From Noviherbaspirillum sp. Root189 (GTDB taxonomy: Bacteria > Pseudomonadota > Gammaproteobacteria > Burkholderiales > Burkholderiaceae_D), in contig NZ_LMHZ01000045.1 in the NCBI RefSeq assembly GCF_001428545.1, positions 62,001-126,000 on the forward strand: 64,000 nucleotides of DNA, written 5' to 3'. The notes beneath the pieces were generated by a model, which saw nothing but the letters and a program-made list of their open reading frames with translations, ran no database searches and was not told the DNA's origin. The translations under genes and the position numbers were made by a program. Shown here piece by piece: positions 1 through 64,000 of this stretch; the first letter of the stretch is position 1; the number at the start of each line of letters is the position of its first letter.

Positions 1-398
1 ATGAAGTCAAGGTCTTCCGCCGTTAGGCTGGACCGGCGCTTGAGCTGCACCGGGATGGCTTCCAGGATGCCGACGATCTGGCGGCCCACGCGCGCGAGCA
101 CTTCCTCGATGACATTGACCGGCGCCAGCTGCTTGCGGGTGACTGCGTTCTGCATCTCGATGCGCTCGCGCTGGACCTTGGCCAGCGCTGCCCTCTCCCC
201 TGCCAGATCGAGTTCGCCCGCGGCGGCGCGCCCTGCTGCCTGTTCGCGCAGGTGTAGGCAGTACGATTTCAACCATTCGCCGACCGGCTGATCCGCGATG
301 ATCACGCCGCGAGAAAGCAAGTCGCTGACGGCGGGCTGGCTGATGCCAATCATTTCGCCGAATGCCGACTGTGTTACTTTCCCTTGTAAATCAATCAC
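1..398 (-). CDS. Phage terminase small subunit, Nu1-like (partial)
   Basis: Runs off the left edge after about 132 codons. GTG at 398 is chosen because AAGGGGG lies four bases upstream; the overlapping ATG at 400 is followed at once by TGA. The N-terminus (about residues 8-35, with SQPAVSDLLSRGVI) reads as a helix-turn-helix like the DNA-recognition domain of lambda Nu1-type small terminases, followed by a charged helical stretch (QRERIEMQNAV) and a conserved-looking VGRQIVGILEAIP segment. Small terminase subunits bind the packaging site and recruit the large ATPase-nuclease subunit, which would be expected beyond the left edge. It is transcribed leftward like the genes before it. Family assignment rests on recall of sequence style, not on a search. 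Confidence 0.7.
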   Translation of the reverse strand, partial: MIDLQGKVTQSAFGEMIGISQPAVSDLLSRGVIIADQPVGEWLKSYCLHLREQAAGRAAAGELDLAGERAALAKVQRERIEMQNAVTRKQLAPVNVIEEVLARVGRQIVGILEAIPVQLKRRSSLTAEDLDF

Positions 399-488
399 AT
401 AACCCCCTTAGAAGCATCCTGTCAGTAGTGAAAACGGGCGGTTCGAATTACCCTTACTGGCCCTACCTGCAAAGGACCCGTGAAATTT

Positions 489-1241
489 TCAACGCGCGGC
501 CCGCATCGCCTCGGCATAGGCGCGATCAAACTCCTGCTTGAACTCTTGCGTGTAGACCATCTTGGCGACGAATTGGAAGTCGTAGATCGCTTTGTACTGG
601 GCCGACCGCACGAAAATCATCACCGGCTTGATGGCGGTGCCTCGTGCGAACCGGATACGCTGCCAGACGCCCAGCGGCAACCGGTCACCAGGACGGCCAA
701 CGAAGTACTCGAAACCCTGCTTGCTCCGCGTGCCACGGGCAAGCTGTGCCTTGCGCTTGTCGGTCATGTTGGCCTTGTATCCGGCTTCGGGGAATGCCTT
801 GAAGTACGAGAGTATCTGCACGATCTGGCCGCGGTCCATGTTGCCGAACGCGTCCAGCTTTGCTGCTTCGCCTGGCACAACGTGGTAGCCGGCTGGCAGT
901 GCACCGACAGACTGCAAGGCCTTTTCGAAGCGCTTCAGCGAGCGTGGACCACCATCGATCTGCGGCATCAGGTACTTGGCCGCCGGAGTTGCCTTGGCTG
1001 CGAAGTCCTTGAGCCAGACCACTGCGATCAGCTTGTCTTTCGTTGCCGGGTTGACGAACAGGCTGGACATTGTCCAAGGCGTGGGCGACTCGAACACGTC
1101 ACGCATCTCCCGCAGCTGCGCGTCCTTGATCTTCTGCGCCGTCCGGGTCAGCGCCACTGCGGCGGCGAACTTGACCTGCTTACCCATGTCCTCTATGCGC
1201 GCCTGCAGTTGTGGCAGATCGCTGTTGATGCTTACCTTCAT
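489..1241 (-). CDS. Phage protein of unknown function, possibly tail or head-completion related
   Basis: A 250-residue soluble protein rich in Lys, Arg and aromatics, with no signal peptide or membrane span. The N-terminal section (AVALTRTAQKIKDAQL, about residues 28-45, then SPTPWTMSSLFV) resembles minor tail Z-like or similar structural proteins from Burkholderiales prophages, but this is weak. It overlaps the gene before it by ATGA (1238-1241), so translation is probably coupled, and it precedes the small terminase by about 90 bp. The position between the replication gene and the terminase suggests a packaging-proximal or morphogenesis role; the true function cannot be read from the sequence. 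Confidence 0.7.
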   Translation of the reverse strand: MKVSINSDLPQLQARIEDMGKQVKFAAAVALTRTAQKIKDAQLREMRDVFESPTPWTMSSLFVNPATKDKLIAVVWLKDFAAKATPAAKYLMPQIDGGPRSLKRFEKALQSVGALPAGYHVVPGEAAKLDAFGNMDRGQIVQILSYFKAFPEAGYKANMTDKRKAQLARGTRSKQGFEYFVGRPGDRLPLGVWQRIRFARGTAIKPVMIFVRSAQYKAIYDFQFVAKMVYTQEFKQEFDRAYAEAMRAAR

Positions 1242-1501
1242 GCTGCGCTCCCTTCCTTATCGAGGTCAACCGAGCATCCCGTCACAGGATCGGTGCCAAT
1301 CCGCTGGCCGTGTTCAATCGGCGTGCCGATCTCGTGGCCGTTCTCGACCGCATGAAACACTGGCTCGCCGCGCATCCCCTTGCGGATCTGGCCATCGATC
1401 ATCTCCTTGCCAAAGGCGGCACGCAGGTCGTCAATGAAACCGGCAACCATTGGCATTTCGTCTCTCAAGGTTGTTTTTGCTGACGCTTTTTCTTTGTTCA
1501 T
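1238..1501 (-). CDS. Small phage hypothetical protein
   Basis: An 87-residue acidic protein with no recognisable motif. The start ATG at 1501 follows the iteron-bearing intergenic region, so this is the first gene after that region in the leftward direction. The stop overlaps the next start (ATGA), which supports it being a real coding sequence in a coupled pair with the 250-residue protein. No membrane segment or Cys cluster is present. I do not recognise the family; it may be a small accessory protein of the packaging module. Confidence 0.6.
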   Translation of the reverse strand: MNKEKASAKTTLRDEMPMVAGFIDDLRAAFGKEMIDGQIRKGMRGEPVFHAVENGHEIGTPIEHGQRIGTDPVTGCSVDLDKEGSAA

Positions 1502-1560
1502 GGTTGTGCATGGATTAAAGGCAACCCAGAACAGCTAGAACCCGCACTGGTATTGCACTT

Positions 1561-1759
1561 GTGCAGGGTGTGCAGGGTGTGCAGGGTTGTTCGTCGTGTA
1601 CGCAAGAAAATAATCATGGCTTCTGCCTCGTTAGGTTATGCATCTTTCTCCCGCGTGCACGTACGCAACCCTGCACACCCTGCACACCCTGCACGGAATC
1701 AATGCTGGCAAGGCTTTGCGCAGTACAGGCGGACGTTGAACACCCTGTACACCCTGCAC
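1561..1759. repeat. 9-bp iteron arrays in inverted orientation (candidate phage origin)
   Basis: Three tandem copies of GTGCAGGGT occupy 1561-1589. The exact reverse complement of this 29-bp block lies at 1666-1694. A third, two-copy block in the second orientation (CACCCTGTACACCCTGCAC) lies at 1741-1759. The arrays sit in the 276-bp space just downstream of the primase-helicase gene. P4-type and other primase-helicase replicons bind short direct iterons, so an origin is the natural reading; a transcription-terminating or recombination structure is possible too, because the perfect arms could fold into a long hairpin. Confidence 0.75.
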
Positions 1760-1777
1760 AAAATTGGATAAATGTCC

Positions 1778-4360
1778 TCATTTCGGCACCATCAAATCTC
1801 GAAAACGCTGGCACTGTTTGTCCAGCGAGTCGTCCGGATGATCCTTGTCCTCGATTAAAAACACTGTCCTCATGGACAGCTTGCCGGCTGCCGACACCTT
1901 GACCCGCTTACGTGCCTTCAACTCACGCCCGCCCATCAACTCTGAAAACTTGGTCAACGACAACTTGGTTTCACGGGTACGCTCGCACCATCTCAGGAAA
2001 TACTCGTGTAGGTCTTCAGAGATGCAACTGCAGTAAGGAATATCCAGCTCCTCGCCCTTCCAGCGCTCATGGAACACATGCCAGCCCGGCAAACCGAAAC
2101 GGATAATTCCATCCTTGGAATCAGTGCGCGGCGGCAGCGTATGCTCATTGAAGTCACCAATGGGATAGCGCAGCAGGAACTCGTAGAATGCGGCCGATGC
2201 ACCTTCCTTGAGCAGACGTTTGAACCTGTCGTAGAAAGCTTTTTCCAGCTTGTTCTTCGCCCCGACCACCAGGAAGCGCCTGTCCTCCAGATCGATTGGG
2301 ATTGGCTGCGGCTCGTTGGACAGAAACACCGCATTGAGGTGGTTTGCTTCTACCCGCTCCGGCAGATTCTTCGGGTTGATCCGCTGAGTGCGGCCGGTGA
2401 CCATGTGCTTCAATGTGCCGAGGTGGTTGTACCGGTCATTACGCGATAAGACCTCCTCGAAAAGGACAAAAAGGCGACGCGACTTCCAGTCCGTAAAGCT
2501 CGATTCCAACTGGTGCTGGCCTGCGGTCGTACCATAGTCTCCATAAATGGGGCCCATGACACCTTCAAAGAAAAGACTTTTACCGGTTCCCTGCTTTTCA
2601 CCGAACATTAGGATCGCTGTCTGCATCTTGGCTCCCGGATTCTGGAGCGGGAATGCCAGCCAGCGCAGCAGCCACTGGAACACTTCATCGGCATTGCTTT
2701 CTGACGAACATAACGAGGCGAGCAGCTCCAGCACCGGCTCAACCAGTGCCTCATCATTCACCGGTATCAAGGGAAATCCCGCAAACATATTGATATGCGT
2801 TTCTGGTGAAGCCTGCAAAGTCGGGTCAAACACCAGGTTCTTCGCGTCGCGCATTTCCCGATGCGGACTTTCCAGCCACCGCACCGCCAGATCCGGATAC
2901 GCCGCTCTCATTGCCGACAGACCGACAACATCGCGCAGGACGCGGTCCCATACCGTTTCGGTTCCATACAGCAGAACATACCGGTCCAGCATTTCCTTAA
3001 GCGGGTCCGCTCCCCGCCCCCCTCCGTCAAGTGCGCGCCCACCCTTGAGCAACGGTAAATCGCGCTGATCTTTCGTCTTGCGCTCGGGATGCTCCAGCCA
3101 TTGCTTTGCCAACTTGGCACCGAAACAAGCCTGAAAGGCGGCTTTCTTGATCACTTGCTGATTCAATGCATCCCAAACATCGGTTTTTCCGTAAATCAGT
3201 GAAAAATGCTGCAGCAACGACTCGATGGTGCCTGGCTTGACCTCCATCACTGGCAAGTCCGTATCATCTGCTGAAGGAGTGCGAGGAACGGCATCGTTCG
3301 AATGCGCCAGCGTCAAGGCGGGAGCGGGAGGAGCCGCGTCGAGGGCAGTAAGGGCAGCGATTGCAGTTGCCATTTGCTCAGCAACCACCGCGATAGATTC
3401 CGCAACATGCAAGTCATTGAAGTCGGTCAGCATGGGCAGCGATTCATCCGATTTGCTTTGCCGCCTTGCTGCTGTAAAGACCGGCAGCAGCACCGATGCA
3501 TTTCCAACAGCAGTGGCAGCGGCCTGAGCCTTCTGCACACCCTTACCACCGGTCAGGTAATCGTCGTCAGCACAGAACAGGATCGGACTGGAGGGAAACT
3601 TAGAACGCAAAATCTGCGCAACAGCGAGCAGGCCGGACGTATCAAACGCCACATAGAACGGATGTTGATAGCTAACCGCCATTCGAACCGACAGACCGGT
3701 CGCGTACCCTTCGCCGATCAATAGCAGGTCGCCATCATTCGGCAAATTGCCAAGCCGGCATGCCGCACCGTGCTTGTCCATGCCACCACTGTATTTCTTC
3801 GTGCCGTCCGCTGCAATTGCCTGCTTGCCGACCATCGCTGCTGGCTCAACGTCGTACCGCATCATCGGCACGATGATGGCGCCATCAGGAAGGAATCGGC
3901 AACTCTCCGGATTGACCTGTTTACGTTCAAGGTACGGCGACACGCCTTCGTCGGCTGCCATACGCCATTGGCTTTGCGCCCGCTTTGCTGCCGCTGCTGC
4001 ACGGTCCAGCCGGTCCTTCTCGGCTTTCGCTGCGCGCTCCTCGCGAGCCTTCTTATCAGCTGCAAGCCTTTCGGGTGAGACTACGATGTCAGCCTGGTCA
4101 AGCACGAAGCCTTCGTCGATAGCCTCTTTCAGCAGACTGCCAATGCCTATCTTGCCGCCGTTCTTGAACGACTTCCACGACGCAGCTGCGGCGCCTGGAC
4201 TGAAGTTGTCCGAACCAGCGCTCCAGTTGATCCAGGTCTCACGAGCGGCATCGCCAAATTCTGCTTTGAGTGCCATACCCATCCGTACCCATGTATCGCG
4301 GTCATCCGGAGAGATAAAGGACAGTGCCCTGCTGGCAGTATCAAGGGTGAGTGGAACCAT
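1778..4360 (-). CDS. Phage primase-helicase (PriCT-2, Toprim and SF3-like ATPase domains)
   Basis: An 860-residue replication protein. The N-terminal ~90 residues (ISPDDRDTWVRMGMALKAEF...SWKSF) look like a PriCT-2 domain. A Toprim-type region follows, with LLLIGEGYATG near residue 215 and ILFCADDDYLTGG near 260. The C-terminal third is a superfamily-3-like helicase: Walker A GEKQGTGKS near residue 600, acidic Walker B RLFVLFEEV, and a sensor-like NAVFLSNEPQP. It should unwind and prime the phage origin. Start 4360 (MVPLTLDT) is preferred, nine bases after the stop of the upstream YmfL-like gene; ATG 4381 overlaps that gene. Iterons lie just downstream. Confidence 0.9.
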   Translation of the reverse strand: MVPLTLDTASRALSFISPDDRDTWVRMGMALKAEFGDAARETWINWSAGSDNFSPGAAAASWKSFKNGGKIGIGSLLKEAIDEGFVLDQADIVVSPERLAADKKAREERAAKAEKDRLDRAAAAAKRAQSQWRMAADEGVSPYLERKQVNPESCRFLPDGAIIVPMMRYDVEPAAMVGKQAIAADGTKKYSGGMDKHGAACRLGNLPNDGDLLLIGEGYATGLSVRMAVSYQHPFYVAFDTSGLLAVAQILRSKFPSSPILFCADDDYLTGGKGVQKAQAAATAVGNASVLLPVFTAARRQSKSDESLPMLTDFNDLHVAESIAVVAEQMATAIAALTALDAAPPAPALTLAHSNDAVPRTPSADDTDLPVMEVKPGTIESLLQHFSLIYGKTDVWDALNQQVIKKAAFQACFGAKLAKQWLEHPERKTKDQRDLPLLKGGRALDGGGRGADPLKEMLDRYVLLYGTETVWDRVLRDVVGLSAMRAAYPDLAVRWLESPHREMRDAKNLVFDPTLQASPETHINMFAGFPLIPVNDEALVEPVLELLASLCSSESNADEVFQWLLRWLAFPLQNPGAKMQTAILMFGEKQGTGKSLFFEGVMGPIYGDYGTTAGQHQLESSFTDWKSRRLFVLFEEVLSRNDRYNHLGTLKHMVTGRTQRINPKNLPERVEANHLNAVFLSNEPQPIPIDLEDRRFLVVGAKNKLEKAFYDRFKRLLKEGASAAFYEFLLRYPIGDFNEHTLPPRTDSKDGIIRFGLPGWHVFHERWKGEELDIPYCSCISEDLHEYFLRWCERTRETKLSLTKFSELMGGRELKARKRVKVSAAGKLSMRTVFLIEDKDHPDDSLDKQCQRFRDLMVPK

Positions 4361-4368
4361 TCCCGCGC

Positions 4369-4857
4369 TCAGCCCTTGCAATAGATCTTGAAGCTCAGCG
4401 CAAGCAGCTCCGCTACCTTTCGGTGGACCTGTCCACCGTGCAAAGTGAGATCGGCACGTTCGTTCGCATCGATTTCGTTATCGCCGATGGATTTGTTAAA
4501 TGTGGCGTGCAGCAGTCCAAGCTCGGCATGCAGTTCGTTGAATTTCGCCATCAGCAAGTCATTGTCGATATGTTCGACGCATGGCAGCTTGACAAAGGTG
4601 CCGCCAGCGTCCGCTGCAACTGCTTCAGCGAACAGAGTGGTATCTGAAAAGTCCTGCATCTGGCGCGCCATGTGCACCGACATGCTCTGACCTTTTTTCT
4701 CGTACACATGGTTCTCCAGTGCGGAAACGGTCATTCCGAGAGCACCCGCCATTGCGCCCCAACCGCCCTGCATTGAGGTGCACATCTTTTTGTAGGCATC
4801 TTTCAGTTCCACGGGCCTCTCCTGGACTTCGGTGGTTTTTAAATTTATTTTTGACAA
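4369..4857 (-). CDS. YmfL-family phage regulatory protein
   Basis: A 162-residue protein starting MSKINLKTTEV. The region DAYKKMCTSMQGGWGAMAGALG followed by MTVSALENHVYEKKGQ fits a helix-turn-helix as in the YmfL family of E. coli e14 and related prophages. The C-terminal half is helical and acidic. The family sits next to Cro in many lambdoid control regions and is thought to play a CII-like or replication-control role; that is family knowledge, not shown here. It is downstream of the Cro-like gene and its terminator and immediately upstream of the primase-helicase, so read-through or an extra promoter near 4950 would be needed for expression. Confidence 0.75.
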   Translation of the reverse strand: MSKINLKTTEVQERPVELKDAYKKMCTSMQGGWGAMAGALGMTVSALENHVYEKKGQSMSVHMARQMQDFSDTTLFAEAVAADAGGTFVKLPCVEHIDNDLLMAKFNELHAELGLLHATFNKSIGDNEIDANERADLTLHGGQVHRKVAELLALSFKIYCKG

Positions 4858-4951
4858 CTAAACTGGCTTCAAACACAACATTAAGGGAGCCAGCTTTGCA
4901 AACTTTCTATCGCTACTGCGTCAAGTCAAATCGTTTCATTGCCGTACCTCG

Positions 4952-4969
4952 AATTGAGTTTTCTCAATT
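4952..4969. promoter_or_regulatory. Perfect inverted repeat between the Cro-like and YmfL-like genes
   Basis: AATTGAG-TTTT-CTCAATT, 7-bp arms with a 4-base loop, lies in the 170-bp gap between the two leftward genes. It could be an operator for the YmfL-like protein, a weak hairpin, or part of an antitermination site. It lacks the T-run of a terminator. Function unassigned. Confidence 0.5.
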
Positions 4970-4983
4970 TCCTAAGTACAGAC

Positions 4984-5019
4984 GAAAAAAGAGGCGGCTA
5001 AGCATTACTCGGCGCCGCC
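4984..5019 (-). terminator. Terminator after the Cro-like gene
   Basis: On the minus strand GGCGGC (5019-5014) pairs with GCCGCC (4998-4993) and is followed by TCTTTTTTCG, just nine bases past the stop of the Cro-like gene. The loop is long (15 nt). It would end or attenuate the leftward early transcript, as tR1 does after lambda cro. Confidence 0.65.
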
Positions 5020-5027
5020 CTTCAGAC

Positions 5028-5246
5028 TTATTCAGACGTTGTTTTGGACTCAACGAGAGTTGAAATCCCCCGTTCCATCGCTAATCGCTTCAAGCCCTCA
5101 ACGACTGCATATGAAGGCCGCGATTTACCAAATTTGCCAGCCGCCATTGCGCTAATAGACGGCTGGGTGCAGCCGATCTCATTCGCAATTTCGGTTTGAG
5201 TAAGCCCTTTTTCGAGGAGCTTAGCTAAGATGAGTGCAATGTCCAT
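5028..5246 (-). CDS. Cro-like helix-turn-helix repressor
   Basis: A 72-residue protein if started at ATG 5246 (MDIALILAKLL). Residues about 12-33 (GLTQTEIANEIGCTQPSISA) form a clear helix-turn-helix. It is divergent from the larger repressor gene at 5320 and is separated from it by three operators. A sigma70-type promoter (TTGACT, 17 bp, TATATT on the minus strand) predicts a transcript starting only a base or so before this ATG, so the mRNA may be leaderless. Upstream in-frame ATGs at 5264 and 5282 would fall before that predicted transcript start. Role: Cro-type switch protein competing for the operators. Confidence 0.8.
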   Translation of the reverse strand: MDIALILAKLLEKGLTQTEIANEIGCTQPSISAMAAGKFGKSRPSYAVVEGLKRLAMERGISTLVESKTTSE

Positions 5247-5253
5247 AGGCAAC

Positions 5254-5282
5254 AATATAAGCATACTTATTCCTGAAGTCAA
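5254..5282 (-). promoter_or_regulatory. Leftward early promoter of the Cro-like gene
   Basis: Reading the minus strand, TTGACT (5282-5277), a 17-bp spacer and TATATT (5259-5254). The spacer contains operator 5257-5270 and the -35 box overlaps the edge of operator 5282-5295, so repressor binding should occlude polymerase. The arrangement CTTAT-TGAC matches the other early promoter at 6515. Confidence 0.75.
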
Positions 5283-5319
5283 TAAGGAATCTTATAGCGC
5301 TATGTATAAGAATTCTGAT
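5257..5319. promoter_or_regulatory. Three-site repressor/Cro operator region (right-operator analogue)
   Basis: Three copies of ATAAG-N4-CTTAT: 5257-5270 (spacer CATA), 5282-5295 (GAAT) and 5306-5319 (AATT, right arm CTGAT with one mismatch). Centres are 25 and 24 bp apart, about two and a third helical turns. The first two cover the leftward promoter; the third covers a TATAAG -10 hexamer (5305-5310) and the predicted start of repressor transcription. The layout mirrors lambda OR1-OR3. Confidence 0.85.
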
Positions 5320-6045
5320 ATGTCTATTGGGAAACGAATTCGCGAAGCGAGAACTGAGGCGGGCTTGTCACAAAAGCAACTTGCGACTAAAGCCGGCGTC
5401 TCTCAGTCCGCCATCTCACAGCTTGAGACTGGCGAGTCACAAGCTGCATCAAGCACTGCATCTATGGCAGCAGCGCTCGGCGTTAATGCGCTCTGGTTAG
5501 AAAGCGGGAAAGGCCCCAAGCGGGCTGATACATACACAGGGGAAGAGCGGCGAGCTGAGAACCGTAGTGATAAGTTAACTGAAGATTCACCGTATGCGCA
5601 TTTTAACGCCGGCCCAAATTTGGAACTGCGCCCAGGGAGATATGTGGCGATTGTAGGTATTGGCCAAGGAGGCCCCGACGGGTATATCAGCATTGACGAT
5701 TATCCGTCCGGACAAGGCGATGGAAGAATCTATACTTATAGCCCAGATCCCGATGCATATGCTATTCGAGTGCGAGGCGACAGCATGCGTCCAAGGATAA
5801 AGAGCGGGGAGTACATTGTTGCTGAGCCTGGTGTCGAAGCACAGCCAGGCGATGACGTCGTTGTAAAGCTAAGAAACGACAAGGCAATGGTCAAGGAGCT
5901 ACTTTGGGTACGCGATGGAGAAATTTCCTTTGGCTCTATTAACGACTCTGTGCCCCCAATAACACTACAGTTACAAGACATTATCTGTATTCACAGAGTG
6001 GCGGCAATTGTGCCAAGAGGATCGGCCTTGATACAGCCATATTAA
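5320..6045 (+). CDS. CI/LexA-type prophage repressor (XRE HTH plus S24 peptidase domain)
   Basis: A 241-residue protein from ATG 5320 (MSIGKRIREAR). Residues about 15-40 (GLSQKQLATKAGVSQSAISQLE) are an XRE helix-turn-helix; the C-terminal half is a LexA/UmuD-like S24 domain with nucleophile Ser in RVRGDSM and general-base Lys in KAMVKEL. This is the maintenance repressor, probably inactivated by RecA-stimulated self-cleavage; the cleavage dipeptide is not obvious, with VGIGQGG the best linker candidate. No Shine-Dalgarno precedes 5320, and a TATAAG -10 hexamer ten bases upstream suggests a leaderless mRNA, as for lambda cI from PRM. Alternative start 5302 would extend it by six residues. Confidence 0.9.
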   Translation: MSIGKRIREARTEAGLSQKQLATKAGVSQSAISQLETGESQAASSTASMAAALGVNALWLESGKGPKRADTYTGEERRAENRSDKLTEDSPYAHFNAGPNLELRPGRYVAIVGIGQGGPDGYISIDDYPSGQGDGRIYTYSPDPDAYAIRVRGDSMRPRIKSGEYIVAEPGVEAQPGDDVVVKLRNDKAMVKELLWVRDGEISFGSINDSVPPITLQLQDIICIHRVAAIVPRGSALIQPY

Positions 6046-6114
6046 TAATAGGAATTTGTTCAATGAGCGCGTTTACGGTCTAATTGCTTGTTTGCAACCA
6101 TTCTAAGCGATCAT

Positions 6115-6417
6115 ATGGCTCTTATTTCGTGCCCCGAGTGCAACAAAGAGGTATCCAGCGCAGCAGTAGCCTGCCCAAGTTGCGCTTACCCTCTTACGTC
6201 AGCTGCCAACGTACATAGCGCGGACGAGCAGACGATTATTACAACCCAGCTAACGGCAAAGCGATACAAAGCGCTGCAGCTTCTTGGCGGCTTAACACTT
6301 GCGACAGGAATTGCTGTTGTTGTAGCAGGCGGCCAAGGGGTGGGAACGGTCATGGTTGTTGCAGGGATGATTTGTTATGTCGGTGCCCGGCTCGGCGCTT
6401 GGTGGAATCACGGTTAA
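6115..6417 (+). CDS. Zinc-ribbon membrane protein
   Basis: A 100-residue protein. The N-terminus carries a two-knuckle zinc ribbon (CPECNKEV...CPSCAYPL) and the C-terminal half has two short hydrophobic spans (LLGGLTLATGIAVVVAG and GTVMVVAGMICYVGARLG). ATG 6115 is chosen because the zinc ribbon normally begins within a few residues of the start; an ATG at 6088 would add nine. It follows the repressor in the same direction and is closed by a terminator at 6440, so it is probably transcribed in the lysogen. Lysogenic-conversion or superinfection-exclusion roles are plausible but unproven. Confidence 0.75.
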   Translation: MALISCPECNKEVSSAAVACPSCAYPLTSAANVHSADEQTIITTQLTAKRYKALQLLGGLTLATGIAVVVAGGQGVGTVMVVAGMICYVGARLGAWWNHG

Positions 6418-6439
6418 ACACCTCCCTTTTCAAACGAGA

Positions 6440-6465
6440 AACCTGCCAATGGCAGGTTTTCTTAT
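6440..6465 (+). terminator. Rho-independent terminator of the repressor transcript
   Basis: AACCTGCC (6440-6447), loop AAT, GGCAGGTT (6451-6458), then TTCTTATTTT. It separates the repressor/zinc-ribbon unit from the early rightward operon. Confidence 0.85.
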
Positions 6466-6501
6466 TTTCGGCATCAGATAAATTAGCGCTTATCTTTAAA
6501 T

Positions 6502-6544
6502 ATAAGCAAACTTATTGACGTGACCGTATAAGCTTGCTTATACT
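6502..6544 (+). promoter_or_regulatory. Rightward early promoter with two repressor operators
   Basis: Operators ATAAG-CAAA-CTTAT (6502-6515) and ATAAG-CTTG-CTTAT (6528-6541, extended to 7-bp arms GTATAAG/CTTATAC) bracket TTGACG (6515-6520). The -10 is TATACT (6539-6544, 18-bp spacing) or TTATAC (6538-6543, 17 bp). The first operator ends inside the -35 exactly as at the Cro promoter. It drives the operon starting at 6592 and is the left-operator analogue of this phage. Confidence 0.85.
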
Positions 6545-6591
6545 TCCTTCCATCGCGCAACAGTTCGTTGCGGCAACACGATGGAGAGCAG

Positions 6592-6726
6592 ATGAGCTAC
6601 CTGGTCACAATCAACAAAGACGGAAAACCATTTTCCTACACTGCCATCGGTAGCCGCGATGCGCTCATGGATGACGCCTACGACAAGTACGGTGTTTGCG
6701 GTGTGACTGTCATGGTGCAGCAATGA
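6592..6726 (+). CDS. 44-residue early phage protein
   Basis: First gene of the early operon. Starts MSYLVTINKDGKPFS and ends VTVMVQQ. GGAGAG lies five bases before the ATG, and the stop overlaps the next start (ATGA at 6723-6726). It has one Cys and no membrane span. Similar tiny proteins head early operons of Burkholderiales prophages, but I cannot name a function. Confidence 0.65.
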   Translation: MSYLVTINKDGKPFSYTAIGSRDALMDDAYDKYGVCGVTVMVQQ

Positions 6727-7016
6727 GCACCGTCCGCATCCGCAGCAGCGCTCCCGATCCGTTTAATGGCGCCCGTGGCCATGACTACATCAAGGCCCGC
6801 GGACTGTCGCAGCGCATCCCATTCAGAGGTGCCGCAACGAGCGGCGAATGCCAGTGCCCGACCTGCATCCGCGAGCGTCTGCTGCCTGCTGTCCAGGCGA
6901 TCTGCGCTGCCGCATCCAAAGACCGCAGGAAAACAAGCGTGCTGCAAGAGGTGAACTGGAATTTCCTGTCCGACGAGTCCGTGCAGGGCTTGCTCGACGT
7001 CGAACTCGAGGCCTGA
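6723..7016 (+). CDS. Early phage hypothetical protein with a CxCxxC motif
   Basis: A 97-residue protein beginning MSTVRIRSSAPDPFNGARGHDYIKARG is chosen at ATG 6723, which overlaps the previous stop. A GECQCPTCIRERLLPA segment near residue 43 could bind a metal with help of other residues, but only three close cysteines are seen. The C-terminus is acidic (LSDESVQGLLDVELEA). It belongs to the coupled early operon; no family recognised. Confidence 0.65.
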   Translation: MSTVRIRSSAPDPFNGARGHDYIKARGLSQRIPFRGAATSGECQCPTCIRERLLPAVQAICAAASKDRRKTSVLQEVNWNFLSDESVQGLLDVELEA

Positions 7017-7017
7017 C

Positions 7018-7209
7018 ATGACGGCGCGCATCCAACCTGACCGCGCCGCACTGGAGATTGCTCACCGCACCCTATTCGTCAGCACACCGCTCGACGACAT
7101 GCTCAAGCAGACCTCCTTCCGTCTCATTCTCGAAAACATCGCTCGTCGGCATATGCAGCGCCGCGCGCGGACTGATGTGAAAAAGCTGCAGGCCAACGAC
7201 CACGATTAA
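7018..7209 (+). CDS. Small early phage protein
   Basis: A 63-residue basic protein, MTARIQPDRAALEIAHRTLF at its start, with an ARRHMQRRARTDVKK run at the end. It begins one base after the stop of the preceding gene, consistent with translational coupling. Probably helical; no motif recognised. Confidence 0.55.
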   Translation: MTARIQPDRAALEIAHRTLFVSTPLDDMLKQTSFRLILENIARRHMQRRARTDVKKLQANDHD

Positions 7210-7231
7210 CTTAAACAAGAAGGGAGAACCC

Positions 7232-7579
7232 GTGAGCAAAGCATTTGCCGTGTTCCTTCAGGATCTGCGCGACGGTCGCGCTCATTCTGAACTATCCGGC
7301 CAACTCGAAGAATTGATCTCGAAGGTGAAGGAAACCGGTAAGGCCGGCGGCATCACGCTGAAGATCAAGATTAAACCGGCCAGTCGCGGCGGCGATGTTG
7401 ACAAGGTCACGGTCTCGGACCTGATCTCCGTGGATCTTCCGAAGCCAGAGCGAGGCGAGGACTTCTTCTGGCTGACCGACGACAACGATCTGTCGCGCAA
7501 CCATCCCCGTCAACAAAGCCTGGAGCTGCGCGAAGCAGCATCGTCCAAGCCATCCAACCTGAAGGAAGCAAGCAAGTGA
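7232..7579 (+). CDS. Early phage hypothetical protein
   Basis: A 115-residue protein using GTG 7232, with AGGGAG eight bases upstream. The first ~65 residues (FAVFLQDLRDGRAHSELSGQ...GGITLKIKIKPASRG) are well ordered and conserved in style; the C-terminal third is polar and probably flexible (NHPRQQSLELREAASS). Its stop overlaps the start of the DUF2303 gene (GTGA). Gene pairs of this kind with DUF2303 are common in prophages of this order, but the function is not known to me. Confidence 0.7.
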   Translation: MSKAFAVFLQDLRDGRAHSELSGQLEELISKVKETGKAGGITLKIKIKPASRGGDVDKVTVSDLISVDLPKPERGEDFFWLTDDNDLSRNHPRQQSLELREAASSKPSNLKEASK

Positions 7580-8406
7580 ATCAGCACACCCACCTCGACG
7601 AAACTGCATTGGGAAAGGCCGGCGCCCTGATGGTTGCTGCAACCGCCATCCAGGAAGCAGGCGACGCCTCGTTCATCCTTGTGCCACAGGGATTTACGCA
7701 CGTTGAAATCACCTCGGCAATTGAGAAAGCGCACCCGGCTCCCTACCGCAAGCGCGGCACAGTCGCCCTGTCCAGCATTGAGAGTTTCAATGAATTCGTA
7801 AAGGACCAGCGCCGCACCGAGGGTTCATATATCTACGCGGATCCGGAAGCACGCACCCTCACCGCTGTATTCAATGACCATGAATATGGCGACCGCAGCA
7901 CTGACGCTGGCTGGCGCGATTTCCGTGCTGTCTACACCGCTGAGCTGAGCCGTGAATTCAACACCTGGTTGAAGAACAACAAGCAGCCAAAGGAGCAGGA
8001 GGAGTTCGCTGTTTTCCTCGAGGACAACATCGCTGACGTCGTCGAACCTTCCGGCGAATCGCTGCTTGCGATCGCACTGACGCTGCAGGCAAAGACTGAG
8101 GTCAACTTCAATACCAGCCGCCGACTCGACAACGGCCAGGTGCAAATCACTTACACCGAGAACATCGACGCCCGGGCCGGCGCCGGCAGTATCGAGATTC
8201 CACGCGAGTTCGCGATCGGCTGCAGGCTGTTCAAGAACGGCGACGGCTACAAGATCCGCGCCCGCCTGAAATATCGCTTGGGTGGCGGCAAGGTGAAGTT
8301 CTGGTACGAACTGGACCGTCCGGAGAACGTCATCGAAGACGCATTTACTGCCTATGTCGAAAAGGCAAAGGAAACCGGCGTCAAGGTCCTGATCGGCAAG
8401 CCTTAA
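7576..8406 (+). CDS. DUF2303 (YfdQ-like) phage protein
   Basis: A 276-residue soluble protein recognised by its overall form: a short N-terminal helix, SFILVPQGFTHVEIT, the GSYIYADPEARTLTAVFNDH block near residues 85-105, GWRDFRAVYTAELSREFNTWL, and a C-terminal beta-rich domain ending in KVLIGKP. This matches the DUF2303/YfdQ family found in early operons of many prophages. The biochemical role is undefined. GTG 7576 overlaps the previous stop. Coupled expression with the 115-residue protein suggests joint work in early infection. Confidence 0.8.
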   Translation: MNQHTHLDETALGKAGALMVAATAIQEAGDASFILVPQGFTHVEITSAIEKAHPAPYRKRGTVALSSIESFNEFVKDQRRTEGSYIYADPEARTLTAVFNDHEYGDRSTDAGWRDFRAVYTAELSREFNTWLKNNKQPKEQEEFAVFLEDNIADVVEPSGESLLAIALTLQAKTEVNFNTSRRLDNGQVQITYTENIDARAGAGSIEIPREFAIGCRLFKNGDGYKIRARLKYRLGGGKVKFWYELDRPENVIEDAFTAYVEKAKETGVKVLIGKP

Positions 8407-8450
8407 GTTTCACGTGCTGGAGAGCAAGCCAAGCGCTACAGATTGGCCAA

Positions 8451-8725
8451 GCCGGTGAAGCCGGCACAGATTATCGGGGTTCAAATGGCAGATCCACTCA
8501 ACTTCCCGAAGCGTCGAAACGACCCACCGGAGCCAGAAGCAGAAGCAATGTACGCGACCTTGCGTGACCGCTTCGCGATGGCAGCGCTGCAGGGAATGTT
8601 GGCCTCAAACGGCGCTGACTGGGACATTGGCCCCGACAAATTGTTTACCGCACGCGAGTGCTACCAGTACGCCGACGCCATGTTAAAGGCGCGGATGAAG
8701 TAGCCGGTGAAACCGGCATCAAATT
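8451..8725 (+). repeat. Repeated stem-loop preceding two adjacent small genes
   Basis: GCCGGTGAAGCCGGC at 8451 and GCCGGTGAAACCGGC at 8703 are each followed by a similar CAxxxATT tail and then, within about 20-25 bases, by a gene start (8485 and 8746). The second folds as GCCGGT-GAA-ACCGGC. The pair suggests a duplicated RNA element affecting translation, or simple local duplication. Confidence 0.55.
8485..8703 (+). CDS. Small early phage protein
   Basis: A 72-residue protein from ATG 8485 (MADPLNFPKRRNDPPEPEAE), with GGGG seven bases upstream; a TTG at 8443 would add 14 residues. It is acidic and mostly helical (YATLRDRFAMAALQGMLAS). The FTARECYQYADAMLKARMK ending recalls small proteins of phage early regions that carry a short helical domain. 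Function not recognised. Confidence 0.65.
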   Translation: MADPLNFPKRRNDPPEPEAEAMYATLRDRFAMAALQGMLASNGADWDIGPDKLFTARECYQYADAMLKARMK

Positions 8726-8745
8726 CATACATAGAGAGATACACA

Positions 8746-9135
8746 ATGCGCATTATTGATGATCACAAAGTCAACCCGGCAAACGACCAGCTCGAAATTC
8801 AAGTTATCGACGAGCCAGGCGCAGGCGGAGCCCACCACGCATATCTGGTCCGTGGCTTCAACAGCCTTAGCAATCCTTCTACGGGCGGAGTGGAACTGAA
8901 GTCCACGATGATCCTTTTTCAAAACGGCCCCATCCCGGAAGCTGGTGTCAACGGCCTGACACATGAAGTACTTCTGGCCATCGTTGCGGATCGCCTGCGT
9001 AGCTTTCAAGCTGGCCCATACGCATGCAAGGCCAATGCATGCGCCCTGACCCACATCGAGGAAGCCCAGCATTGGCTTCAGCAGCGCACGCTGGAGCGCA
9101 TGCGCCGCGGCGTTGAAGGTACCCATCAAAAGTAA
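8746..9135 (+). CDS. Phage protein with possible Acb2/Tad1-like helical hairpin
   Basis: A 129-residue protein from ATG 8746 (MRIIDDHKVNPANDQLEI). The N-terminal ~60 residues form a beta-rich part (LEIQVIDEPGAGGAHHAYLV). The C-terminal part (VLLAIVADRLRSFQAG then CKANACALTHIEEAQHWL and RTLERMRRGVEGT) fits the pattern C/R-E-x-A-ALT-x-LEEA-x-x-W of the Acb2/Tad1 hairpin family. Acb2 and Tad1 bind and sequester cyclic nucleotides used by CBASS and Thoeris. The match is from memory of the motif and needs a profile search; a plain structural or unknown phage protein is the alternative. Confidence 0.7.
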   Translation: MRIIDDHKVNPANDQLEIQVIDEPGAGGAHHAYLVRGFNSLSNPSTGGVELKSTMILFQNGPIPEAGVNGLTHEVLLAIVADRLRSFQAGPYACKANACALTHIEEAQHWLQQRTLERMRRGVEGTHQK

Positions 9136-9193
9136 TCGAATACCCAGCGCGAGAGGGAGAACGTCGCGGTGTGTCCATGTGTTGGACTTAGCC

Positions 9194-9406
9194 ATGTGCC
9201 AGCCGATTGCTGAAGCAGCACAGAACAGACGTGACAGCCGGAGAGACGGCGCCAACACGCATGCCGACTGCTTCAGCAGCCTTGAACAAGTTGCGAAGGA
9301 ACTGAACAGCCCGGGGCAGCCGGCATGCGTGTTGGTCAGAGAGACGATCACATTCCCGGAGTCGGCGGGCGGCAAACGTACCGACACCAAACACAACACC
9401 CTGTAG
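9194..9406 (+). CDS. Small hypothetical phage protein, start uncertain
   Basis: An open frame of 70 residues from ATG 9194 (MCQPIAEAAQNRRDSRRDG); GTG 9179 is an alternative and neither has a good Shine-Dalgarno. The product is hydrophilic, rich in Arg and Asn, with CFSSLEQVAKEL in the middle. It fills the space between the previous gene and the well-supported 9416 gene in the same direction. It could be a non-coding stretch. Confidence 0.35.
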   Translation: MCQPIAEAAQNRRDSRRDGANTHADCFSSLEQVAKELNSPGQPACVLVRETITFPESAGGKRTDTKHNTL

Positions 9407-9415
9407 GAGCTCACC

Positions 9416-9607
9416 ATGAAGCAAAACATCACCACCGGCACCCGCGTCACATTCGACAGCGAGCACGGCCCCCAACACGGCACCGTCGCAGAGATCAAGC
9501 CACACATCGGCAACGGCCAGTCGATCGCAGTCATCCAGGTCAAGGGCACCCAGAACGGTTCCCCCTGGCAGGTGCCGGTCAATGAACTACACGCTGTCGC
9601 GGCATGA
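9416..9607 (+). CDS. Small beta-barrel-like phage protein
   Basis: A 63-residue protein (MKQNITTGTRVTFDSEHGPQ...) with AGGAG six bases before the ATG. The alternating hydrophobic pattern, TGTRVTF, HGTVAEIKP, SIAVIQVKG and WQVPVNELH, suggests a small SH3 or KOW-like barrel. Its stop overlaps the next start (ATGA at 9604). Proteins of this size and style are frequent in early operons of related phages; function unknown. Confidence 0.65.
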   Translation: MKQNITTGTRVTFDSEHGPQHGTVAEIKPHIGNGQSIAVIQVKGTQNGSPWQVPVNELHAVAA

Positions 9608-9864
9608 CTGCAGACACCATCAACGGACTGTTTGAAGCGTTCGCCAGCCTGATGATCCTGAACCATGCCCGTGTCCTGTACCGGGACAAGCTGGTCCGAG
9701 GCATCAGCATCGTGAGCGTGATGTTCTTTTTCGCGTGGGGTGTGTGGAATCTGTACTACTACCCCACCCTTGGACAAATGTTCAGTTTCTGGTGTGGCAT
9801 CGCGGTCGTCATCGCGAACGCCACATGGACCGGAATGCTGCTGTTCTACTCATATCGGAAGTAA
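9604..9864 (+). CDS. Small integral membrane protein of the phage
   Basis: An 86-residue protein with three probable membrane segments: near residues 8-22, 33-52 (GISIVSVMFFFAWGVWNLYYY) without a signal-peptide cleavage site, and 62-80 (GIAVVIANATWTGMLLFY), ending in a basic YRK. It is coupled by ATGA to the gene upstream. Candidate roles are membrane-based exclusion or a holin-like function, but its position in the early operon argues against lysis. Not recognised. Confidence 0.65.
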   Translation: MTADTINGLFEAFASLMILNHARVLYRDKLVRGISIVSVMFFFAWGVWNLYYYPTLGQMFSFWCGIAVVIANATWTGMLLFYSYRK

Positions 9865-9866
9865 CC

Positions 9867-10349
9867 ATGCCCAGCTCATCCAAGCCCCGGCACAAGCGCC
9901 GGATAAAGACCACAGGCAACCGCTCCTTGCGCACGTTGCCCTGGCAAACACATGCGGTATTCCGCCCGCTTGAGGCCATCCTCGACGAGCTGGAGACACA
10001 CGGCACATTAACAGTGGTCGCCAAAGGAACGCAGGCAGGAATGCCGGTTTTCCAGCCAACCGGCGACAACGAGTGGTATGCCGCTGCTCCGGCGCTGCGC
10101 GGTCTGATCGAAATGTTCGAACTGCACGAAGGACGTACCGGCAAGGCTTTGCCACTGGAGCCGCTACGACTGTTGGCGAAGAAGATGGAAGTGGACATGC
10201 CAATTTTCAGCGACGACACAAAGGCCATTCGCGCATGCATGCCGGCTCTCGTTGCTGAGTTGCATACCTTCCCAAAGGACTACGCCAAGGAGCTGGTGCA
10301 GGTTACCCAGACAGCCGTCGAATTTGAACGCCTGGAGGTGACAGCATGA
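9867..10349 (+). CDS. Phage hypothetical protein
   Basis: A 160-residue protein from ATG 9867, two bases after the previous stop. It opens with a very basic tail (MPSSSKPRHKRRIKTTGNRS), then a folded domain with LEAILDELETHGTL and TVVAKGTQAGMPVFQPTGDN, and a helical C-terminal half with KEDxx-type charges. The basic tail hints at nucleic-acid contact. It is coupled to the next gene by ATGA (10346). Family not recognised. Confidence 0.7.
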   Translation: MPSSSKPRHKRRIKTTGNRSLRTLPWQTHAVFRPLEAILDELETHGTLTVVAKGTQAGMPVFQPTGDNEWYAAAPALRGLIEMFELHEGRTGKALPLEPLRLLAKKMEVDMPIFSDDTKAIRACMPALVAELHTFPKDYAKELVQVTQTAVEFERLEVTA

Positions 10350-10534
10350 GCATCCGCCGATTCTTTGCAGCAGCTGTAGGCCTTGCGCTGACAGCTATCC
10401 CCGGCGCCAAGGCAGCCAAGCGCGAAACTCAACCCGAAGCTTCCGATGTGGCCAAGCCCGTCCAGAAGACCGGAAAGCCGTGGTCCCGCTCGAAGTCCAA
10501 GAAGGTCGCCCGCCAGTATCGCGGACGGAAATAG
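10346..10534 (+). CDS. Small secreted or membrane-anchored basic protein
   Basis: A 62-residue protein with a signal-like N-terminus (MSIRRFFAAAVGLALTAIPG, then AKA) followed by a highly basic tail (SRSKSKKVARQYRGRK). If cleaved, only about 38 residues would remain. It overlaps the previous gene by ATGA. Function unknown; antimicrobial-like or nucleic-acid-binding properties can be imagined from charge only. Confidence 0.55.
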   Translation: MSIRRFFAAAVGLALTAIPGAKAAKRETQPEASDVAKPVQKTGKPWSRSKSKKVARQYRGRK

Positions 10535-10542
10535 GAACGGCC

Positions 10543-10746
10543 ATGGCAACCGATCACATCAATCCAATCCGAACAAGCGACCAGTACCCCCGCGCTGACG
10601 TCGACGGCGTGACGGTCTTCGCCTGGAGCGACACGTTCAAGGATTACGTGATCGTGTCGGCCAAGACAGTCGCCCAGTATCCGAAGAATTACACGCATTG
10701 GCTCCCGCTGTCGGTGTTGCCAAGGCCAGACGAGGTTACAAAATGA
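10543..10746 (+). CDS. Small phage hypothetical protein
   Basis: A 67-residue protein from ATG 10543 (MATDHINPIRTSDQYPRAD) with GGAACG just upstream. Aromatic-rich centre (VTVFAWSDTFKDYVIVSAKT) suggests a compact beta fold. Its last codons overlap the start of the HTH gene (ATGA at 10743). No known family. Confidence 0.6.
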   Translation: MATDHINPIRTSDQYPRADVDGVTVFAWSDTFKDYVIVSAKTVAQYPKNYTHWLPLSVLPRPDEVTK

Positions 10747-10961
10747 GCTTAGTCACACAAGCATTCATTGTCGAAAAATATGGCATCCGCCTGAAGCTGG
10801 AACAAGTCGCAGAGATCCTCGGCGTCACCAAAGGTGCACTGTATAACCAGATCAGTGCCGGCACGTGCCCGGTGAAGACCTATGTCGACGGTGGTAAGCG
10901 CTGGGCCGACTACCGTGACGTCGCCAAGCACATTGACGAATGCAGGGAGCTTGCAGCATGA
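10743..10961 (+). CDS. Small helix-turn-helix protein
   Basis: A 72-residue protein. Residues about 17-38 (LEQVAEILGVTKGALYNQIS) form a helix-turn-helix followed by a wing-like VKTYVDGGKRWADYRDV, the usual form of AlpA/excisionase-type or MerR-like small phage DNA-binding proteins. It could be a recombination directionality factor for one of the integrases or a local regulator. It overlaps the methyltransferase start by ATGA (10958), so the two are translated together. Confidence 0.7.
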   Translation: MSLVTQAFIVEKYGIRLKLEQVAEILGVTKGALYNQISAGTCPVKTYVDGGKRWADYRDVAKHIDECRELAA

Positions 10962-12595
10962 AGCGAGATGTCTTCACGATGCAGTTACAGCTCGGACACG
11001 AGCTTGCGATCGACAACTTTGCTGGCGGCGGTGGGGCTTCTACAGGGATCGCCATGGGGCTTGGCAGAGAGGTGGACGTTGCCATCAACCACGACGGCGA
11101 AGCCCTCGCCATGCATGCGGCAAACCATCCGACCACCGCGCACTACACGGAAGACGTGTTCAACGTGCACCCGGGATTCGTTACCCGCCAGCTGCCGATC
11201 GGTCTTGCCTGGTTCAGTCCGGACTGCAAGCACTTCAGCAAGGCAAAAGGCTGCACGCCCGTCGACAAGAAGATTCGCGGCTTGGCATGGGTGACACTGA
11301 AATGGGCAACTTTCCAGATGCCCCGCGTCATCATGCTGGAAAATGTCGAAGAGTTTCAGGGCTGGGGCCCGGTCGGCACCGACAACAAGCCGGTTAAGGC
11401 CGAAAAGGGACGCACGTTCAAGGCATTCATTGCTGCATTGACGACCGGCATCCCCAAGGACCATCCGGACCTTGAGGAAATTTACACAGTCCTCGGTCAT
11501 GACTTCCCGATCGAGCGCCTGCACCAGGGGCTTGGCTACCAGGTGGAATGGAAGGTGCTGCGTGCCTGCGACTACGGCACGCCGACGATCCGCAAGCGCC
11601 TGTTCCTGGTCGCCCGCCGCGATGGCCGCCCGATCGTCTGGCCGGCGCCGACGCACGGCGACCCGAAGAGCGACGCCGTCAGGAAGGGCAAGCTGCAGCC
11701 GTGGCGCACCGCGGCGGAATGCATCGACTGGTCCCTGCCCTGCCCGTCGATCTTCAAGCGCAAGAAGCCGCTGAAGGACGCCACGCTGCGGCGGATCGCC
11801 AAGGGCGTCATGAAGTTTGTCGTCAACAGCGCGGATCCGTTCATCGTCGGCGCCGGCGGCCCGGCCTACAGCGGCAAGCCCGCCGCTGTCGACAAGCCGT
11901 TCGGAACCCTGACGACCGAGAACCACCGCGCCGTTGTGGTGCCGATGATCGCGCCGGTCATCACCGAGCATGCGAATGCCTCATCGCCGCGCAGCTGGTC
12001 GGCGGACGAGCCGCTGCGCACGATCTGCGCGCAGGTCAAGGGAGGCCACCATGCGCTGGTGTCGGCATTCCTTGCGAAGCACTACACCGGCGTGGTCGGT
12101 ACCGGCATCGATGTCCCGGCCGGCACCGTCACCAGTGTCGACCACCATTCACTGGTGACCAGCAACCTGGTGAAGCTTCGCAACAACCAGTTCGGCCAGG
12201 ATGCACGCGAGCCGATGCCGACGCTGACTGCCGGCGGCGGCCATGTCGGCGAGGTCCGCGCCTTCCTCGTCAAGTATTACAGCGAGGGCGGCCAGTGGCA
12301 GGATTTGCGCGATCCGATGCACACGGTGCCCACAAAGGACCGTCTCGGCCTGGTGACCATCCACGGCGAGGACTATGCAATCGTCGACATCGGCATGCGC
12401 ATGTTGTCGCCTCGCGAGCTGGCACGTGCGCAAGGCTTTCCGGACACATACATCCTGAACCCCGTCGTCAACGGCAAGCCGCTCACCAAGACGGCACAGG
12501 TCCGGATGATCGGCAACAGCGTTTGCCCGCCAATGGCAGCAGCATTGGTACAGGCAAACATGACACATGAACACCAACTTGCGAGGGCAGCATGA
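10958..12595 (+). CDS. Phage DNA (cytosine-5) methyltransferase
   Basis: A 545-residue C5 methyltransferase. Motif I is AIDNFAGGGGASTGIA near residues 15-30; motif IV is WFSPDCKHFSKAKG, with the catalytic Cys inside SPDC instead of the common PPC; motif VI is MLENVEEF; motif VIII is IRKRLFLVARR; motif X is MIGNSVCPPMAAALV near the C-terminus. The long stretch between VIII and X contains the target-recognition region. It transfers methyl groups from SAM to cytosine in DNA, most likely protecting phage DNA from host restriction. No cognate nuclease is adjacent, so it is an orphan enzyme. Start 10958 overlaps the HTH gene. Confidence 0.92.
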   Translation: MKRDVFTMQLQLGHELAIDNFAGGGGASTGIAMGLGREVDVAINHDGEALAMHAANHPTTAHYTEDVFNVHPGFVTRQLPIGLAWFSPDCKHFSKAKGCTPVDKKIRGLAWVTLKWATFQMPRVIMLENVEEFQGWGPVGTDNKPVKAEKGRTFKAFIAALTTGIPKDHPDLEEIYTVLGHDFPIERLHQGLGYQVEWKVLRACDYGTPTIRKRLFLVARRDGRPIVWPAPTHGDPKSDAVRKGKLQPWRTAAECIDWSLPCPSIFKRKKPLKDATLRRIAKGVMKFVVNSADPFIVGAGGPAYSGKPAAVDKPFGTLTTENHRAVVVPMIAPVITEHANASSPRSWSADEPLRTICAQVKGGHHALVSAFLAKHYTGVVGTGIDVPAGTVTSVDHHSLVTSNLVKLRNNQFGQDAREPMPTLTAGGGHVGEVRAFLVKYYSEGGQWQDLRDPMHTVPTKDRLGLVTIHGEDYAIVDIGMRMLSPRELARAQGFPDTYILNPVVNGKPLTKTAQVRMIGNSVCPPMAAALVQANMTHEHQLARAA

Positions 12596-12858
12596 TTTAC
12601 CCAACAGTCGCCGAGGTGCAGTCGGCCCCTTTAGCGTTGCTGCTGCAATGGGCCGAGAAGCTGCCGGCACCACAAACCGACGTCGAGAAAACAGTCCGAC
12701 GCCGAATCGACGCCAGGCTCAAAGACACCAGCGCTTTCAGCCGCGAAGAAGTGAGCGCAATCGTGCATGCGCAGGACTCTGAACTGGGTGCCAAGTGGGA
12801 TCGCGTGATGGGCCTTTTCGATCAAATCGTGGCCAAAGTTGGAGGAGTGCAGAAATGA
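12592..12858 (+). CDS. Small phage hypothetical protein
   Basis: An 88-residue helical, mildly basic protein (MIYPTVAEVQSAPLALLLQW...). It overlaps the methyltransferase stop by ATGA and is itself overlapped by the next start at 12855. The RRRIDARLKDTSAFSREEV segment is charged. No domain recognised. Confidence 0.6.
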   Translation: MIYPTVAEVQSAPLALLLQWAEKLPAPQTDVEKTVRRRIDARLKDTSAFSREEVSAIVHAQDSELGAKWDRVMGLFDQIVAKVGGVQK

Positions 12859-13298
12859 AAATGGCAAAGGCCGATGAAAAGGACATCGACGCCGCAGGCG
12901 AGTTGATGGGCATTTTGGACACCATCAGTCGCGGTCACTACCCCGCAAAAGAAGACGAGCCGGACATTCAGATGTGGTTCGATCAGGATGATCCAGAGCA
13001 TTTGCGCAGGTTTTATGAAATGGTGTCTGCAACGCTGGACAAGTCACCAGGCTATCCGGGCCGCGTAATCGGCGGCATGTGCTACGTGATCCTGTATGAC
13101 AAGAACGAGATCGTTGATCCTAATGCAGACGTGATTGAACTGCATCCCAAACTTCAAGCCGCATTACAGGACGCCGAACGCTTGGATGCCATGGAGAACT
13201 TAACACCGGATCAATGCATGGCCATCATCAAAGACGCTGCCAAGAACCGCACGCTGCGCGCTGCCATTGATACAGCCATGAAGGGAGAAGCGACATGA
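12855..13298 (+). CDS. Phage hypothetical protein, acidic
   Basis: A 147-residue protein from ATG 12855 (MKMAKADEKDIDAAGELMG) preceded by GGAGGAG. The centre (DIQMWFDQDDPEHLRRFYEMV and GGMCYVILYDKNEIVDPN) resembles a widespread Burkholderiales prophage protein without known function. The C-terminal third is helical. It is overlapped by ATGA with the next gene. No catalytic motif can be seen. Confidence 0.7.
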   Translation: MKMAKADEKDIDAAGELMGILDTISRGHYPAKEDEPDIQMWFDQDDPEHLRRFYEMVSATLDKSPGYPGRVIGGMCYVILYDKNEIVDPNADVIELHPKLQAALQDAERLDAMENLTPDQCMAIIKDAAKNRTLRAAIDTAMKGEAT

Positions 13299-14005
13299 AC
13301 GATCAACTGAAGTGGGCACTTCGCCAAATTGCACAGCTTGATGCCAATAAAGATAGCATCGGCACCGCAATCTTTATGGCAAACGAAGCTCTCTCTGCCG
13401 CGCTGCCTGCCGTACCTGCACAGCCAGTAGAGTGCGATAACTGCGGCGGAAATGGTGGTTTCACGCTGGATACGTGGACCGATCCCGTAAGCGGACCGGA
13501 ATCGCATTCGGAGAAGTGCGATGTTTGCAATGGCTCCGGCAAAGAGCCGGTGCCGTGGGTCGAGGCGCAGCGCATTTGCGACTTGCCAGCCGTAGACGAA
13601 GCTATCCGTGGCTTTATCGAAGATCAGACCGGCGATAACGCAACGTGCATGGTGCGGGAAATTCTCTCCGCATCGCAAGCAGTACAACCGCCGACACAGT
13701 ACGACAAGTACAAAGAACACACATTGTTTGAGGCATGGTGGAGTGCAAAGCAGGCATCCGAACCGTTACACACACTGGTTGTTCAAAACGCTGCCCACGC
13801 CGCATGGCAAAAGCGCGCATCGATGGCTGCACCGAATCAGGGCGAATTCGAACGCCGCTGGCGTGCTGTTTCCGTATCCCTAACCGGTCGCGCTGACAGC
13901 GACAAAGCCGAAGTAATGCGATGCCTTGATGGCGTGCTGGAAGCTTATATGGACAAGGTTTGCGCCGACCATATCGCCCAGAGTGCAGGAGGTCAGCGTG
14001 ACTGA
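13295..14005 (+). CDS. Phage protein with DnaJ-like CxxCxGxG zinc motif
   Basis: A 236-residue protein. A pair of CxxCxGxG-type elements, CDNCGGNGG near residue 47 and CDVCNGSGK near residue 75, probably bind one zinc ion as in DnaJ central domains. Upstream lies an Ala/Val/Pro linker; downstream are FEAWWSAKQA and FERRWRAVSVSL segments typical of phage proteins that follow such a zinc module. It is an early-operon gene of unknown role. The stop overlaps the GTG start of the next gene. Confidence 0.7.
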   Translation: MNDQLKWALRQIAQLDANKDSIGTAIFMANEALSAALPAVPAQPVECDNCGGNGGFTLDTWTDPVSGPESHSEKCDVCNGSGKEPVPWVEAQRICDLPAVDEAIRGFIEDQTGDNATCMVREILSASQAVQPPTQYDKYKEHTLFEAWWSAKQASEPLHTLVVQNAAHAAWQKRASMAAPNQGEFERRWRAVSVSLTGRADSDKAEVMRCLDGVLEAYMDKVCADHIAQSAGGQRD

Positions 14006-14618
14006 ACAGGAAATCATGCAATTGTTCGACAAGGCCAACACGCCTTGCACTGTGCTGACAGCACACTCCCCGTGGCACCAGAAGATCATCGTCCGCTTCG
14101 CGCGCCTGCTGCTGGAAAATGCGCAGGAACGCTATGAGCTGCTGAAGCAAGATTATGACCTGGTGAAAGATGACGTGGACGGCAGGGTTTCGTACGCTTA
14201 TCTGGAAGGCGTGAAGGTTGGCTGTGCTAATGCGTCAGAGCATCGTGAATGCGGCCACTGCCGCTGGAACGGGACGGCTGCCGAAACGCTGGCACTGGGT
14301 GCGATTGACACGCTATGCCCTGTTTGCCGTGACACCACCGAATTAGCACGGCCTGCTACCGAGGGGATCGGAGACCTGGAACCCGTGGAAGGCGATCAAC
14401 TGCCAACGATTGGCTCCAACGTGCTAATTCACCTGAACAGCAAGAATGCATGGGTAGAACATACTGTCACCGGCTATTACGCATGGGCCGACCTGGGCGG
14501 CAATGACAGCCTGCACCGCGTCTTTGTACGTGTGGTGGATACCGAAGGCTATTCAAATGCACGGCTGCTGAAAGACGTGCGACCCATTGCCAAGGCCACG
14601 GGAGGTCGCAATGACTGA
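13998..14618 (+). CDS. Phage protein with two CxxC pairs
   Basis: A 206-residue protein from GTG 13998, with AGGAGG six bases upstream. CGHCRWNGTA and CPVCRDTTELA near residues 83 and 107 could form a zinc site. The C-terminal section (IGSNVLIHLNSKNAWVEHTVTGYYAWADLG) reads as a small beta domain seen in other phage proteins of this operon type. It overlaps the gene before it. Function unknown. Confidence 0.65.
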   Translation: MTEQEIMQLFDKANTPCTVLTAHSPWHQKIIVRFARLLLENAQERYELLKQDYDLVKDDVDGRVSYAYLEGVKVGCANASEHRECGHCRWNGTAAETLALGAIDTLCPVCRDTTELARPATEGIGDLEPVEGDQLPTIGSNVLIHLNSKNAWVEHTVTGYYAWADLGGNDSLHRVFVRVVDTEGYSNARLLKDVRPIAKATGGRND

Positions 14619-14913
14619 CATGAAACACACCGAACAGGAATACGTGACTTTTGATCCGTTCTTTGGCGATGAAGCTGAAATCACCTGCAGGACGGTGAAA
14701 CTAGTGAAAGTTCGAAAGTCGCATGCCTGCTTTTTCGGCGCAGGCAGTGGTGACGGCCACACCATCGCACCAGGTGACTACGCACGCTACGAAAAGGCGC
14801 TGGTGGATGGCAGCTACTGGGGCCGTTACTACCTGTGCATTCCTTGCCTGAACAGGGAAATTGCAGGCATGCATGGTGACGACGATGATGACTTGGAGGG
14901 GGACAATGGTTGA
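14611..14913 (+). CDS. Small phage hypothetical protein
   Basis: A 100-residue protein from ATG 14611, with GGAGGT six bases upstream, overlapping the previous stop. It has KVRKSHACFFGAGSGDGHTI, an RYYLCIPCLNREIAG segment with a CxxC pair, and an acidic tail (GDDDDDLEGDNG). The three cysteines might bind metal. Family unknown; common style of phage zinc-containing accessory protein. Confidence 0.65.
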   Translation: MTDMKHTEQEYVTFDPFFGDEAEITCRTVKLVKVRKSHACFFGAGSGDGHTIAPGDYARYEKALVDGSYWGRYYLCIPCLNREIAGMHGDDDDDLEGDNG

Positions 14914-15334
14914 CACACTACTGAATTGCCCGTTTTGTGGCGCTACCCCGCTGATGCAAGAGCATGAGCCACATACGCACAGCGGCTTTTTGAAGGAAGC
15001 AGGCATCCCCGATCATCCCGGAAGCTGGACTATCGAATGTCCGACTGATGGATGCTGCGGCATGATCACAAGCACCAAGGCCGAAGCCATCGCCGCATGG
15101 AATCGCCGCACCAATACCGAGCAGACTACCGGTGAGCCTTGCGGTAACGCACTCACCTGGACGAAAGTTGCGGACCGCCTTCCTGACAGCGACACGACGG
15201 TCATGCTGTTCGATCCGAACGCAAACGAGCCGGTCTGGCCGGGCTATCTCGACGGTGATATGTGGCGCTATGCCGATGGCATGCCGGCTCAGCCGACGCA
15301 CTGGGCCGATCTGCCGGAGGGACCTGCCGTATGA
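14906..15334 (+). CDS. Lar-like restriction-alleviation zinc ribbon fused to a DUF551 domain
   Basis: A 142-residue protein from ATG 14906. Residues about 6-70 follow the Lar family layout: LLNCPFCGATPL, then IECPTDGCCG, then TKAEAIAAWNRRT. Lar of the Rac prophage relieves type I restriction by promoting modification. Residues about 83-140 (WTKVADRLPDSDTTVMLFDP...WADLPEGP) match DUF551, a small domain of unknown role in phage proteins. The fusion, near an orphan methyltransferase, suggests an anti-restriction job, but many Lar-like ribbons have not been tested. Confidence 0.75.
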   Translation: MVDTLLNCPFCGATPLMQEHEPHTHSGFLKEAGIPDHPGSWTIECPTDGCCGMITSTKAEAIAAWNRRTNTEQTTGEPCGNALTWTKVADRLPDSDTTVMLFDPNANEPVWPGYLDGDMWRYADGMPAQPTHWADLPEGPAV

Positions 15335-15516
15335 GCGCGCTCATCGACCTTTGGACTTCTGATGCTCGTGATGTATTCGGGTACCGCTTCAGGGATGCCT
15401 GGTATGTACGCGGATGGGAAACGGACAATGTCCCGGAAGGCTACGTCTGCTGGCTGCCTACCAACACGGAAGCACCGACCACAACCACCGCCCCACAGTT
15501 GGAGCTTTTCGCATGA
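15331..15516 (+). CDS. Small phage hypothetical protein
   Basis: A 61-residue protein (MSALIDLWTSDARDVFGYRF...) overlapping the previous stop by ATGA and the next start at 15513. Its aromatic-rich middle (DAWYVRGWETDNVPEGYVCW) recalls DUF551-like or similar short phage domains; the tail is Thr-rich. Function unknown. Confidence 0.6.
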   Translation: MSALIDLWTSDARDVFGYRFRDAWYVRGWETDNVPEGYVCWLPTNTEAPTTTTAPQLELFA

Positions 15517-16190
15517 AAGAACGCCCTATCCTTTTCAGCGCGCCGATGGTGCGCGCCATCCTTGATGGTAGCAAGACGCAGACGCGACGGGTTGTGAAGC
15601 TGCCGCCGGCACCAGATCATTTGGGCCAATGGGAGGCAACTTCTGTCGGCGGTGGCGGCGTCTACGATCAGCATGGTCGCAAAATTCCGTACCAAGGCGC
15701 AATCTGGCACACCCGCACGGGCAAGGTAATCTGCAGCCCGCATGGCCAGCCAGGTGACCGGCTCTGGGTGCGCGAGACCTTTTGCCCGATCTACCCACAG
15801 GATCCAGCCTACAACGGTGGCCAGCCGATCGAATATGACTACGCCGCCACCTACCAGCACGGCGACCGGCTGGGAGACCACTTAGGTGTAAAGAAGGTCT
15901 GGAAGCCATCCATTCATATGCCGCGCACCGCAAGCCGCATCCTCCTGGAAGTGACCGGCGTGCGCGTCGAGCGGCTGCAGGATATTAGCGAGGCAGATGC
16001 GATCGCTGAGGGCATCGAGGGCAGTCTGGGCGTCTACCGTGACTATCACCAGGATGACGGCATCTTCGCCTACGGGCAGGACAGCTATCGCTCGCTGTGG
16101 GAACTGATCAACGGCCCTGGCAGCTGGGAAGCCAACCCATGGGCATGGGTAGTGGAGTTCAAGCGCATCAACATGACACACGAACATTAA
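15513..16190 (+). CDS. ASCH-like phage protein (often labelled morphogenetic)
   Basis: A 225-residue protein starting MKERPILFSAPMVRAILDGS, then KTQTRRVVK: the signature opening of a widespread phage family related to ASCH domains. Later hallmarks are GDRLWVRETF near residue 85, HMPRTASRILLEVTGVRVER and SEADAIAEGIEG near 160, and a closing NPWAWVVEFKR. ASCH folds bind RNA or modified nucleotides; some members of this group are called morphogenetic proteins without good evidence. It closes the rightward operon. A degenerate copy of its first ~45 bases recurs at 16639. Confidence 0.8.
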   Translation: MKERPILFSAPMVRAILDGSKTQTRRVVKLPPAPDHLGQWEATSVGGGGVYDQHGRKIPYQGAIWHTRTGKVICSPHGQPGDRLWVRETFCPIYPQDPAYNGGQPIEYDYAATYQHGDRLGDHLGVKKVWKPSIHMPRTASRILLEVTGVRVERLQDISEADAIAEGIEGSLGVYRDYHQDDGIFAYGQDSYRSLWELINGPGSWEANPWAWVVEFKRINMTHEH

Positions 16191-16209
16191 GTTACGAGGG
16201 TGGCGTGAG

Positions 16210-16614
16210 CTACTTATTAAAAGGAAGGTACGGCCAGGCTGAAATTAAGAGTGCTGCGACCGAAATTGTGGCAGCGAATGCTGCCCATCGAGCAGACCGT
16301 TCCGCAGCTTCCGTCGCTCGTTCCGCCGCCGATATCTCCCGCTCGCGCAGCTCAACCTCGCGTTCGTCATCAGCTTGCCGGCGTTGTGCATCTTTTTCAG
16401 CCAGCCACTCACGTGCTTGCGCCTCATTTTTGGATGGAATTTGCTTTGTTTCTAGCGCAGCACGCACCCTTGCCGGCGGCTGTCGATCAAGGATGCGTTG
16501 GAATGCATCTTTGGAATATACGCCGGCCGAATTTCCAAGCGATATGTTTCCAGGGGATTCCGACTTATCGCTGAAGTTACCTTGGTCTCCGCCCATTTCT
16601 GGTAAGGCCTCCAT
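16210..16614 (-). CDS. Coiled-coil protein with a C-terminal membrane anchor
   Basis: A 134-residue protein from ATG 16614 (MEALPEMGGDQGNF); an ATG at 16683 is possible. Residues about 60-105 (KDAQRRQADDEREVELRERE...) are a strongly charged coiled coil; the final ~25 residues (WAAFAATISVAALLISAWPYLPF) form one membrane span. It is opposite in direction to the early operon and adjacent to the toxin-antitoxin genes, so it may be a separately expressed lysogenic or exclusion gene. Its family is not recognised. Confidence 0.55.
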   Translation of the reverse strand: MEALPEMGGDQGNFSDKSESPGNISLGNSAGVYSKDAFQRILDRQPPARVRAALETKQIPSKNEAQAREWLAEKDAQRRQADDEREVELREREISAAERATEAAERSARWAAFAATISVAALLISAWPYLPFNK

Positions 16615-16638
16615 GTGGTTGAAGAACGAAATCGTAGC

Positions 16639-16690
16639 ATGAAAAAACGCCCCATCTTTCAGCGCGCCTATGGTGCGAACCAATCAGCGA
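16639..16690 (+). repeat. Degenerate copy of the 5' end of the ASCH-like gene
   Basis: Bases from 16639 (ATGAAAAAACGCCCCATC, then TTTCAGCGCGCC and ATGGTGCGA) align with 15513 onward (ATGAAAGAACGCCCTATC, CTTTTCAGCGCGCC, ATGGTGCGC) with a 3-base gap and a few changes, and then diverge. This is the mark of a partial duplication or of recombination between phage modules. Confidence 0.6.
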
Positions 16691-16704
16691 AAGGAATTTG
16701 CAGC

Positions 16705-16962
16705 ATGAGGTACAGTGAAGTTACCCAATGGTTTCGGTACGACGTGGCGCCCGTACACCCTGGACTGTATGAAGTACGTAATGACGGCACGGTGCCAAGT
16801 AATAACTCTCGTTACCTGACGGGTTCACGTTTCCGATATTGGAGCGGACAGCAATGGCTGTGTTGGCCAGGAGGACCCATCTCATTAATGGGCAGTCACC
16901 CTTCTCATCAGTGGCGCGGACTTCCATCTCGCCCACCAAGGGTAAGAAAACAATCTACTTGA
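16705..16962 (+). CDS. Small phage hypothetical protein
   Basis: An 85-residue protein from ATG 16705 (MRYSEVTQWFRYDVAPVHPG), with AAAGGAA ten bases upstream. VHPGLYEVRNDGTVPSNNSR and FRYWSGQQWLCWPGGP form a compact aromatic domain similar in style to DUF551-type or related phage proteins. It lies at the end of the rightward genes and converges on the PIN-toxin gene with an 8-base overlap. Role unknown. Confidence 0.6.
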   Translation: MRYSEVTQWFRYDVAPVHPGLYEVRNDGTVPSNNSRYLTGSRFRYWSGQQWLCWPGGPISLMGSHPSHQWRGLPSRPPRVRKQST

Positions 16963-17407
16963 TTGGCACTTTTACCAGACGACCGCTTTTCGTTACGTCG
17001 TAGATGAACGGCCTTGGCGTTGTTTGAATAGCGTGCAATATCTTGTCATAAGCCTTCAAAAACACCTGAGCCTTTTCATGAGTTTGGGCGTCAGCACCCC
17101 AGAGGTAGAAGCACCCAACTTTGAACTGCTTAATTGCAAACATTTCGTTTTCGTAACCGGCTTTGTGAAATTTCCGGTCCTGACTGAATACTATCCAGTC
17201 GCGAGAACCCACGAATTCGAGCCACTGGTCATCACTTGCGTTGTGCGGAAAAAGAGGCTCAGACTTTTTGCCTTTCATGCCAAGCGAATGCTTATCCGCA
17301 TGATGATGCACTACATTCTTTCGAACGCCGGGAAGATGCAATAGACGTAGCGCCTCAGGGAGGCGCCGTCCAACGTTCCGGTCGAAGTAAAGTGTCAGTG
17401 GCTCCAC
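16955..17407 (-). CDS. VapC45-like PIN-domain toxin
   Basis: A 150-residue protein starting MEPLTLYFDRNVGRRLPEAL, an acidic beta strand followed by helix as at the start of PIN-like proteins, with D residues in DDQWLEFVGSRDWIVFSQDR forming the likely metal site. This layout fits the VapC45 PIN-like family, which pairs with DUF433-containing antitoxins. PIN toxins cleave RNA. The start overlaps the end of the antitoxin gene by 13 bases, so expression is coupled with antitoxin made first. The pair probably stabilises the prophage or defends against other phages. Confidence 0.75.
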   Translation of the reverse strand: MEPLTLYFDRNVGRRLPEALRLLHLPGVRKNVVHHHADKHSLGMKGKKSEPLFPHNASDDQWLEFVGSRDWIVFSQDRKFHKAGYENEMFAIKQFKVGCFYLWGADAQTHEKAQVFLKAYDKILHAIQTTPRPFIYDVTKSGRLVKVPIK

Positions 17408-18114
17408 TCAGTGTTATTTTTTATTTTGTCTACTTCGATGCCCTCAAACCGAAGTGCCTCTCTCACTTCAGCCGGGTCCAATATAAAGTCATCAGCGATA
17501 TCGTCGATGCTTTCGCCTGCGTCAAGCCGGCCTTTGATTGTCCACGTAGGTATGCCCTTCACAGAAGGCGCGCCGAACGAGACCTGCGGATCGATACTGA
17601 CAGGCGAATCGGCACCACCCACATTCCAACGCACGGCCATACCCTTGTTGTACTCAAATTCCTTCAAGCGCGCTTCCAGTATGGTATTCCATCCTAGTTG
17701 CCCACTCTTACTCACAACGATCAACTTGTCCGGCGACTCATTTTTTTCGAAGTCGGAGAGCTTCATCAATATCTGCTTACCATCGGTCTTGAAACCGTAC
17801 TGAGCAAACGGATACTCCGACTTGAGCCGCTGAGCTATGTACTCTTTTGCGTTTCGTATAGCAGTAAGCGAAACGCCAGCTTCCCGCATTGCGGCAACGA
17901 CTGCAACTTCGATTAGCTGCAAATACGAGAGCGACTGGCCATCCTCGCGATGCGATATCGTCGGCTGGTCGGTTTGCTTTTTCTGCCAGTTCAGGATGGT
18001 CTGCGGAGACACCCGAGCATACCGGGCGGCGTCTTTTACATGGTAAGCAGGCAGCACCAACCGCCGATACCACGGCGGTTGTTTGTTGAGCTGTCCTGTT
18101 GCCTGCGTGCGCAT
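17395..18114 (-). CDS. VapB45-like antitoxin with HTH and DUF433 domains
   Basis: A 239-residue protein from ATG 18114 (MRTQATGQLNKQPPWYRR); ATG 18168 would add 18 residues. Residues about 25-50 (HVKDAARYARVSPQTILNWQ) are a MerR-like helix-turn-helix, and YLQLIEVAVVAAMREAGVSL follows. The C-terminus (GIPTWTIKGRLDAGESIDDI, then ADDFILDPAEVREALRFEG) is the DUF433 domain. It should neutralise the PIN toxin and repress its own promoter; an inverted repeat TACTGCG/CGCAGTA lies just upstream. Gene order antitoxin then toxin is the expected one. Confidence 0.75.
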   Translation of the reverse strand: MRTQATGQLNKQPPWYRRLVLPAYHVKDAARYARVSPQTILNWQKKQTDQPTISHREDGQSLSYLQLIEVAVVAAMREAGVSLTAIRNAKEYIAQRLKSEYPFAQYGFKTDGKQILMKLSDFEKNESPDKLIVVSKSGQLGWNTILEARLKEFEYNKGMAVRWNVGGADSPVSIDPQVSFGAPSVKGIPTWTIKGRLDAGESIDDIADDFILDPAEVREALRFEGIEVDKIKNNTEWSH

Positions 18115-18169
18115 GATTGAAGTTGCCTCGGGTTCTAAATGTTGCAATTGTGCAAGAGTGTACACCAAG

Positions 18170-18205
18170 TACTGCGTATTTTTTGAACTTTACTACCGCG
18201 CAGTA
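18170..18205 (-). promoter_or_regulatory. Inverted repeat upstream of the antitoxin gene (likely operator)
   Basis: TACTGCG (18170-18176) and CGCAGTA (18199-18205) face each other with 22 bases between them, directly upstream of the antitoxin gene. A symmetrical site there suits autoregulation by the HTH antitoxin. No confident promoter hexamers could be fixed, though TACACT near 18157 is a possible -10. Confidence 0.5.
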
Positions 18206-18322
18206 TCGCCGCATTGGTGCCAAAGAAGCAACGATACAACGACCAAAGGATTTGCGCTTTAAGTAAGTGTAACAGTTCGACAAATTTGTTCCCGAGGGCT
18301 GCATTCCCTCAGACTGGCACTC

Positions 18323-19117
18323 TTAGCGTGTTAAGAATTCGGTGTTGAATACCGTGGATTTAGTGACGATCACTTTGGGACCGATTGTATTTCTCACGAG
18401 CTGCTCAACCATTTCGAAGAACCACGGTGCGGCATATGGACTAACCCGCACTTCTTCTATCAGTGTTTCTAAATCCACTTTCTGGCTTAGCGACTCCTTT
18501 GTACGCGGTCGCTCATACCAATCAGGGTCCTCGGTTGGCAAGGATTCGAAGTGTGGGTTGATCCCCAGCCGGAATTCCCTCTCATAGCTATAAAAATGTG
18601 CCTTGTGAAAGATCGGTTCGTAGCCTTGCGCGATAACTTGCTCGCTATACCTCCCACGTAAGTAGTCGATATAGTGCACATTGCCAGCCGTCACTGGCTG
18701 GCCGCCATCTTCGTTGAATGCAAGCCTCACGCGGTCAAACGTCGTCTTTATAGCGACGCCCTCCGGTTGCCCGACAAATACTTTCCACATCGCGAATGAT
18801 TCGATCTGATTGCGATGCCAACAATTTAACGCCCACTGAGGACTGTGATCCGTATACTTCGACGCTTCGACAATGATCTCCGCGATTGCCTCCTCGGTAT
18901 ATCCAACACCGCGGAGCTGGTTGACCGTATTGCCGCGCCACTCATCACGGTGAGCTACTGGGACCTGCAGTTCGAAAGGCTCGCTTTTCCTCAACAGGAG
19001 AGCTGGACAAAAATAAAGTGCCGATTTCTGCAAGAGCGAATAAAACTTTGCGAAGTCCGTGTAGCGCCAAATCACTTCACCAGGATCGACACGATTAACC
19101 GTATGCACGCGGCCCAT
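18323..19117 (-). CDS. DUF2971 family protein
   Basis: A 264-residue soluble protein; ATG 19117 (MGRVHTVNRVDPGEVIWRYT) is preceded by GAGGGG. Typical DUF2971 traits are the opening WRYTDFAKFYSLLQKSALYF, the central NCWHRNQIESFAMWKVF (the C-WH-x-N-xx-E-S-xxMW signature) and SYEREFRLGIN near residue 190. DUF2971 genes are common in prophages and defence-rich islands, but no activity is established. It starts two bases beyond the integrase stop, so both may share a transcript. It may be lysogenic cargo. Confidence 0.75.
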   Translation of the reverse strand: MGRVHTVNRVDPGEVIWRYTDFAKFYSLLQKSALYFCPALLLRKSEPFELQVPVAHRDEWRGNTVNQLRGVGYTEEAIAEIIVEASKYTDHSPQWALNCWHRNQIESFAMWKVFVGQPEGVAIKTTFDRVRLAFNEDGGQPVTAGNVHYIDYLRGRYSEQVIAQGYEPIFHKAHFYSYEREFRLGINPHFESLPTEDPDWYERPRTKESLSQKVDLETLIEEVRVSPYAAPWFFEMVEQLVRNTIGPKVIVTKSTVFNTEFLTR

Positions 19118-19118
19118 G

Positions 19119-20141
19119 TTACGCGACCCCCTCATCGCGGGAGACCGCCTCTTTCTTATGCAGGTCCTCCGGCTTAAGGTTGGTGTACCGACGAAGATGA
19201 CGCCAGTCCTTATGCCCTGTCACAAGCGACACCTGTTGAATTTCATATCCCTGCTCAAACAACCGTGATGTCCCTTCGTGCCTGAGGTCGTGGAAGTGCA
19301 GATCTGGGATCCCGAGCGCGTCACACGCTTCCTTAAAATACTTCGATAGCGTCTGCTCATGCACGGGAAAAATCCGCTCGTCGCCCTGAGGTTGGCGCTG
19401 GACGATTTCCCAGGCATCGCCCAGAAGTGGAACCCACTGGTCATTGCCCTGCTTCTTGCGCGGGTCCTTGCGGTCCTTCACCAGGATCAACTTTTTCACC
19501 TCATCTATGCCGTCCCAGCGTAGCTTGACGATCTCGCCACGGCGCATTGCCGTCGCAATTCCGAATGCGACGATATCGGAGTACGGCTGCTTGAGCTGGG
19601 CGAGCAGTCGCAGGACCTCATCCTCGGTCGGCCGGCGCTCACGCTTGCCGCCACCGCCTATCAGCCCAAGGTGATTGAGAAGCGGGCGCGCCGAACCAAC
19701 AACGTCAGGAAGCGCAATCTTCATGACAGCGCCGGCGTACCGCATCACGGTTCCCAGCTTGCTGACTTCCATGTTGACCGTATAGGGGCCAGCACCCTCC
19801 TCACGCCTCATGTGCGCATAGGCGACCAGGTCCTGCGGATTGAGCGAGCCCGCCCGCTTGTCTCCGAGGCCTTCCGACAGGCGCCGCAGCATGTAATGCT
19901 CGTTTGACGTGTCAGCGATAGGCCTGGATTGATCCCGGAGGTCGCGATACGCCTGTATCACTTCGACAAGGCGTACGACACCCGGCTCTGCTACAATTTC
20001 GCCTCGGTCGATCTCAGCTTCACGCTGCCGAGCCCAGACTTCCGCTTGCGCTTTGTTCTTGAAGGTCTTGCACAGCGACTTATGGCCTTTGCGGCGGATC
20101 AGCGCCCGCCAGGACGAGCCGACCTTTGTAATGCTGGCCAT
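19119..20141 (-). CDS. Prophage tyrosine integrase
   Basis: A 340-residue site-specific recombinase. The first ~65 residues (MASITKVGSSWRALIRRKGH...) are an arm-binding-like domain, followed by a SAM-like core-binding domain. Catalytic residues: Arg in TAMRRGEIVKLRW near 190, His-x-x-Arg in FHDLRHEGTSRL near 285, His in VTGHKDW near 305 and Tyr in RRYTNLKPED near 315. It integrates and excises the phage at the neighbouring attachment site. Its start is 108 bases from the tRNA-Arg gene, and three GTATCAC heptamers begin right at the gene's 5' end, probably arm sites. Confidence 0.92.
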   Translation of the reverse strand: MASITKVGSSWRALIRRKGHKSLCKTFKNKAQAEVWARQREAEIDRGEIVAEPGVVRLVEVIQAYRDLRDQSRPIADTSNEHYMLRRLSEGLGDKRAGSLNPQDLVAYAHMRREEGAGPYTVNMEVSKLGTVMRYAGAVMKIALPDVVGSARPLLNHLGLIGGGGKRERRPTEDEVLRLLAQLKQPYSDIVAFGIATAMRRGEIVKLRWDGIDEVKKLILVKDRKDPRKKQGNDQWVPLLGDAWEIVQRQPQGDERIFPVHEQTLSKYFKEACDALGIPDLHFHDLRHEGTSRLFEQGYEIQQVSLVTGHKDWRHLRRYTNLKPEDLHKKEAVSRDEGVA

Positions 20142-20170
20142 GTATCACTCCCCGTATCACTTTGTATCAC
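20142..20170. repeat. Three GTATCAC direct repeats before the prophage integrase
   Basis: GTATCAC at 20142-20148, 20154-20160 and 20164-20170. Their position at the integrase 5' end beside the tRNA suits integrase arm-type binding sites. The reverse complement GTGATAC occurs on the other side of the tRNA. Confidence 0.6.
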
Positions 20171-20249
20171 TGATGATGTGAAACAAGATTATATCGGATG
20201 AGTGCCACAGAGTAAGAACAGGGTGTAAAATGCCCTCAAAATAGCGTCC

Positions 20250-20324
20250 CTCGCCGTAGTTCAATGGATAGAACGAGTGCCTCCTAAGCGCTAGATACAG
20301 GTTCGATTCCTGTCGGCGGGACCA
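20250..20324 (+). tRNA. tRNA-Arg(CCT)
   Basis: Folds as a full cloverleaf with encoded CCA. Acceptor CTCGCCG/CGGCGGG has one T-G wobble; D stem GTTC/GAAC; anticodon stem AGTGC/GCGCT around loop CTCCTAA, giving anticodon CCT (codon AGG); T stem ACAGG/CCTGT around TTCGATT; discriminator A. It decodes a rare arginine codon. Its 3' end is the attachment site of the 6-kb element to the right, which restores the tRNA on insertion; the prophage lies on its 5' side. Confidence 0.95.
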
Positions 20325-20326
20325 AT
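20309..20326 (+). other. attL of the 6-kb element
   Basis: The 18 bp CCTGTCGGCGGGACCAAT, spanning the 3' part of the T stem, the acceptor 3' strand and CCA of tRNA-Arg, identical to 26305-26322. Overlap with a tRNA 3' end is the usual choice of tyrosine integrases. Confidence 0.85.
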
Positions 20327-20382
20327 TTTGCACTGATTTTTCTTTTATATCAGTCACTTAGCGTCAAATCCCCCTATTTGCT

Positions 20383-20401
20383 GTGATACAGAGTGTGATA
20401 C
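20383..20401 (+). repeat. Two GTGATAC repeats before the element integrase
   Basis: GTGATAC at 20383-20389 and 20395-20401, 12 bp apart, mirror the GTATCAC triplet on the far side of the tRNA. They lie just upstream of the chosen start of the element's integrase and are candidate arm sites. Confidence 0.55.
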
Positions 20402-20424
20402 ATGGGCTCACTCATGGTCTAAAC

Positions 20425-21732
20425 ATGCATATACGGTTAGGCGCAGCAATCACAGTGACAGTTCAATACCTGCAACGGCGTGGGGACATGTATTACTTCT
20501 ACATGCGCGTACCCCAACACCTCGTCCATCACTACGGTAAAGATTCCATCCGGAAGAGTCTACGTACAACGGACTACACTACGGCGGTCAGGGAGGTGGA
20601 GAAATATGCCCAACGGCAGCAAGCGGAATTTAATGCCCTCACTGACGGCAAGAAGCTAACACCCGTCGAGATAACGGCAGCGGCCCGTGCGCTTGCAGAA
20701 ACGTATGACCTAGAGCATTTTATTGATCAAGTCATCATGCCTGCGCGAGAAGGGTTCGCCAAAGGGGATGACGATCTATACGATGTGGCCAGCCCGTCTG
20801 AATACCTTGCACCCTACCAAGTCGAAGCATGGAAGATTCTGTCCAATCCACAATCATTCCGGTTGACGGATGCCTTGCACCTTTATCTCAAGACACATCA
20901 AAGGGGTATTGAACAAGGGTTCGCCCAGAAAGTAGCGCGGGACTGGAATGCACTGGTGGGGCTTGTCGGCGATATTGAATTTCAAGACCTAGGACGCACG
21001 CACGGGCGGCAGATAATTGACCACTTGATTGCGGAAGGCAAGAAGACCACGACCGTACGTCGGACCCTTAATGCCCTCTCCGCTGTAGTCAAGTCAGCAA
21101 TAAGAGAGTTAGAAATTCAGCGGACGCACCCTTTTGAGTCTTTGCGCATTCCAGGGGAAGGGAAAGATGCGAAGAAGGTCGTTGTACCTGACGCAGCGAA
21201 GTTGAAGGAAATCGTTGAAGCGTTACGGAGTGACACGTCGTCTGCAACTGCCTTAATGACGTTGATGCAAATAGAACTAGGTACAAGGATCGGTGAAATC
21301 TCTGGATTGAGTATCCACGATGTTTTCCTAGATCATGACACTCCTCATGTTTATTTCCGTGAAAACCCATGGCGATCACTGAAGACGGCTGACAGCGAAC
21401 GACAAGTTCCTGTAGTAGGTATTGCCCTTGACGCACTCAAGGCTGCTGTAGCCCTGCCCCGGACTGGACAAGGACTGTTTGACCAATACGCCCGTCCAAG
21501 AGGAAATGATGCGGCCTCTGCTGCAGTGAACAAGCGGATAGAAAAATGGGGGGTTACCAGCCACTCATTCAGACACGCAATGAAGGATCGACTTCGGGAA
21601 GTAGGTTGCCCTAGCGACATCCGCGATGCAATTCAGGGCCACGCCAACGGTAACATAGCGGAAAAGTATGGGAAGGGGCACACACTCAAGACCATGTACG
21701 AATGGCTGTCGAAGATTGCGGTACGCATCTAA
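20425..21732 (+). CDS. Tyrosine integrase of the 6-kb element
   Basis: A 435-residue recombinase from ATG 20425 (MHIRLGAAITVTVQYLQRRG); GTG 20383 is possible but lies within a likely integrase-binding repeat. The N-terminus (YYFYMRVPQHLVHHYGKDS, then IRKSLRTTD) is the DUF6538-type domain of large phage and island integrases. Catalytic residues: Arg in ELGTRIGEISGL, His-x-x-Arg in TSHSFRHAMKDRL, His in IQGHANG and Tyr in EKYGKGH. It is a different family branch from the prophage integrase. Placement just inside attL, reading inward, is standard for tRNA-borne islands. Confidence 0.92.
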   Translation: MHIRLGAAITVTVQYLQRRGDMYYFYMRVPQHLVHHYGKDSIRKSLRTTDYTTAVREVEKYAQRQQAEFNALTDGKKLTPVEITAAARALAETYDLEHFIDQVIMPAREGFAKGDDDLYDVASPSEYLAPYQVEAWKILSNPQSFRLTDALHLYLKTHQRGIEQGFAQKVARDWNALVGLVGDIEFQDLGRTHGRQIIDHLIAEGKKTTTVRRTLNALSAVVKSAIRELEIQRTHPFESLRIPGEGKDAKKVVVPDAAKLKEIVEALRSDTSSATALMTLMQIELGTRIGEISGLSIHDVFLDHDTPHVYFRENPWRSLKTADSERQVPVVGIALDALKAAVALPRTGQGLFDQYARPRGNDAASAAVNKRIEKWGVTSHSFRHAMKDRLREVGCPSDIRDAIQGHANGNIAEKYGKGHTLKTMYEWLSKIAVRI

Positions 21733-21919
21733 ACAGAGACAACGTATTCCTATATTCCCCCGTATAAAGAACAAGAATATGGAATATAGAAAAACATCAT
21801 TCATCGCGGGTCGCTAACGCTCCCCTTGGTTCGCCTCAAGGAGGCTGCGGGTCTGTGTTTCAGAATAGCGCATACCACACACCGTTACATTACCCGCTGT
21901 CTCCTAAGGCATCATCCCA

Positions 21920-23188
21920 TTAGAAGTCGGGTTCGTCGTCATCAACCGTAATCAGGGGTTCAGATGCATTCCGAGCACGACTGAAGCACTTCTCGACGTA
22001 ATCGCGGTCGAGTACACCCTGCGCCACTGCGTTCTGAAGAATCTTGCTAATCGCTGGTTGCTTCACCCCGAATGCATCTGCCAGTTCCTTCTGGGTTTTG
22101 TACTTGCCTGACTGGAGCAACCTCTTGGCCCGTTCCGCATTGCTATCCGCATCGGGGTCAACCATTAGGGTGAGGTCATCAATCTCCTCAGTCTGCTGCT
22201 GTTCCTTGGATGTGAACTCGTCTTTGGGAATTGCAGTAACACACACTGGCAGAGGCCGACTATCAACATTGCCACGGTTTTTCTCGAAGACTACGGTGAA
22301 CTTTGCATCTTTGTCCCCTGCAGCGCGTTCCTGTGTGGACGGTTCCAGTTTCAAAATAAGGTTGAGTGTCGCCGTCATCGCAGTTGATCCGCGTGGGCCG
22401 CTGTCTTTTCCTTTGCCTTGATGGTGAACGACCAAGATCGCGATACCAAGCTGCTTTGCACGAAGCAAAAAGGTGTTGAACAGCTTCATGTCCTTGGATG
22501 CGTTCTCATCCAGTTGCCCTGATAACGTCGTCAGGTTGTCAATCACGATGACATCGAATTTTTCTTCCTGTGCATACTTGAGAATCCCCAGCTGGCTCCC
22601 TTCAGTTTCAATCTCGATGAAATTGCCAGTGATGGTCTTCTGCATTTGGCGAGGGCAAAGCACGAAGTTCTTCTTCAGTGCCTCGGGGTCGCAGTCCAGT
22701 CCTTTGACCAACTGCTTCATGCGAATTGACATCTCGGATGAGTCCATTTCGCCATCCAGGTACAGTACCCTACGGGGGGTGTCGTTCGACCAGTCCAGTA
22801 ACCGGCCACCACCAGCGGCAACCATAGCCAAAGAAAGCGTCAGCCACGTCTTGCCTACACCAGTACCGGCGTAGACCATCGCCACTTCGTTGACGCGCAT
22901 GAGGCGAGTGAGCAGCCATGGCGGCTGGCGAAAATCCATATTGCAGAGGTCGCCGAAAGTGTAGACCGAAAAACCTGCCTCGGAATGCTCTGGATCGGGT
23001 TGCTGCTTGCGATTGTTGCGCTGTTCTTGAAAAGTTCGATATGCATCAGGCGTGACGGTCTTGATGCGCCTGCGCTTCGGGGAAGATGCGACAGAGAAAG
23101 CCGACGATGATGGCTTGTGGGTAATGACGTTAGATACGTCGATTGCTACGAGCGTGTTTTTGCTTGTCATGATTAAAACCATGTTCAT
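21920..23188 (-). CDS. RepA-like RecA-fold ATPase (AAA_25) with C-terminal HTH
   Basis: A 422-residue protein. Walker A is YAGTGVGKTWLTLSLA near residue 110; the conserved VLYLDGEM follows; Walker B is DVIVIDN near 215; then AILVVHHQGKGKDSGPRGS with the motif typical of hexameric RSF1010 RepA-like helicases. The C-terminal QKELADAFGVKQPAISKILQ near residue 375 is a helix-turn-helix. Such proteins drive replication of plasmids and integrative elements, which suggests the element can replicate after excision. The N-terminal 75 residues are low in order. Start 23188 is uncertain; ATG 23170 (MTSKNTLVAID) is as good. Confidence 0.85.
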   Translation of the reverse strand: MNMVLIMTSKNTLVAIDVSNVITHKPSSSAFSVASSPKRRRIKTVTPDAYRTFQEQRNNRKQQPDPEHSEAGFSVYTFGDLCNMDFRQPPWLLTRLMRVNEVAMVYAGTGVGKTWLTLSLAMVAAGGGRLLDWSNDTPRRVLYLDGEMDSSEMSIRMKQLVKGLDCDPEALKKNFVLCPRQMQKTITGNFIEIETEGSQLGILKYAQEEKFDVIVIDNLTTLSGQLDENASKDMKLFNTFLLRAKQLGIAILVVHHQGKGKDSGPRGSTAMTATLNLILKLEPSTQERAAGDKDAKFTVVFEKNRGNVDSRPLPVCVTAIPKDEFTSKEQQQTEEIDDLTLMVDPDADSNAERAKRLLQSGKYKTQKELADAFGVKQPAISKILQNAVAQGVLDRDYVEKCFSRARNASEPLITVDDDEPDF

Positions 23189-23559
23189 GAAACAAGCTCA
23201 TACCGGCTCCAGCAATGGTTGGGTGAACATCTGATGAGGCTTGAGAAACCGGCGTTTCTAATGAAAACCGGTAATGACAGCAGGCGCAACCCATGCTGGC
23301 GCGAACCTTGGCGTAGAAGCACTAAGGGGGCGACGTGGATTATGCTCGCAATACTGCCACAATGCAAGAAAAACCCTACGCCTAAATAAAAAATTGCCTT
23401 TTTTATCAATGACTTATGGCCAAACATGCTGCTTCGTATTGATATGGAGCTACGCTGTATGATCTTGACACTCGTCGCCTCACATATATCTGGTGGGCGT
23501 TGCATCAAAACAAAAGGACCCGTCGTGGTCAACGGGTCGAACTGCGATATCAGAAGATG
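23189..23559. other. 371-bp gap inside the 6-kb element, no gene seen
   Basis: Short open frames here lack ribosome-binding sites and recognisable products. The region separates the RepA-like gene from the GIY-YIG gene and should contain the RepA promoter; no convincing hexamers, iterons or hairpins were found. Confidence 0.5.
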
Positions 23560-23985
23560 TTATTGACCGTATAGCAAGCCACGTATCGGCCAAGAGGAAG
23601 GTAGAGCTTCTGAAGCGGCACGTGCCTGTCCAATGATGCCGAGTGTTGATGCGATTGCAGCAGGGCTGGTTAACATCTCATTCAACGGTGGCGAGAACCG
23701 AGCTATCAATTCCCGTTCGTACAAGTCTCGAAGCCACCCATTCTCGACAACTGAAGCCAATACAGTCGTAGCACCGGCCCTATATGCCGCAGGCCATTTA
23801 TGATGATCTGCAAACCTGCTCTTGAAGTTCTCGGTTTTGCCTGCGTATAGGATTACAGGCGGTGAGTTAAAGCCCTCACGGCAGAACAGGTAGACCCCTG
23901 CGACAGGGTTCCAATCGCCATGGTAGTCACATCGTTGGAAACCCAAAACCTGACCACTACTGGCAGTCCACGTATATTGATGCAT
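23560..23985 (-). CDS. GIY-YIG-like nuclease domain protein
   Basis: A 141-residue protein from the second of two close ATGs (23985, seven bases after AAAGGA; ATG 23991 sits directly on it). PVAGVYLFCREGFN followed by ILYAGKTENFKSRFADHH gives the GVY...YAGKT...R pattern of the GIY-YIG fold, with Arg in the expected place and ELIARFSPPLNEML further on, the usual E/N region. GIY-YIG nucleases nick or cut DNA; in mobile elements they may act in homing, interference or defence. An SOS-box-like sequence lies about 170 bp upstream. Confidence 0.75.
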   Translation of the reverse strand: MHQYTWTASSGQVLGFQRCDYHGDWNPVAGVYLFCREGFNSPPVILYAGKTENFKSRFADHHKWPAAYRAGATTVLASVVENGWLRDLYERELIARFSPPLNEMLTSPAAIASTLGIIGQARAASEALPSSWPIRGLLYGQ

Positions 23986-24156
23986 TTGCATTTCCTTTCA
24001 AACCTAAAGATCGAATGAAAGGGTGCTGCGCACGTTCGCCTCGACATGTTGCCGATATGTACCGGCCTTTCTCCCTAAGTCGAAGTTACCCCGTGCCCTT
24101 CGGTCGCAATGGTCAGCTTCCAAACTGCCTTTTCCCAGATACGGCAGAGCTAGATG

Positions 24157-24176
24157 TACTGTAAATACATCCAGTG
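24157..24176 (-). promoter_or_regulatory. LexA-box-like sequence upstream of the GIY-YIG gene
   Basis: TACTGTAAATACATCCAGTG agrees with the classical SOS box (core CTGT-N8-ACAG) at 16 of 20 positions, the right core being CCAG. It lies between the serine recombinase stop and the GIY-YIG start. No promoter hexamers were confirmed. Confidence 0.4.
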
Positions 24177-24255
24177 ATATTTTGCCTAAAAGTTATGTCG
24201 GATGCAAGTTTTTAGCCGATGGGAATTGTTGTATTGCAGATACAGCATACGGTGG

Positions 24256-24834
24256 TTACGCCTGCACCTCATCAGTCACTATATTCAAGACACTAGCTCT
24301 TGAGATTTCATACAGCCTCGCTAACGCGCTGACTGTTTCCCCGACTGCATGCCTTGCTCTGATATCTTCACGCTGCTCTGGGGTCGTTTTGGAGGGTCTA
24401 CCAAGGGTCTTTCCATCCGCCTTGGCTCTAGCCAGTCCCGATTGCGTCCGCTCGACCAGCAGATCGCGCTCCATAGTGGCCACTGCTGCCAGCATGGTCA
24501 GCATCAGTTTGCCAGCAGATGACGCTAGGTCGAGCTTGCCAAGCTGCAGGACGACTACTTCGATCTTCCGGTCAGCGAGTGTACGGACAGTGCGTAGGAT
24601 ATCTTCAGCATCCCGACCAAGCCTATCGAGCTTCGTAACTACCAGCGTTTCCCCGTCCCTGATTTTGCCGAGCATGGCCATGAACTGTGGACGCTGCGTA
24701 GCATGGGTCTTGCCACTGATGCCCTCGTCGGCAAACCAATACTCGACCTTGTAGCCAGACCCTTCAATTTCTAGACGCTGATTCTCTGTGGTCTGTTCTT
24801 TGGTGCTGACGCGACCGTACCCGAAGACTGCCAT
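24256..24834 (-). CDS. Serine recombinase (resolvase/invertase family)
   Basis: A 192-residue enzyme. The catalytic Ser is in FGYGRVSTKEQTTENQ near residue 10; LVVTKLDRLGRDAEDIL near 65-80 and GKLMLTMLAAVATMERDLLVERT near 110-130 are the standard core and E-helix. The C-terminal part has GRPSKTT and a Hin-like helix-turn-helix (SALARLYEISRASVLNIV). It either resolves multimers, inverts a segment or controls copy number of the element. Two 17-bp direct repeats upstream may be its sites. It is divergent from the cargo gene at 25123. Confidence 0.92.
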   Translation of the reverse strand: MAVFGYGRVSTKEQTTENQRLEIEGSGYKVEYWFADEGISGKTHATQRPQFMAMLGKIRDGETLVVTKLDRLGRDAEDILRTVRTLADRKIEVVVLQLGKLDLASSAGKLMLTMLAAVATMERDLLVERTQSGLARAKADGKTLGRPSKTTPEQREDIRARHAVGETVSALARLYEISRASVLNIVTDEVQA

Positions 24835-24982
24835 GGTGTTTGCCTAAAACTGGTAGTAATGGGTGTGAGTATTACATTGACTGTTAGAAATAGATACCCC
24901 TATTTTGTTAACACACAACAGTAAAGGTTTTGGGGGTGGTAGCAAACGGAGGTTTTGTGGCAGTGTCGCGCTGTGCACTGGG

Positions 24983-25043
24983 TTGCCCGATACCGTGCAA
25001 CGTACTGCACTATTCATACATACTTCTTGCCCGATACCGTGCA
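24983..25043. repeat. Two 17-bp direct repeats between recombinase and cargo gene
   Basis: TTGCCCGATACCGTGCA occurs exactly at 24983-24999 and 25027-25043, start to start 44 bp, about four helical turns. A related CCGATACC follows at 25059. Located between divergent genes, they could be recombinase sites or operators for both promoters. Confidence 0.7.
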
Positions 25044-25122
25044 GATTGATTGGGGGTCACCGATACCCTCGCTACAGTACCGGTAGAATCTGCAAATCGA
25101 TCTAAATACGGTTAGCAGTCAA

Positions 25123-26055
25123 ATGAAAAGCCATTCGGAGAACAACGAAACAAAAGGGCCAGGGCAGGATGACTGCATCGTCCATACCCATCCTGTTCCG
25201 GCTGAAGAACTGCATCGCTATAGCGTAGAACGAGACCCTCATTCAGAGATGGACATTGCACGTTACGTCGAAGGTCAAGCAAGGGATGAAGTTGTTCAGC
25301 ATGTTGAAAGGATAAAAAGCGAAGTAGTCTTGGGAGCGACGTACGAAATATGGGACGTAACTACTGATGTCGATCGTTGGTGGGTTATAACTTCGCCAAC
25401 CAATCTATATTCGCAAAAACATTTCCCCAGCCTCGACTACACCTTGTCGTTCCACATCGGGCTTATGATGCGGGTGAGAAGCCGGTCTGCTGCGGTCGAC
25501 GCGGATACCCCATCCCCATTTGATGAGGTGTTTAGAAGGATGGATCAGGCCGAGAACAGGCATGACAGTGCTGTGGAAGCTGAGGATTTCCAGACAGTAG
25601 GAATGCTGCTTCGCGAAAGTCTTATTTCGCTGGTTGCTGCCCTACGACGACGAACGGAGCTACCACCCGAAGTCGAAAGGCCACAAGATGCTAATTTCAT
25701 TGGTTGGACGGATGTCTTAATGAATGCGCTCTGTGGTGGCGGAAGTAACAAGGAGTTGCGCCAGCATCTTAAGAACATTGCCAAGGAAGCGTGGCAGCTA
25801 ACGAACTGGCTCACCCACACTAGGAGCGCAAACAGGACGGCATCCTCCATTGCCATGCATTCCTGTCGAACGACCATCGGGCACTTTGTACAGATTCTTG
25901 AGCGAAGCCATACTGATAAAACGGAGCAATGCCCTGTTTGCAAGTCGCGAAATGTCAGGACTCATTTCGACATTGATATACCGCCTGATGGTGCCTATTA
26001 CACAAGTTGTGGCGTATGCGATTGGACAGACCATCCAGCAGTTGGCAGTGAATAG
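25123..26055 (+). CDS. Unrecognised cargo protein with C-terminal zinc ribbon
   Basis: A 310-residue protein, not recognised. Residues about 60-115 (VVLGATYEIWDVTTDVDRWW, then ITSPTNLYSQKHFPSLD) look like a beta-rich domain. Residues about 135-270 are helical: DEVFRRMDQAENRHDSAVEA, LLRESLISLVAALRRR, ELRQHLKNIAKEAWQLTNWL and then THTRSANRT. The C-terminus is a zinc ribbon, CPVCKSRNVR...YYTSCGVCDW. The helical half recalls HEPN-like or abortive-infection-type helical proteins but lacks a clear R-x4-6-H core. As the only gene of the element without a mobility or replication role, it is the best candidate cargo, possibly for defence. Confidence 0.7.
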   Translation: MKSHSENNETKGPGQDDCIVHTHPVPAEELHRYSVERDPHSEMDIARYVEGQARDEVVQHVERIKSEVVLGATYEIWDVTTDVDRWWVITSPTNLYSQKHFPSLDYTLSFHIGLMMRVRSRSAAVDADTPSPFDEVFRRMDQAENRHDSAVEAEDFQTVGMLLRESLISLVAALRRRTELPPEVERPQDANFIGWTDVLMNALCGGGSNKELRQHLKNIAKEAWQLTNWLTHTRSANRTASSIAMHSCRTTIGHFVQILERSHTDKTEQCPVCKSRNVRTHFDIDIPPDGAYYTSCGVCDWTDHPAVGSE

Positions 26056-26424
26056 GGGTACAGCTAGACATTTCATCGCAGCCACCCAAAGTACCCCCCC
26101 TACCTTCCGTTTTAGGAGCTTTCCAAAAAAGGGCTAAAGGGGAACGAAAAGTTGTTCTTGTTGCACTTGAGACAGAAGCGTCCATTTCTTTTTTGGATGA
26201 CTTAGGCTTGCTTCCTGTGTTACACGGTGTGATACACTGCCCTTCCACACTCAAAAAATGCCTTTGTAATCAATAACCTGCATCAGGCAAAGCAGGGACC
26301 AAACCCTGTCGGCGGGACCAATCTGCGGTATCTACGAATGGTTGCCGAAACGCTCCCTGCATCCTGCTGCTTGCATTCCCCTCTCGTTTTTAGCTTTTCC
26401 AACCCGATTTTCCCGCTCATTTCA
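26056..26424. other. Right end of the 6-kb element and its junction with the chromosome
   Basis: Beyond the cargo gene the sequence holds a GTGATAC heptamer at 26229-26235 inside GTGTGATACAC, then the 18-bp att repeat at 26305-26322. No gene is seen. Chromosomal sequence begins after 26322 and the convergent MgtC gene ends at 26425. Confidence 0.7.
26305..26322 (+). other. attR of the 6-kb element
   Basis: Exact second copy of the 18-bp tRNA-Arg 3'-end sequence at 20309-20326; the flanks on either side differ (AAAC before, CTGC after), which defines the repeat limits. Confidence 0.85.
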
Positions 26425-26949
26425 TCATTTGTCAGTTGTACGTTCTGACATTGCACCAGGTTCGTCGCTGCCCGACTCCGGAATTTTTTTGACATCCGTG
26501 TTCCTATGCGACAGACCAAGGATACATAAGGTAAGCAAAGTGCTCAGGAAAGCGGTTGCTTCGCGCCCCATGCCCGCAGCAACGCCAATTGCGGCCGTAA
26601 CCCAAATGGTTGCCGCGGTCGTCAGTCCACGGATTTCCCGGTCGCGGGACAGTTTGATAATGGCGCCTGCGCCTAGAAAGCCGATGCCCGAGATCAATCC
26701 CTGCAGCACGCGGCTGAGATCATCCATCTCCATACCAGCCTGCAACGGCACCAGGACAAAAAGTGCAGCGCCAAGCGCGACCAGCATATGGGTGCGAAGG
26801 CCGGCGCCGGTGCCACGATATTCGCGCTCGTAGCCCAATACCGCACCAAGCAAAATGGCGACGAGGAGACGGACGCATACACGGGTGAACTGGGTCAGAT
26901 CCGGCAGATCAGAAAACTCCTGCTGCACTGTCACCCACACTTCATGCAT
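26425..26949 (-). CDS. MgtC/SapB family membrane protein
   Basis: A 174-residue inner-membrane protein with four hydrophobic segments. The family signature is clear: LVAILLGAVLGYEREYRGTG, AGLRTHMLVALGAALF, ISGIGFLGAGAIIKL and RGLTTAATIWVTAAIGVAAG. MgtC proteins help growth in low magnesium and modulate the membrane ATP synthase in pathogens; short members such as this lack the C-terminal ACT-like domain. It is the first chromosomal gene to the right of the integrated element and converges on the att site, unconnected in function. Confidence 0.88.
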   Translation of the reverse strand: MHEVWVTVQQEFSDLPDLTQFTRVCVRLLVAILLGAVLGYEREYRGTGAGLRTHMLVALGAALFVLVPLQAGMEMDDLSRVLQGLISGIGFLGAGAIIKLSRDREIRGLTTAATIWVTAAIGVAAGMGREATAFLSTLLTLCILGLSHRNTDVKKIPESGSDEPGAMSERTTDK

Positions 26950-26965
26950 AGAAATGCCTCAGCGA

Positions 26966-27283
26966 TCAGTGACGCATGCGGTCGAGCAGCAACGTAGTTT
27001 GCAAGCCTGCAACTTCGTACATAGCCTTGTCCCAGGATTCGTTAAGCCGGCTCATGGAATCCTGCATCATCCGGAATGCGATGACTGCCGCTTCGGTGGG
27101 GTCTTTGGCGCTGCTGCGAGCGATCTCGATCCGGTCGAGCAGTTTTTCGAGGGAGGGACGATGCTCGGCGGGCGCGGTATCGACTGCTTCACGCAGCAGA
27201 TGCCGCCGAAATATTTCCAAGGCTTCCGGGTCTTGCCGATGTAATGCGACCAAGGTATCGAAGTCGGGCATGGCGACGTTCAT
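26966..27283 (-). CDS. DUF3135 family protein
   Basis: A 105-residue soluble helical protein from ATG 27283 (MNVAMPDFDTLVALHRQDPE), which has GGAG six bases upstream. The opening PDFDTLVALHRQDPEALEIF and the RIEIARSSAKDPTEAAVIAFRMM segment are typical of DUF3135, a small family with no defined function in gamma- and betaproteobacteria. It lies 17 bases upstream of the MgtC gene in the same direction, so the two are probably cotranscribed. Confidence 0.8.
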   Translation of the reverse strand: MNVAMPDFDTLVALHRQDPEALEIFRRHLLREAVDTAPAEHRPSLEKLLDRIEIARSSAKDPTEAAVIAFRMMQDSMSRLNESWDKAMYEVAGLQTTLLLDRMRH

Positions 27284-27425
27284 TGCGGCTCCAGTCAATG
27301 TCGAAGTTGTCGATATGACAGGTATAACCGTTTAATGGCAAAAGCCTTTGTGACGAGTCAATGCCCTCCCCGAGTGTCACTGTTACACCGCAAACTCTAA
27401 GCCAAGGGTAATAATGCCAGTCTGG

Positions 27426-27533
27426 TTATTGCCGCTCATCTATATCTTCGAGTCGCAGTAACCTGTCGATGCAGGTGGCTGCCACGGCACCAGCGCCTAG
27501 CATCGCCAACAAAGAAATAACAGCAGTAATCAT
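27426..27533 (-). CDS. 35-residue single-span membrane protein
   Basis: ATG 27533 has GGAGG seven bases upstream, an excellent Shine-Dalgarno. The product is MITAVISLLAMLGAGAVAAT followed by a polar tail with LLRLEDIDERQ. One membrane helix, N-in/C-out or the reverse not decidable. It lies 142 bp upstream of the DUF3135 gene in the same direction. Too short for usual gene finders; expression is not proven. It may be a small regulatory membrane protein. Confidence 0.5.
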   Translation of the reverse strand: MITAVISLLAMLGAGAVAATCIDRLLRLEDIDERQ

Positions 27534-27710
27534 GTTGATCCTCCGCGCAGTCTTCGCGCATTGAAACATCCCTGACTCAACATTTCATTGACTCTACGCA
27601 TTATTTCCATACCCAGTTTTTATAGCCTTGGACACGAATGAGCAATCTCAACGTCGTTGCCTGGTAGGTAGGTAAGCTTTACAGCATTTCCCTTACCAGC
27701 AGAGTGCACG

Positions 27711-27884
27711 ATGTCCAGACTGAATAACGATGAACACATTACCCCCGACCCGGAAGATACCAAGCTGCCTGGGCAAGATCCGGTAACGGATCGCGACGAT
27801 GAAAATGGCACCGCCAATGTGTCAGATGTGACCATGCGCCTCAACTTGATCGGAAAGCTGATCATTCCACGGAATGCTCCCTGA
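27711..27884 (+). CDS. Possible 57-residue acidic protein
   Basis: Open frame from ATG 27711 (MSRLNNDEHITPDPEDTKLP) to TGA 27884. It is acidic, low in hydrophobics, and ends MRLNLIGKLIIPRNAP. There is no clear Shine-Dalgarno. Composition suggests a disordered stress-type small protein, but it may be chance. Confidence 0.35.
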   Translation: MSRLNNDEHITPDPEDTKLPGQDPVTDRDDENGTANVSDVTMRLNLIGKLIIPRNAP

Positions 27885-28238
27885 CTGACCCTCACGCCAG
27901 AGGTGTGAAATCAACGATAGTCACTTGCCCACAGCTATTGTGACTATCGTTGTGGATAAGTGTCGCATTGCTTATTTAACGTCATGATTCTTAACGGAAT
28001 TAGCGCACTGCTTAATTTAAAGGCAGGCTATCCAGATCGTTAAGAATAGTGCCCTGCCTGATCCGGAATAACGCCCAGTCACGACAAAATGGTCGAGACA
28101 CGGCAAACCGTGTAGTCCCCACAGTGACGCCTCCGGCCAGTGCCGAACTGTGGACAAGCTTTCCTCGCCCGCATATATTGCCAACTCCCCTATCAGCCTG
28201 CGTGCAGGTTCGCAGGTAAAACACAACAAGGAGATTGC
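27885..28238. other. 354-bp intergenic region, no gene seen
   Basis: Contains a TGTGGATAAG DnaA-box-like nonamer near 27951 and a GGCAGG...CCTGCC pair at 28021/28053 that could fold, but nothing firm. The promoter of the following FAH gene must lie here; no confident hexamers were identified. Confidence 0.5.
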
Positions 28239-29090
28239 ATGAAACTGGCGCGCTATGGCCGCATTGGCAAGGAAAAACCCGCACTGGTCGATGACCAGGG
28301 ACGACTGCGCGATCTGTCAGCCATCGTGAACGACATTGGACCTGAACAGCTTTCCCCAAAAATGCTGGCGCGACTTGCCAAACTTGACCCAGCGAAATTA
28401 CCCCTTGTACGCGGTGCGCCGAGGCGTGGGGTTCCGGTGAGTGGCGTTGGAAAGTTCATCGGAATCGGTCTCAACTACTCAGACCATGCGGCGGAGGCCG
28501 GAATGCCGATTCCCAAGGAACCGATCATCTTCATGAAGGCCATTACGTCGTTGTGCGGAGGCGATGATCCGGTCATGCTACCGAAGGGCTCCAAGAAATC
28601 GGACTGGGAAGTAGAACTTGGCGTCGTCATCGGCGGAGTTGCACGCTCCGTATCCGAAAAGGATGCCCTTGACTACGTTGCAGGGTACTGCGTCGTCAAT
28701 GACGTTTCGGAACGTGAATATCAGCTGGAGCGCGGAACACAATGGGATAAAGGCAAGGGTTGCGACACTTTCGGCCCCGTTGGTCCATGGCTCGTCACCA
28801 AGGATGAAGTGCCCAACCCCCAGCGCCTTGAACTCTGGCTCGACCTGAACGGTGAGCGCGTGCAGACGGGTAACACGAAAACCATGATTTTTTCGGTCGC
28901 CAAGATTGTCAGCTATGTCAGCCGTTTCATGACGCTGATGCCAGGCGACATCATCACAACGGGTACGCCTCCCGGCGTCGGTATGGGCATGAAACCACCG
29001 CGCTTCCTGAAGCGGGGTGACGTCATGACATTGGGGATCCATGGCCTCGGGGAGCAGCGACAAGAGGTGATCGCTTTCCAAGCGCCTTAA
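28239..29090 (+). CDS. Fumarylacetoacetate hydrolase family protein
   Basis: A 283-residue enzyme from ATG 28239 with AAGGAG six bases upstream. The FAH fold is marked by FIGIGLNYSDHAAEAG near residue 75, the metal-binding DWEVELGVVIGGVAR near 125, AGYCVVNDVSEREYQ, GKGCDTFGPVGPWLV and the closing PGDIITTGTPPGVGMG. Such enzymes hydrolyse carbon-carbon bonds of acylpyruvates or dehydrate 2-keto-3-deoxy sugars (ureidoglycolate-lyase-like members also exist), so the precise substrate is open. It faces the isomerase and second FAH gene, suggesting catabolism of ring-fission or sugar-acid products. Confidence 0.85.
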   Translation: MKLARYGRIGKEKPALVDDQGRLRDLSAIVNDIGPEQLSPKMLARLAKLDPAKLPLVRGAPRRGVPVSGVGKFIGIGLNYSDHAAEAGMPIPKEPIIFMKAITSLCGGDDPVMLPKGSKKSDWEVELGVVIGGVARSVSEKDALDYVAGYCVVNDVSEREYQLERGTQWDKGKGCDTFGPVGPWLVTKDEVPNPQRLELWLDLNGERVQTGNTKTMIFSVAKIVSYVSRFMTLMPGDIITTGTPPGVGMGMKPPRFLKRGDVMTLGIHGLGEQRQEVIAFQAP

Positions 29091-29097
29091 TTGTGCC

Positions 29098-29132
29098 GCA
29101 TGCCTCCGGATTTCTTATGCATGGAGGCATGC
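29098..29132. terminator. Hairpin between convergent genes
   Basis: GCATGCCTCC (29098-29107) pairs with GGAGGCATGC (29123-29132), a 10-bp stem without a long T-run. It lies between the convergent FAH and isomerase genes and may act in both directions. Confidence 0.55.
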
Positions 29133-29205
29133 TGACACTCTCCTGCCCTGTTTGAAATTGCATGTCCAATAGGCGGTTACGTAAGTTTGCACAACCGATG
29201 CAGGC

Positions 29206-29862
29206 CTATTCCGCGTCTGGTTGTTTGGCGGGAGACGCATTAACAAACGCGTCCAACGCCATGCAGGCATCATGAATGCGCATGACGGTAGGCATCTTCG
29301 ATAGGTCGCTGTTGAGCCGCTGTGCGTTGGCGATCTGTGGAACCAGGCAGCAATCAGCCAATGTTGGCGCATCACCATAACAAAAACGCCCAACGCGTTT
29401 ATCCGTCGACAGGGTTTGCTCAATCGCGGCAAGCCCTTGTTCACACCAGTGCCGATACCAGGCGTTCTTGTCGTCTTCGCTGACCTTCAGATCACGCACC
29501 AGGTAGCGCAATACCCGCAGGTTGTTAATAGGATGGATATCGCAAGCGATCGACAAGGCGATGCTGCGTACAAAGGCTTTGCCCAATGGACTCTGGGGCA
29601 ATAGCGGAGGCTGTGGATGCGTTTCGTCGAGATACTCGATGATTGCGAGAGACTGCGTCAGTGCCACTGAATTGTCAGCGAGCTCATCCACGAACACCGG
29701 TACTAAACCGTCAGGGTTCAGCTTCCGGTATTCCGGTGTCAGCTGCTCTCCACCGTTTTTCAAAAGATGTACCGGCAAGGTCTCGTAGGCAAGGCCCTTC
29801 AGGTTGAGGGCAATTCGGACACGGTAGGATGCTGAACTGCGAAAGTAACTGTATAACTTCAC
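29206..29862 (-). CDS. Maleylacetoacetate/maleylpyruvate isomerase (zeta-class GST)
   Basis: A 218-residue protein from GTG 29862 (MKLYSYFRSSASYRVRIALN); in-frame starts further upstream give an unlikely tail. SSxSYRVRIALNLKGL is the glutathione-binding signature of zeta-class GSTs, followed by the thioredoxin-fold NPDGLVPVFVDE and ALTQSLAIIEYLDETHP, and the C-terminal CYGDAPTLADCCLVPQ. It isomerises cis to trans maleyl compounds with glutathione in tyrosine/homogentisate or gentisate breakdown. The neighbouring FAH protein, 84 bases upstream, most resembles fumarylpyruvate hydrolases, which favours the gentisate version (NagL-like). Confidence 0.85.
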   Translation of the reverse strand: MKLYSYFRSSASYRVRIALNLKGLAYETLPVHLLKNGGEQLTPEYRKLNPDGLVPVFVDELADNSVALTQSLAIIEYLDETHPQPPLLPQSPLGKAFVRSIALSIACDIHPINNLRVLRYLVRDLKVSEDDKNAWYRHWCEQGLAAIEQTLSTDKRVGRFCYGDAPTLADCCLVPQIANAQRLNSDLSKMPTVMRIHDACMALDAFVNASPAKQPDAE

Positions 29863-29946
29863 GCGATATCCCGATTTCAGGTTGGCGGGTGGTCGCCGGC
29901 ATGGATCGGCCATGCGACCAGAGCGAGGATTGAATCGACAGAATCT

Positions 29947-30642
29947 TTAGACAATCTTGACCTTGAGTTCGCCAAGGCCGTCAATCGCTCCTTCCAGTAC
30001 ATCACCTTGCTTGACGGCGGCTACGCCTTCCGGTGTGCCGGTAAAGATAAGGTCACCCGGTTGCAGCGCAAAATACTTGGACAGATGTTCGATCGTTTCA
30101 GAGATATTCCAGATCAGCTTTTCAATACTACTTTGCTGGCGCGCTGCCCCATTGACCTGGAGGCGGATCGAGGCATGTGCAATATTACCGGCCTGTGCGG
30201 CCGGGTAGATCGGGCCGATCGGCGCGGACTTGTCGAAGCCTTTGCCGGTTGACCACGGACGCCCCTGTTTTTTTGCTTCACCCTGTAAATCGCGACGCGT
30301 CATATCGAGACCAACTGCATATCCCCAGACGTATTGCATCGCATCGGCTGCTGCGATGTTCGAACCGCCTTTACCAATGGCTACAACCAACTCGATTTCG
30401 TGGTGCAGATCGTTTGTCATGCCGGGATAGGGCATTTCCCCTATCGTGCCGGCTGGCACCGGGAGCACGGCATCCGCGGGCTTCATAAAAAAGAATGGCG
30501 CCTCTCTGCCCGTTCCTCCCATTTCCTTTGCATGCTCAACGTAGTTACGGCCAACGCAGTAAATACGATGAACTGGAAAGACGGACTCACTGCCGGCAAC
30601 AGGAACGGTGGGAATTGAAGGTTGGGGTATGGCAAATTGCAT
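29947..30642 (-). CDS. FAH-family hydrolase, fumarylpyruvate hydrolase-like
   Basis: A 231-residue protein. VHRIYCVGRNYVEHAKEMG near residue 25, APFFFMKPADAV, the metal-ligand HHEIELVVAIG near 80, GYAVGLDMTRRDLQ and PGDLIFTGTPEGVAAV are the standard FAH motifs in the short form found in NagK-type fumarylpyruvate hydrolases. It would split fumarylpyruvate into fumarate and pyruvate after the isomerase acts. It is the upstream gene of a two-gene leftward unit with the isomerase. The ring-cleaving dioxygenase is not in the window. Confidence 0.85.
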   Translation of the reverse strand: MQFAIPQPSIPTVPVAGSESVFPVHRIYCVGRNYVEHAKEMGGTGREAPFFFMKPADAVLPVPAGTIGEMPYPGMTNDLHHEIELVVAIGKGGSNIAAADAMQYVWGYAVGLDMTRRDLQGEAKKQGRPWSTGKGFDKSAPIGPIYPAAQAGNIAHASIRLQVNGAARQQSSIEKLIWNISETIEHLSKYFALQPGDLIFTGTPEGVAAVKQGDVLEGAIDGLGELKVKIV

Positions 30643-30724
30643 AGCTGTCTCCTAGGTGTTTGGCAGATTATGCCATTGCTTGCCGACGCATGCCTTCGCC
30701 GGTCTGCATGTGTGGATCAGTAAT

Positions 30725-30766
30725 AAAAAAACCGCCTTGTCGATGAATCGAACAAGGCGGTTTTTG
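30725..30766. terminator. Bidirectional terminator after livF
   Basis: AAAAAACCGCCTTGT and ACAAGGCGGTTTTT surround a loop CGATGAATCGA. It has T-runs on both strands and lies 20 bp past the livF stop, closing the liv operon. Confidence 0.9.
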
Positions 30767-30786
30767 TCAATGACAAGCAGAAAGAA

Positions 30787-31512
30787 TCAGCCTTCGCCGA
30801 GGTAAGCTTCCTTGACCTTAGGATCGTTCAGCATATCCTTCGCGTTACCACTCATGGTGATGAGCCCGGAGTCCATCACATAGCCGCGATGGGCGGCCTG
30901 CAATGCAAGCTTCGCGTTCTGCTCAACGAGCAAAATAGTGACGCCTTGTGCAGACACGTTGCGAACGACTTCAAAAATCTTTTCCACCATGATTGGCGAC
31001 AATCCCATCGATGGCTCGTCCAGCAATAACAGCTTCGGATGGCTCATCAGCGCACGAGCCATTGCCAGCATTTGCTGCTCACCGCCGGACAAAGTGCCGG
31101 CGAGTTGTGATGAGCGCTCCTTCAGGCGCGGAAACACGCTGAACCATTTGTCGATGTCAGCCTGAATAGCGGCCTTGTCATCACGGATATAGGCACCCAT
31201 GAGCAAGTTTTCCTGGATGGTCATGCGGGTGAAGACACCACGGCCTTCCGGCACCATAGCAAGATTCTTCTTGACCAGAGAGAACGATGTCGTGCCTTGA
31301 ATCGGCTGGCCGGTGTAATGAATCTGTCCTTCAACCTTGCAACCTGGCAGCGTATTGGTAATTGCCTTCAGCGTTGTGGTCTTGCCAGCGCCATTGGCAC
31401 CAATGAGCGTAACCAGTTCACCTTTATTGACTTCCAGGTCGATGCCTTTGACAGCCTGAATGCCGCCGTAAGCGATTTTGAGACCGCTGACCTTCAGAAT
31501 ATTTTCGTTCAT
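30787..31512 (-). CDS. livF: Branched-chain amino-acid ABC transporter ATPase LivF
   Basis: A 241-residue ATPase. Walker A is LIGANGAGKTTTLKAI near residue 40, signature GTLSGGEQQMLAMARALM near 140, Walker B LLLLDEPSMGLSPIMV near 160, and the H-loop is replaced in LLVEQNAKLAL, as in the LivF group. With LivG it powers uptake of leucine, isoleucine and valine or related substrates. It overlaps livG by one base (TAATG), so translation is coupled, and is the last gene of livH-livM-livG-livF. No periplasmic binding protein gene is in this operon. Confidence 0.94.
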   Translation of the reverse strand: MNENILKVSGLKIAYGGIQAVKGIDLEVNKGELVTLIGANGAGKTTTLKAITNTLPGCKVEGQIHYTGQPIQGTTSFSLVKKNLAMVPEGRGVFTRMTIQENLLMGAYIRDDKAAIQADIDKWFSVFPRLKERSSQLAGTLSGGEQQMLAMARALMSHPKLLLLDEPSMGLSPIMVEKIFEVVRNVSAQGVTILLVEQNAKLALQAAHRGYVMDSGLITMSGNAKDMLNDPKVKEAYLGEG

Positions 31513-32282
31513 TAATGCCCTCCTCCCAGATACGCCTCGATAACTGCCGGGTTGCTTTGCACCTCGGCCGGCACGCCTTCTGCAATTGGCTTGCCGTAAT
31601 CGAGAACCGTAAGGCGGTCGCAGAGACCCATCATCAACTTCACATCGTGTTCGATCAGCAGAATTGTCTTGCCCTCTGCCTTGATCTTGACCAGCAATTC
31701 ACGCAGCGCGAGTTTCTCGGTGGCGTTCATGCCGGCGGCCGGTTCGTCGAGCGCCAGCAACTGAGGATCGGTTGCCAGAGCACGGGCGATCTCCAGGCGG
31801 CGCTGGTCGCCATAAGACAGATGACGCGCAGTGCGATGCGCGAACTGGCTGATACCGACAAAATCCAGCAACTCCATGGCGCGACGACGAATCGCCGCTT
31901 CTTCTTCGCGTGCCGCCTTGTGATGGAACACCGCACCAAACACGCCCTGATGCGTACGGACATGGCGGCCAACCATCACGTTTTCGACAGCGGACATCTC
32001 GCCGAACAGGCGAATGTTCTGGAACGTCCGTGCGATGCCAGCCTTCGCCACTTCGTGTGGTGCGGAAGGCGAATAAGGTTTGCCACCAAGTTCAAAGGTC
32101 CCGGTATCGGCCTGATACAAGCCGGTGATCACGTTGAAGAACGTCGTCTTGCCGGCGCCATTCGGGCCGATGAGGCCATAAATCTGGCCACGCAAAATCT
32201 TGATGCTGACTTCCGATAACGCCTGCAGGCCGCCGAAACGCTTATTGACGCCCGCAATCTTGAGAATTGTTTGTTCGCTCAT
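31512..32282 (-). CDS. livG: Branched-chain amino-acid ABC transporter ATPase LivG
   Basis: A 256-residue ATPase. Walker A GLIGPNGAGKTTFFNVITG near residue 40, signature RHLSYGDQRRLEIARALA near 155, Walker B LLALDEPAAGMN, and switch His in LLIEHDVKLMMGL. The insertion with RTHQGVFGAVFHHKAA between Walker A and the signature is characteristic of the LivG group. It forms a heterodimer with LivF at the cytosolic face of LivH/LivM. It lies nine bases after livM and overlaps livF. Confidence 0.94.
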   Translation of the reverse strand: MSEQTILKIAGVNKRFGGLQALSEVSIKILRGQIYGLIGPNGAGKTTFFNVITGLYQADTGTFELGGKPYSPSAPHEVAKAGIARTFQNIRLFGEMSAVENVMVGRHVRTHQGVFGAVFHHKAAREEEAAIRRRAMELLDFVGISQFAHRTARHLSYGDQRRLEIARALATDPQLLALDEPAAGMNATEKLALRELLVKIKAEGKTILLIEHDVKLMMGLCDRLTVLDYGKPIAEGVPAEVQSNPAVIEAYLGGGH

Positions 32283-32291
32283 GAATTTTCC

Positions 32292-33512
32292 TTATGCAGC
32301 CAGCGCAGCAGGTTCTTTGTCGTCAAGACGCTTCTTCGCATTTGCGTCCATGCGGTCTTCATGCTTGGGCGACGGCCACAGACCTTCCGGACGGTAAAGC
32401 ATGATAACAACCATGGCCAGACCGTAAAGCAGCTGACGCAGCACTTCAGCGTCGATCAGCACGGTGCCAAACAGCTGACGCTGCAGCGGTTCAACGACAT
32501 GACGCAGAACTTCAGGTAAGGCAGCGAGAATCACGCCACCCAGCACGACGCCGGGGATGTGGCCGATACCACCAAGGACCACCATGGCCAGCACAGCGAT
32601 GGACTCTGTCAGCGAGAACGACTCCGGCGACACGAAACCCTGGAAGGAAGCGAACATTGCACCGGCAACACCGCCGAAGGACGCGCCCATGGCAAATGCG
32701 AGCAGCTTGATATTGCGGGTGTTGATGCCCATGGCTTTTGCAGCGATCTCATCTTCGCGAATGGCGACCCATGCACGACCGAGACGCGAATGCTGCAGGC
32801 GAATGGAAATGAAGATAATTACAGCACACAGGAACAGGAACAGGAAGTAATAGGCGTTCACCGATGGCATGCCCCATTCGCCGAAATACACCGTCGCGCG
32901 TGACCCTGGTTCGCCGGCAAGTGACACACCGAAAATGCGAATCGGATCGATCATGTTGATACCTTGCGGGCCGTTGGTGATATTGACCGGCGCATTCAGG
33001 TTGTTCATGAAGATACGGATGATTTCGCCAAATCCGAGTGTCACGATTGCAAGGTAGTCGCCGCGCAGCTTCAGGGTTGGCGCGCCAAGCAATGCGCCGA
33101 AGAACGCTGCCAGCGCTGCACCAAGCGGCACGATCAGCCAGACCGACAGGTGAATCCCGTTTGTGGCGGCCTCCTCCCCGACTATCCATCGCAAGCTGTC
33201 GCCAATCAATGGATACTGATTGACGAATGACTCGAGCACAGAAGCGAATTGCGGCGATGCTAGCAGGCCGGTCATGTAGGCGCCCAGTGCATAGAACGCG
33301 ATATAACCCAAGTCCAGCAAGCCGGCCATGCCGACCACGATGTTCAGGCCGAGCGCCAGCATGATATAGAGCAGCGCCAGATCCATAATGCGGACCCAGG
33401 AATTACCGAAGTTGGACGCAATAAACGGAAAAGCGATCAGGACGATGCCAAGAATTGCAAAGCTGGTGTAAGCCTTGCGCGGGTTATGTTTGACGTCAAA
33501 TAGTGCCGACAT
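32292..33512 (-). CDS. livM: Branched-chain amino-acid ABC transporter permease LivM
   Basis: A 406-residue inner-membrane permease with about nine hydrophobic segments. LNIVVGMAGLLDLGYIAFYALGAY near residue 60-80 and GRAWVAIREDEIAAKAMGIN near 265 (the EAA-like coupling loop) identify the family; GHIPGVVLGGVILAALPEVL is the last core segment. The C-terminal ~35 residues are cytosolic and charged. LivM pairs with LivH to form the translocation channel. Transcribed between livH and livG with short gaps. Confidence 0.93.
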   Translation of the reverse strand: MSALFDVKHNPRKAYTSFAILGIVLIAFPFIASNFGNSWVRIMDLALLYIMLALGLNIVVGMAGLLDLGYIAFYALGAYMTGLLASPQFASVLESFVNQYPLIGDSLRWIVGEEAATNGIHLSVWLIVPLGAALAAFFGALLGAPTLKLRGDYLAIVTLGFGEIIRIFMNNLNAPVNITNGPQGINMIDPIRIFGVSLAGEPGSRATVYFGEWGMPSVNAYYFLFLFLCAVIIFISIRLQHSRLGRAWVAIREDEIAAKAMGINTRNIKLLAFAMGASFGGVAGAMFASFQGFVSPESFSLTESIAVLAMVVLGGIGHIPGVVLGGVILAALPEVLRHVVEPLQRQLFGTVLIDAEVLRQLLYGLAMVVIMLYRPEGLWPSPKHEDRMDANAKKRLDDKEPAALAA

Positions 33513-33529
33513 GGTTCTCTCCTTTTCGC

Positions 33530-34459
33530 TTAAGCACGATCCGCAACACGCTCGCCCATGATGCCGGACGGACGCAGTGTGAGCACGATGATAAGCACGA
33601 TGAATGCAAAGATGTCCTGGTAGTGGCTGCCGAGGAAGCCACCTGTAAGGTCGCCGATGTAGCCGGCGCCGAGGCTCTCGATGAGACCCAGCAGAATACC
33701 GCCCACCATCGCGCCGTAAATGTTGCCGATACCACCAAGCACCGCAGCGGAGAACGCTTTAAGACCTGGCACGAAGCCCATGGCGAATTGTGCGGAAGAG
33801 TAGTTTGCGCCCCACATCACGCCGGCGACAGCGGCAAGTGCGGCACCAATGGCAAACGTCATGACAATCACCTTGTTGGAGTCGACGCCCATCAGTCCGG
33901 CGACACGGGGGTTTTCTGCAGTTGCTCGCATGGCACGCCCCATGCGGGTACGTTCAACCAGCAATACCAGGCCAGTCATCGCTGCGGCAGCGAGCACAAG
34001 CAGCATGACCTGTGTCTGCGAGATCAATGCACCGCCAACGTTGAAGGATTCCGCTGGCATCACCTGAGGGAACGGAATCGGGCTGCGTCCCCAGATCATC
34101 ATGGCGAAGGTCTGCAGGAGGATCGAAACACCAATAGCCGTAATCAGCGGTGCCAGGCGAGGCGCGTTACGCAAGCGCCGATAGGCGACGCGCTCGATGA
34201 TGACGTTGACAAGGATACATACCGGGATCGCTCCGATAATGGCAATGGCAAGCTTGACGACACCCGGCAGGTCCGGAGCCACCGTTTGCACGATCTTGAG
34301 GATGGTGACGCCCACCATGGCACCCACCATCAAAACGTCGCCGTGAGCAAAGTTAATCAGGTTAAGGACGCCGTACACCATGGTGTAACCAAGCGCGACC
34401 AGCGCATACATACTACCGAGCACTAGTCCATTAATGATTTGTTGGATAAAGGTATCCAT
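33530..34459 (-). CDS. livH: Branched-chain amino-acid ABC transporter permease LivH
   Basis: A 309-residue permease with about eight membrane spans. The opening MDTFIQQIINGLVLGSMYAL, YTMVYGVLNLINFAHGDVLM near residue 30, and GRAMRATAENPRVAGLMGVD near 190 are classic LivH features. First structural gene of the operon. Upstream, a short leader ORF and a terminator hairpin suggest that entry into the operon may be regulated by attenuation. Confidence 0.94.
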   Translation of the reverse strand: MDTFIQQIINGLVLGSMYALVALGYTMVYGVLNLINFAHGDVLMVGAMVGVTILKIVQTVAPDLPGVVKLAIAIIGAIPVCILVNVIIERVAYRRLRNAPRLAPLITAIGVSILLQTFAMMIWGRSPIPFPQVMPAESFNVGGALISQTQVMLLVLAAAAMTGLVLLVERTRMGRAMRATAENPRVAGLMGVDSNKVIVMTFAIGAALAAVAGVMWGANYSSAQFAMGFVPGLKAFSAAVLGGIGNIYGAMVGGILLGLIESLGAGYIGDLTGGFLGSHYQDIFAFIVLIIVLTLRPSGIMGERVADRA

Positions 34460-34550
34460 AGTTTGCCTACTCTCTATAAGGATCGTTCAAATCGTTTTAC
34501 AAATTCGCTGCAAGAATTAATGTGCGATGCAGCAAAACCTTTTCAGATAA

Positions 34551-34588
34551 TAAAAACGGCACCCGGATGAAATCCTCAGGGGTGCCGC
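34551..34588 (-). terminator. Terminator hairpin in the livH leader
   Basis: On the minus strand CGGCACCC (34587-34580) pairs with GGGTGCCG (34564-34557) and is followed by TTTTTA. It lies 17 bases after the leader ORF stop and about 90 bases before livH, the place of an attenuator. Confidence 0.8.
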
Positions 34589-34604
34589 TTGGCGTTAATT
34601 ATTG

Positions 34605-34661
34605 TTATCGGAAGAGGCATGCCGCGGTCTTGCGAGTGGCTCGGGCGTTAGTCATGCTCAT
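34605..34661 (-). CDS. 18-residue leader peptide upstream of livH
   Basis: ATG 34661 preceded by AGGAG (seven to eight bases) encodes MSMTNARATRKTAACLFR and stops at TAA 34605. The peptide holds four Arg codons and one Leu codon, so a branched-chain-amino-acid sensing stall is not obvious. Its position just before a terminator hairpin fits a translated attenuator or a small RNA with a coding leader. Confidence 0.5.
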   Translation of the reverse strand: MSMTNARATRKTAACLFR

Positions 34662-35174
34662 ATTCGTGTCTCCTGTTCCCGTTTTTGGTAAAAACTTTTT
34701 ATAGTTGTATAGCCTTTTGAGCTTCACCCTAGTCGGGCGGCATTATACCCAACATGTTCCCCAAAGAAACGTCAATGTATTAGCTGACTGTTTTCATTTA
34801 ACGACATCAGCCGCGAACCGCCAGCTTCTGATGACATAGGGTACGGATTTATATTCAAAAAAATATCAATGCCTGTGACAGCTTCGTAAACTTGGCTGAC
34901 CTTAACAAGGTACTGTTTCGGAAGAAGGACAGGAATGTTTACGTTATAACCAAAATGGCACAAAAGTACTTGAAAATTTACAGTCGGGGTTACAGGAAGC
35001 TAAGCTTTAACTGCTTTACCTGACAAATTCAATTTTTGAATTCTTTTTCAATCACCATCGTTGCCGGCAGCAATCATAACGAGGAAAGGAAAAAACAATC
35101 GATGGAAAAAAAGCGAGGGGTCTGAATATAATTCCGGGTATCCGTAGGGTAATTTCTTATTCTGCAACGTTCAT

Positions 35175-36107
35175 TCAATTTACCGATAAGCCTTTAGGCA
35201 TAGGGAACGTGACATTTTCTTCTACGCCGGGCAAAGGTCGCACGCTCCGCGCGCCAAGCTCTTTTAGACGGTCAATAACTGCCTGCACCAGGACTTCCGG
35301 CGCCGATGCGCCCGCTGTGACGCCGATACGGCTTTTGCCCTCCAGCCAAGCCGGATCGATCTGGGCCGAATTGTCTACCATGTAGGCCTGAGCACCCTTT
35401 TTCTGCGCTACTTCACGAAGGCGATTGGAATTGGAACTGTTGGGGCTACCGACCACGATAACGACTTCCACCTGTGGTGCCATGAATTTGACTGCTTCCT
35501 GGCGATTGGTGGTTGCGTAGCAAATGTCCGCCTTTTTCGGTTCGGCGATGTTCGGGAATTTATGCTTGAGCGCAGCAATGACGTCCGCCGTATCGTCAAC
35601 CGAGAGTGTGGTTTGCGAGACGTACGCGAGCATGTCGGGATCGCACACTTGCAGTGCCTCGACATCAGCCACCGTCTCAACCAGATACATGCCCTCTTCG
35701 GTCTGGCCCATCGTGCCCTCTACTTCGGGATGACCATCATGGCCGATCATGACGATTTCGCGGCCTTCGCGACGCATTTTGGCGACTTCGACGTGCACTT
35801 TGGTCACGAGCGGACAAGTTGCATCGAACACACGCAAGCCGCGCCGGTTCGCTTCCACCTGCACTGCCTTGGATACACCATGGGCAGAAAAAATGACGGT
35901 GTTGCCCGCCGGGACCTCATCGAGTTCTTCGACGAAAATTGCGCCCTTGCTGCGCAAGTCCTCGACCACATACGCGTTATGCACAATCTCATGGCGCACA
36001 TAGATAGGTGCGCCGAATTGCTGGAGCGCGCGCTCTACAATATCGATCGCGCGATCTACGCCAGCGCAAAAGCCCCTCGGTTGGGCAAGCAGGATTTCCT
36101 TATCCAT
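35175..36107 (-). CDS. ispH: 4-hydroxy-3-methylbut-2-enyl diphosphate reductase IspH
   Basis: A 310-residue iron-sulphur enzyme from ATG 36107 ([20 protein letters not shown]) with AAGGACAG upstream. Three conserved cysteines bind the [4Fe-4S] cluster: in [11 protein letters not shown], in [12 protein letters not shown] and in [11 protein letters not shown]. Other hallmarks are [29 protein letters not shown] and [13 protein letters not shown]. It makes isopentenyl and dimethylallyl diphosphate in the last step of the MEP pathway. It follows fkpB, 33 bases downstream, in an arrangement shared by many proteobacteria. Confidence 0.96.
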
Positions 36108-36140
36108 GTTCTGTCCTTGAGACGATAGGCGCGAGCGCAC

Positions 36141-36596
36141 TTAAAGTATGCCAATAATTTTTACTTCGAACTTCAGCTGCTGTCCGGCCAGCGGATGGTT
36201 GAAGTCAAATAGAGCGGTTTCGGCGTCAATGGCACGCAAGATACCTGCAAAGCGGCCGCCGCTGGGAGCGGAAAATTCAACGAGATCGCCGATGACGTAT
36301 TCTTCGCCAAAGTTGGAATTCTCAGTCAGCGTTGCCCTTGACACATGCTGGATCAGTTCCGGGTTACGTGGACCAAAAGCCTTTTCCGGAGGAAGCTCGA
36401 ATGTTTGGTGCACCCCTTCCGGCAAGCCGATCAGGCATGACTCGAGAAACGGCGCAAGTTGACCCGTACCGAGTTGCAGTGTAGCGGGATTGTCCTCAAA
36501 TGTACTGACGATATTCGTTCCATCCATCGCCGCAAGACGGTAGTGCAAGGTCAGGTAAGCGGATTCGGTGACGACGGGGTGGATAGCGTTCTGCAT
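36141..36596 (-). CDS. fkpB: FKBP-type peptidyl-prolyl isomerase, SlpA/FkpB type
   Basis: A 151-residue cytosolic isomerase. LTLHYRLAAMDGTNIVSTFE and PATLQLGTGQLAPFLESCL, then IGLPEGVHQTFELPPEKAFG fit the FKBP core with its inserted IF domain (RNPELIQHVSRATLTENSNF), and VEIDFNHPLAG-like DFNHPLAGQQLKFEVKI ends it. SlpA-type proteins are chaperone-isomerases near the ribosome. Position directly upstream of ispH, as in E. coli, supports the name. Confidence 0.92.
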   Translation of the reverse strand: MQNAIHPVVTESAYLTLHYRLAAMDGTNIVSTFEDNPATLQLGTGQLAPFLESCLIGLPEGVHQTFELPPEKAFGPRNPELIQHVSRATLTENSNFGEEYVIGDLVEFSAPSGGRFAGILRAIDAETALFDFNHPLAGQQLKFEVKIIGIL

Positions 36597-36740
36597 GACA
36601 TAGTTGACTCAAAAGATAACCCGTTATTGTAAGCCACGACGGCGCTGAATGCTTTTGCTCAAAGGAGTTTGCCTTCCCGGAATGATGATAAAAGTGGCCG
36701 CCCAACAATGTAAAATTGTTATTTTAATAATTTTTCGCTT

Positions 36741-36746
36741 TATAAT
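36741..36746 (+). promoter_or_regulatory. Likely -10 box for radC
   Basis: TATAAT 39 bp before the radC start. TTGTTA at 36716-36721 would be the -35 with a long 19-bp spacer. Confidence 0.5.
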
Positions 36747-36784
36747 CGCGGGTTGACTTTGCAAGCACCATTAAACGGAATCAC

Positions 36785-37459
36785 ATGGCAATCAATCACT
36801 GGCCGGAAGACCAGCGTCCACGCGAAAGACTCATCCGCTTCGGCGCCCAGCACCTTTCTGACGCTGAACTCCTCGCGGTTTTCTTGCGAATTGGCGTAAG
36901 CGGTAAAAGTGCGGTCGACCTGGGTCGTGACATGCTCATCCATTTCGGGTCACTGCATGGTCTCTTTAGCGCCTCGCTAGATCAATTTTCCCTGGTGAAC
37001 GGGCTTGGTCCGGCGAAGTTCTCACAGCTACAGGCAGTACTTGAACTCGCTCGTCGCTCGATCAGCGAAGAACTGAAAAGAGGAGACGTCCTGAGTTCGC
37101 CGGAGGCTGTCCGTCAATACCTGCAGCTCATGCTTGCAAAGAAAGCGTATGAATCCTTTGCAGTGCTTTTCCTCGACGTGAAAAATTGTCTCATCACTGC
37201 AGAAGAACTGTTTCGAGGAAGCCTCATGCATACCAGCGTCTACCCGCGCGAAGTCGTCAAGGCTGCGCTGTCACACAATGCAGCCGGTGTCATCATCGCG
37301 CACAATCATCCTTCCGGCAGTCCGGAGCCCAGTCATGCTGACCGCACGCTGACAAAGGCTTTGCAGCAGGCATTGGGCTTGGTCGACGTTCGGGTGCTCG
37401 ACCATTTTGTGGTCGCAGGCAGCTGTGTTTATTCATTTGCTGAACACGGTGAAATCTGA
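36785..37459 (+). CDS. radC: RadC family JAMM-motif protein
   Basis: A 224-residue protein of standard length. The N-terminal helix-hairpin-helix part holds PRERLIRFGAQHLSDAELLA and VNGLGPAKFSQLQAVLELA. The C-terminal JAB/MPN domain has the metal motif in IIAHNHPSGSPEPSHAD. It was once linked to DNA repair, but its real function is unknown; some members are in mobile elements, though this one sits in a conserved chromosomal place between fkpB and rpmB. Confidence 0.94.
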   Translation: MAINHWPEDQRPRERLIRFGAQHLSDAELLAVFLRIGVSGKSAVDLGRDMLIHFGSLHGLFSASLDQFSLVNGLGPAKFSQLQAVLELARRSISEELKRGDVLSSPEAVRQYLQLMLAKKAYESFAVLFLDVKNCLITAEELFRGSLMHTSVYPREVVKAALSHNAAGVIIAHNHPSGSPEPSHADRTLTKALQQALGLVDVRVLDHFVVAGSCVYSFAEHGEI

Positions 37460-37530
37460 CCGGCAAGGCGAGCCAATTAAAATGTTAAACTCGTAAATTC
37501 ATATAAGACACAATTGTTTTTCGCAAGTCA

Positions 37531-37559
37531 TTGAAAATTCACATTTTTTTGGCTATACT
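37531..37559 (+). promoter_or_regulatory. Sigma70 promoter of rpmB-rpmG
   Basis: TTGAAA (37531-37536), a 17-bp spacer and TATACT (37554-37559), placed 41 bp before the rpmB start. The T-rich spacer and near-consensus boxes suit a strong ribosomal-protein promoter. Confidence 0.8.
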
Positions 37560-37599
37560 TTCGTTTTTTCCAAATCTGGAATATTTTAAGGAGTGAACC

Positions 37600-37836
37600 A
37601 TGGCACGTGTTTGCCAAGTGACCGGGAAGGGGCCGATGGTCGGCAACAACGTTTCCCATGCTAACAACAAGACCAAGCGTCGCTTTTTGCCAAACCTGCA
37701 AAACCGCCGTATCTTCGTTGAATCCGAAAACCGCTGGGTTTCCCTGCGCCTCTCGAACGCCGGCCTGCGCGTTATCGACAAGATCGGCATCGACGCCGTC
37801 CTCGCCGATATGCGTGCCCGTGGCGAAAAAGTCTAA
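37600..37836 (+). CDS. rpmB: 50S ribosomal protein L28
   Basis: A 78-residue basic protein starting [20 protein letters not shown] and containing [20 protein letters not shown] and [12 protein letters not shown], the standard L28 sequence. AAGGAG lies seven bases before the ATG. It is part of the large ribosomal subunit and forms an operon with rpmG 23 bases downstream. Confidence 0.97.
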
Positions 37837-37859
37837 GCGGACATCTTTAGGAAATTATC

Positions 37860-38027
37860 ATGGCAAAATCTAACCGCGACAAAATCAAGCTGGAATCGAC
37901 TGCAGGTACAGGTCATTTCTACACCACCACCAAGAACAAGCGCACCATGCCTGAAAAAATGGCGATCATGAAGTTTGATCCCAAGGCACGCAAGCACGTT
38001 GAATACAAAGAGACCAAGATCAAGTAA
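37860..38027 (+). CDS. rpmG: 50S ribosomal protein L33
   Basis: A 55-residue protein from ATG 37860: [20 protein letters not shown], then [14 protein letters not shown] and [18 protein letters not shown]. It is the zinc-free (C-minus) L33 form because the CxxC pairs are absent. It is below usual length cut-offs, yet its place after rpmB and its sequence leave no doubt. A terminator follows 26 bases later. Confidence 0.97.
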
Positions 38028-38052
38028 TCTTGCCCTTTGCAATGTCGTGCAA

Positions 38053-38086
38053 CAAAAAAGCCGTTCAATCGAACGGCTTTTTCTTT
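38053..38086 (+). terminator. Terminator of rpmB-rpmG
   Basis: AAAAAAGCCGTTC, loop AATC, GAACGGCTTTTTC. T-run present on both strands. Confidence 0.9.
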
Positions 38087-38206
38087 TCCCGCTCCGTCTT
38101 TTGGTAAGCTGGGCGGAACGCTTTGCGATGTAAAAGCAGATGACTAATTGGCGCGGCAAGAAGAAAACCCAATGCAAAGGTGTCGTGGATTTGCGCCATG
38201 CAAAAA

Positions 38207-38243
38207 GAAAGCGGCCCCTGAAGTAGAGGGGCCGCTTGTTTTT
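38207..38243 (-). terminator. Terminator of the desaturase gene
   Basis: AAGCGGCCCCT and AGGGGCCGCTT pair round GAAGTAG; on the minus strand TTTCTTTTT follows. It is 35 bp past the desaturase stop. Confidence 0.85.
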
Positions 38244-38277
38244 ATATTGGGAACGCAGTCCCTTGTATATGGCTACT

Positions 38278-39471
38278 TTATGCGTAGCTACGCAGGCGAC
38301 GCGAAAATTCCTGCAAAGCGCGGATACCCGAAGCTTCTGCACGCACACACCAGTCCTGCAATTGCTGCAGCAACTGCTCACGACTGGAGTTGGAACGCTC
38401 CCATATAGCACTGAGTTCGACACGCATTTCATGCATGGTCTGCAATGCTTTGCTATGCGCAAATAGTTCGCTCAATTGCTGTTTCTGCGGCGCGCCAAGT
38501 TTGGCCGGCTCACGCTGCAGCAGTTTGCGGGACGATTTGAGACGCTTGTATTCCAGCTTGCCCTTGCTCGCCAAATGCTCGGCTTCATCATGCCATGCGC
38601 TTTTCACCGATTTTGCATACTTAGCCATCACATCATAGCGATTAGCAATAACGGACTGCAATGTATCAAAGTCGGCCACACTCTTTTCACGATTGAATTT
38701 TGGCTCCGGGGCCACCTTCTTGACCTTTGCCAGGCCAACTGTTTCCAGGATGCGGATATACATCCAGCCAATATCGAACTCGTACCACTTCGACGACAGT
38801 TTGGCGGAAGTCCCAAAGGTATGGTGGTTGTTATGCAGCTCTTCACCACCGATGATGATGCCAATCGGGAAGATGTTAGTCGCGGCATCGGCACAGTCGT
38901 AATTCCGGTAACCCCAATAGTGGCCGATACCGTTGATGATGCCGGCGGCGGTCACCGGGATCCACAGCATCTGCACTGCCCATACACTCAGACCGACTAC
39001 GCCGAACAGCATGATGTCGATAATCAGCATCAAGCCTACGCCCTGCCAGCTGTATTTGCTGTAAAGATTGCGCTCGATCCAGTCGTTAGGTGTGCCATGA
39101 CCATACTTTTCCATGGTTTCGGCGTTTTTGGACTCGGCGCGATACAGTTCGGCGCCTTCAAAAAAAACTTTCTTGATACCACGTGTGACAGGGCTATGCG
39201 GGTCGTCTTCGGTCTCGCATTTCGCATGGTGTTTGCGATGAATGGCAGCCCATTCCTTAGTCACCATGCCGGTCGTCAGCCACAGCCAGAAACGAAAGAA
39301 GTGGCTGGGGATTGCGTGCAACTCGAGCGCGCGGTGCGCCTGGCAACGATGCAGGTAAATGGTCACGGCGGCAATCGTGATGTGCGTCGCGATCAACGTA
39401 AATGCAACGATTTCCCAACCGGAAGCACCGGAGAGGCCGTTGGAGAGAAAGTTAAGTACTGCGTCAAGCAT
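38278..39471 (-). CDS. Fatty-acid (acyl-CoA delta-9 type) desaturase
   Basis: A 397-residue membrane di-iron enzyme. The three His boxes are HRCQAHR near residue 41, HRKHH near 80 and HNNHH near 215, with hydrophobic segments between. This is the acyl-CoA/acyl-lipid delta-9 desaturase family that inserts double bonds in saturated chains and adjusts membrane fluidity. The C-terminal ~150 residues form a long charged, helical extension (KNxxDEAEHLASKGKLEYKRL type), longer than in minimal desaturases but seen in betaproteobacterial ones. Monocistronic, with its own terminator. Confidence 0.9.
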   Translation of the reverse strand: MLDAVLNFLSNGLSGASGWEIVAFTLIATHITIAAVTIYLHRCQAHRALELHAIPSHFFRFWLWLTTGMVTKEWAAIHRKHHAKCETEDDPHSPVTRGIKKVFFEGAELYRAESKNAETMEKYGHGTPNDWIERNLYSKYSWQGVGLMLIIDIMLFGVVGLSVWAVQMLWIPVTAAGIINGIGHYWGYRNYDCADAATNIFPIGIIIGGEELHNNHHTFGTSAKLSSKWYEFDIGWMYIRILETVGLAKVKKVAPEPKFNREKSVADFDTLQSVIANRYDVMAKYAKSVKSAWHDEAEHLASKGKLEYKRLKSSRKLLQREPAKLGAPQKQQLSELFAHSKALQTMHEMRVELSAIWERSNSSREQLLQQLQDWCVRAEASGIRALQEFSRRLRSYA

Positions 39472-39593
39472 GGTGGTTTCGATGATGGTTACTCCAGTTT
39501 GAATACATCGGGGTTCTTGCTATTCATGTATTTACCGAGGTTTTTACTTGGAAAACAAGGTCCTATCCGCATTTCGCAGCAGATTGTACGCTG

Positions 39594-40931
39594 TTATGGC
39601 GCCTCGGTGACGGGCATTTTGGGGGAAAGCCTGGGTTCAATTCCAGGAGACAGATCAAGGATTCGCACTTCACGCTGTGGATACGGTACTTCGATGTGAT
39701 GTTTTTGAAAACTTTTCCAGATGGCCCGGTTCAACTCAGACAGTACATTCCCGCGTCCGTTCTCCGGATCCGCAATCCAGATGCCCAGCTCGAGCTCAAA
39801 TCCATCGGCATCAAAGCGGATCAGGAGGCCTTGGGGCGCCGGTTCTTTCAAAATCCTTGGAATGCCGCCTGCCGTATCTTCAAGCAGCTTGAGCACCATC
39901 TCGATGTCCGCTTTATAAGAAACGCTCACTCGCGTAGCGAGGCGCAGGCTTCGGTCTGTCAATGAGTAATTTTGAACCGGACTAGACAACAACATTTCAT
40001 TTGGAACAACCGTTTCAATGCCATCAAAGCCCCTTACCACGGTGTACCGGGTGTTTATTTGTGTCACCTGTCCGAAATACTTGTCAATATTGACAATGTC
40101 ACCGATGGCGAGGCTGCGTTCGATCAGGATCACGAATCCGGAAACATAACTGCTGACAATCTTCTGCAGACCCAGGCCAAGGCCAACGCCGAGCGCACCA
40201 CCAAACACCGACAGCACTGTCAGGTCGATGCCGACCAATGAAAGACTGATCAAGACAGCCAGCAGGATCAAGACAGCACGTCCCATGCGCGCCATCACAG
40301 CACGCAAGGAAGAATGCACGCTGTCCATCCGCATCAAACGTTCTTCGAGTGCCGCCCCTGCCCACAGCGCGAACATCAGGGTGATCGCCACCGATGCCGC
40401 AGCTTGCGTTATGACCAGAAGTGACGCCTTGTGCCGCCCGACCGGGATCGTAGTCTGCTCGAGGTAAGCGATTAGTTCGGGCCAGAGCCCGGTGATGTAC
40501 AGTGCGACGCCACTCCAAACGATGGTCGCGAATACTTTTTCAAACAGTAACAGCAGCGCTCCGGCGTCGCCGCCACGCGCAAACACGCGACGCAAGACAT
40601 AGAAAGCCAGGCGGATTAACGCGAAGGAGCCTGCCAGCGGCAGCGCGAGGCGTAACAGATTGACATGTATCCACTGTTCCAGCACCAGTTTGGACAGCGC
40701 AATGAACGCCAATGCAAGCAGCGGTCCGAGTACGCGAGAAAAGCTTTCCACACCCAGGCGCATGACGCGCAACTGCACGTCATGCGCCGTCAGACGTCCT
40801 CGCAGCGCACGGGCAAGCGTCCACCCAAGCGCCAGACTTCCGATAAGCGCAATGAGTTGCCAGAGCAGGTTGGGATCAAAAAGGTCGACCCAGAGGTCGG
40901 ACAATAGGCTGGAGAGCAGGTTTTGTTTCAT
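39594..40931 (-). CDS. MscS family mechanosensitive channel
   Basis: A 445-residue membrane protein with about five N-terminal spans before the MscS core. The pore helix and beta domain are recognisable in VFGGALGVGLGLGLQKIVSS and YVSGFVILIERSLAIGDIVN, then TRYTVVRGFDGIETVVPNEM. It releases solutes under hypo-osmotic shock or has a related role. It overlaps the PLD-like gene by ATGA (40928-40931), so the two are translated together. Confidence 0.9.
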   Translation of the reverse strand: MKQNLLSSLLSDLWVDLFDPNLLWQLIALIGSLALGWTLARALRGRLTAHDVQLRVMRLGVESFSRVLGPLLALAFIALSKLVLEQWIHVNLLRLALPLAGSFALIRLAFYVLRRVFARGGDAGALLLLFEKVFATIVWSGVALYITGLWPELIAYLEQTTIPVGRHKASLLVITQAAASVAITLMFALWAGAALEERLMRMDSVHSSLRAVMARMGRAVLILLAVLISLSLVGIDLTVLSVFGGALGVGLGLGLQKIVSSYVSGFVILIERSLAIGDIVNIDKYFGQVTQINTRYTVVRGFDGIETVVPNEMLLSSPVQNYSLTDRSLRLATRVSVSYKADIEMVLKLLEDTAGGIPRILKEPAPQGLLIRFDADGFELELGIWIADPENGRGNVLSELNRAIWKSFQKHHIEVPYPQREVRILDLSPGIEPRLSPKMPVTEAP

Positions 40932-41512
40932 TTCTTGTAAGGTGTTGCCTCGCTTTTGTGGCGCTCCCAGTTGCTCGCGTAGCGTGCGGCCAGCGCCGGA
41001 TTATTTCGCGAAATCAACAGGTTTTCCGCATTCTTGTGCTGAGCTGTCCAGGTGAAATTGAAACTGCCGGTGATGACTACCGCCTTCGGACTGGCAGCGT
41101 CGACCACCATGACCTTGTTGTGCGCATTCTGGTATTTGGTCTCAAGCCAGACGGGAATACCGCCAGCGGCAAGTTTGGGCGCTACTGAGGAATCGACTCT
41201 TTCGAGCTGATTGGCATCGACCAGCACCTTCACATCAACGCCGCGCCGATGCGCTGCGAGAAGCGTAGTGGCGATTTTCTTGCTGGTCAACAGGTAGGCC
41301 TGGACGAGGACCTGCTGACGAGCGCCGTCGACCACTTCGATAATCTCGGCCTCGATATTGTCCCAGGGTGCGAAAAGCGGTTGAAGCGTTCCCTGCGCTG
41401 CAATGGGCGGTGGTGCCTCAGTAGTCGTTGCTGCGACCGCCGAGGCCAGAGAAAGAATATTCAGCGCAAGTGCAGGTGCAAGTGCAAGCACCAATCCGAT
41501 GGCGCGGTACAT
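40928..41512 (-). CDS. Exported phospholipase D-like protein (single HKD)
   Basis: A 194-residue protein with an N-terminal signal (MYRAIGLVLALAPALALNIL then SLASAVAA). One HKD motif, AHNKVMVVDAASPKAVVITG, then SFNFTW, places it in the PLDc_2 single-domain group typified by the secreted nuclease Nuc, which works as a dimer. The substrate may be DNA or phospholipid. The stop-start overlap with the RNA methyltransferase (1 base) and with the MscS gene makes a tight operon, though functional connection is unclear. Confidence 0.85.
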   Translation of the reverse strand: MYRAIGLVLALAPALALNILSLASAVAATTTEAPPPIAAQGTLQPLFAPWDNIEAEIIEVVDGARQQVLVQAYLLTSKKIATTLLAAHRRGVDVKVLVDANQLERVDSSVAPKLAAGGIPVWLETKYQNAHNKVMVVDAASPKAVVITGSFNFTWTAQHKNAENLLISRNNPALAARYASNWERHKSEATPYKK

Positions 41513-42774
41513 CAGGTGGCTTTTTTCCGTTCGAAGACAGCGGCGAAGAAGCCATCGGTGTGATGGATGTGCGGAGAAAGCTTGAGGTAATCCTGCATCT
41601 CCAGCGCCACTTTCTGCTCTTCCAGGATATCTTTCATCGGCACCAGTTCAAATCCTTCATGGGTAGCCAGGAATTGCTGGGCGACCGATTCATTCTCCTC
41701 ATCCAGCAGGCTGCAGGTTGCATATACCAACCGTCCTCCGGGTTTGAGCAGCCGCGCGGCACTGGCGAGAATGGACACTTGTTTGGCATGGAGTTCGACA
41801 ATCGATTCCGGCGTCTGGCGCCATTTCATATCCGGATTACGGCGTAATGTACCCAGACCGCTGCAGGGTGCGTCGACCAGGACACGGTCGATTTTCGATA
41901 CCAGGCGTTTGACCTTGGCGTCGTTTTCATGGGCAATCACGACCGGATGCACATTCGACAAGCCGCTGCGAGCGAGTCGCGGCTTGAGTTTGCTGAGGCG
42001 CTTTTCGGACACGTCGAATGCGTAGAGGCGACCTGTATTTCGCATGGCGGCACCGAGGGCGAGCGTCTTGCCGCCCGCGCCGGCGCAGAAATCCACCACC
42101 ATTTCGCCCCGCTTCGCTCCCAGGATCTGGGCGAGCAACTGGCTACCCTCATCCTGCACCTCGATCGCGCCTTCCTTGAATAGAGGAAGATTTTGTAATG
42201 CCGGCTTCTTCATGACGCGGATACCGAGCGGCGCATACGGGGTGGGCTCGCACAGGATAGGTGCCTTGGCCAGTTCGGCGATGACGTCTTCGCGTTTCCA
42301 CTTGAGCGCATTGACGCGCAGGTCAAGCGGCGCGGGACGGTTAAGTGCCTCGGCCAGTTCCAGCGTTGCCGCTTCGCCGTCGCGCTCGACCAGTTTGTCA
42401 AACAACCATTGCGGCAAGTTGGCGCGCAGCGTCACCGGCAGACTGTTGCGGTCGATTTGTGCAATCCGTTGCAGCCATTCGGTTTCTTCCGCGGACAGGC
42501 TGCCCAGGTTGTCGACGCCGACGGCGTCCGCCAAACCAAGCAAGGTCAGCCGGCGCATTGCCGGGCCATGGCCGGATTCGGCGAAACTCGCATACGCAAG
42601 CTTGTTGCGCAATACCGCATAGACGCCTTCAGCTACAGCGTTGCGTTCACGCGAGCCGAGTTTGGGATGTTCGCGAAAATAACGGGAAATGATGACGTCG
42701 GCGGGACCGGTGAAACGCAATACTTCGCGCAAAACCTCTTCGGCGGCGCCTACGACCGCTGGGTGCAATCTCAT
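41512..42774 (-). CDS. RsmB/NOP family rRNA (cytosine-C5) methyltransferase
   Basis: A 420-residue SAM-dependent enzyme. The catalytic cysteines appear in VLVDAPCSGLGTLRRNPD near residue 305 and VYATCSLLDEENE near 355; SAM-binding is VVDFCAGAGGKTLALGAA near 240. The N-terminal part (HPAVVGAAEEVLREVLRFTG, SRERNAVAEGVYAVLRN) is a short NusB-like helical region. Substrate base not deducible, though 16S rRNA is usual. It starts 15 bases before the end of the purN unit. Confidence 0.9.
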   Translation of the reverse strand: MRLHPAVVGAAEEVLREVLRFTGPADVIISRYFREHPKLGSRERNAVAEGVYAVLRNKLAYASFAESGHGPAMRRLTLLGLADAVGVDNLGSLSAEETEWLQRIAQIDRNSLPVTLRANLPQWLFDKLVERDGEAATLELAEALNRPAPLDLRVNALKWKREDVIAELAKAPILCEPTPYAPLGIRVMKKPALQNLPLFKEGAIEVQDEGSQLLAQILGAKRGEMVVDFCAGAGGKTLALGAAMRNTGRLYAFDVSEKRLSKLKPRLARSGLSNVHPVVIAHENDAKVKRLVSKIDRVLVDAPCSGLGTLRRNPDMKWRQTPESIVELHAKQVSILASAARLLKPGGRLVYATCSLLDEENESVAQQFLATHEGFELVPMKDILEEQKVALEMQDYLKLSPHIHHTDGFFAAVFERKKAT

Positions 42775-42789
42775 GGAATTTCTTTCTCT

Positions 42790-43410
42790 TTATGCGGGTT
42801 GTGCCGCATCTGCAATATGGACCACGCCGTTGTCAATCGACAGCCGGCCTTCGACGTACCAGCGCACGGCCTTTGGATAAAGCACATGCTCTTCGACCAG
42901 CACGCGACCTGCCAGGGTGTCTTCAGTATCGCCGGGAAGTACCGGCACTGTTGCCTGTGCGACGATAGGGCCGTGATCAAGTTCCGCTGTGACGAAATGC
43001 ACGGTTACGCCGTGCACCTTGACGCCGGCCGCGAGCGCCTGCCTGTGGGTGGCCAAGCCCGGGAAACTCGGCAGCAGCGACGGATGGATATTCAACATAC
43101 GGCCGGCGTAATGCTCGACGAAGCCGGGAGTCAGGATGCGCATGAAGCCGGCCAGAACGACGAGATCCGGCGCAAACCGGTCAATCGTAGCCTGCAACTG
43201 GGCATCGAAGGCTTCGCGCGATGGAAAATCCTTGCTGACGACAACTTCGGTAGCGATGCCTTGCTGCGCCGCGAATGCAAGACCTTCCGCGTCGGCGCGG
43301 TTACTGATGACCGCCGCGATTCGGCACGGCCAGCCTTCCGCTTTGGCCGCGCGAACAATGGCTTGCATGTTGCTGCCGCGTCCGGAAATCAGGATGACGA
43401 TATTTTTCAT
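42790..43410 (-). CDS. purN: Phosphoribosylglycinamide formyltransferase PurN
   Basis: A 206-residue enzyme from ATG 43410 (MKNIVILISGRGSNMQAIVR); in-frame ATGs farther upstream give a non-homologous tail. GRGSNMQA is the phosphate-binding start, MRILTPGFV precedes the catalytic NIHPSLLPSFPG with its Asn-His, and VHFVTAELDHGPIVAQATV contains the catalytic Asp. It uses 10-formyltetrahydrofolate to formylate GAR in purine synthesis. It lies upstream of the RNA methyltransferase with a 15-bp gap and likely forms one transcript with it. Confidence 0.95.
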   Translation of the reverse strand: MKNIVILISGRGSNMQAIVRAAKAEGWPCRIAAVISNRADAEGLAFAAQQGIATEVVVSKDFPSREAFDAQLQATIDRFAPDLVVLAGFMRILTPGFVEHYAGRMLNIHPSLLPSFPGLATHRQALAAGVKVHGVTVHFVTAELDHGPIVAQATVPVLPGDTEDTLAGRVLVEEHVLYPKAVRWYVEGRLSIDNGVVHIADAAQPA

Positions 43411-43455
43411 GGCGCGCATTTTACCGTACCGGCCTACCTGCCCCACCTGAATGAA

Positions 43456-43486
43456 ATAAAAAAGCCGGCCCGCGGCCGGCTTTCCA
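43456..43486 (-). terminator. Terminator after the barstar-like gene
   Basis: GCCGGCC-CGC-GGCCGGC; on the minus strand it is followed by TTTTTTATTT. It lies 25-50 bp past the barstar stop and upstream of purN. Confidence 0.85.
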
Positions 43487-43508
43487 ATGGTTAAAAACCA
43501 AACTCCCG

Positions 43509-43907
43509 CTACTGGAAAGAATAAAAGACACGAAAGGCAACTTTCTTTTCCGCCCAGAAGTCAGCGGCGTCCCGGAATACGTCAAGCAGCGTTTCGCGCG
43601 CTTCCTTGTCAAACTTCGGCGTGTTCGGAAGTTGTTCAATCACGACCAGAAAGCCCGGTTGCGGCCCGGCCTTATAGGGAAGATCGGTCAGGCAATCGCT
43701 GAGCGCGTCGAAATTCTTGCCAAAGTGTTTGGGAAAATGAAACGCTTGCGCAATGCACGCCAATACTTGCTGTTTTGTCGTTGCCTCGGCGCAATAAGCA
43801 TAAAGAAAATGCTGACCAAGACGCGCGGCCTCTTCCTGCAATTCCGTCACCCGGAATGCGCGGATGGACTGCACCAAGTTGGGTGGCACGGTTTTAAACA
43901 GGCTCAT
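43509..43907 (-). CDS. Barstar-family ribonuclease inhibitor
   Basis: A 132-residue protein from ATG 43907 (MSLFKTVPPNLVQSIRAFRV) with GAGGAAG at good spacing; ATG 43967 adds 20 residues. The barstar fold is marked by CIAQAFHFPKHFGKNFDALSD, then CLTDLP near residues 70-95, including the Asp and aromatic residues that plug the RNase active site, and LVVIEQLPNT. It neutralises the secreted barnase-like enzyme encoded just upstream before export. Both genes run leftward, RNase first, 71 bases apart. Confidence 0.88.
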   Translation of the reverse strand: MSLFKTVPPNLVQSIRAFRVTELQEEAARLGQHFLYAYCAEATTKQQVLACIAQAFHFPKHFGKNFDALSDCLTDLPYKAGPQPGFLVVIEQLPNTPKFDKEARETLLDVFRDAADFWAEKKVAFRVFYSFQ

Positions 43908-43978
43908 GTCTTCCTCGGTACGGGGAATGAGGTTCACGGGTTCTCTGTGCGATGGCTCGAATAGCATGTTCTTGCTTC

Positions 43979-44353
43979 TTACTCTTTAATACGCCGGAAG
44001 GTGTCGTAATGGTCATCGGTATAGTAGTACTCGCCCGACGATTGCGGATCTCCGCCAGAAACAATGCGCCGTGCGCCGCGGTTGCGCGCGCCTGGGGTCT
44101 TTACCGTGAATTCGTGATAATACCCGCGCTTCTGCTTGGGCAAAACTCCTTCAAAATTCCTGAAAACGCGGCCGTCGTTTGGGTAGGGGAAAGGTCCGCC
44201 GCGCTTGATGAGTTCCAGCGTCTGACGCCCTTCCCTGGGTAAATCCTCAACAGGAATAATGCCAATCGGGGCCAGTCCCTTGGCAAATAACTGAAGGGAA
44301 AAGAACAGCGTTGCGAAAAACAGCAACCATCTGTTCATCAACTGCCGGTTCAT
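43979..44353 (-). CDS. Secreted barnase-like guanyl ribonuclease
   Basis: A 124-residue protein from ATG 44353 (MNRQLMNRWLLFFATLFFSL) with a signal peptide ending near LFAKG; ATG 44338 is equally possible. The mature domain has the microbial N1/T1-type RNase layout: LPREGRQTLELIKRGGPFPY, NDGRVFRNFEGVLP, catalytic Glu in YYHEFTV, Arg in GARNRGARRIVSGG and His in TDDHYDTFRRI. It would cut single-stranded RNA at guanosine outside the cell. The adjacent barstar protects the producer. Confidence 0.85.
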   Translation of the reverse strand: MNRQLMNRWLLFFATLFFSLQLFAKGLAPIGIIPVEDLPREGRQTLELIKRGGPFPYPNDGRVFRNFEGVLPKQKRGYYHEFTVKTPGARNRGARRIVSGGDPQSSGEYYYTDDHYDTFRRIKE

Positions 44354-44680
44354 GAGGTACTGTCCATGTTGTGAAGGTTTGACAATTCCGGTATCGGATA
44401 CCGTAGGGTAACTGCTTGTTAAATGCGAATCAACCCTGAATACTCTAAATGTGGTACGTAATTTTCCTGCATGAAACTTTGACAACAAATATTATTCGAA
44501 AGCCATCTCAATTAGGGCATCAGAATCAAAAGCGAAACGATTTACGGCCGTGATACACGCTCGTCTTGTTACAAGAAAGCTTCGTTCCTTGCGCAAAAAG
44601 CCTTGGAAACGTCATTACCAGCAAAGCGGCGGCTGGTAATAGGCCAACCCCAGGCGGTGTTGGTCAACGTGTTGCGAGGG
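44354..44680. other. 327-bp gap between barnase-like and patatin genes, no gene seen
   Basis: Both flanking genes read leftward. No ribosome-binding-site-backed frame, hairpin with T-run or repeat was found. The barnase promoter is expected here; a TTGACA-like TTGACAATTCC run at 44385 is on the opposite strand and is not convincing. Confidence 0.45.
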
Positions 44681-45904
44681 TCAGCTGCTCCCGGCGCACC
44701 ATGCTTTCTCCTGGCATTTTTGCTGCTCCTGTTCAGCCATGCCAAAGAAGGCAAGAACGTCGTCGCGACGAGCAAGCGCATCTTTCCGGCCTAGCCGAAT
44801 CAGCTCGCCGGTATAACTGGATTCAAACAACAGGTAAGACGCCAGCGCTGCACCGCTCGCCTCGGTGGCGCCGATTCCTCCCAACAACATCCGTATCGGG
44901 CGCGGCAGACTGCCAACCCGCCGGCTGGCAATTTCGTCAAGGCGCTCCGACGGAGCAATGATCAGCATCTGGATGGGACGCAGCGGCATCCGTGCCCTCT
45001 GTTCTTCGGTCAGCATCGACAGGGTGAGATTCACGCGCGTCGTGCGCTCGATGTCCACGGCAAGACTGTCAAGGAAGATACTGGACAAGGCGTGGCCGGC
45101 GATCTGTGCAAGGCTGGGATATTGCGGCGGACCGGGATTTTCCGGGGTGGGTTCATTGAGTCGTCCTGCACCAATGACCAGCACCTTGTCTGCCCCCAGA
45201 TGGATTGCCGGCGAAATTGGCGCGAGTTGGCGCATCGATCCGTCGCCGAAGAATTCTCGCCGACCTTCGCAGTAAAGAGGTGTCGCCGGAAAAATCAGGG
45301 GAATCGCCGATGAAGCCAGCAAATGCTCCACGCCGATCTGGCTACGTAACGCCGTCCGCTGTGAGCGCACCCAAGGCTCGATGTCGGCTTCGCTTTGAAA
45401 GAAGGTAATGTGGCGACCTGCCGTATAAGACGATGCAGTAACGGCCAGCGCATGCAGCTTCCCATCCATCAGCGCCGCATCCAGCCGTGGGAAGTTGAGC
45501 ATCCGGTTCAGCAGCGTCACCAATGGCGTATTGTCAAGCAGCGCATTGGGGGGACTGGCCTTCCATTTACGCAAAAGCCAGCCGAAGGACATCAGCGACA
45601 GCCACCTGGCGCCCGATCGCAAGACGCCGAGCGAATCGGCACGGTACACCTGTTCCGCGGCGAAGTGCTCCCACACCTGCAAGACCTTGTGCAGGCCTTC
45701 TTCGAAGTTATCGGCATGACAAGCCAGCGCGGTGGCGTTGATCGCACCAGCCGATGTGCCGCAGATAATGTCATAGGGATTGCGCGACGCTTCCCAGCCT
45801 GCGTCGCGCAGGATCGACGAGACGCCATCCAGTACACCAACCTGGTAGGCTGCCCGTGCGCCTCCGCCAGTCAGGACAAGGCCAGTTTTTTTGCTCTCAC
45901 TCAT
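44681..45904 (-). CDS. Patatin-like phospholipase
   Basis: A 407-residue protein. The oxyanion-hole motif [20 protein letters not shown] near residue 10, nucleophile elbow [15 protein letters not shown] near 50 and the Asp of [14 protein letters not shown] near 215 are a full patatin catalytic set. No signal peptide. Patatins hydrolyse acyl esters of phospholipids. The C-terminal ~90 residues ([33 protein letters not shown]) are typical of the longer bacterial group. It is monocistronic as far as seen. Confidence 0.92.
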
Positions 45905-46025
45905 GACAAGAGATTAGCAGGCGACAATGCCCTTTGGGAAACAGAGACGCTGCGACCAACCTGAAAACAACGCGACGTCATGTCGGCGCTGGTGCACTGC
46001 CCTGTTCTTCCATGTCAGCAAGACA

Positions 46026-47855
46026 TTAGTCGCCCTTGACGATACCTTCGCGGCGCGGGTCGGCGCCACCGAACCACATCTCTTCTCCATGGATATTCAT
46101 GCGCATGATGCCCTGCAATCCCGAGGTCTGCTCCATAACACGGACATTGTGCCCTTTGGCCTTGAGCTGTTCGACCAAGGCATCGCTTACCCTCCCCTGT
46201 TCCAGTTCGGTCGGCCCGTTGCGGCTGCCGAAATTGGGCAGGCTGATTGCCTGCTGCACATTGAGTCCCCAGTCGAGCGTTCCGACCAGGACCTTGCCGA
46301 CATAATTGATGATTGCAGATCCGCCCGGGGAGCCCGTTGAAAGCACGAGTTTTTTCGTACCCCGTTCAAACACGAAGGTCGGGGCCATGGAACTGCGCGG
46401 GCGCTTGCCGGACTGCACCCGGTTGGCTACCGGCCCATTGGCATCCACCGGATCGAAAGAAAAGTCCGTAAGCTGGTTATTGAGCAGGAAGCCGCGCACC
46501 ATCTGCCTGGAACCAAAAGCGTCCTCGATCGTGGTGGTCATCGAAATGGCATTGCCCTTGGCATCGACGATGGAAATGTGCGAGGTAGACGGCAACTCCG
46601 GAGAATTGTCTATCCCGAGCGCAAGCGTGGTAGCCGGTGGCACGCCGAACTTTGCCACGCCCATCGACTTGTCCGTAATCAGTGCTGCGCGTTCAGCCAG
46701 GTAGCGCTTGTCCACCAGCGCCTTCGGGCTATTGCCGGGCAAGGGCACGAAATCGGTGTCGGCGACATAGCGGCCCCGATCGGCATAGGCGAGCCGGCCC
46801 GCTTCGGAAAACAAATGAATCGCATCGGCGTTGAGCGCACCATTCACGGGGGTGAGTGCGCGCATATTCTTTGTCTCCAGCATGCCAAGCATTTGCGCGA
46901 TGGCGATACCACCTGAGGAAGGCGGCGGCATGCCGCATACGGTCCAGGTTTTGTAGTCGGTACAGACCGGCTCGCGCACCTTGGCCTGGTAGCCGGCAAT
47001 ATCGGCCGCGGTCAGCAAGCCCGGATTGGTGGGATGGCTTTTTACCTTGGTTTCGATATCGCGCGCGATCTGGCCTGTGTAAAACGCATCGGCACCGCCT
47101 TTGGCGATATCACGCAGAACTTGCGCAAGCTCAGGATTTTTCAATACATGCCCCACTGGCCAGGGGTTGCCATCCTTATCGTAAAAATAGGCAGCCGCGA
47201 CTGGATCCTTTCTCAGGAACTGTTCAGTTTTCAGCATGGCGTTCAAGCGCGGACTGACAGCGAAGCCTCGCTCCGCCAGTGAAATCGCAGGCGCGAACAG
47301 GGATGCCCATGGCAACCTGCCGTACTGCTTGTGCGCCAGTTCAAGCATGCGCAGCACGCCGGGTGCGCCGACCGAGCGTCCGCCGACGACGCCTTCGTGG
47401 AAACTCATGGCCTTGCCTTCGGCGGTCTGGAACAATCGTTCGGTTGCAGCGGCGGGTGCGGTTTCCCGCCCGTCGAAGGCCTTCACGGTGTTGCCATCGA
47501 AATGCATCATGAAGGCACCGCCGGCAATGCCGGACGATTGCGGCTCTACCAGCCCCAACACCATCTGCACGGCGATGGCGGCATCGACGGCGGAACCGCC
47601 GACACGCAGTACCCGGTAACCGGCTTCGGTTGCCAAAGGATTGGCTGCAGCGACCATGAATTTTTTGGCGGCCCAACCCGGTTTATCAGTGAAGCCGGAC
47701 GCGCTTTCCGGGGCCTGCATGCCAGGGGCCGGGCTGGTTGCGACGACCGGAGCGACCGGGGTGGCCGGAGCAGCTTGTTGTGCGGTCTGATTGCTGGCGC
47801 AGGCAACGAGCAGGAGCGATGCCGTGGCGAGCAGGGAGATTTTTGTTTTGATCAT
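46026..47855 (-). CDS. ggt: Gamma-glutamyltransferase, lipoprotein-type signal
   Basis: A 609-residue Ntn-hydrolase precursor from ATG 47855 (MIKTKISLLATASLLLVACA), with GGAG seven bases upstream. The LVAC lipobox suggests a lipid-anchored protein, unlike the periplasmic E. coli enzyme. The processing Thr is in LPSTSHISIVDAKGN near residue 405; SMTTTIEDAFGS, SGKRPRSSMAPTFV and STGSPGGSAIINYVG complete the active site. It cleaves glutathione and gamma-glutamyl compounds outside the cytoplasm and transfers the gamma-glutamyl group. Residues 25-60 form an Ala/Pro/Val-rich linker after the anchor. Confidence 0.93.
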   Translation of the reverse strand: MIKTKISLLATASLLLVACASNQTAQQAAPATPVAPVVATSPAPGMQAPESASGFTDKPGWAAKKFMVAAANPLATEAGYRVLRVGGSAVDAAIAVQMVLGLVEPQSSGIAGGAFMMHFDGNTVKAFDGRETAPAAATERLFQTAEGKAMSFHEGVVGGRSVGAPGVLRMLELAHKQYGRLPWASLFAPAISLAERGFAVSPRLNAMLKTEQFLRKDPVAAAYFYDKDGNPWPVGHVLKNPELAQVLRDIAKGGADAFYTGQIARDIETKVKSHPTNPGLLTAADIAGYQAKVREPVCTDYKTWTVCGMPPPSSGGIAIAQMLGMLETKNMRALTPVNGALNADAIHLFSEAGRLAYADRGRYVADTDFVPLPGNSPKALVDKRYLAERAALITDKSMGVAKFGVPPATTLALGIDNSPELPSTSHISIVDAKGNAISMTTTIEDAFGSRQMVRGFLLNNQLTDFSFDPVDANGPVANRVQSGKRPRSSMAPTFVFERGTKKLVLSTGSPGGSAIINYVGKVLVGTLDWGLNVQQAISLPNFGSRNGPTELEQGRVSDALVEQLKAKGHNVRVMEQTSGLQGIMRMNIHGEEMWFGGADPRREGIVKGD

Positions 47856-47979
47856 GGCCGACTCCATGGGAAAGGAGTGGCTAGTCTAATTTGACTGTGC
47901 CTGGCTGTCATGCGCTTGCCATCGCTAAATGCCGGACACTTGAGGTCGCTCACCGCACGTAAGACAATGCATCCAAGCA

Positions 47980-48015
47980 AAAGGGCGAGCGAAACCGAAG
48001 TGTCGCTCGCCCTTT
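47980..48015 (-). terminator. Terminator of the SDR gene
   Basis: AAAGGGCGAGCGA and TCGCTCGCCCTTT, 13-bp arms with a 10-base loop, 14 bp past the SDR stop; minus-strand T-run is short (TTTT). Confidence 0.75.
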
Positions 48016-48028
48016 CCATGAGAAACAA

Positions 48029-48787
48029 TTACTTGGGCTGCATACGGATAGCGCCATCCAGACGAATGGTTTCGCCGTTCAGCATGGGATTTTCAATGAT
48101 CGAGCGGGCAAGATGCGCGTATTCGACGGGCTTGCCGAGCCGCGGTGGGAACGGGACCATGCGACCGAGTGCGTCCTGCACTTCCTGGGGCATGCCGAGC
48201 AGCATCGGCGTCTCGAAGATGCCTGGAGCAATAGTCATGACCCGGATGCCGTTACGCGACAGATCGCGCGCCATCGGCAACGTCAGGCCCACCACACCGG
48301 CTTTCGATGCGCCGTAAGCCGCTTGTCCGATCTGACCATCGTAGGCGGCGACCGATGCGGTATTGATGATGACGCCACGTTCACCGTATTCGTTGCCCTC
48401 GGTTTTGGACATGGCATCGGCCGCGAGACGCGCCATGTTGAAGGTGCCAACCAGGTTGATGCTGACCACGCGCTGGAATACGTCCAGCGGATGCGGACCG
48501 TCTTTTCCGACAGTCTTTACTGCGGGCGCGACGCCAGCGCAATTGATCAGGCCGCGCAAGGTTCCCATGCCGGTGGCGGCATCGACGACCGCCTTGCCGT
48601 CGGCTTCGGAGGTGACATCGCACTTGACGAAACGCCCGCCCAGTTCCGCCGCCAGCTTTTCGCCGGCTTCTACCTGAACGTCGGCCAGCACCACCTTGCC
48701 ACCGTTATCGACGATCATGCGGGCCGTTGCCGCGCCGAGACCGGATGCGCCGCCGGTAATAATGAATACGCTGTTCTGAATCTGCAT
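48029..48787 (-). CDS. Short-chain dehydrogenase, 3-hydroxyacyl-CoA dehydrogenase type II-like
   Basis: A 252-residue SDR from ATG 48787 ([20 protein letters not shown]). Cofactor motif [16 protein letters not shown], Asp of VVLADVQ (favouring NAD), NCAGVAP, catalytic Ser in [15 protein letters not shown] and YGASK. The long [20 protein letters not shown] insertion and final [10 protein letters not shown] are like HSD10-type 3-hydroxyacyl-CoA dehydrogenases. It likely works in fatty-acid or branched-chain amino-acid breakdown. Substrate cannot be fixed from sequence. Confidence 0.88.
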
Positions 48788-48906
48788 GTTCTCCTCTTTT
48801 CTGAACGGAAAGGTGATTGAGGTCTGCGTCAATGCACAGACCTGTCAGCCCGGATGACGTTTACGTAAACGTAATTCATGCGATTGTAGCGAACTTTTCG
48901 CCGAAA

Positions 48907-48938
48907 AAGCAAAAGGCGACCGCAGCCGCCTTTTGCTT
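48907..48938 (-). terminator. Terminator of the pyrophosphatase gene
   Basis: AAGCAAAAGGCG and CGCCTTTTGCTT surround an 8-base loop; on the minus strand TTTTCGGC follows. It is 57 bp past the hppA stop. Confidence 0.8.
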
Positions 48939-48994
48939 GATTCACCATTTACGAAGTCCCGAAGATTCCGATGGACCGCGTGTATTGCGTCGCC

Positions 48995-51253
48995 TTATAC
49001 CAATCCCAAGCTATAACGTGACAAATGAGATCGATGGATTTTTTTTGACTGGCAAGGCGCAGGAGGAGTCAATAGCGAGCTATTGACGACGAGTGCAACG
49101 CCGGCAGGCAGCTCGGCGCCCCCAGAAAAAGACGCGATCGGCGCCGCCGAGTCCGTCGTCGGCGGCGTGCCCGCCGGCGCCGTGATCGAAGCAGGCCCAT
49201 GCGCACCGCCTGCCTGCGGCGCGGTTGCGGGCAGCAAGGGCACCAGCAGCAGTGCAACGATATTGATGATCTTGATCAGTGGATTGACAGCAGGTCCCGC
49301 GGTGTCCTTGTACGGATCGCCCACGGTATCGCCAGTCACTGCCGCCTTGTGCGCTTCCGACCCCTTGCCGCCATGATGGCCGTCTTCAATGTACTTCTTG
49401 GCGTTATCCCAGGCACCGCCGCCAGTGGTCATCGAGATCGCGACGAAGAGACCGGTAACGATAGTACCCATCAGCAGTCCGCCTAGAGCGGCCGGTCCGA
49501 GCAGCATGCCGACGAGAACCGGAACCACCACGGGGAGCAGCGATGGGATGACCATTTCCTTGATAGCCGATGCGGTCAGCATGTCGACTGCCTTGTCATA
49601 TTCCGGCTTGCCCGAACCATCCATGATGCCCTTGATGTCACGGAACTGGCGACGCACTTCGATAACGACGGCGCCCGCGGCACGTCCCACCGCCTCCATG
49701 GCCATTGCACCGAACAGGTAGGGAATCAGGCCACCGATGAAGAGCCCAACGATGACCATCGGGTTGGACAGGTCGAAGGACGTACTTTTGCCAACCGAGT
49801 CGAGCGCGTGGGTATAGTCGGCAAATAGAACCAGTGCGGCAAGACCGGCGGAACCGATGGCATACCCTTTGGTGACCGCCTTGGTGGTATTGCCTACCGC
49901 ATCGAGCGGATCGGTGATCGCCCGCACGGAATCCGGCAGTTCGGACATTTCGGCAATGCCGCCCGCGTTATCGGTAATCGGACCGTAGGCATCGAGGGCA
50001 ACGATAATGCCGGCCATCGACAGCATGGCCGTAGCGGCAATCGCGACGCCGTAGAGTCCTCCGAGCCAGTATGCGACAAGGATCGCCACGCACACAGACA
50101 GCACCGGATATGCGGTCGATTTCATTGATACGCCAAGGCCGGCAATGATATTGGTACCGTGGCCGGTGGTGGATGCTTCGGCGATGTGCCGGACCGGTTT
50201 GAAATCGGTTCCGGTGTAGTACTCGGTGATATACACCATGAGGCCGGTCAGGACGATGCCAACCACCGCCGAACCCATCATGGGAACACGCATCGGTTCG
50301 GGGAGAACCATCCAGGTGACGACGGCAAAGCCGATCAGCGACAGGCCGGCGGCCCACCATAATCCCGTGTACAGCGCAGACATGATTTTCTTGCCGGGCT
50401 TGGCCTTGACCATCCAGCAGCCGATGATGGACGCCGGGATCGACACCGCAGCCAGGAGCAGCGGATACAGCACCGCCTGCATTTCGGCGCCCTTGATCAC
50501 CAGCGCGCCGAGCAGCATGGTGGCGATCAGCGTGACGACATACGTTTCAAACAGGTCGGCCGCCATGCCCGCGCAGTCGCCGACATTGTCGCCGACGTTA
50601 TCGGCGATGACGGCCGGATTACGTGGATCGTCTTCCGGGATGCCGGCTTCGACTTTGCCAACCAGGTCGGCGCCAACGTCCGCACCCTTGGTAAAGATGC
50701 CGCCGCCAAGACGTGCAAATATCGAAATCAGGGAAGCGCCGAAGCCAAGGCCGATCAGCGGCTTGAGCACATCATGAATGGAGCTCGCATTTGCACCGGA
50801 ACTGGTGAGATACCAGTAGAACAGCACCACGCCGAGCAGGCCCAGGCCGGCCACCAGCATGCCGGTGATCGCACCGCCACGGAACGCAACGTCCAGCGCT
50901 TCATTCATGCCTTTGGTGGCGGCCTGTGCGGTGCGGACGTTTGCACGTACCGACACGTTCATGCCGATGAAACCGCAGGCACCCGAGAGGACGGCACCGA
51001 TCAGGAATCCGGCGGCTGTTTTGAGGCCAAGGCCGGGAAGAATGGCGATAAGGATAAACAGGACAACGCCGACGATCGCGATGGTACGGTACTGTCGTCC
51101 GAGATAAGCGGCCGCACCCTGCTGGATAGCGAGCGCAATTTCCTGCATGCGGGCATTGCCGGCATCCTGACTCAGGATCCAGCTCCGGGACATCAGTCCG
51201 TAGATGACGGCAAGCACACCGCATGCTACGGCAAACCACAATCCTGTTGCCAT
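48995..51253 (-). CDS. hppA: Membrane-bound proton-pumping pyrophosphatase, K+-independent type
   Basis: A 752-residue integral membrane protein with 15-16 spans. [20 protein letters not shown] near residue 205 is the pyrophosphate-binding motif; [18 protein letters not shown] near 455 has Lys where K+-dependent enzymes have Ala, indicating the K+-independent class; [10 protein letters not shown] near 635 is conserved. It couples pyrophosphate hydrolysis to proton export. GGAGGAG precedes the ATG. The last ~75 residues after [11 protein letters not shown] are unusual, Pro/Ala/Thr-rich then basic ([18 protein letters not shown]), and appear to be encoded partly by a repeat-like sequence. Confidence 0.93.
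49068..49087. repeat. Stem-loop within a repeat-like tail of hppA
   Basis: GTCAATAG-CGAG-CTATTGAC, 8-bp arms. The surrounding ~48995-49110 sequence, including ACCAATCCCAAGCTATAACG and GACGAGTGCAACGCCG, looks like a dispersed intergenic repeat of this bacterial group rather than pyrophosphatase-coding sequence. Recognition is from memory. Confidence 0.45.
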
Positions 51254-51589
51254 ATCGACTCCTCCATATTGTTCACGACAAAGTTAAAACAACGACGACG
51301 TTCCGGAGGAGTACGACATTCGATGACGGCTACTTCAATAGCCGTTGTCTTATCCTTCGGGTACTACGCACTGCAAACTTTTACGCAACCCTTTGAAGCT
51401 CATCGCATCGGCAGCAAAACCTGCTCACTATTCATTGTCCACTGTTCGCTGACCGACAATCGTGTTTCAATTCCTCGCTGCACCTATCTCAAGTGGGCCA
51501 TGCATGTCCGTTCCATTTTGGGCTCGATTGCCCCGATTAGGTTCAGCATGCCGAAAACAAAAAGCGGACAATTGTCCGCTTTTTGATTC
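51254..51589. other. 336-bp gap between hppA and adk
   Basis: Contains the adk terminator at 51558-51586 and should contain the hppA promoter. No gene, repeat or clear promoter hexamers seen. Confidence 0.5.
51558..51586. terminator. Terminator of adk
   Basis: AAAAAGCGGACAATTGTCCGCTTTTT, a perfect palindrome GCGGACAATTGTCCGC flanked by A- and T-runs, directly after the adk stop at 51590. Confidence 0.85.
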
Positions 51590-52255
<666 letters not shown>

Positions 52256-52384
52256 CTAGACTGGTTTTAAATTTGGTGCAGTGCGAGATACGTTTCGACT
52301 GAAACAGCATGTTTGTATCACGCCAACTTTTCATGAAACTTACCACAGAATCTTGTTTAACCGGCAGGCTTGCCCGGAATTCTT

Positions 52385-53143
52385 CTATTTTCCTTGACCA
52401 AAATAAGCCTGTACTCTGGCGAGGTCTTCCGGGGTATCCACACCTGCTGCAGGTGCACCATCGGTAACGTGGACAGCGATCGAATAGCCGTGCCACAGAA
52501 CCCGCAATTGTTCGAGTGCTTCGATCTGTTCCAGCGGCGATATCGCCAGCCGAGGATAGGCCTGCAGGAAGGCATTGCGGAACGCATACAGGCCGATATG
52601 GCGCAACGGCTGGTAACCCGGTGGGACGATTTCCCTGGACTGCGTGAAGCCATCGCGATGCCAGGGGATGGTTGCGCGCGAAAAATAGAGCGCCCTTCCC
52701 GACTTGTCGAGCACGACCTTGACGACATTCGGATTGAAGATATCGGCAGGCTCATGAATCGCATGGGCTGCAGTCGCCATCGGCACATCGCTGCTGATCA
52801 GCGCGCCGGTGGCGGCGATCAGTGCCGGGGAAATCAGCGGTTCATCACCCTGGACGTTGACGATAACAGCATCCTCGCCAAGGCCCATGGTGGCTGCGAC
52901 TTCTGCAATACGGTCGGTTCCGGAAGGATGGTCGGCGCGGGTCAGATGAACTTCGACGCCGTGTGCCCGGCAGGCCGCAACGATGTCCTGATGGTCAGTG
53001 GCAACGGCGATACGCGCGGCGCCGGATTGCGCGGCGCGTTCTGCGACGCGCACGACCATCGGTTTGCCGCCGATGTCGGCAAGCGGTTTATTGGGCAGGC
53101 GCGTGGAAGCCAGGCGCGCAGGAATAATGACGGTAAAGGACAT
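52385..53143 (-). CDS. kdsB: 3-deoxy-manno-octulosonate cytidylyltransferase KdsB
   Basis: A 252-residue enzyme from ATG 53143 ([20 protein letters not shown]), preceded by GAAAAG; upstream in-frame ATG 53212 gives an unrelated tail. Nucleotidyltransferase motif [20 protein letters not shown], Asp in [13 protein letters not shown] and [10 protein letters not shown]. It activates Kdo with CTP for lipopolysaccharide core synthesis. It is part of the leftward envelope cluster exbB-exbD-lpxK-Trm112-kdsB. Confidence 0.95.
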
Positions 53144-53254
53144 GAGGGCTTTTCCGGTAGACAGACCAAACGGGTCGTTGGCGGAGCGCCGTGCGCCGGC
53201 GCATTCCGTCAAGTATGCGGCTGCAGCGCCGCATTGATTGACCTTGCCTTGGCT

Positions 53255-53443
53255 TTAGCTTGCCGCCGGCGTGCGGGGCGCATTGAGATCACGGGCTTCA
53301 TCGGCCCACATGATCGGGATGCCATCCCGGATCGGATACGCCAGTTTGTCGGGGTTGCAGATCAGTTCCTGCGCAGTCTTGTCGTACTCGAGCGGCCCCT
53401 TGCAGAGCGGGCAAACCAGGATATCAAGCAGTCGGGCGTCCAC
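53255..53443 (-). CDS. Trm112/YcaR family zinc-ribbon-like protein
   Basis: A 62-residue protein, [20 protein letters not shown] at its start, with [18 protein letters not shown] later. CPLC is kept but the second metal pair is reduced to one Cys. In eukaryotes Trm112 activates methyltransferases; the bacterial role between lpxK and kdsB is unknown though the order is highly conserved. It overlaps lpxK by 20 bases. Confidence 0.9.
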
Positions 53444-54440
53444 GACATTTCTCCACTATTCGTTTGGCGAGCGCACCGTCGACGCGCGCTGCCACAGGTA
53501 CGACCCACAGGCGTGGGTCACTCTTTATCGTATCAATTTGGGTACATTTTACTGCATCCTTCTCCGTGATCAGGATGATATCGGCGGGAGCCTTCGCAAA
53601 AGGATTGTCCGCATAATCGTAGTGATCCGGCAAGGGCAACGTCCGGATGGCAAGGCCGGCCTTTTTCAGCATGGAGAAGAAACGTTCCGGATTGCCAATA
53701 CCGGCTGCGGCAAGGATCCGTGGTGCCCGGATAGTCGACAGCGGCACGGCATGCGACGGATCGGACAAACGCACTGCGGAGTCGCCGGAAAGTTGCATCC
53801 GGAATGCCGGCTCGATCACACGGGGCGGCAAATGTGGCGCATTGACGACTGTGAAGTCGCGCGTCCGGCTGGCCGGTTCGCGCAAGGGTCCGGCGGGAAG
53901 CATCCAGCCGTTGCCGTCCCCGCGTTCATCGCACAGCACGATTTCAATATCGCGCTGCAACGCATAATGCTGCAAGCCGTCGTCGGAAACGATGACATCG
54001 ACGGACGGATGGGCAGCAAGCAACGCCTGCGCGGCGGCGACCCTGTTGCGCCCGACCATGAGCGGGCAACCGGTGCGCAGGGCGATCAGCGTTGGCTCGT
54101 CGCCGACTTGGGCGGGGGTGGTACCGGCGGTCACTTCGACCGGACTTTCGGTGCTGGCACCGTAGCCGCGAGAAATCACGCCGGGCGTGAAACCCGCTGT
54201 ACGCAATTGTTCAATCAGCCAGATCGCGAACGGAGTTTTCCCGGTACCGCCGACAAATACATTGCCGACCACGATCACCGGCACCGGCAGCCGGGTACTG
54301 CGCAGCCATCCGGCCTGATACAGGCGCCGGCGCACCGAGACAAGCACACGAAACAGCAGGGAAACCGGCAGCAGCAGCCAAGCAAGCAAGCCGCGCCGGC
54401 GCCAGGCGCGGGTCAGGACTGATTCGGCAGCCGAGCTCAT
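53424..54440 (-). CDS. lpxK: Tetraacyldisaccharide 4'-kinase LpxK
   Basis: A 338-residue inner-membrane-associated kinase. An N-terminal anchor ([19 protein letters not shown]) precedes Walker [21 protein letters not shown] near residue 60; VISRGYGAS near 95; [20 protein letters not shown] near 150 holds catalytic Asp residues. It phosphorylates lipid A disaccharide at the 4' position. It starts four bases inside exbD (ATGA), within the envelope cluster. Confidence 0.95.
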
Positions 54441-54871
54441 TTCCTGCCGCTGGTCTGGGCGGCGAAAGTGACTCTGTCGAAGCCGGCGATACGTGCCGCT
54501 TCCAGCACGTTGATCACAGACTGGTGCGCCGCAGTCGCATCGGCGTTGATGATGATGACGGGATCTTTTTTGGACTGGCCGTGTGCATTAGAGGCATTCT
54601 TCAGCTCTTCCGCAAGAGCTGCTGCATCGCGTGCGGCCACCTTGGTATTGTCGACTGCATAATGGCCTTGCGCGTCAACCCCGACGTTAATCTCCTGCGG
54701 CTGTTCCATGGCCTTTTCGGCGTCTGCCGTCGGCAGCGTGATCTGCAGCGCGGTAAATTTGCTGTAGGTGGTGGTCACCATTAGAAAAATCAGGATGACC
54801 AGCAGTACATCGATGAAGGGAATCAGGTTGATGTCCGGTTCTTCCCTGCCCTTGCCTTTACGAAAATTCAT
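54437..54871 (-). CDS. exbD: ExbD/TolR family biopolymer transport protein
   Basis: A 144-residue protein with one N-terminal membrane span, INLIPFIDVLLVILIFLMVT near residue 15-35, bearing the proton-relay Asp in FIDVLL. The periplasmic part ends VINVLEAARIAGFDRVTFAA. It works with the ExbB homologue, nine bases upstream, to use the proton gradient to energise outer-membrane processes. Overlaps lpxK by ATGA. Whether it serves TonB or another system cannot be told. Confidence 0.92.
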   Translation of the reverse strand: MNFRKGKGREEPDINLIPFIDVLLVILIFLMVTTTYSKFTALQITLPTADAEKAMEQPQEINVGVDAQGHYAVDNTKVAARDAAALAEELKNASNAHGQSKKDPVIIINADATAAHQSVINVLEAARIAGFDRVTFAAQTSGRK

Positions 54872-54880
54872 GGCGCGGCC

Positions 54881-55486
54881 TTATTTGCGATTGCCGTGGA
54901 CGATGTCGACAAATTTGACGGCCTGCTGTTCCATATCGACGATAAAGCTGTCGACCAGCGCACGGAAATGACGATAAAACACAAGTGCCGGCATGGCGAT
55001 GGCCAGGCCGAAACCAGTGTTGTAGAGGGCCACCGAAATACCATGCGCAAGTTGCGCAGGATTGGCGCCCGCTGCATTTTGCGACCCGAAGATTTCGATC
55101 ATGCCGACCACCGTGCCGAACAGGCCCATCAGCGGCGCCAGCGTAGCGATGGTGCCGAGCGTGGTGAGAAAGCGTTCCAGTTCGTGGGCCGTGCCGCGCC
55201 CCGCTTCCTCGATGGTTTCTTTCATGACCTCGCGCGGCGCGTCGACATTGCGTAGGCCGGCTGCCAGCACGCGACCCAGCGGCGAATTCTGTTCGAGGTT
55301 GGCAATGACTTCCGGACCTATCTTGCCATTGTGATAAACACGGATGACATCGTCGAGAAGATTGGCGGGAATGATACGGCTGCGGCGCAGGTACAATACC
55401 CGCTCGATGATCAGTGTCAGTCCGATAACGGAGGCAATCAGCAGCGGCCAGATGGGCCAGCCGGCAGCTTGGATAATGGCGAGCAA
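54881..55486 (-). CDS. exbB: ExbB/MotA/TolQ family proton channel
   Basis: A 201-residue protein with three membrane segments: WPIWPLLIASVIGLTLIIER near residue 9, FLTTLGTIATLAPLMGLFGTVVGMI near 105, and GISVALYNTGFGLAIAMPALVFY near 150. These are the classic ExbB/TolQ motifs. It forms a pentameric channel round ExbD. First gene of the leftward exbB-exbD-lpxK-Trm112-kdsB cluster, divergent from xseA. Confidence 0.93.
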   Translation of the reverse strand: MLAIIQAAGWPIWPLLIASVIGLTLIIERVLYLRRSRIIPANLLDDVIRVYHNGKIGPEVIANLEQNSPLGRVLAAGLRNVDAPREVMKETIEEAGRGTAHELERFLTTLGTIATLAPLMGLFGTVVGMIEIFGSQNAAGANPAQLAHGISVALYNTGFGLAIAMPALVFYRHFRALVDSFIVDMEQQAVKFVDIVHGNRK

Positions 55487-55798
55487 AACAGACTCCTGGT
55501 GTTCAATTCAGTCGGATGCAGAATGTATCGTGTTGAGCCTTCATGGGCAAGGGCAAGGCCGTGGTAAACCTGTTCTGTTGTTCGGCCGAAGGTGTGGATA
55601 ACTTTGTGGGCAAGTCTGTGGGATTTCGCAAAAGTGGTTGATTTTTAAGACTTTTTGCTTTCTTTACGGAAATTTCCATGAATTAAGCAGTCCTTACAAA
55701 TCAAGGACTTAAGGATGATGAAAGTTGATTGTAACCAACTGTGACAGCAAGATGACGGTTTGGTGCGCCTGTGGACAGGTTTTCGTCCGGAGAGGCGC
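55487..55798. other. 312-bp divergent promoter region exbB/xseA
   Basis: Contains TGTGGATAAC near 55591, a single DnaA-box-like site, and several TGTGG words. No gene. Promoters for both directions are expected; hexamers could not be fixed with confidence. Confidence 0.5.
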
Positions 55799-57160
55799 AT
55801 GAACATTGACTCTTTAAACGAAGATACAAGCGCGGCGCCGTCCGTGCTGACGGTATCGGCATTGAACCAGGCCGTTGCACGGATGCTGGAGCGCAGTTTT
55901 CCACTGGCCTGGGTCTCCGGAGAGATCTCCAATTTCACGCGGGCAGCCTCCGGCCACTGGTACTTCACGCTCAAGGACGAAGGCGCCCAGGTACGGGCGG
56001 TGATGTTCCGTGGGCGCGCGCAGTATGCCGGCTTCATGCCGCGCGAAGGCGACAAGGTCGAAGTCCGCGCCCTCGTCACGCTGTATGCGCCCCGCGGCGA
56101 TTACCAGCTCAATGTCGAAGCGATCCGTCGCGCCGGCGTCGGCAACCTGTACGAAGCGTTTCTGCGCCTCAAGGACAAGCTGAATGCCGAAGGTTTGTTC
56201 GATCCTGCACGCAAGCGTCCGCTCGCCCTGTTTGCGCGCACTATCGGCATCGTAACCAGTCCTCAGGCGGCGGCGTTGCGGGACATCCTGACGACGCTGC
56301 GGCGCCGGGCACCGCATGTCCGGGTGATTCTTTATCCAACGCCGGTCCAGGGCGAAGGCGCAGCCGACAAGATTGCCCAGGCGATCACCACCGCCTCGGC
56401 ACGTGCTGAAGTCGACACCCTGCTGGTGTGTCGCGGCGGGGGCAGTATCGAAGACCTGTGGTCTTTCAATGAAGAAGTCGTCGCCCGAGCCATCGTGGAT
56501 TGCGCGATGCCGGTCATTTCCGGCGTCGGCCACGAAACCGATTTCACGATTGCCGATTTCGCTGCCGACTTGCGCGCGCCGACCCCGACCGCTGCCGCCG
56601 AAATGGCGGCCGCACCGCGCGCGGACTGGCTGTCCATGCTGGAATCCCATGCCGACGACCTGACGCGCGCCCTGCGCCGTCTGCTTTCGGATAGTTCCCA
56701 GACGCTCGACTGGCTGTCGCATCGGCTCGTGAGCCCGTCTGCGCACATCACCCATGAGCGACTGAAACTGCAGGGATTGCAGACCCGGCTTGCCCATGCC
56801 ACGCGCACCCCGTTGCGGCAGGCACGATTCGCTGTCAGCCAGTTGCAAACCAGATTGAACGCGCAGTTGCCGCGTACCGGACCGGTTCGCGCAAAATTGA
56901 CGGATGACGCGCGGCGGCTGGCGACGCGGATGACCACCTTGACGATGCAGAGACGACAGGCATTGGCCGCCCTCAGCGCCCAGCTTGAACTGCTCAATCC
57001 ACAACGCACGCTCGAGCGCGGCTATGCGATGGTGTTGGATGGCAAGGGAAGGATCGTGCGTACGCCGAAAGATCTTCGTCCGCGTGACGTCGTGACGGTA
57101 AGACTCGCCGATGGCGCAGCCGAAGTCGGCATTGCCAGCGTCCAACCGACGCTGGAATAA
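55799..57160 (+). CDS. xseA: Exodeoxyribonuclease VII large subunit
   Basis: A 453-residue protein from ATG 55799 ([20 protein letters not shown]), with GAGAGG upstream. The N-terminal OB-fold is [20 protein letters not shown] and [15 protein letters not shown]; the catalytic domain has [20 protein letters not shown] near 160, [19 protein letters not shown] near 220, [20 protein letters not shown] and PTPTAAAE near 260. The C-terminal coiled coil precedes [12 protein letters not shown]. It degrades single-stranded DNA with XseB, whose gene is not here. Confidence 0.95.
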
Positions 57161-57324
57161 ATAAGCGAATTCACCGGCCATCTACCGCAAATCCGCGGCA
57201 AAAGTTGATGCAAACCTATTGGGGATGTATCAATACACGCACATATGCAGGCTTGCCGCATCCGACATACAATTGAGCTCTTTCAAAAACAACATCAACC
57301 GCCCGAAAACAGAAAGGAAGCCAA

Positions 57325-57903
57325 ATGGAACATACCCTGCCACCTTTGCCTTACGCGATGGACGCACTGCAGCCGCACATCTCCAAGGAAACGCTGGAGT
57401 ACCACTACGGCAAGCATCACCAGGCCTATGTGACCAACCTGAACAACCTGATCAAAGGCACCGAGTTTGAAAACGCCTCCCTTGAAGACATCATCAAGAA
57501 GTCGTCGGGTGGCGTGTTCAATAACTCTGCCCAGGTCTGGAATCACACCTTCTTCTGGAACTGCATGAAACCGAACGGTGGCGGTGCACCGGCCGGTGCC
57601 GTGTCGGACGCGATCAACGCCAAGTGGGGTTCGTTTGACAAGTTCAAGGAAGAATTTACCAAGTCCTGCGTGACCAACTTCGGTTCAGGCTGGACATGGC
57701 TGGTCAAGAAGGCTGACGGTTCGGTCGACATCGTCAATACATCCAATGCCGGCACACCGCTGACCACAAGCGATAAGCCGCTGCTGACCTGCGACGTCTG
57801 GGAGCACGCTTACTATATCGACTACCGCAATGCCCGTCCGAAGTTTGTCGAGGCATTCTGGAACCTCGTGAACTGGGACTTCGTTGCAAAGAACTTTGCC
57901 TGA
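57325..57903 (+). CDS. sodB: Iron superoxide dismutase
   Basis: A 192-residue enzyme. Metal ligands: His in [13 protein letters not shown] near 27, His in [10 protein letters not shown] near 74, and Asp/His in [19 protein letters not shown] near 157-161. [16 protein letters not shown] and the overall form match the iron type (SodB). It removes superoxide in the cytoplasm. An AAAGGAAG stretch lies just upstream. A terminator follows at 57996. Confidence 0.96.
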
Positions 57904-58265
57904 CAAATCCTGATTGCCTATTGCTTATTGCCTATTGCCAAGGCGATAGGCACGGGCCGGCGCCCTGAGGAACGACAGCGCGTCATCCCTATCCATGCCG
58001 CCCCGCGAAAGCCGGGCGGCATTTTTATTGAAGTTTGATGTAAAGCAAGCTTGCCGGCCGCAGCTACTGGCGATTTTTCAATATCTCCATGGCGCCGCAA
58101 CGCAGCCCGGCTGTCAGTCATTGCCGGAATGGTGGAATGGAATGGAACTTGCACCGGTAACGTGTATGCCGGTAGTGGACAAGCTCAGGCACAAGTTTGT
58201 AAAAGCGATGCAACTGGCGAGCTGTCCGCATCCTTTGATTCAACTTTCAATAAGGAGTTAGTGCC
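57904..58265. other. 362-bp gap after sodB
   Basis: Holds short imperfect tandem words (ATTGCCTATTGCTTATTGCC, ATTGCC) at 57912-57940 and the terminator at 57996-58027. No supported gene. The promoter of the Pro-rich gene should lie in its right half. Confidence 0.5.
57996..58027 (+). terminator. Terminator after sodB
   Basis: GCCGCCC and GGGCGGC arms around CGCGAAAGCC, followed by ATTTTTATT. Lies about 95 bp past the sodB stop. Confidence 0.75.
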
Positions 58266-58505
58266 ATGGCTACGCAAGAACCAGGGGATAACCCTGCTCA
58301 TTCCCCACCCGAAGTACCGGTAACACCGAATCCGGCACCCGAGATCGCACCATCCACTTGGCCGCAGCCCGAAATCGCGCCGCCACAGGATCCGACAGGG
58401 CCCGCCGGACCGCAAGGTCCGGAAATCATTCCCGATCCTGCCCCGCCGGAGTTTCCAACGACAATCGGTCCGGTTACCGCCATGTCTGCACCGGAACGCA
58501 AGTAA
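58266..58505 (+). CDS. Small proline-rich acidic protein
   Basis: A 79-residue protein in which about a third of residues are Pro, starting MATQEPGDNPAHSPPEVPVT. AAGGAG lies eight bases upstream of the ATG. No signal peptide, Cys or membrane span; surely disordered. The PxE/PEI-type repeats (NPAPEIAPSTWPQPEIAPPQ) suggest a spacer or interaction peptide. Not recognised. A perfect hairpin (AGCGCCGGCAA/TTGCCGGCGCT) follows at 58523, without a T-run. Confidence 0.6.
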   Translation: MATQEPGDNPAHSPPEVPVTPNPAPEIAPSTWPQPEIAPPQDPTGPAGPQGPEIIPDPAPPEFPTTIGPVTAMSAPERK

Positions 58506-58625
58506 GCCACGACGTTCCCTGACAGCGCCGGCAAGCAAATTGCCGGCGCTGTAACATAAAGGGTGTAAAAGTTTCAATGCACTGACACAAATCTCTATCG
58601 TTACAGACAGGCGACAGGCTCTCAC

Positions 58626-59432
58626 ATGCAAAACCCAGACAACGCGTTCAAGAAGGCATTACAACAGCGGCAGGCCCAGATCGGCCTCTGGCTTGCCCTT
58701 GCCGATCCCTACTGTGCGGAAATCTGTGCGGGCGCAGGGTTTGACTGGCTTCTGCTCGACGGAGAACATGCGCCCAACGATGTGCGCAGCGTACTGGCAC
58801 AATTGCAGGCAGTAGCGGCTTCGTCTTCGCATCCGGTGGTCCGTCCGCCGATCGGCGATACGGTGGTCATCAAGCAGTTGCTCGATCTGGGTGTGCAAAG
58901 CCTGCTGGTTCCCATGGTGGATACTCCGGAACAGGCCACCGCGCTGGTTCGCGCGACACGCTATCCGCCGGAAGGCGTACGTGGCGTTGGCAGCGCGCTG
59001 GCACGTGCATCCCGCTGGAGCCGCATACCGGATTATGTCGATCAGGCCAATGCGGAAATCTGCCTGCTGGTGCAAGTCGAATCGGTGACCGGCCTGAACA
59101 ACCTGGCCGCGATTGCGGCGGTCGACGGTGTCGATGGAGTATTCATCGGTCCGGCTGATCTCTCCGCCTCCATGGGCCATCGCAGCAACCCGAACCATCC
59201 TGACGTCTTGCGCACCATCGATGACGCCATCAAGGTCATCATCAACGCAGGCAAGGCGGCCGGCATCATTGCATCGGATGAAACGCTCGCTCGCAAATAT
59301 CTTGAACTCGGTTGTGCATTCGTTGCGGTCGGTGCTGATGCCACCCTGCTCTCTCGCGCCAGCAGCGCGCTGGCGGCCCGCTACAAGGAAACCGCCACGG
59401 CCACCACTGTGACCGGCAATTCGGTATATTGA
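58626..59432 (+). CDS. HpcH/HpaI family class II aldolase
   Basis: A 268-residue protein. [40 protein letters not shown] near residue 45 (general base His), [20 protein letters not shown] near 100 with [24 protein letters not shown] and [15 protein letters not shown] near 175 carry the metal-binding Glu and Asp. It fits 4-hydroxy-2-oxoheptanedioate aldolase (HpaI) or 2-keto-3-deoxy-sugar aldolases such as GarL. No other homoprotocatechuate genes are near, so the substrate is open. Confidence 0.88.
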
Positions 59433-59494
59433 GTCAAGCCTCTTTCATTTCCGTTCATGGCGATCAATTGTGATTGATCATGATCGCTTGCGGC

Positions 59495-60457
59495 TCAACG
59501 TGCCTTGCGCGTGCGATTGCGCCGCGCCGCATCTCGATGAAACGCTTCAAGCTGTTGGCGCACCACGGCCTGACCGTTTTCAATGACAAAATCCTGAAAC
59601 GCTGCTGCCACCGTCGGAATCGGCTTATCGGTCAGGTGCATCACATACCAGTCAGCCTCGACGGGGCTCTCGCTCATGGGCAGCATGCATGCGAGACCAG
59701 CCTCGAACTCCAGCGTGCAGGCATGCACCGACAGAAAAGCCACGCCGAGTCCTGCGACCACCATACGCTTGATCGCTTCATTGCTCGACATCTCGGAACC
59801 GATCCGTAGCGGATAGGATGCCTCCTTGAACAAGCGCTCCACCGCCGTGCGTGTGCCCGACCCGCGTTCGCGCACCAGCAGGTTCGCTTCCATGATATGC
59901 GCCAGAGAGACGCGCTTGAGCTTCATTAATGGATGGTCAGGACTGGCGATGAAGGCCATCGGGTGCTTTGCAAACACCGCTGCATTCGTTCGAAGTTCGC
60001 GCGGTGGCGTACCCATGATGGCAAGATCGATTTCATGCCGGCTCAGCAGGTTGATGATTTCGGGGCGGCTGCCGACCTGAAGCTTGATACGCACATCGGG
60101 GCGCTCGGTGGTGAACTGCACCAGCATCGGCGGCAACAGATATTCCGCCGTGGTCACCGCACCAATGCGCAAGGTTCCGCTGATCACGCCTTTCAATGCA
60201 GCGACTTCATCAGTCGCCTCTTCCCACAGCCGAAGTATCCGGTCAGCAAAATCAACCATCACTTCGCCGGCAGCTGTCAGCTGAATACCGCGGCCCGATT
60301 TTCGGGTCAGCGGCGTTCCGGCCGCTTCTTCCAGCATGCGCAACTGCAGCGATACAGCAGGCTGCGTCACATGCAATGCATCAGCCGCGCGGGATACGCT
60401 TTCATGCCGTGAAACGAGCAGTAGCGCCTCAAGCTGTTTAAAACTCGCATGATTCAT
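59495..60457 (-). CDS. LysR-type transcriptional regulator
   Basis: A 320-residue regulator. N-terminal winged helix-turn-helix: FKQLEALLLVSRHESVSRAA, DALHVTQPAVSLQLRMLEEA. The effector domain (GTLRIGAVTTAEYLLPPMLV, ERPDVRIKLQVGSRPEIINL, ERGSGTRTAVERLF) resembles CbbR/CysB-like members. It lies divergent from the NDH-2-like gene with a 211-bp spacer and has a 9-bp-arm inverted repeat 13 bp upstream of its start, so it likely controls itself and perhaps that gene. Effector not known. Confidence 0.9.
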   Translation of the reverse strand: MNHASFKQLEALLLVSRHESVSRAADALHVTQPAVSLQLRMLEEAAGTPLTRKSGRGIQLTAAGEVMVDFADRILRLWEEATDEVAALKGVISGTLRIGAVTTAEYLLPPMLVQFTTERPDVRIKLQVGSRPEIINLLSRHEIDLAIMGTPPRELRTNAAVFAKHPMAFIASPDHPLMKLKRVSLAHIMEANLLVRERGSGTRTAVERLFKEASYPLRIGSEMSSNEAIKRMVVAGLGVAFLSVHACTLEFEAGLACMLPMSESPVEADWYVMHLTDKPIPTVAAAFQDFVIENGQAVVRQQLEAFHRDAARRNRTRKAR

Positions 60458-60469
60458 AAGCTATGCCTT

Positions 60470-60492
60470 ATTAATTTTGTAGAAAAATTAAT
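60470..60492. promoter_or_regulatory. Inverted repeat at the LysR gene start region
   Basis: ATTAATTTT-GTAGA-AAAATTAAT, perfect 9-bp arms, 13 bp before the LysR ATG. It contains the T-N11-A pattern usual for LysR binding. Confidence 0.6.
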
Positions 60493-60668
60493 TTTTCTTT
60501 TCAATTACTTGCGCATATATTAACAGCCAACAGATGCACATAACGGACTCCCGGTCCTGCGTCCGACCATGCCGATTCATCCTAATGCCTGATACCTGAC
60601 GCCTGATCGGCAAAGCGACGTGCGCAAGCTGTCTCATCATGAATTGTTAATCTGTCTGGAGGTACGAG

Positions 60669-61973
60669 ATGCATACCATAGTCATTGCAGGAGGAGGAGC
60701 CGGCGGGCTTGAGCTCGCAACGCGGTTGGGCGACAGTCTCGGCAGGAACGGACGCGCTCGCATCATCCTCATCGACCGCTCTCCCACCCATTTCTGGAAG
60801 CCGCTGCTGCATACGGTTGCGTCGGGCAAGCGCGATCCACTAATGCACGAAGTCGCCTATTCGGCACAAGCGGCAGAGCATGGTTTCCAGTTCGTCTGCG
60901 GCGAAGTGCTGAGCGTGGACCGCACCCGTCGCACCGTCAGCATTGGTCCTTTTCGCAGCGACGATGGGCAGGAAATCCTGCCGGCGCGCAGTCTGCGCTA
61001 CGACAAATTGGTGCTTGCTTTCGGCGCCGTCACTAACTTTTTCAACATCTCCGGCGCAGCCGAACACGCAATGACGCTCGACAGCGTCTGGCAGGCCGAG
61101 CTCTTCCGCAAGCGTTTCCTTGCCAACTGCATGCACGCGAGCAGTCGTCGCCTGGCAGGCGCGAGCGAAGGCACGATTGTAAATATCGTCATCGTCGGAG
61201 GTGGCGCCACCGGTGTGGAACTGGCAGCGGAACTAAGTCATACGGTACGCACGCTGGCGAAGTACAACGTGCATACGCTCGATCCCGATCACGACGTACG
61301 GGTCAGCATTGTCGAGCGCGGCGAACTCTTGTTGCCGCATCTGAATCCACGCTTGTCCAGGCGTGCTGCACGTTATCTGCGTTCGCTCGGGGTAGAAGTA
61401 TGCACATCGACCACCGTGGCGCGCGTCGATGCGGATGCGGTGCTGGATACCAATGGAACAAGGCATGCGGCAGACATCACCCTGTGGGCAGCGGGTGTAG
61501 AGGGTCCTGCGGTCTGCACGACACTGGGACTGCCGATGAACCGTATCAGGCAGATCATCGTCAACGCCGCTTTGCAAACGCCGGACGACGACAGTGTGTA
61601 TGCAATCGGGGATTGTTCGAATTACATCTGCCCGGTGAAAGGTGCAGCCGTTCCACCGCGCGCGCAGGTCGCCCATCAGCAGGCGATGTATCTCGCCGAA
61701 GTGCTGGCGAAACAACCCGGCACCAGGAGTCCTGACTTCCAGTATCGCGACTATGGCTCACTGGTTTCCCTTGGCCCTTTCGCTGCTGTGGGCAGCCTGC
61801 TGGGAGCTGCTCCGGGACGCGAGATGCTCGTCGGCGGCGTGACCGCACGGGTGTTGTATGCGCTGATGTACCAGAAGCATGTGATGGCCCTGCACGGCTT
61901 TATTCGCATGGCTGCACAGACGGTGGTGCACTGGCTGCGCAGCAAGGTATCGCCGTCGGTAAAGCTGCATTAG
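60669..61973 (+). CDS. Type II NADH dehydrogenase-like FAD oxidoreductase
   Basis: A 434-residue flavoprotein. FAD-binding HTIVIAGGGAGGLELATRLG at the start and NAD-binding VNIVIVGGGATGVELAAELS near residue 175; the second FAD motif is DDDSVYAIGDCSNYICPVKG near 315. C-terminal VLYALMYQKHVMALHGFIRM and a basic tail may form the membrane-binding helix of NDH-2. It would pass electrons from NADH to quinone without pumping. GGAGGT lies six bases before ATG. Divergent from the LysR gene. Confidence 0.9.
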   Translation: MHTIVIAGGGAGGLELATRLGDSLGRNGRARIILIDRSPTHFWKPLLHTVASGKRDPLMHEVAYSAQAAEHGFQFVCGEVLSVDRTRRTVSIGPFRSDDGQEILPARSLRYDKLVLAFGAVTNFFNISGAAEHAMTLDSVWQAELFRKRFLANCMHASSRRLAGASEGTIVNIVIVGGGATGVELAAELSHTVRTLAKYNVHTLDPDHDVRVSIVERGELLLPHLNPRLSRRAARYLRSLGVEVCTSTTVARVDADAVLDTNGTRHAADITLWAAGVEGPAVCTTLGLPMNRIRQIIVNAALQTPDDDSVYAIGDCSNYICPVKGAAVPPRAQVAHQQAMYLAEVLAKQPGTRSPDFQYRDYGSLVSLGPFAAVGSLLGAAPGREMLVGGVTARVLYALMYQKHVMALHGFIRMAAQTVVHWLRSKVSPSVKLH

Positions 61974-62015
61974 AGATCGGATGACGAGGAGATCATCGTC
62001 CCGAATCGCAGATCC

Positions 62016-62585
62016 TTAATCCTTTTCGCGCGCCAGCGAGAGGAACTCGGTACGCAGGCCGAGATTGGTCCGCATTTCACCGAGCAATGCGGAGGTGACG
62101 GTTTCTTCGCCCGGCGTCTGGATGCCGCGACTCTCCATGCACATGTGACGGCAACGCACCACAACACCGACTGACAGTGGCTGCACATGTTCCATCAATG
62201 CGTCGGCGACCTGGATGGTCAGGCGCTCCTGCACCTGCAGGCGCTTCGAGAAGCACTCGACAAGACGGGTCAGCTTGGACAGGCCGACAATCTTGCCATT
62301 AGGGGTATAACCCACCGTGGCCGTTCCGAAAAACGGCGCCAGGTGATGCTCGCAATGGCTATAGACAGGAATACCGCGTACCACGATCAGCTCGTTGTAT
62401 TTCTCGGCGCCATCTTCAAATACCTTCAGGATGTCCGCCGGGTCCTGCTTGTAACCGGATGTCCAATGCTGCCATGCCTTGTCGACGCGCTTGGGCGTTT
62501 CCAGCAAGCCTTGGCGCGTCGGGTCTTCGCCGATGTGGCGCAACAGGCGGCGCCAGTCTTTTTCGGAAAAGTCGTTTTCATCCAT
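62016..62585 (-). CDS. folE: GTP cyclohydrolase I
   Basis: A 189-residue enzyme from ATG 62585 (MDENDFSEKDWRRLLRHIGE); the ATG further upstream gives an unlikely basic tail. Zinc ligands: Cys and His in VYSHCEHHLAPFFG near 75-80 and Cys in VVRCRHMCMESRGIQ near 145. VGLSKLTRLVECFSKRLQVQ, then ERLTIQVADAL is canonical. It makes dihydroneopterin triphosphate for folate. The N-terminus is short, as in many betaproteobacteria. Converges with the NDH-2-like gene. Confidence 0.95.
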   Translation of the reverse strand: MDENDFSEKDWRRLLRHIGEDPTRQGLLETPKRVDKAWQHWTSGYKQDPADILKVFEDGAEKYNELIVVRGIPVYSHCEHHLAPFFGTATVGYTPNGKIVGLSKLTRLVECFSKRLQVQERLTIQVADALMEHVQPLSVGVVVRCRHMCMESRGIQTPGEETVTSALLGEMRTNLGLRTEFLSLAREKD

Positions 62586-62679
62586 TTTCGGACTCCTTGA
62601 TCGTGAAGGACGCATTGTATCTAACGTGCGCAGCCGCTGCTTGCCACGAGTCACCAAAAAAGATGTCTTTTTTTACTTT

Positions 62680-63561
62680 TCAGGTACCGGCACGACGACG
62701 GAAGTCCTTTGGCGACTGGCCTGTGCCTCGCTTGAAGAAACGCGTGAAATAGGCGGGGTCGGAAAAACCAAGCGCATAGGAGACTTCGCTGATGGTCATC
62801 GACGTGTACACAAGGTTGCGCCTGGCTTCAAGCAAGACCCGCTCGTGAATCATTTCCAGTGCTGACTTTTGGATGGTCCGGCGACAGAGCAGGTTCAGGT
62901 GCGCAGCGGTGATACCAAGCTGTTTTGCGTAATAGGCAACTGGGAAATGCCTGGTGTAGTTTTCTTCGAGCAATTCCGAAAAGCGGACAAGGTGACGGCC
63001 GCCGCGTACCGCCTCTTTCGGGCGCGGCGGCAGCGCCTGCATTGCGTGACGGGTCAACCAGACAAGGATAGCACCCAGCAGTGCTTCAATCAGGATGTCG
63101 CGATGTGGCGCGACGCCGCGGTATTCGGCATCGAGGGCAGAAAATGCCACGCGTATATAGCCACTCTCTTCGTCGTCACCCAGTGTGTGCATGCTGGGCG
63201 CGGTCAGTGCCGCCAGTCCGTCGGTCATCTGGCGCGTCAGCTTGCTGATCAATGGATAGGCCAGCGTCACCACGTGGCCGATGGTGTTTCGGGAAAACTC
63301 GAAACCATGGATGCAGACCTGCGGCACCATCAGTATTTGTCCGGCGCGCATGGATCGGTGCATGTCGTCAAGCTGGATGCGCGCACTGCCCTGGTCAAGG
63401 TACAGGATCTGGAACAGGCCATTGTGCTGATGCGGCTTGATATGCCAATTGTGCAAACGGCTGCGTGCCGCTATCGACTCGCAATGCACCATTTCCGGCG
63501 TTGGCCATGGGGCATGTTCACCGTACAGTTTGTAGACAGGAATTGCACCTACGTTGGCCAT
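62680..63561 (-). CDS. pobR: AraC-family regulator, PobR-like
   Basis: A 293-residue regulator. The N-terminal cupin part (NWHIKPHQHNGLFQILYLDQ, QILMVPQVCIHGFEFS) binds an effector; the C-terminal two helix-turn-helix domain has VAYYAKQLGITAAHLNLLCR, RRNLVYTSMTISEVSYALGF and SDPAYFTRFFKRGTGQSPKD. It is divergent from pobA, 218 bp away, as typical PobR activators that respond to 4-hydroxybenzoate. The name depends mainly on this context. Confidence 0.88.
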   Translation of the reverse strand: MANVGAIPVYKLYGEHAPWPTPEMVHCESIAARSRLHNWHIKPHQHNGLFQILYLDQGSARIQLDDMHRSMRAGQILMVPQVCIHGFEFSRNTIGHVVTLAYPLISKLTRQMTDGLAALTAPSMHTLGDDEESGYIRVAFSALDAEYRGVAPHRDILIEALLGAILVWLTRHAMQALPPRPKEAVRGGRHLVRFSELLEENYTRHFPVAYYAKQLGITAAHLNLLCRRTIQKSALEMIHERVLLEARRNLVYTSMTISEVSYALGFSDPAYFTRFFKRGTGQSPKDFRRRAGT

Positions 63562-63707
63562 GGAGGGTTGAATCGTGAGATTGTTGGATTATTGATTAGG
63601 GATGAACGAATATGAATCTTAGCAAAACCGCTCCATAAAATATGCGAAAAGTCCAATTTTTTCCTTGGAAAGTTCATTCCCCGCGCAAGCGCTGTGGACC
63701 AAGATAG

Positions 63708-64000
<293 letters not shown>

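Follow-up and report, generated by a model that had tools for sequence, protein, structure and literature searches.

Candidate repressor operators of sequence ATAAG-N4-CTTAT in a lambda-like arrangement in a Noviherbaspirillum prophage, and their recurrence in other prophages

The window analysed is a stretch of 64,000 nucleotides from Noviherbaspirillum sp. Root189 (contig NZ_LMHZ01000045.1, positions 62,001 to 126,000), and the part of it treated here contains a repressor gene and a small helix-turn-helix gene in divergent orientation, two predicted early promoters and five short palindromes (Table 1). The repressor has an N-terminal HTH_3 domain and a C-terminal Peptidase_S24 domain, as in repressors of the 434 and P22 c2 kind, and the region of its recognition helix reads VSQSAISQLETGE (with Q29, S30 and Q34). 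With a divergent repressor and small HTH gene and shared candidate operators between them, this part of the window fits a lambda-type CI/Cro region. Rightward of the second promoter (pL) there are small open reading frames, a PHROG 204 protein and a DUF2303 protein. The reading frame between the repressor and pL (6115-6417) has zinc-ribbon matches below the Pfam cut-off and a hydrophobic stretch, and is possibly expressed in the lysogen. A nucleotide search of window positions 1-25000 against phage records gave five short matches; within a 551-residue reading frame at 10940-12595, the DNA at 11534-11745 is 84% like a phage DNA cytosine methyltransferase gene.

Table 1. Candidate regulatory sites, predicted promoters and genes of the region (positions in the window).
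Feature	Position	Strand	Remarks
CII-like regulator, downstream of cro	4369..4821 (range as scanned plus stop; start codon approximate)	-	Phage_CP76 9.5e-9; PHROG 101 1.6e-28
Replication primase, downstream of cro	1778..4381	-	PriCT_2, DUF5906, Toprim_3; PHROG 2249
Cro-like HTH protein, 72 aa	5028..5246	-	helix region TQPSISAMAAG; HTH_3 1e-5; PHROG 6831 2e-15, PHROG 6223 1.3e-9
pR-like early promoter of cro, TTGACT-17-TATATT	5254..5282	-	10/12 consensus bases; predicted
Operator S1 ATAAGCATACTTAT	5257..5270	.	exact motif; inside spacer and -10 of cro promoter
Operator S2 ATAAGGAATCTTAT	5282..5295	.	exact motif; touches -35 of cro promoter
Operator S3 ATAAGAATTCTGAT	5306..5319	.	one mismatch; recovered by motif-free search; abuts repressor ATG (5320)
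Repressor, 241 aa	5320..6045	+	Pfam HTH_3 1.1e-12, Peptidase_S24 9.9e-16; PHROG 4 transcriptional repressor 4e-42
Terminator-like hairpin between repressor side and pL	6438..6460	+	one found; shuffles average 2.5, weak alone
Operator OL1 ATAAGCAAACTTAT	6502..6515	.	exact motif; touches -35 of pL
pL-like second early promoter, TTGACG-18-TATACT	6515..6544	+	10/12 consensus bases; same cassette in relatives; predicted
Operator OL2 ATAAGCTTGCTTAT	6528..6541	.	exact motif; inside spacer and -10 of pL
First small ORF after pL, 44 aa	6592..6726	+	from ORF list; no Pfam or PHROG family match

Phage repressors with HTH_3 and S24 domains undergo RecA-stimulated self-cleavage at an Ala-Gly or Cys-Gly pair that usually lies about 35-40 residues before the serine. 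In the window repressor S155 and K192 are unchanged across 14 aligned repressors; no Ala-Gly or Cys-Gly pair was found about 35-40 residues before S155, and Ala97-Gly98 lies 57 residues before it. Four relatives of the C-terminal domain read VGEVQGG at this usual distance before the serine.

The original prediction was that ATAAG-N4-CTTAT occurs four times exactly and once with a mismatch, 24-26 bp apart, in two clusters separated by about 1.2 kb, and a motif search confirmed these sites and positions: the start-to-start distances were 25 and 24 bp in the three-site cluster and 26 bp in the pair, and the starts of the clusters differ by 1245 bp. The two early promoters were the two best of four sigma-70-like promoter matches in positions 4800-7300 (shuffled sequences gave 2.0 on average), and the same candidate operators lie over both. 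Both predicted promoters have the proposed common design of operator, TTGAC, operator and -10 element, in which the -35 element overlaps the CTTAT arm of the outer site, the last base of the arm being the first T of TTGAC. A third operator at pL was sought in the window and none was found at fewer than three mismatches, the next best matches being at 6473 and 6480 with three mismatches each. An inverted repeat GATAA-N8-TTATC (6477-6494), noticed by eye, is located just before OL1, about 22 bp from the OL1 centre; it was rejected as a degenerate third OL site, its gap being two bases too long.

The frequency of the motif was determined in the genome of 6,147,767 bases, where it occurs exactly six times with four of the six copies in the window. 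Many equally good copies scattered over the genome would have spoken against the operator reading; the two other exact copies in 6.15 Mb are each single. A genome-wide regulon was rejected, as one of these single copies lies within a long open frame and the other at the boundary of two frames. Given two background copies per genome, the probability of four exact copies within 1285 bp is about 1e-15 under a uniform model, which ignores the AT-richness of promoters. At one mismatch or less the genome contained 57 matches, fewer than the 77 obtained for the backward-read control, so that there is no genome-wide excess at this level. With up to two mismatches 14 matches were counted in the window versus 10.2 expected, a number reached by 16 of 100 shuffles, and given that this count is near chance, weight was placed only on sites with zero or one mismatch. 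The region was also searched without any motif, for three palindromic 14-mers at phage-like spacing, and positions 5257, 5282 and 5306 scored 29 out of 30; the maximum was 23 for 300 shuffled sequences and likewise for 140 pieces taken from elsewhere in the window.

As in lambda OR/OL, cro and the repressor gene diverge from a region that holds three sites, and more sites occur at a second early promoter. The operator sequence is different from that of lambda and there are two OL sites in the window, whereas lambda has three. The repressors of 434 and phage 21/P22 are likewise HTH_3 and S24 proteins, and the motif-free search gave 14-bp core palindromes at 22-25 bp spacing for these phages, with the phage 21 sites falling inside the annotated operators. 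In contrast to the window, the core is ACAAG and the helix residues Q, Q and Q in 434, and TTAAG and N, V and Q in phage 21. In the Pseudomonas phage D3 (AF165214) three 14-bp putative sites are annotated between cro and cI, 24 bp apart, and the same three sites were returned by the motif-free search, but the core is ATGGG and the helix is DQTSISNLE.

A close named likeness was found in phi297 of Pseudomonas aeruginosa (NC_016762), which has the same layout of three plus two sites, here five exact copies of ATAAG-N4-CTTAT. Three, with spacings of 23 and 24 bp, are located in the divergent cro/cI region; the other two, spaced 25 bp, are found at annotated promoters at a distance of 2.8 kb. The helix of its repressor reads VSQPVISQLEKGE. 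As in the window, there are two OL sites at zero or one mismatch; three are present in the low-GC locus L046. All three phi297 sites of the divergent region lie upstream of the cI start set by homology; the start annotated in the record (3959 of L246) is further upstream, and the third site falls inside the annotated gene. Unlike the window, phi297 has TTGCAA between S2 and S3 and a Cro protein in PHROG 35. Among the openly licensed PMC papers searched, none was found that gives ATAAG-N4-CTTAT as a phage operator.

Viral contigs were scanned for the paired motif, and exact site pairs were found in at least 120 viral stretches. As raw counts made without shuffle comparison and with repeated phages included, 139 of the 156 exact pairs were spaced 23-26 bp and 80 exactly 25 bp, although all spacings of 20-44 bp were counted. 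In 69 of the 120 stretches listed, an exact site lies no more than 200 bp from the start of a gene that matches the repressor HMM. For the 51 loci where no such start was found within 200 bp, some contigs are cut, some are low-GC with imperfect sites at the repressor and some are probably chance occurrences.

Viral relatives were also selected by the repressor itself, using the helix pattern Q[PS][VAL]ISQ[LM]E derived from an alignment of the window repressor with seven motif-found repressors, and the best 80 of 146 relatives were kept. The original prediction had called for a scan of related prophages for the same motif, and sites were indeed found beside repressors with a like recognition helix: at least two sites lie just upstream of the repressor in 79 of these 80 loci, in 68 of 69 after repeated regions were removed and in 67 of 68 when the phage of the window was also left out. 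Each of 19 control motifs with permuted arms gave 0/80. There is redundancy in this set, in that a 60-base word is shared with motif-found loci by 76 of the 80; each of the four without such a word (one being the window's own phage) has two sites or more. The single miss, L323 (near 4001), lacks the upstream cluster and has kept the pL pair, which may reflect a deletion or an assembly fault. The window repressor carries Q29, I32, S33 and Q34 and has at least two upstream sites, and so belongs to what we here call the ATAAG class, a grouping made in this analysis.

The paired motif was absent from 398 other genomes of the order and from 14 others of the genus, indicating that close kin of the window's host seldom carry this class. 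A repressor search of 99 other related genomes gave one further repressor at E ≤ 1e-15 (G032, 35% identity), and a repressor scan of bacterial genome contigs gave two relatives. Nine GenBank phage records were examined, eight of them among 27 whose encoded N-terminal domain is near and the ninth, H46, from a separate search; of the nine, phi297 alone had the upstream sites.

The window differs from its relatives in several respects. All three upstream sites are present at zero or one mismatch in 63 of the 68 distinct relatives, and 51 of these 63 have a T-to-G change at position 2 of the middle site. The window has a perfect middle site, and its mismatch is instead in the repressor-proximal site. 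TTGCAA is present between S2 and S3 in 67 of the 68 distinct relatives and absent in the window. This hexamer is self-complementary (e.g. L246 3945-3987), and the cro and repressor promoters of the relatives may through it share one -35 element on opposite strands. In the window S3 abuts the repressor ATG and pR is built like pL, unlike in nearly all relatives. The succession of site arm, site, TTGAC and site arm was found, counting exact letters only, in two viral contigs, those of the window's own phage and of L136, and the helix residues of L136 are Q, S and Q as in the window.

How the operator sequence relates to the recognition helix was examined with the motif-free search in 38 distinct repressor regions, taken from the best 80 of 235 relatives found by a pattern outside the recognition helix. 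These regions scored 26-30, compared to a maximum of 22 in 60 shuffles. The operator was ATAAG in 19 of 19 repressors with glutamine at the position of Gln34 of the window, and ATGGG or ATAGG in 19 of 19 with aspartate, asparagine or glutamate at this position; many of the 38 regions are closely related, and they should not be counted as 38 independent events. Eight of the 38 share no 60-base word with motif-found loci, and these split four and four and all agree with the residue rule. The helices of L357, L397 and L398, which the helix pattern had missed or misread, were read by eye as Q, P and Q.

In a gapless alignment of the HTH regions, Q29, S30 and Q34 of the window repressor correspond to Q28, Q29 and Q33 of the 434 repressor (1per), which are the residues that contact bases in 434. 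In the cases seen, glutamine at the first helix position accompanies A1. The relation is less clear for the second position, where proline, serine or threonine occurs together with T2 and glutamine (434) with C2, while alanine occurs with A2 in phiAH14a but with C2 in PhiR5_1. For the third position, lysine occurs with A4 in PhiR5_1 and alanine with G4 in A785.1. A rule of one helix for one operator was rejected, given that a low-GC group (L039, L046, L099 and L213) has ATAAG-like sites at the same offsets and another helix, SAPNVTGWE; the site therefore does not identify one helix. In the fetched stretches of L016/L019, L020, L021 and L022 no site with zero or one mismatch was found, and their repressors have a C-terminal domain like that of the window with another N-terminal domain or helix. 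As far as can be judged from these sequences, the C-terminal domain of the repressor does not set the operator sequence. The relation between residue and base extends an idea already in print (Hall, LeFevre and Cordes 2005, as referred to in PMC4488713), and in PMC3317979 the 933W repressor is modelled on that of 434.

The rarity of the motif, its overlap with the predicted promoters, the helix-selected relatives, the joint variation of helix and site and the motif-free search all support the operator reading and an OR/OL-like layout, and we consider it highly probable that the five sites are operators of the prophage's own repressor and, probably, of the Cro-like protein. The claim that the operator sequence could be stated precisely from the DNA alone survived the tests made. 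The analysis shows the sequences and positions of the sites, their overlap with predicted promoters and their variation together with the recognition helix in relatives; from there we infer binding, an order of affinities, cooperativity, autoregulation and any loop between pL and pR. The recognition helix would carry each repressor dimer's contact with a 14-bp site, the bases being read most likely by Gln29 and Gln34, and some 2.3 to 2.5 helical turns would lie between adjacent dimers. At pR, repressor on S2 would cover the edge of the -35 element and on S1 the spacer and -10 element, thereby blocking the promoter, and a similar occupation of OL1 and OL2 would block pL. With both promoters blocked in the lysogen, the lytic genes would stay off. 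S3 is predicted to be the weakest site because of its mismatch, and since the repressor transcript probably starts there, high levels of repressor or Cro would be expected to shut off repressor synthesis. In phi297, as counted on the sequence, about 42 bp separate the centre of the middle site from a candidate repressor-promoter start downstream of it, and an activator site at about this distance is found in lambda activation. Given that the window has no clear equivalent of this activating site, mainly negative autoregulation is predicted.

A lambda-type loop, in which repressor dimers bound at OR and at OL, 1.2 kb apart, form tetramers and so strengthen repression and autoregulation, would be an addition to repressor binding at the operators and not a replacement for it. 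In its favour, the same sites form two clusters whose starts are separated by 1245 bp, and the repressor has an S24 C-terminal domain, a domain that oligomerises in lambda CI. In 40 of the 68 distinct relatives the pL pair was seen within a flank of about 4 kb, at distances of 1093 to 4011 bp to the start of the repressor, and among the motif-pair loci listed the extremes were about 0.9 kb in L051 and 6.1 kb in L145; this range neither supports nor excludes looping, and we regard a loop as a possibility with the balance tipped slightly against it.

Alternatively, these operators might serve chiefly the Cro-like protein, or some other HTH regulator, and the S24 repressor would act at other places. 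The Cro helix (TQPSIS) has glutamine and serine in common with the repressor helix, and a Cro helix of the form [ST]Q-[AP]-[AT]-VS was present in 79 of the 79 relatives examined. According to PMC5730154, the Bacillus subtilis MarR protein PamR recognises TAATAAGnnnnCTTATTA, the same palindrome, which means that the palindrome alone proves no protein family. However, the sites are kept although the best Cro match is PHROG 35 in a typical relative and in phi297 (the two scanned) versus PHROG 6831 in the window, where the match to PHROG 35 is weak (0.005), and in the 38 motif-free regions the operator sequence tracks the repressor helix, which makes this explanation very unlikely. Searching phage records with the window Cro gave 12 matches, all in Acinetobacter (E 1e-4 to 6e-4); four of these records were examined and other operators were found there. 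With phmmer the window Cro matched one protein among 215 motif-found loci. Chance occurrence of AT-rich palindromes in promoter regions, which would suit the near-chance count at two mismatches in the window and the lack of a genome-wide excess at one, was rejected as negligibly probable given the rarity of exact copies in the genome, the 0/80 of the permuted motifs, the conservation of the sites in relatives and the motif-free score of 29 against a maximum of 23.

Binding of these sites by the prophage's own repressor is thus the reading that we retain. The five-site arrangement is real, the operator reading is well supported, and the probable switch is ordinary in kind, a lambda-like on/off switch whose site sequence recurs in many prophages. 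The likely operator of an uncharacterised repressor has been fixed from sequence alone, and the operator of the window is tied to a large operator class with a named and isolated member, phi297; cross-immunity among otherwise unrelated prophages thereby becomes directly testable. Specialists might wish to pursue two points, the operator class shared by these phages and the way in which site and helix vary together. We further suggest, tentatively and with about as much doubt as conviction, if not slightly more, that the operator and not the proteins is the conserved unit, such that the 14-bp site and the pL cassette are kept while Cro, the C-terminal domain and the recognition helix are exchanged; the window phage, having the shared operators together with a Cro and a pR of its own kind, would be a case in point. 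If this is true, otherwise unrelated phages would share immunity and the operator would be predictable from two or three residues of the helix.
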